Assembly: GCA_024278555.1 (NCBI GenBank) | Contig: JAJRSX010000022.1 | Span: 1 to 13,120 of the forward strand | Reading direction: 5' to 3' | Length of the DNA stretch: 13,120 nucleotides | Source: a bacterium | GTDB lineage: Bacteria; CG2-30-53-67; CG2-30-70-394 | The notes under the pieces: model-generated | What the model was told of the DNA's origin: nothing | Database searches by the model: none | The model's input: only the letters and a program-made list of their open reading frames with translations | Made by a program: the position numbers and the translations under genes | In this document: positions 1 through 13,120 of the stretch, piece by piece | Position numbering within the stretch: the stretch's first letter is position 1 | Layout: the number at the start of each line of letters is the position of its first letter

Positions 1-276
1 CCTCGACCCTGTTGGCGGTCTCCCCTCCCCCCGGGATCTTGCCCTCTCTCCGAGTGCCCATCGCCGGTCATGAGCTAAGGGCAGTCTCCATCTCTTGAGA
101 TGACGGCGTCGGTCGGCTGAAGCCGACCCTACGGTCTGGTAACCCCATCTTGTTTCCGCTGATCCTCAGAGGGTGTTCGCGTCACGGACGCGACAAGGGG
201 CGTGTCGCGCAGCGCCTTTCTCCCACCCACGACGCCCTTCCCACCTGGGCCTCTACCCTCCGCGGCCCGCTCCGAG
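1..276. other. Left-edge region downstream of pilW, no confident gene
   Basis: No recognisable gene lies between the window edge and the pilW stop. Two short open stretches touch the edge. On the plus strand, frame 3 is open from the edge to a TGA at 96-98 (ending ...RAVSIS). On the minus strand, an ATG at 61 opens a frame that runs off the edge (MGTRREGKIPGGG...). Both have fairly GC-rich third positions and neither matches a family I know. In classical minor-pilin clusters pilX would follow pilW here, but no pilX-like hydrophobic N-terminus is visible. The stretch holds a small hairpin CATCTC-TT-GAGATG (89-102), a REP hairpin (111-132), a 15-mer also found near uppS (153-167) and a triloop hairpin CGCGTC-ACG-GACGCG (178-192). 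A REP here would fit the gap between two converging genes, which makes the plus-strand tail slightly more attractive. Confidence 0.5.
111..132 (-). repeat. REP-like hairpin with GTAG head
   Basis: Read on the minus strand, this is GTAG followed directly by GGTCGGC, a TTCA loop and GCCGACC, giving a perfect 7-bp stem. A GTAG tetranucleotide at the foot of a short GC-rich hairpin is the hallmark of REP sequences mobilised by RAYT (TnpA-REP) transposases in gammaproteobacteria. No RAYT gene is present in this window. It sits downstream of pilW, where REPs usually lie, that is outside coding sequence near gene ends. Confidence 0.65.
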
Positions 277-1314
277 TCAGTTTCGCAGGGCTACGGTGAG
301 GGAGTAGCTGCCTCGCAGGCGGCGGTCGGCGGCCGGGGCGCGAGTGGAGTCCTGGGTCTGAGGGAAGGGGGCCACGGCGGAGAGGACCTCCTGCTCGCTG
401 CGCGCCACCACGGTGATGATCACCGAGATGACGTTCGCCGCCCCCACTACCGCGAGGTCGTCGGCTACCGGCGGGGCGCCACCGAAGCGGATCTGGAGGT
501 CGTCGATGTCGGTGGCGAGCTGCTGGCGCCGGGAGATACGGGTACCGCCGGTGTCGAATCGCACCCGCTCGCGGTAGAGGCACGGGATCCGCGGCCCTGC
601 TGCGGGAAATCCCACCGTGTACACCACCTGCTTGAGCTCCCCGGCCATCGGCCGATCATAGCTCCCCACCACCCCGGGGGGGCGGAGGGTCAAGGTGTTC
701 CCCGCCACCCCGGTCGCCACGACCCGCTCCACGCGCTCGCCGAAGGGACCCTCGCTGACTACCAGGTCGACCGTCTTCTTGTTGCCATCGCTACCAATAT
801 TGCCGAAGTCGTCGCCATCGAGATCCGGGCGGCCGTCGCCATCCCAGTCGAGAGAGGCGAGGGTGAGGGTCGGCGGCAGGGTGGTGTAGGTGGCCTGCTC
901 CACCCCGGAGACGTAGCGCACGGTGAGGGTGTCGGTGCCGGCTACGGGACCGGTGTTGTTGGCGCTGGCGATCACCGTGGTGGGGTCCAGCGCCCGCGCC
1001 CACAGGCCGGCGGCGTGGAGGTCGCGGGCGATGGCGTCGAGACAGAAGCGGGCCCGCTGGCGCACGTCGACCATGGCGTCGTGGCGCTCGTGGCCCTGGC
1101 GCTGGGCGGAGAGGAGCCGCAGGGCGCCGCCGACCACCAGCATCGACAGGGTGAGGGCGACCATCAGCTCGATGAGGGTGAAGCCTCGATCTTCGCCCGC
1201 GGCGAACATCGAGATGCGGCGGGAGAGAGGGGGGCGGGATCCCAGCGGACAACGAGATAGGCCTCTTTGAGGCCGGAAGAGATGCGTACCACGGATCGAC
1301 ATGGGGGAGCTCAT
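277..1314 (-). CDS. pilW: PilW-type minor pilin
   Basis: Predicted 345-residue minor pilin that would sit in the pilus-priming complex of a type IV pilus after leader cleavage by PilD. The class III prepilin site is at G44|F45 (sequence RGFTLIELMVAL), with the conserved mature Glu5 at residue 49 and a hydrophobic helix to about residue 65. The C-terminus SYSLTVALRN and the segment LATDIDDLQIRFG (about 267-279) are typical of PilW. The chosen ATG overlaps the pilV stop as ATGA (1311-1314), which implies coupled translation but gives a 44-residue leader. An internal ATG at 1209 (MFAAGEDRG) would give a conventional 9-residue leader and 310 residues. Residues 156-164 (DWDGDGRPD) form a D-x-D-x-D-G-x-x-D loop like those that bind calcium. 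It is the last recognisable gene of the cluster; no pilX follows. Confidence 0.88.
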   Translation of the reverse strand: MSSPMSIRGTHLFRPQRGLSRCPLGSRPPLSRRISMFAAGEDRGFTLIELMVALTLSMLVVGGALRLLSAQRQGHERHDAMVDVRQRARFCLDAIARDLHAAGLWARALDPTTVIASANNTGPVAGTDTLTVRYVSGVEQATYTTLPPTLTLASLDWDGDGRPDLDGDDFGNIGSDGNKKTVDLVVSEGPFGERVERVVATGVAGNTLTLRPPGVVGSYDRPMAGELKQVVYTVGFPAAGPRIPCLYRERVRFDTGGTRISRRQQLATDIDDLQIRFGGAPPVADDLAVVGAANVISVIITVVARSEQEVLSAVAPFPQTQDSTRAPAADRRLRGSYSLTVALRN

Positions 1315-1817
1315 GGGGCTGCTAGGCGCTCGCTGGCGACGAGCTGATACTGCCTGCCGGAGGTATCCTGCCACCCCACGGTCACCGTGAGGCTCCTGCC
1401 GGGGACGTTGGGGAGGGGCTGGAGGAGGACCTGCGCGGTGCCCCCCGGCAGGACGGCGGCCGCCTCCCCCTGCCACGCGGCCACCCGTGCCGGATCGAGC
1501 TGCAAGGCCCCCGCCGGGGTGAAGGCGCCCGGGAGGCGGGCGGCGGCGATCACCTCTTCGAGGATCGACTGGGCGAGCAGGTCGGCGCGGGTGCGCATCT
1601 CGTCGACCGCGGCGCCGCGTTGGGCGGTCACCACCATCGCCCCCACCCCCACCAGACCGATGGAGAAGATGGCGAGGGAGACGAGGACCTCCACCAGGGA
1701 GAAGCCTCGATTTCCACCGGCGGCAAAGGTCGCGGGAATGGGACCGCAACGACGGCGGGCCGGAAGGCCACGGCGGCGCCTCGGACGCCACCCGATCGGG
1801 AGGGGCCACGAGCGCAT
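1311..1817 (-). CDS. pilV: PilV-type minor pilin
   Basis: Predicted 168-residue minor pilin of the type IV pilus. The prepilin site is G38|F39 in GNRGFSLVEVLVSLAIFSIG, with mature Glu5 at residue 43 and a hydrophobic N-terminal helix through about residue 63. The rest is a small pseudopilin-like domain ending in QLVASERLAAP. The position between fimT and pilW supports PilV rather than another minor pilin. The ATG lies 4 nt after the fimT stop, and no Shine-Dalgarno is seen, so translation is probably coupled. The 38-residue arginine-rich leader is unusually long. No in-frame ATG, GTG or TTG lies between this ATG and the cleavage site, so a short-leader start is unavailable unless a rarer codon is used. 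The stop overlaps the pilW start by 4 nt. Confidence 0.85.
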   Translation of the reverse strand: MRSWPLPIGWRPRRRRGLPARRRCGPIPATFAAGGNRGFSLVEVLVSLAIFSIGLVGVGAMVVTAQRGAAVDEMRTRADLLAQSILEEVIAAARLPGAFTPAGALQLDPARVAAWQGEAAAVLPGGTAQVLLQPLPNVPGRSLTVTVGWQDTSGRQYQLVASERLAAP

Positions 1818-1821
1818 GAAA

Positions 1822-2280
1822 CTACCGCTGGAGGCGGACCCGGCCGGTGGCCATCACCAGGGTGATCTTGTTGACCTCGCCCGCGTGGCCGGGGCCGCCG
1901 CCGGAGAGTTCGAGGGGGCCGCTCGTGTCGCTGCTCCCGCGCGGGGTGAAGGTGATTGTCCCGCCCGCCGGGAAGCGGGAGAGGGTGACGCCGGCGGGGA
2001 GCTCCACCGCCAGGGTGGGGTCGCCGCGTACCCCCACCCGGTCCGCCGCCAGGTCCACGGTGACGTCGCGGCCGCTGGCGATCGCCCGCACCCGCGCCGC
2101 CCGCAACAGGGTCGCCACCTCGCGGCTCGACGCCTGCCACTGGCGGACAGGGCCGATGTTACGGGCGGTGGCGGCGAACCCTGAAAGCAACACCACTAGG
2201 AGCGCCATCACCACCATCACCTCCACCAGGGAGGTGCCGGCCTCGGAAGGGTGAGGAGGGGGGAAGGTAGAACGAGTCAC
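1822..2280 (-). CDS. fimT: FimT/GspH-family minor pilin
   Basis: Predicted 152-residue pseudopilin of the GspH/FimT family and first gene of the minor-pilin set. A 15-residue leader (VTRSTFPPPHPSEAG) is followed by TSLVEVMVVMALLVVLLSG: cleavage after Gly15, Thr at mature position 1, Glu5 at residue 20, then a hydrophobic helix. The C-terminal NKITLVMATGRVRLQ is the typical FimT/GspH ending. Some FimT proteins bind DNA during natural transformation; that role here is only a possibility. The start is a GTG without an obvious Shine-Dalgarno. Another in-frame GTG at 2298 would add six residues. It is followed at 4 nt by pilV and is preceded by a hairpin-rich gap after recJ on the same strand. Confidence 0.82.
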   Translation of the reverse strand: MTRSTFPPPHPSEAGTSLVEVMVVMALLVVLLSGFAATARNIGPVRQWQASSREVATLLRAARVRAIASGRDVTVDLAADRVGVRGDPTLAVELPAGVTLSRFPAGGTITFTPRGSSDTSGPLELSGGGPGHAGEVNKITLVMATGRVRLQR

Positions 2281-2501
2281 GATGGTAAACCGTAACACAA
2301 GGGTGGCTGTGGGAGATGAGGGGGGGCTTGGGCCGCTGGAGATCATCCATGCGGCTGGATTACGTCGCCGGCGGCGACCCGGCCCCTTCGGCCCTGCCGC
2401 GCCCGTGGCGCGGATCACCGGCACAACCCGCTCCTCCCCACGGACCCCGGGCAGGGCCGGCCGGGGGCAACGCCTCCATCCCTCGGGCGCCTTGCGCGCC
2501 C
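2281..2501. other. Hairpin-rich gap between recJ and fimT
   Basis: About 220 nt without a supported gene. Two perfect triloop hairpins are visible: GTCGCC-GGC-GGCGAC at 2364-2378 and CCGCGCC-CGT-GGCGCGG at 2397-2413. A third hairpin adjoins the recJ stop (2485-2501). I could not find a convincing minus-strand promoter for fimT by eye. The stretch may be a degraded relative of the composite repeats at 5506 and 8675, but the shared core CCCTGAAAC is absent. Confidence 0.45.
2485..2501 (-). terminator. Hairpin directly after the recJ stop
   Basis: GGGCGC (2485-2490), a 5-nt spacer and GCGCCC (2496-2501) form a 6-bp GC stem ending one base from the recJ stop codon (2502-2504). There is no U-tract on either strand, so it is at most a weak or factor-assisted transcription end or a 3'-end protecting structure. 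The same arrangement, a GGGCGC-type hairpin touching a stop codon, recurs after the 188-residue ORF (8675). Confidence 0.35.
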
Positions 2502-4274
2502 CTACACCACCTCCTGGATCTGCACCTGGATGCGGAGCTGGTCGCGGTAGTCGTCGAGCTTGAGGCGGTAGACGAGGTCCACGGGCCCCGCCTCCCGCAG
2601 CGCCTCGAGCCGGTCGCCGGCGCGGAACCAGACGCCGGGGAAGGTGGTCCCCCCCTCCTCCACCGCCATCGCCAGGTGGGAGCCGTCGCCGATCCGGCGC
2701 AGGCGCGTCAGCCGGGCGCCGCGGGTGAGAAAGAGGGGCTCACGGTTGCCCATGCCAAAGGGCTCCAGCCGCTTGAGCTCCTCCATCAGCCGCAGGGTGA
2801 CCTCGGAGAAGCGCAGGACCGAGTCGACCCGCACCGCCCGCTGCCACCGCGCAGCCGCCACCTCGCGCTCCAGGGTGGCGTGGAGGTAATCGGCGAGCTC
2901 GTCGATGAGCGCCGTCTCCACGGTCAGGCCGGCGGCGTACGGGTGGCCGCCGAAGTTGAGCAGGCGGTCGGCGAAGCCGGTGAGCACCCGGTGGATGTCG
3001 ACCCCGGGGATGGAGCGCACCGAGGCGCGCGCCGTCTCCTCGGCCACCGCCAGGACCACCGCCGGCCGGTGGTACCGCTCCACCAGGCGCGAGGCGACGA
3101 TGCCGATCACCCCCGGGTGCCACTTCGGGCTGGAGACGACGATGGCCCGCCGCGCCGCCCCCCCGGCCGCCTCCGCCTGGGCCACCGCCTCCACCAGGAT
3201 CCTCCCCTCGATCCCGCGCCGGCGCTGGTTCTCCTTCTGGCACAGCTCGGCGAGGGGCTCGGCCTCGCGCGGGTCGCGGCTGGTGAGCAGGGCCACGCCG
3301 GCGGTGGGGTCACCGAGGCGGCCGAGGGCATTGATCCGCGGGGAGAGCTGAAAGGCGACCTGGCCGGCGGTGAGCGGCTTGTCGGCGAGGCCGGCGGCGT
3401 GGGCCAGGGCGCGGAAGGCGGGGCGGTGGCGGCCGTTGATCAGGGTCAGGCCGCGGCGCACCCAGGCCCGGTTGACGTCGATCAGCGGCACCATGTCGCC
3501 GATCGTCCCGAGGGCGACGATGTCCAGGAGCGACTTGAGGTCGGGCGGCTCGCCGTCGCCGAAGTGACCCCGGGTGATGAGCTCCCGGCGCACCGCCACC
3601 GCCAGGTTGAAGGCGACACCGACGCCGCAGATCTCCCGGAAGGGGTAGGCGGAGTCGGGCCGCTTCGGGTTGATCACCGCGAACGCCTCCGGCATCGGCA
3701 TCTCCACCTCGTGGTGGTCGGTGATGATGAGGTCGAGCCCCAGCTCCCCCGCCCGCAGCGCCGGCTTTCGCGCGTTGATCCCGCAATCGACGGTGACCAC
3801 CACCCGACACCCCGCCTCCGCCAGCACCTCCAGGCCGTGGCCGTTGAGGCCGTACCCCTCCTTCAGCCGGTCCGGGAGGTAGCGGTGGAGGGTGGCGCCA
3901 CAGGCGGTGAACAGCTCGGTGAGGAGCGAGCAGGAGGTGACCCCGTCGACGTCGTAGTCGGCGAAGATGCCGATCGCCTCCCCCGCCGCCACCGCGTCCG
4001 CCAGGCGGGTGGCGGCACGGCCCATGTCCGCAAGGAGCAGGGGGTCGTGCATCCGGTCCAGGCGGGGGGTGAGAAACGGCTCCACCGCCTCCCCGGTGAT
4101 CCCCCGCGCCGTGAGGATCCGCGCCACCGGCAGGGTGACCCCGCAGGCCGCGGCGAGACGCCGCGCCTCGCCCTCCATCTCCGCCTCGGGGAGCTCGATG
4201 CGGGGCGGCGCGGGGGCCGTGGGGGCGGCGGTGGAGACGGCGGCGGTGGGGACCATGTCCGGCGAGGGTCGCAC
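2502..4274 (-). CDS. recJ: Single-stranded-DNA exonuclease RecJ
   Basis: Predicted 590-residue 5'-to-3' single-strand DNA exonuclease of the DHH phosphoesterase superfamily, acting in RecF-pathway recombination, mismatch repair and base excision repair; E. coli RecJ has 577 residues. The metal-binding motifs are all present in order: DYDVDG (106-111), VDCG (162-165), DHH (186-188) and GTIGDMVPL (256-264). The DHHA1 part follows with SSPKWHPGVIGIVASRL (381-397) and GGHPYAAG (442-449), then a C-terminal OB-like region to residue 590. The frame opens at a GTG (4274); an ATG at 4256 would drop six residues from a low-complexity Pro/Ala N-terminus. Neither has a clear Shine-Dalgarno. All key residues are intact, so it should be active. 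It is divergent from uppS across a repeat-filled gap. Confidence 0.95.
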   Translation of the reverse strand: MRPSPDMVPTAAVSTAAPTAPAPPRIELPEAEMEGEARRLAAACGVTLPVARILTARGITGEAVEPFLTPRLDRMHDPLLLADMGRAATRLADAVAAGEAIGIFADYDVDGVTSCSLLTELFTACGATLHRYLPDRLKEGYGLNGHGLEVLAEAGCRVVVTVDCGINARKPALRAGELGLDLIITDHHEVEMPMPEAFAVINPKRPDSAYPFREICGVGVAFNLAVAVRRELITRGHFGDGEPPDLKSLLDIVALGTIGDMVPLIDVNRAWVRRGLTLINGRHRPAFRALAHAAGLADKPLTAGQVAFQLSPRINALGRLGDPTAGVALLTSRDPREAEPLAELCQKENQRRRGIEGRILVEAVAQAEAAGGAARRAIVVSSPKWHPGVIGIVASRLVERYHRPAVVLAVAEETARASVRSIPGVDIHRVLTGFADRLLNFGGHPYAAGLTVETALIDELADYLHATLEREVAAARWQRAVRVDSVLRFSEVTLRLMEELKRLEPFGMGNREPLFLTRGARLTRLRRIGDGSHLAMAVEEGGTTFPGVWFRAGDRLEALREAGPVDLVYRLKLDDYRDQLRIQVQIQEVV

Positions 4275-4341
4275 CGGTGGGGGGGTGACTCAAGACGACG
4301 GGCGGGGCGCTAATCGTCGCTTCACCGCGGGGAGGCGGGGA

Positions 4342-4538
4342 GAGGATCAGCGGAAATAGCCCCGAGCGTTCCGCCGTCCTTCACACCGCTGGAACACGAA
4401 ACCACGAAAGAGGGAAAGCACGAAAAACAACCCATTGAATTCCTTCGTGTTTTGAACTTTTCGTGCCTTCGTGTCCCCACCCCCTCGAGGTCTCGGGAAC
4501 ATCGACTTTCTCGCCAGCCATGATTTCCGCTGCTCCTC
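4342..4538. repeat. Palindromic element with CACGAA arms and terminal inverted repeats
   Basis: The ends are 16-nt inverted repeats: GAGGATCAGCGGAAAT (4342-4357) and ATTTCCGCTGCTCCTC (4523-4538), with one mismatch. Inside, CCCGAG (4361-4366) faces CTCGGG (4492-4497). Three CACGAA units (4395, 4403, 4419) face three TTCGTG units (4444, 4460, 4468). The spacings are 8 and 16 nt on the left and 16 and 8 nt on the right, an exact mirror about position 4434. The whole can fold into one long imperfect hairpin. No transposase frame and no clear target-site duplication are seen. Its base composition is more A/T-rich than its surroundings. It is best described as a MITE-like, non-autonomous intergenic repeat; its mobility is not shown. 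Confidence 0.6.
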
Positions 4539-4550
4539 GGAGAGGGTATC

Positions 4551-4640
4551 GGTGCGCCGCGCTGCGCTCACCCCACCCTACGGCCGACCGGCCGACACGA
4601 AGCCAAGCGGTAGGGTGCGCCAAGCAGAGCGCGGCGCACC
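4551..4640. repeat. Inverted pair of REP hairpins (BIME-like)
   Basis: Two 31-nt arms (4551-4581 and 4610-4640) are imperfect inverted repeats around a 28-nt spacer. The right arm begins with GTAG (4610-4613), then GGTGCGCC (4614-4621) pairs perfectly with GGCGCACC (4633-4640). The left arm is the same element reversed and ends in CTAC (4578-4581). Two REPs in opposite orientation with GTAG heads facing each other is the layout of bacterial interspersed mosaic elements. It lies just upstream of uppS. Confidence 0.65.
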
Positions 4641-4718
4641 GACCCAAGAGAGCATGGAGATGGGGTGCGAAAATATGGAGTTATTTCCCCACGAGCCCTA
4701 AGATCGATTCTCCCCTTG

Positions 4719-5543
4719 ATGATGCGCGCCGTGGCCGATTCCCCCCTCTCCCAAGAGCTCCTCGACCGGATCGCCCTCCTCGACCCGGAGCGCGTGCCGC
4801 GCCACGTGGCGATCATCATGGACGGCAACGGTCGCTGGGCACAGCGCTTCACCCTGCCGCGTCTCGACGGCCACCGGCGCGGTGCCGAGGTGGTGGAGGG
4901 GATCGTCGACGTGGGCAAGGAGATCGGGGTGGAGGTCCTCACCCTCTACTCCTTCTCCACCGAAAACTGGAGCCGCCCGAAGCTGGAGGTAGCGGCCCTG
5001 ATGCAGATCCTCAAGGGCTACCTCAAGAAGATGGTGCCCAAGATGCAGGCCAAGGGGGTCCGCCTGGAGGCGATCGGGGCCATCGACGCCCTCCCACACG
5101 ACGTCCAGAAGACCCTCGCCTGGGCCCGTGCCGAGACCGCCGCCGGCGAGGCGATCGTCCTCAACCTCGCCCTCTCCTACTCGGGGAGGCAGGAGATCAC
5201 CGCCGCCGCCCGGGCGATTGCCGCAGAGGTGGCTGCCGGAACCCTGCGCCCGGAGGAGGTCGACGAGCCGTGCGTCGCCCGCCACCTGCAGACCGCTCCC
5301 TATCCCGATCCCGACCTGATGATTCGCACCAGCGGCGAGCTGCGCCTCTCCAACTTCCTCCTCTGGCAGCTCGCCTACGCCGAGCTCTACGTCACCGACA
5401 CCCTGTGGCCCGACTTCACCACCGCCGACTTCCTCGACGCGATCCGCGCCTACCAGGGCCGCGAGCGCCGCTTCGGCCGCACCGGGGAGCAGATAGGCGG
5501 GGGCAGGGGCGCTACGCGCCCCGGGATGGGGGATGAGGGATGA
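4719..5543 (+). CDS. uppS: Undecaprenyl diphosphate synthase UppS (cis-prenyltransferase)
   Basis: Predicted 274-residue cytosolic enzyme that extends farnesyl diphosphate with eight isopentenyl diphosphate units to make C55 undecaprenyl diphosphate, the carrier for peptidoglycan and O-antigen synthesis. The signature HVAIIMDGNGRWAQ starts at residue 29, with the magnesium-binding catalytic Asp at 35. FSTENWSRP (79-87) and RTSGELRLSNFLLWQ (203-217) complete the substrate site, and RERRFG (248-253) is the usual family end. E. coli UppS has 253 residues; the extra tail here (about 258-274, IGGGRGATRPGMGDEG) is written by a repeat that begins in the gene. I chose the ATG at 4719 over an upstream GTG (4665) because family N-termini are short; neither has a good Shine-Dalgarno, and the ATG at 4722 is equally possible. 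It is followed by cdsA, its usual partner, though a 161-nt repeat separates them. Confidence 0.93.
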   Translation: MMRAVADSPLSQELLDRIALLDPERVPRHVAIIMDGNGRWAQRFTLPRLDGHRRGAEVVEGIVDVGKEIGVEVLTLYSFSTENWSRPKLEVAALMQILKGYLKKMVPKMQAKGVRLEAIGAIDALPHDVQKTLAWARAETAAGEAIVLNLALSYSGRQEITAAARAIAAEVAAGTLRPEEVDEPCVARHLQTAPYPDPDLMIRTSGELRLSNFLLWQLAYAELYVTDTLWPDFTTADFLDAIRAYQGRERRFGRTGEQIGGGRGATRPGMGDEG

Positions 5544-5704
5544 GGGATGGGGGGGTAGACGGCCCTACGGGCCGAATGAGATAGAGCACAAACTCCCCCT
5601 GAAACATCTACTGGCCGCGTAGCGGCCAACCTCTCCCCCACCCCTCACCCCCCACCCCGCGAGCGTAGCGAGCCCACCCCCGGGGGGGCGCTGCGCGCCT
5701 CCCC
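5506..5704 (+). repeat. Composite triloop-hairpin repeat, copy A
   Basis: Order of parts: hairpin GGGGCGC-TAC-GCGCCCC (5506-5522); G-rich tract with GGGATGA-like 7-nt units (5523-5557); hairpin CGGCCC-TAC-GGGCCG (5560-5574); CCCTGAAAC (5597-5605); hairpin GGCCGC-GTA-GCGGCC (5613-5627); C-rich tract complementary to the G-rich one (5630-5658); GCGAGCGTAGCGAGCC (5659-5674); and a final hairpin GGCGC-TGC-GCGCC (5687-5699) followed by CCCC and the cdsA ATG. The same order of parts recurs at 8675-8850. The G-rich and C-rich tracts can pair and enclose the central hairpins. It covers the uppS 3' end and the whole uppS-cdsA gap. The boundaries are approximate. Confidence 0.6.
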
Positions 5705-6496
5705 ATGACCCGCCTCCTCACCGGTCTCTGCCTCGCCGCGGCCGCCCTCGCGGCGCTCTTGCTGGCCCCGCCGCCCCTCTTCGCCCTCCTCCTCACGGCG
5801 GTGATCCTCGCCACCCAGTGGGAGTACTACAACCTCTTCACCGGCCGCCCGGAGCACGCCAAGCGCCCCCTGGGGCTCGCCTTCTCGGCACTCGTCGCCC
5901 TCTCCTTTTACTGGGGGGTGGAGGCGGCGGCGGCGACCCTGTCTCTGGCGGCGATGGCGATGCTCACCTGGATCCTCTTTCTGGAGCGCAACCGCGAGCG
6001 CGCCATCCACACCACCGCCATCACCCTCTTTGGGATGGCGTACACCGCGTGGAACCTCGGCCACCTGATGCTCCTCCGTCACCTCCCCCACGGCCGCGGG
6101 GCGCTCATCGTCCTCTTCGTCGCCATCTGGACGACCGACACCGGCGCCTACTACGTGGGCAAGAACCTCGGCCGCCACCGCATCTTCCCGGCGGTGAGCC
6201 CGAAGAAGACCTGGGAGGGCTCTATCGGCGGCCTCGTCACTGCCATGGTCGCCGCCGCCATCGCCGCCGCCACCGTCTACCCTCCCTTGACCCCGCCCCA
6301 TGCGGCCCTCCTCGGCCTCGCGGCGGGGATGGCCGGAGAGCTCGGCGACCTCTTCGAGTCGATGCTCAAACGGTCCGCCGGGATCAAAGACTCCTCCCAC
6401 ATCCTCCCCGGCCACGGCGGCCTCCTCGACCGCCTCGACTCCCTCATCTTCGCCGCCCCGGTCTTCTACTACCTGAGCCAGCTCCTGGCGAAATGA
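5705..6496 (+). CDS. cdsA: Phosphatidate cytidylyltransferase CdsA
   Basis: Predicted 263-residue integral membrane enzyme that makes CDP-diacylglycerol from phosphatidic acid and CTP, the branch point to phosphatidylethanolamine and phosphatidylglycerol. Several hydrophobic helices are evident (for example about 5-37, 58-92, 106-125, 132-145 and 173-192). The family signature at residues 219-245 is complete: S-x-L-K-R near 219-223, KD at 228-229, GHGG at 236-239 and DRLD at 242-245. WTTDTGAYYVGKNLGR (142-157) is the conserved cytosolic segment. The length is near E. coli CdsA (285). The ATG is the only possible start, because an in-frame TAG lies at 5666 with no other start codon between. 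No Shine-Dalgarno precedes it; the upstream sequence is a hairpin followed by CCCC. It follows uppS, as in most proteobacteria, and precedes mtaB by 16 nt. Confidence 0.95.
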   Translation: MTRLLTGLCLAAAALAALLLAPPPLFALLLTAVILATQWEYYNLFTGRPEHAKRPLGLAFSALVALSFYWGVEAAAATLSLAAMAMLTWILFLERNRERAIHTTAITLFGMAYTAWNLGHLMLLRHLPHGRGALIVLFVAIWTTDTGAYYVGKNLGRHRIFPAVSPKKTWEGSIGGLVTAMVAAAIAAATVYPPLTPPHAALLGLAAGMAGELGDLFESMLKRSAGIKDSSHILPGHGGLLDRLDSLIFAAPVFYYLSQLLAK

Positions 6497-6512
6497 CGGG
6501 ACACAACCACGG

Positions 6513-7799
6513 ATGAAGGTCCATCTCGACACGGTCGGTTGCCGCCTGAACCAGGCGGAGATCGAGCTCTATGCACGGCAGCTCGAATCGGCGGGCCACA
6601 CGGTGGTGGCGACCCCGGCGGAGGCGGATGTGGCGGTGGTGAACACCTGCGCGGTGACCGGGGCAGCGGCGGCGGACTCGCGCAAGAAGCTGCGCCGCGC
6701 GGCCGGCGGGGAGACCCGGGTGATCGCCACCGGCTGCTGGGCAACCCTCGCCGCCGCCGAGGCGGCGGCGCTCGCGGCCGGGACGGAGGTGGTCCCCAAC
6801 GGACGCAAGGACCGCCTCGTCATCGACCTGCTGGGCCTCTCCGGGGCCTCCTTCGTCTCTGCCGCGCCGCGACGCCCCCTGCCCGGGGTGCGCGGCCGCA
6901 CCCGCGCCTTCATCAAGGTGCAGGATGGGTGTGACCAGCGGTGTGCCTTCTGCGTCACCACCGTGGCCCGTGGCGGCGGCCGCTCCCTCTCGGTGGCCGC
7001 GGTGGTCGCCCAGGTGGCGGCGGCGGAGGGGGGCGGGGCGCGGGAGGTGGTCCTCACCGGCGTCCACCTGGGGAGCTGGGGGCGCGACCTGACCCCGCGC
7101 CGACGTCTCTCCGACCTCATCGCCGCGCTCCTGGCGCGCACCACGGTGGAGCGGGTCGCCCTCTCCTCCCTGGAGCCGTGGGCGGTCGATGGCGACCTCC
7201 TCGCCCTGTGGCGTGACCCGCGCCTCCTGCCACGGCTCCACCTGCCGCTCCAGTCCGGGTGCGCGGCGACCTTGCGACGGATGCGACGGCGGATCACGCC
7301 GGAGCGGTTTGCGGAGGTGGTCGCGGCGGCGCGGGCGGCGATCCCGGAGGTGGCGGTCACCACCGATCTGATCGGAGGTTTCCCGGGGGAGTCGGCGGCG
7401 GACCACCGGGCGAGCGTCGCCTTCGTCGCCGGCCTGGGGCTGGCCGGCGGCCACTGTTTTCCCTTCTCTCCGCGCCCGGCCACCGCCGCGCAGACCATGG
7501 CCGGGCAGGTAGCGCCCCCGCTGCGCAAGGAGCGGGCCGCCGCCCTGCGGGCGGTGGTGGAGGCGAGCGGCCGGGCGTACCGCGACCGCCTCGTGGGGCG
7601 CGAGGTCACGGTCCTGTGGGAGTCGTCGCGGCGCGAAGGGGACGGCTACCGCCTCACCGGCCGCAGCCGCCACGGTGTACGGGTGACCGGCCGGTCACCG
7701 ACACCGCGGACCAACGAGATCGACAAAGTGGTGGTGGAGGCCGTGGACGACCGCGGGGTGGTCGGGCGTGAAACCTTGGCCGCGGATACGGGTCTATAG
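6513..7799 (+). CDS. mtaB: MtaB-like tRNA methylthiotransferase (radical SAM)
   Basis: Predicted 428-residue methylthiotransferase with two Fe-S clusters that adds a methylthio group to a modified adenosine in tRNA; MtaB acts on t6A37 to give ms2t6A. The N-terminal UPF0004 domain has its three cluster cysteines at 10 (TVGCRLNQ), 46 (VVNTCAVTG) and 75 (IATGCWA). The radical SAM motif CDQRCAFC supplies Cys140, 144 and 147. A TRAM-like RNA-binding tail runs from about 360 to 420 (VGREVTVLWE onward). The start VHLDTVGCRLNQAE fits MtaB better than MiaB or RimO, but family assignment among methylthiotransferases by eye is not absolute. It begins 16 nt after cdsA without a strong Shine-Dalgarno and is followed at 8 nt by a glutaredoxin-like gene, so the three are probably cotranscribed. 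Confidence 0.88.
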   Translation: MKVHLDTVGCRLNQAEIELYARQLESAGHTVVATPAEADVAVVNTCAVTGAAAADSRKKLRRAAGGETRVIATGCWATLAAAEAAALAAGTEVVPNGRKDRLVIDLLGLSGASFVSAAPRRPLPGVRGRTRAFIKVQDGCDQRCAFCVTTVARGGGRSLSVAAVVAQVAAAEGGGAREVVLTGVHLGSWGRDLTPRRRLSDLIAALLARTTVERVALSSLEPWAVDGDLLALWRDPRLLPRLHLPLQSGCAATLRRMRRRITPERFAEVVAAARAAIPEVAVTTDLIGGFPGESAADHRASVAFVAGLGLAGGHCFPFSPRPATAAQTMAGQVAPPLRKERAAALRAVVEASGRAYRDRLVGREVTVLWESSRREGDGYRLTGRSRHGVRVTGRSPTPRTNEIDKVVVEAVDDRGVVGRETLAADTGL

Positions 7800-7807
7800 A
7801 TTCCGTC

Positions 7808-8047
7808 ATGGGTCTCTACGCCACCGTCTTTACCACCCCCACCTGCGGCTACTGCACGAAGGCGGTGCAGTATCTGAAGCGGCTCGACATCCCGGTGAAG
7901 AAGCGCGACATCACCAAGGATCCGCGGGCGCTGGCCGAGTGCCGGCGCCGCTCCGGCGGGACCGCGGTGCCGGTGATCTTGCTCAAGGGCAAGACGATCG
8001 TCGGCTTCGACAAGGGCAAGATCGACCGCATCCTCGGGATCGGCTGA
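7808..8047 (+). CDS. Small dithiol glutaredoxin/NrdH-like protein
   Basis: Predicted 79-residue thioredoxin-fold protein. The redox motif CGYC (Cys13, Cys16) follows a first beta strand (YATVFTTPT). GTAVPVILLKGKTIVGFD contains the cis-proline (Pro55) and the Gly-rich turn that binds glutathione or a partner thiol in glutaredoxins. The length matches E. coli Grx1/NrdH-size proteins (75-85 residues). The CGYC motif indicates a dithiol enzyme, not a monothiol CGFS Fe-S carrier. The ATG is the only possible start: an in-frame TGA lies at 7769 and no start codon lies between. It begins 8 nt after mtaB and has no Shine-Dalgarno, which suggests translational coupling. Its electron donor and partner cannot be told from sequence; a role with MtaB is a guess based on adjacency. 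Confidence 0.85.
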   Translation: MGLYATVFTTPTCGYCTKAVQYLKRLDIPVKKRDITKDPRALAECRRRSGGTAVPVILLKGKTIVGFDKGKIDRILGIG

Positions 8048-8062
8048 CCGGTCCCTGTTCGT

Positions 8063-8098
8063 CCTTCGCTATCATCTCCAAGGGGAGTACAGCGAAGG
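8063..8098 (+). promoter_or_regulatory. Hairpin overlapping the Shine-Dalgarno of the next gene
   Basis: CCTTCGCT (8063-8070) pairs perfectly with AGCGAAGG (8091-8098). An inner stem CTCC (8076-8079) and GGAG (8084-8087) closes an AAGG loop. The right arm contains most of the Shine-Dalgarno AAGGAG (8095-8100) that stands 7 nt before the ATG at 8108, so the folded form would hide the ribosome site. It could be a simple translational brake or a chance fold in GC-rich DNA. Confidence 0.4.
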
Positions 8099-8107
8099 AG
8101 AAGAGCC

Positions 8108-8674
8108 ATGGAACGGCGGAATCGTTGGGTTGAACGGGTGCTCGACGCCTACGGCAGCGGGGTGGAGCTCCTCGGCCACACGACCGACCGCCTGAGCCGT
8201 CTGGCACGGCAGGTGGTGCCGGAGGAGCGGGCGTGGCTGAAGCGGCTCCAGGCAGAGACCCACCGGCTGATCGACGCCCACCGGGGTGAGGAGGGGGAGA
8301 CGCTGCGACCGGCGGTGCGCGCCCTGCACCACGAGGTCGCCCTGTTGGAGGCGGCGGTGGTGGCGCGACGCCTCCGCCACCTGGCGCGCACCGGCGCGTA
8401 CGAGCCGGCCGGGGAGGCGCTCCTGGCGATCGACGAGACCGTGGAGCAGGCCGCCGCCGCCCTCGGCGACGACCACCCGGAGGTGGAGGTGGCACGCCGC
8501 AACCTGCGCACCCTCCTCGACGAGACCCACGAGGAGCTGCGCGCCACCCGCGACGGCGCCACCTGGCTCATGGGGTGCATCGGCCGCTTCCGCGAAGAGG
8601 GGGCGGCAGCGGTGTGGCCGCCGTTCCCGGGATCGGAGGAGGTGGCCGTGGAGGAGGATGTGGACGGGATGTGA
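8108..8674 (+). CDS. Unrecognised helical cytosolic protein, 188 residues
   Basis: I do not recognise this protein. It begins at an ATG with a good Shine-Dalgarno (AAGGAG, 7-nt spacing) and has no signal peptide or membrane segment. It is rich in Arg, Glu, Ala and Leu with long predicted amphipathic helices (about 5-58, 63-97, 101-120 and 124-150). There is one Cys (157) in WLMGCIGRF, and an acidic tail (EEVAVEEDVDGM). The composition would suit a helical bundle or an oligomerising protein. It lies 60 nt after the glutaredoxin-like gene and may be the last gene of the uppS-cdsA-mtaB run, or have its own control through the hairpin over its ribosome site. Its stop is followed immediately by repeat copy B. 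Confidence 0.75.
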   Translation: MERRNRWVERVLDAYGSGVELLGHTTDRLSRLARQVVPEERAWLKRLQAETHRLIDAHRGEEGETLRPAVRALHHEVALLEAAVVARRLRHLARTGAYEPAGEALLAIDETVEQAAAALGDDHPEVEVARRNLRTLLDETHEELRATRDGATWLMGCIGRFREEGAAAVWPPFPGSEEVAVEEDVDGM

Positions 8675-8693
8675 GGGCGCGCTTTGCGCGCCC
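8675..8693 (+). terminator. Perfect hairpin touching the stop of the 188-residue ORF
   Basis: GGGCGCGC-TTT-GCGCGCCC forms an 8-bp perfect stem starting at the base after the TGA (8672-8674). No U-tract follows, so intrinsic termination is not certain. It is also the first part of repeat copy B. Confidence 0.4.
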
Positions 8694-8850
8694 GGGAGGT
8701 GGGGAGGTAGGGCAGGTCAGCCCTTCGGGCTGGATGTCTGTGCCGCTGTTTCTCGCCCTGAAACGATTTCATTGGGCGCGCAGCGGCCATCCCCCCCCCT
8801 ACCTCCCTACATCCCTATTTCCCTACCTCCTCGCGGGCGAGCGAAGCGAG
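8675..8850 (+). repeat. Composite triloop-hairpin repeat, copy B
   Basis: Same part order as copy A at 5506: hairpin GGGCGCGC-TTT-GCGCGCCC (8675-8693); G-rich tract (8694-8716); hairpin CAGCCC-TTC-GGGCTG (8718-8732); CCCTGAAAC (8756-8764); imperfect hairpin GGGCGC-GCA-GCGGCC (8774-8788); C-rich tract with 8-nt units of the type CCCTACNT (8790-8829); GCGAGCGAAGCGAGCC (8837-8852, boundary approximate). The two rich tracts are complementary. Spacer sequence between the parts has diverged from copy A. It occupies the gap between converging genes and runs into the 3' end of hemH. Confidence 0.6.
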
Positions 8851-9852
8851 CCCGGCCACCGCATCCGCCCATGCAGGCTCGGCGTTGAGCGACGGGACCA
8901 GGGTGAACGCCTCGCCGCCGGCGGCGAGGAAGGCGTCTCGGCCGCGGATGCCGATCTCCTCCACGGTCTCCAGGCAGTCGGCGGTGAAGGCGGGAGAGAG
9001 GACCGCCAAACGTCGGACGCCGCGCTCGGCGAGGGCCACGATGGTCTTGTCGGTGGCCGGGCCGATCCACGGGATGCGGCCGAAGCGGGATTGGAAGGCG
9101 GTGGTCGAGCCCCCCTCCGCCACCACGAGGGCGTCGCACAAAGCGCGGCTGGTGGCGAGGCACTGGGCCCGATAACAGAGTCGACGGCACCCATCGTCGC
9201 CGTCGCAGCAGCCGTTGGTGAGGCAGCGGCCGGTGGGGTCGGAGCGGCGGATCTGCCGCTCCGGCAGGCCGTGGTAGCTGAACAGGAGGAAGTCCGGCTG
9301 CGCCTGCTCCAGCACCGGCCGCGCCACCGCCGCCCACGCCGCGATAAAGGCGGGGTGGGCGTAGTAGGGGAGGATCGCCTCGATGTGGGGCGGATCCCAG
9401 AGGCGGCCGGCGACCCGGTAGACCTCCTCCAGGATCGCGCCGGTGGTGGAGGCGGCAAACTGGGGGTAGAGGGGCAGGAGGCGGATCCGCCGCACCCCCT
9501 TGTCACAGAGCTCGCCGACGGCGGTGGCCAGGCTCGGCTCGCCGTAGCGCATCCCCAGGGCGACCGGGGTATCCGGGCCGAGGTGTGCCGCCACCTGTTC
9601 GGCAAGGGAGCGGCCGTGGACCAGCAGCGGTGACCCCTCGGGGAGCCACACCTTGCGGTACTGCTCCGCCACCCGTCGCGGCCGGAAGGGGAGGATGATC
9701 AGGTTGAGCAGGGCCGCGCGCCCCACCGGGTTCATGTCGAGCACCCGGCGGTCGCCGAGGAAGGCGCGCAGGAAGCGACGGATCGCCCGGGGCGTCGGCG
9801 CCTCGGGGGTGCCGAGGTTGGCCAGGAGGAGACCGGTGGTGACGGAGGACAT
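8815..9852 (-). CDS. hemH: Ferrochelatase HemH
   Basis: Predicted 345-residue enzyme that inserts ferrous iron into protoporphyrin IX (or coproporphyrin III) in the last steps of haem synthesis. Family landmarks are GLLLANLGTPEAP (7-19), YPQFAASTTGAIL (129-141), the catalytic His194 in SYHGLPERQI, FQSRFGR (253-259) and Glu295 in PAFTADCLETVEEIG. An insert at 205-231 has six cysteines (210, 215, 216, 222, 226, 231), a pattern that some bacterial ferrochelatases use to bind a [2Fe-2S] cluster. Cluster presence here is inference. The ATG at 9852 has no evident Shine-Dalgarno. The last eleven residues (LASLAREEVGK) and the stop are written by repeat copy B. It is divergent from the aconitase gene. 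Confidence 0.95.
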   Translation of the reverse strand: MSSVTTGLLLANLGTPEAPTPRAIRRFLRAFLGDRRVLDMNPVGRAALLNLIILPFRPRRVAEQYRKVWLPEGSPLLVHGRSLAEQVAAHLGPDTPVALGMRYGEPSLATAVGELCDKGVRRIRLLPLYPQFAASTTGAILEEVYRVAGRLWDPPHIEAILPYYAHPAFIAAWAAVARPVLEQAQPDFLLFSYHGLPERQIRRSDPTGRCLTNGCCDGDDGCRRLCYRAQCLATSRALCDALVVAEGGSTTAFQSRFGRIPWIGPATDKTIVALAERGVRRLAVLSPAFTADCLETVEEIGIRGRDAFLAAGGEAFTLVPSLNAEPAWADAVAGLASLAREEVGK

Positions 9853-9943
9853 GGTGGGCAGCGAGAGAACGAGGGCGCGCGTCCGGCATCCTCCCTGCTT
9901 CCCCCCAACGGTTCAACCGCGCGGCCGCGGGCGACGCATAACC

Positions 9944-9973
9944 TTGATCAGCGACACGAAAATCCACGACAAT
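9944..9973 (+). promoter_or_regulatory. Possible sigma-70 promoter for the aconitase gene
   Basis: TTGATC (9944-9949) and GACAAT (9968-9973) match four of six consensus bases each and are 18 nt apart, in the least GC-rich part of the hemH-aconitase gap. Transcription would begin near 9980, about 50 nt before the chosen ATG. It was judged by eye only. Confidence 0.3.
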
Positions 9974-10018
9974 GACCCCTTCGCGGTCGCTCCCCGCGGC
10001 CCCCTCTTCCCCACCATC

Positions 10019-10022
10019 GAGG
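10019..10022 (+). promoter_or_regulatory. Ribosome site deciding the aconitase start
   Basis: GAGG stands 8 nt before the ATG at 10031 but only 2 nt before the ATG at 10025. This favours 10031, which also gives an N-terminus in register with mitochondrial-type aconitases. Confidence 0.45.
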
Positions 10023-10030
10023 CCATGCCC

Positions 10031-12289
10031 ATGTTGATCGAGCTCGACGCCGTTCGCTCCCTCTACGACTCCCTGGAGGCGACCCACAGCGCCATGCGCG
10101 CCAAGCTGGGGCGACCCCTGACCCTGGCGGAGAAGGTCCTCTTCTCCCACATGGATGACCCCACCGCGGTCGACTACGAGCGCGGTACCACCGACCTGCT
10201 GCTGCGCCCCGACCGGGTGGCGATGCAGGATGCCACCGCCCAGATGGCGATCCTCCAGTTCATGACCGCCGGCTTGCCGACCACCGCGGTGCCCTCGACG
10301 GTCCACTGCGACCACCTGATCCAGGCCCACAGCGGCGCCGGCGCCGACATGCCGATCGCCCTGGACACCAACCGCGAGGTGTACGACTTCCTCCACTCCG
10401 CCGCCATGAAGTACGGCATGGGGTTCTGGAAGCCGGGCGCCGGGATCATCCACCAGGTGGTCCTGGAGAACTACGCGGTGCCGGGGATGATGATGGTGGG
10501 GACCGACTCCCACACCCCGAACGCCGGCGGCCTCGGGATGATCGCCATCGGCGTCGGCGGCGCCGACGCGGTGGACGTGATGACCGGCCAGGGATTCGGC
10601 ACCCGCGCCCCGAAGCTCATCGGCATCAAGCTGACCGGCAAGCTCTCCGGCTGGACCTCGCCGAAGGACGTGATCCTGAAGGTGGCGCAGCTCCTCACGG
10701 TGAAGGGCGGCACCGGCAAGATCGTCGAGTACTTCGGCGACGGCGCCGAGGCGATCTCCTGCACCGGCAAGGCGACGATCACCAACATGGGGGCGGAGAT
10801 CGGCGCCACCTGTTCGATGTTCAACTACGACGACGCCATGGGGCGCTACCTGCGCGCCACCGAGCGGGGTGAGGTGGCGGAGCTCGCCGACGCCCACCGG
10901 GCGGCGCTGCGCTCCGACGCGGAGGTCCACGCCGACCCGGCCTCCTTCTACGACGAGGTGGTGGAGATCAACCTCTCCGAGCTGGAGCCGCAGATCGTCG
11001 GCCCGCACACCCCGGACCTCGGCCGCCCGGTCTCCCAGTGGGGCGCGGACACCGAGGCGAACGGCTGGCCCACGGAGATCTCCGCGGCGCTGATCGGTTC
11101 GTGCACCAACTCCTCCTACGAGGACCTCACCCGCGCCGTCTCCATCGCCCGCCAGGCGGCGGCCCACGGCCTGAAGGCGAAGGCGGACTTCTTCGTCTCC
11201 CCAGGCTCCGACCGGGTACAGGCGACCATCGACCGCGATGGCCTCACCGCCGACTTCGAGAAGGTGGGCGGGGTCGTCCTGGCCAACGCCTGCGGGCCGT
11301 GCATCGGCCAGTGGAAGCGCGACGACGGCGACGGGGTGAACACGATCATCACCTCGTTCAACCGCAACTTCAAAAAGCGCGCCGACGGCAACCCGGACAC
11401 CCAGGCCTTCATCGGCTCCCCCGAGGTGGTGGTGGCGGCGGCGATCGCCGGGACCACCAAGTTCAACCCGGCAACCGACGAGTTGGAGGGGGCCGACGGG
11501 GTACGCTTCCGGCTGGAGCCGCCGTCCGGCGTCGAGCTTCCGGAGAGCGGCTTCGCCACCAAGGAGGGCGGCTACGTCGCCCCCACGAACAGCGGCGAGG
11601 TGGTGGTCTCCCCGACGAGCGAGCGCATCGCCCTGCTGGAGCCCTTTGGGCCGCGCGACCCGGCAAAGGACTTCCAGGACCTGCCGATCCTGGTCAAGGC
11701 CCTCGGCAAGTGCACCACCGACCACGTCTCCCCGGCCGGCCCGTGGCTCCGCTTCCGCGGCCACCTCGATAACATCTCCAACAACATGTACATCGGGGCG
11801 ATCAACGCCTTTACCGAGGAGGCGGGCAAGGGGATGAACGTCCTCACCGGCGAGACCGGCGTCGACTATAACCAGATCGCCCGCGACTACAAGGCCAAGG
11901 GGCTCGGCTGGGTGGTCATCGCCGACGAGAACTACGGCGAGGGGAGCTCCCGCGAGCACGCCGCCATGGAGCCCCGCCACCTCGGCTGCCGCGCCATTGT
12001 CGCCCGCTCCTTTGCCCGCATCGCGGAGGCGAACCTGAAGAAGCAGGGGATCCTGCCCCTCTGGTTCAAGAACAAGGCGGACTACGACCTCTTCCAGGAA
12101 AGGGACCGCGTCACCCTCAACGACATGGCATCCCTCGCCCCCGGCAAGGAGGTCACCCTCACCGTGACCCACGAGGACGGCTCCACCGACACGGTGGCGT
12201 GCAGCCACACCCTGAACCAGGAGCAGATCGACTGGTTTGATGCCGGCTCAGCCCTCAACTACCTGGCGCAGCAGCGGCAGGCGGGGTAG
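10031..12289 (+). CDS. acn: Aconitate hydratase, mitochondrial type
   Basis: Predicted 752-residue [4Fe-4S] enzyme of the TCA cycle that interconverts citrate and isocitrate. It resembles mitochondrial ACO2 throughout (about 750 residues when mature): RVAMQDATAQMAILQF (62-77), STVHCDHLIQA (89-99), GTDSHTPNAGG (157-167), SGWTSPKDVILKVA (206-219) and GEGSSREHAAMEPRHLG (636-652). This is neither the 890-residue AcnA nor the 860-residue AcnB type of E. coli. The cluster cysteines are Cys358 (GSCTNSSYED), Cys421 and Cys424 (ANACGPCIGQW). The catalytic Ser/Arg segment GSSREH is intact. The start at 10031 is supported by GAGG at 8 nt; an ATG at 10025 adds two residues. It is transcribed away from hemH, possibly from the promoter at 9944-9973, and ends before a strong hairpin. 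Confidence 0.95.
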   Translation: MLIELDAVRSLYDSLEATHSAMRAKLGRPLTLAEKVLFSHMDDPTAVDYERGTTDLLLRPDRVAMQDATAQMAILQFMTAGLPTTAVPSTVHCDHLIQAHSGAGADMPIALDTNREVYDFLHSAAMKYGMGFWKPGAGIIHQVVLENYAVPGMMMVGTDSHTPNAGGLGMIAIGVGGADAVDVMTGQGFGTRAPKLIGIKLTGKLSGWTSPKDVILKVAQLLTVKGGTGKIVEYFGDGAEAISCTGKATITNMGAEIGATCSMFNYDDAMGRYLRATERGEVAELADAHRAALRSDAEVHADPASFYDEVVEINLSELEPQIVGPHTPDLGRPVSQWGADTEANGWPTEISAALIGSCTNSSYEDLTRAVSIARQAAAHGLKAKADFFVSPGSDRVQATIDRDGLTADFEKVGGVVLANACGPCIGQWKRDDGDGVNTIITSFNRNFKKRADGNPDTQAFIGSPEVVVAAAIAGTTKFNPATDELEGADGVRFRLEPPSGVELPESGFATKEGGYVAPTNSGEVVVSPTSERIALLEPFGPRDPAKDFQDLPILVKALGKCTTDHVSPAGPWLRFRGHLDNISNNMYIGAINAFTEEAGKGMNVLTGETGVDYNQIARDYKAKGLGWVVIADENYGEGSSREHAAMEPRHLGCRAIVARSFARIAEANLKKQGILPLWFKNKADYDLFQERDRVTLNDMASLAPGKEVTLTVTHEDGSTDTVACSHTLNQEQIDWFDAGSALNYLAQQRQAG

Positions 12290-12295
12290 CCCCCG

Positions 12296-12346
12296 CCGCG
12301 GGTGGAAGGGGGGACAGACCACGCGGCGCCCCCCTCCACCCCGCGG
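12296..12346. terminator. Shared hairpin between converging genes
   Basis: The arms 12296-12313 and 12329-12346 pair over 17 bp with two single-base bulges, around a 15-nt loop. They lie between the aconitase stop (12289) and the stop of the minus-strand 164-residue ORF (12366). No U-tract is seen on either strand. It probably serves as a two-way transcript end or RNA-stabilising hairpin. Confidence 0.55.
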
Positions 12347-12365
12347 GTGGTCCGGGGCAGGGTCC

Positions 12366-12860
12366 CTACTCTACCTGCTGGGCACGGTGGCGGGTGAGGT
12401 CCGGCCGCTGCGGCCGGCGCAGGGTCTGCTGACGGATGACCAGGGAGTTGGCATCGAGGATGGCGTGCGGCAGGAGGTCGTCGCCGCCCCGGTCGGAGAG
12501 GTTGGCCACCCCCCGCTCCAGGGTGCGGGCGAGGATCACCCCCGGGAGGAGGTCTTCGGCCACGTCGACGATGAGCGCCTCGGTGGTGGTGATCCGATCG
12601 GCCATCTCGTTGACGAGCTCGCCGTAGAAGTTGATGCCGTCGAGGATCCCGAAGGCGACGTTCTCCCCGTGGTCCATGACCGCCTCGGCAAAGTCGAGAC
12701 GCGCCTGGATCACGAAGGCGGGGATCCGCAGGGGACAGAAGATGACCTCTACCCCCTTGCCGCAATCAAACTTCGGGCCGGCCCGCGCCCCTCGCGGCGC
12801 CCCTAGCGCCGCCGTCAAGAGGATCGCCGCAACCACCACACACCCCTGCGTGGGAGACAT
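12366..12860 (-). CDS. Unrecognised exported protein, 164 residues
   Basis: I do not recognise this protein. The ATG at 12860 is preceded by AGGAG at 7-nt spacing (12868-12872 on the minus strand), which fixes the start against a longer open frame from 12938. Residues 1-27 look like a Sec signal peptide: a short N-region, a hydrophobic core (CVVVAAILLTAALG, 7-20) and a probable cut after ARA (25-27). Cys7 precedes the hydrophobic core, so it is not a lipobox. The mature part has two cysteines (33 and 42), which could form a disulfide in the periplasm. A largely helical body follows (about 50-125), then an Arg/Gln-rich tail. It converges on the aconitase gene and lies just downstream of a FabH-like gene on the same strand, a possible partner. 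Confidence 0.72.
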   Translation of the reverse strand: MSPTQGCVVVAAILLTAALGAPRGARAGPKFDCGKGVEVIFCPLRIPAFVIQARLDFAEAVMDHGENVAFGILDGINFYGELVNEMADRITTTEALIVDVAEDLLPGVILARTLERGVANLSDRGGDDLLPHAILDANSLVIRQQTLRRPQRPDLTRHRAQQVE

Positions 12861-12975
12861 GATCCGTCTCCTGGCCGCCGTGGTCTGATCGTCCTGCTTC
12901 CTTACCGGGCCGGGAGCGGGGCGACCGCCGCCCCCCACCCGATATCTTCCATTGCCGTCGAGGACATGCGCTCTA

Positions 12976-13120
12976 TCAGTAGATCAGGGTGATCGCCGAG
13001 GAGACCGCACCGGCGCCGGGGCAGGCGAGAAGGACACGGTCGCCGCGCACAATCGCCTCCTCCCCCACCGCGTGGGCAAAGGCCATGGGGAGGGAGGCCG
13101 AGGCGGTGTTCCCGAAGAAG
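12976..13120 (-). CDS. FabH-like 3-oxoacyl-ACP synthase III, C-terminal fragment
   Basis: Only the last 47 residues are in the window; the gene continues past the right edge. FFGNTASASLPMAF carries the GNT motif whose Asn is one of the Cys-His-Asn catalytic residues of FabH-type condensing enzymes. The end (GDRVLLACPGAGAVSSAITLIY) matches the glycine-rich strand and C-terminus of the family. The usual FabH ending has a GFGAG or GGG-like motif; here it is CPGAGA. This may indicate a specialised relative (for example OleA-like or a secondary-metabolite KAS III) rather than housekeeping FabH, but the fragment is too short to decide. The catalytic Cys and His lie outside the window. It is on the same strand as, and upstream of, the exported 164-residue ORF, with a gap of 115 nt. 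Confidence 0.75.
   Translation of the reverse strand, partial: FFGNTASASLPMAFAHAVGEEAIVRGDRVLLACPGAGAVSSAITLIY

Follow-up and report, generated by a model that had tools for sequence, protein, structure and literature searches.

Two copies of one composite element

In the window, by which we mean the whole 13,120-nt stretch of DNA analysed, two forward-strand segments (5506-5704 and 8675-8850) carry the same set of parts. Copy 1 lies between uppS and cdsA, the cdsA start at 5705 being backed by an NCBIfam profile. On its stop-facing, uppS side it opens with an outer hairpin, H1 (GGGGCGC-TAC-GCGCCCC; 5506-5522, from string position and fold), and continues, by string position, into a G-rich array of 7-nt units (GGGATGRGGGATGA...; 5523-5555), inside which the uppS frame terminates (TGA, 5541-5543). 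Inner hairpin H2 (ACGGCCC-TAC-GGGCCG; 5559-5574), a spacer (5575-5610; family consensus AAnGAGATGnCGATGGAAGCCnCCCACGAAAC) with CCCTGAAAC at 5597-5605 by string position, and inner hairpin H3 (CTGGCCGC-GTA-GCGGCCA; 5611-5628) follow, both hairpins being placed by consensus alignment, fold and compensating changes. The C-rich array (5630-5658) pairs with 5523-5555, as judged by fold and an arm-swap test; beyond it, located by string position, is the end motif H4, GCGAGC-GTA-GCGAGC (GCGAGCGTAGCGAGC; 5659-5673). An extra outer hairpin (5683-5704; fold and string position) stands immediately 5′ of the cdsA ATG.

Copy 2 begins with H1 (8675-8693, by fold) immediately 3′ of the TGA (8672-8674) of the upstream ORF. 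Its G-rich array (GGGAGGTGGGGAGGTAGGGCAGG; 8694-8716) and its C-rich array of 8-nt units (CCCTACCT CCCTACAT CCCTATTT CCCTACCT; 8789-8830) were both recognised by fold and string position. Between them lie H2 (TCAGCCC-TTC-GGGCTG; 8717-8732), with a compensatory A-T for G-C, and, by consensus alignment and string position, a spacer (8733-8771) with CCCTGAAAC at 8756-8764 and H3 (8772-8789), which has one mismatch. The convergent hemH frame runs into H4 (GGGCGAGCGAAGCGAGCCC; 8835-8853, by string position), its tail reading ..LASLAREE.

String positions thus bear out the claim of the earlier note that both segments hold the same parts in the same order. Its further claim, that structure is conserved over sequence, stands for structure, but the sequence of the family is conserved too, identity between copies having a median of 74% and a maximum of 88%, with no near-identical copies. 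CCCTGAAAC is a variant of the family consensus CCCACGAAAC. The end motif GCGAGC-GNA-GCGAGC is a tandem direct repeat; any hairpin that it forms is weak and contains tandem G.A mismatches.

A dispersed family within one genus

The earlier note had proposed a search for more copies in conserved order, and these were found, far more than chance would give: BLAST of the genome gave 69 matches with copy 1 as query and 50 with copy 2, and a covariance model of the core (H2, the 40-nt spacer and H3) recovered at least 103 copies at E<=0.01, a count which rests on 150 scored candidates and may be a lower bound. With the same model the sister genome, the only other one in the genus, yielded 19 copies, and six further genomes from the class and five unrelated ones yielded none. 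The repeat family, of about 100 copies, is confined to one bacterial genus among the genomes tested, and both segments of the window are members of this single dispersed, non-autonomous, palindromic family. Its anatomy runs from an outer hairpin through the G-rich 7/8-nt array, H2, the conserved 40-nt spacer, H3 and the C-rich array to the end motif; half-elements exist, other repeats are inserted in some elements, and in some copies long inserts take the place of the spacer.

Rfam gave no match at gathering score, only sub-threshold, GC-driven matches to microRNAs and lncRNAs, and no description of the composite repeat was found in the literature searched, so that the absence of a named family, as the earlier note had it, holds for the composite. 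A hammerhead-like look of CTGATGAG...CGAAAC was dropped as a candidate, there being no Rfam match and the spacer tolerating long inserts. Taken singly, the modules are familiar: the hairpins are REP-like, and the G-rich heptad arrays are like those of Xanthomonas and Nostoc; what is new is the composite itself, the absent RAYT linkage and the edge-specific ends.

REP, BIME and REPIN sequences are GC-rich extragenic hairpins that occur in many copies and in inverted pairs, show compensating changes and lie between unidirectional or convergent genes, and their termini can give flanking ORFs a stop codon (PMC3733652, PMC3116915). Our family is likewise high-copy, extragenic and palindromic, and resembles their inverted pairs in having, to either side of the spacer, two hairpins on opposite strands, H2 with a TNC loop and H3 with a GNA loop. 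It differs from them in that no GTAG/CGTC tag lies beside H2 or H3 (the consensus flanks are GGAC-H2-AA and GC-TGGCC..-ACC), in lacking linkage to a RAYT gene, and in having two long heptad/octad arms, a conserved spacer and an end motif specific to start codons. Xanthomonas and Nostoc carry G-quadruplex-forming heptad repeats, GGGNATC and GGGGA(C/T)T respectively, between aligned ORFs. These lie on the coding strand at or over stops and on the non-coding strand shortly before starts, and some form inverted pairs (PMC4692102). The G-rich arrays studied here follow the same strand rule near or over stops and before starts, but their units are neither of those two, differ between copies (GGGATGA, GGGGTGG, GGGGTTA, GGGAGGTA, GTAGAAA) and form part of a unit with a fixed hairpin core and outer hairpins. 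The TAACTGA direct repeats of marine Beggiatoaceae are heptamers that contain stop codons and lie within a few nucleotides 5′ of start codons that seldom have a canonical ribosome-binding site (PMC4679880). Our family shares stop-bearing heptamers, the start-adjacent position and the rarity of such sites, whereas the TAACTGA repeats have a single invariant unit, no hairpin core and no palindromic architecture. ERIC, BOX and NEMIS are imperfect palindromes of about 100-200 nt, intergenic, often transcribed and presumably moved in trans; the family resembles them as intergenic imperfect palindromes, a likeness by description, in an unrelated lineage. These and other bacterial MITE-like intergenic repeats have been named elsewhere (PMC2229807, PMC3049150, PMC3733652).

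Context was read from the stretches around copies and from sampled stretches of the sister genome. There, orthologous gaps were sometimes empty (52-108 nt versus 181-265), sometimes held a diverged copy and in one case an inverted copy. Outside the element the gaps have no sequence conserved from one species to the other, so that no target-site duplication is readable, and mobility was not caught in the act, because even the closest copies reach only the 88% given above. No parent IS was identified for the family. Linkage to a RAYT was rejected: none of the four Y1 transposase (Y1_Tnp) genes (contigs C27, C70, C170 and C185) shares a contig with a core-model match, and the ends of these Y1/RAYT-type genes carry other motifs.

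Folding and placement at gene edges

As RNA, copies 1 and 2 fold more stably than all 200 of their dinucleotide shuffles (z -5.4 and -6.1); DNA folding is likewise strong (z -4.7). Two-sided compensating changes occur at 10/13 base pairs among 91 distinct copies, filling 62 cells versus 27 in shuffles, with 0/500 shuffles as high, and in both inner hairpins they lie well above shuffled and column-slid controls. Cognate G-rich and C-rich arms pair at a mean of -46.7 kcal/mol versus -42.7 when swapped, a value that 0/20,000 permutations reach. The earlier note had offered selection on a fold, or one mobile family. Compensating changes in H2 and H3, with the co-varying arms, support the former, and dispersed homologues whose presence differs from the sister genome support the latter; since the copies do all this and keep their pairing, the two are compatible and are not alternatives. 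G4 motifs are present in 48/88 left and 58/88 right arms, the dominant heptad units being GGGATGG, GGGGTGG, GGGGTGA and GGGATGA. There was no sign of an intrinsic terminator: in alignments and gap sequences no U run follows the hairpins, and C-rich arrays or the spacer stand there instead.

None of 89 copies lies inside a gene. Between co-directional genes the core is in sense in 62 and antisense in 14 (binomial p for 62/76 = 2e-8); a further 6 copies lie in convergent gaps, 2 in divergent gaps and 5 at ends. Divergent gaps are under-represented (2/79 with an element versus 17/142, p=0.02), and the median co-directional gap is 213 nt with an element versus 43.5 without. The upstream gene often stops within one arm and the next often starts directly at the opposite end. 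The upstream stop codon often belongs to the G-rich 7/8-nt array, stops within the left arm exceed those in shuffles, and GG follows the stop codon in 42/70 cases versus 22/136 other genes (p=4e-10).

At the opposite edge, 47 of the 83 intergenic instances of GCGAGC-NNN-GCGAGC lie 0-15 nt 5′ of a sense start, and none of the 83 lies within 30 nt after a sense stop or facing away from an antisense start. Genes with the motif flush to their start, 0-12 nt 5′ of the ATG, have a Shine-Dalgarno sequence in 1/35 cases, versus 15/41 genes with an element and no flush motif and 33/80 other genes, and their local MFE is -6.6 versus -11.6 kcal/mol (p=2e-8). For the conserved genes fmt, dnaJ, argC, recR, hemC, fabH and purF the starts are supported by family profiles whose alignments begin at or close to residue 1; the downstream genes are housekeeping genes of mixed kinds, with no common function. 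The motif as a widespread bacterial feature was rejected: among 290 genomes only one (G187) had more than a few instances (12 versus 51 in the window's genome), and these belong to a different repeat, GTCATCCTGAG-GCGAGCGCAGCGAGC-CGAAGGATC. The sister genome has no exact end motif.

A candidate intercistronic punctuation

The evidence for dispersal and for constraint at the RNA level is good; the function we infer. Our best reading, to which we give a probability of roughly 55%, is that an old, dispersed, non-autonomous REP/BIME-like palindrome of mobile origin, akin to the inverted hairpin pair of a REPIN, survives in transcribed intergenic gaps and is now kept as intercistronic mRNA punctuation. 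It would have spread in trans by a putative transposase, and nothing points to recent activity. Within a polycistronic mRNA the G-rich array would supply stop codons to the upstream frame, and the long G/C stem with the inner hairpins would keep the two cistrons apart and may protect the upstream 3′ end from exonucleases, while the start-facing end would stay open, so that the next gene might be translated without a Shine-Dalgarno site. In a stronger and rather doubtful form, a mobile palindrome would have taken over the stop-to-start segment at dozens of operon junctions; at conserved, probably essential genes a repeat-derived, low-structure, Shine-Dalgarno-free leader ending GCGAGC-NNN-GCGAGC would stand in for the ribosome-binding region, and translation initiation would depend on it.

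It is possible, if somewhat unlikely, that the element is purely selfish, a decaying REP/MITE-like sequence without host function whose position and ends mirror the insertions that are tolerated, those in gaps, with embedded stops and without a strong hairpin at the start codon; the edge features could then be leftovers of a filter against harmful insertions and not signs of function. Turnover between two congeneric species, divergence to a median identity of 74%, half-elements and elements carrying other repeats, and the mixed housekeeping genes downstream would all suit such decay. However, compensating changes and arm co-variation require that pairing was preserved while the copies spread or afterwards, the core is biased 62:14 in orientation despite nearly symmetric arms, and orthologous gaps sometimes retain a copy while its sequence diverges.

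The strong DNA folding could also point to an element acting as DNA, by a cruciform or single-stranded structure (a site for a nucleoid, gyrase, replication or repair protein) whose strand follows replication and not transcription. Element strands agree within contigs in 31/38 pairs, and in 8/12 pairs whose flanking genes oppose (four of these pairs coming from one contig); a replication-strand effect on orientation may thus be present. T/A skew at third positions separates same-strand from opposite-strand genes (p=0.004), but GC skew does not (p=0.84), and the scarcity in divergent gaps, the edge-specific ends and the stop-codon overlap are gene-related. We rate a DNA-level role as improbable. 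More improbable still is a putative binding site or cis-regulatory RNA (the spacer GATGACGATGGAAGC..CACGAAAC with the start-proximal motif) for a post-transcriptional regulator, by analogy with the recognition proposed for TAACTGA repeats in Beggiatoaceae (PMC4679880). The conserved unpaired spacer would fit it, as would the parallel with that case in start-flush motif and rare Shine-Dalgarno sequences, but the downstream genes have no common function, long inserts can replace the spacer, and copies and motif turn over fast, to the point that exact end motifs are absent from the sister genome.

As a lineage-specific case from an uncultured organism, the family will have moderate direct impact. 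It joins in one unit with co-varying arms the REP-type hairpins and G-rich heptad arrays which are usually treated apart, its end motifs differ by the gene edge, start or stop, that they face, and it offers about 100 natural cases for the role of intercistronic repeats in mRNA stability and Shine-Dalgarno-independent initiation.

A dispersed family of hairpin elements with maintained pairing

The proposal that two segments of the window carry the same parts in the same order was borne out when the sequence was re-read: an outer hairpin (H1), a G-rich left array, an inner hairpin (H2), a spacer of about 40 nt, a second inner hairpin (H3), a C-rich right array and an end motif, GCGAGC-NNN-GCGAGC. 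Copy 1, in the uppS-cdsA gap, extends from 5506 to at least 5673, and a further hairpin carries it to 5704, immediately before the cdsA ATG; copy 2, on the hemH side, occupies 8675-8853. Each is predicted to fold as RNA into a single long G-rich/C-rich stem around the inner hairpins (z -5.4 for copy 1 and -6.1 for copy 2), none of 200 dinucleotide shuffles of either being equally stable, and copy 1 is a strong fold as DNA too. Other repeats also occur in the window: an inverted repeat of a common type in the recJ-uppS gap (4384-4490, ACACGAAACCACGAAAG...TTTCGTGCCTTCGTGT), and a second composite palindrome at 4546-4650 (GGTGCGCCGCGCTGCGCTC...GGTAGGGTGCGCCAAGCAGAGCGCGGCGCACC), not a member of the element family, which has a look-alike at about 160-225.

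The earlier note had looked to further copies, in the genome and its relatives, as the mark of a family, and many were found. BLAST searches of the window's genome gave 69 matches to copy 1 and 50 to copy 2. A covariance model of the core (H2-spacer-H3), built after alignment of 27 full cores, found at least 103 copies in this 3.06 Mb genome at E<=0.01 (E-values are rough, from short calibrations) and at least 19 in the sole other genome of the genus; these counts are lower bounds, because scoring was limited to 150 candidates in each genome. Among the candidates from six further genomes of the class there were no copies, nor were any found in five unrelated genomes, and comparison with Rfam gave no match of substance. 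The assembly is fragmented and many copies lie near contig ends (within a few hundred bases at, for example, C57:1-53, C195:39-91, C192:27581-27635 and C158:7289-7367); the family therefore probably breaks short-read assembly and is undercounted.

Covariation, the other expectation of that note, was also seen. In an alignment of 91 distinct copies, fitted to the model and so somewhat biased towards structure, two-sided changes affect 10 of the 13 inner-hairpin pairs, with 62 two-sided change cells observed against 27 in shuffles; none of five covariation measures was reached by any of 500 shuffles, and the signal collapses in column-slid controls. The clearest compensating case, G-C to A-T in H2 (10/27 copies), was already seen in the unfitted alignment. 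Independent support, separate from the model-fitted alignment, comes from the arms: left and right arms of the same copy pair at a mean of -46.7 kcal/mol, versus -42.7 for arms of other copies (0/20,000 permutations as low). The array units, of 7 or 8 nt, vary between copies (GGGATGA, GGGGTTA, GGGAGGTA, GTAGAAA), and their changes tend to occur jointly in both arms. The element is thus a dispersed family in which pairing is maintained. Some copies (L025, L026, L030, L016) hold a second 7-nt array, CTACTTT / GTAGAAA, within the H2-H3 spacer.

Position in gaps and the two gene-facing edges

Using genes predicted with a simple home-made hexamer model that was trained on the sequence retrieved for the analysis, with starts verified only in part, we found none of 89 copies inside a gene. 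Read in element orientation, both flanking genes are sense in 62 cases and antisense in 14, with 6 convergent pairs, 2 divergent pairs and 5 contig ends, so that the core has a sense bias (62/76, two-sided binomial p = 2e-8). The median co-directional gap measures 213 nt where an element is present and 43.5 nt where none is, and divergent gaps are under-represented (2/79 versus 17/142, p=0.02). The element strand might instead follow the replication strand: even among pairs of copies on a contig that lie by genes of opposite strands, 8 of 12 share the element strand, four of these pairs coming from one contig, but no signal is seen in third-position GC skew.

At the stop side the G-rich arm holds stop codons, more than in shuffles, and is often merged with the upstream stop; in the window the uppS frame passes through H1 and stops within the array at 5543. 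GG directly follows the stop in 42/70 upstream genes versus 22/136 others (p=4e-10).

The start side is open and poor in Shine-Dalgarno sites, with the end motif directly before the start codon. At one mismatch or fewer there are 106 end motifs, 23 in genes and 83 outside; of the latter, 47 are at most 15 nt upstream of a sense start, 8 abut the stop of a convergent gene, and none lies within 30 nt after a sense stop or, in reverse sense, before an antisense start. With two mismatches allowed, 50/79 start-facing versus 16/89 stop-facing outer ends are of this type, several of the stop-facing ones being really perfect GCGCGC-type palindromes. The motif folds weakly as RNA (-2.1 kcal/mol, other outer hairpins -11 to -13), and likewise as DNA by the folding parameters used. 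A Shine-Dalgarno-like 4-mer precedes 1/35 flush-motif genes, versus 15/41 element-adjacent genes without a flush motif and 33/80 other genes, and structure around flush-motif starts is lower (-6.6 versus -11.6 kcal/mol, p=2e-8). The starts of the conserved flush-motif genes are genuine, since NCBIfam profiles align from or near residue 1 (fmt, DnaJ, argC, recR, rmlD, hemC, fabH, dut, purF); these genes have no function in common.

Evolution, related repeats and a possible role

We compared 18 orthologous gaps with the sister genome, whose compared proteins are about 85% identical. On visual inspection, a diverged copy or its remnants occupy about half of these gaps, and about eight have no element; beyond the element, the gaps show no sequence conservation between the two genomes. 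In one gap the element is inverted between species (C69:2504-2583 versus G001:C12 ~9967-10108, stretch L234), which suggests independent insertion or inversion. Copies within the genome share at most 88% identity over at least 110 nt (median 74%), so there has been no recent burst. The genome has four Y1_Tnp (RAYT-like) genes (L126-L129), none linked to the family; their short ends, of GGGGTCAGG / CTGACCCC type, bear no relation to the hairpins of the element.

The element works in the manner of REP/BIME/REPIN units, inverted hairpin pairs in transcribed gaps that can supply stop codons (PMC3733652, PMC3116915). Two of their defining features were tested for and are absent: the element has no GTAG/CGTC tag and is not linked to a RAYT gene. 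The arms resemble in behaviour the G-rich heptads known from Xanthomonas and Nostoc, which occupy the coding strand at stops and the opposite strand ahead of starts (PMC4692102), although the element's units differ and vary, and its start-side arrangement recalls TAACTGA repeats (PMC4679880). GTAG-type REP-like repeats (GGTAGGAGGGGGTTGTACCCCCGATCC, often inverted dimers with CGGCCCGAAGGGCCGG) do lie inside or beside some copies (gaps L204, L183, L201 and L142; copies on C68, C191, C171 and C42), and at least two palindrome families are therefore nested in these gaps. Repeats of an unrelated genome (G187, L274-L285; GTCATCCTGAG-GCGAGCGNAGCGAGC-CGAAGGATC) have the GCGAGCGNAGCGAGC motif in common with the element, but in another context and not at start codons.

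The main rival to a functional reading of the edges is a filter against harmful insertions, which accounts for part of their features without any function. The element was presumably spread in trans by a transposase. On the functional reading, it would be co-transcribed with its flanking cistrons, may protect the upstream cistron and separate it from the next, and would leave that next cistron to be translated without a Shine-Dalgarno site.
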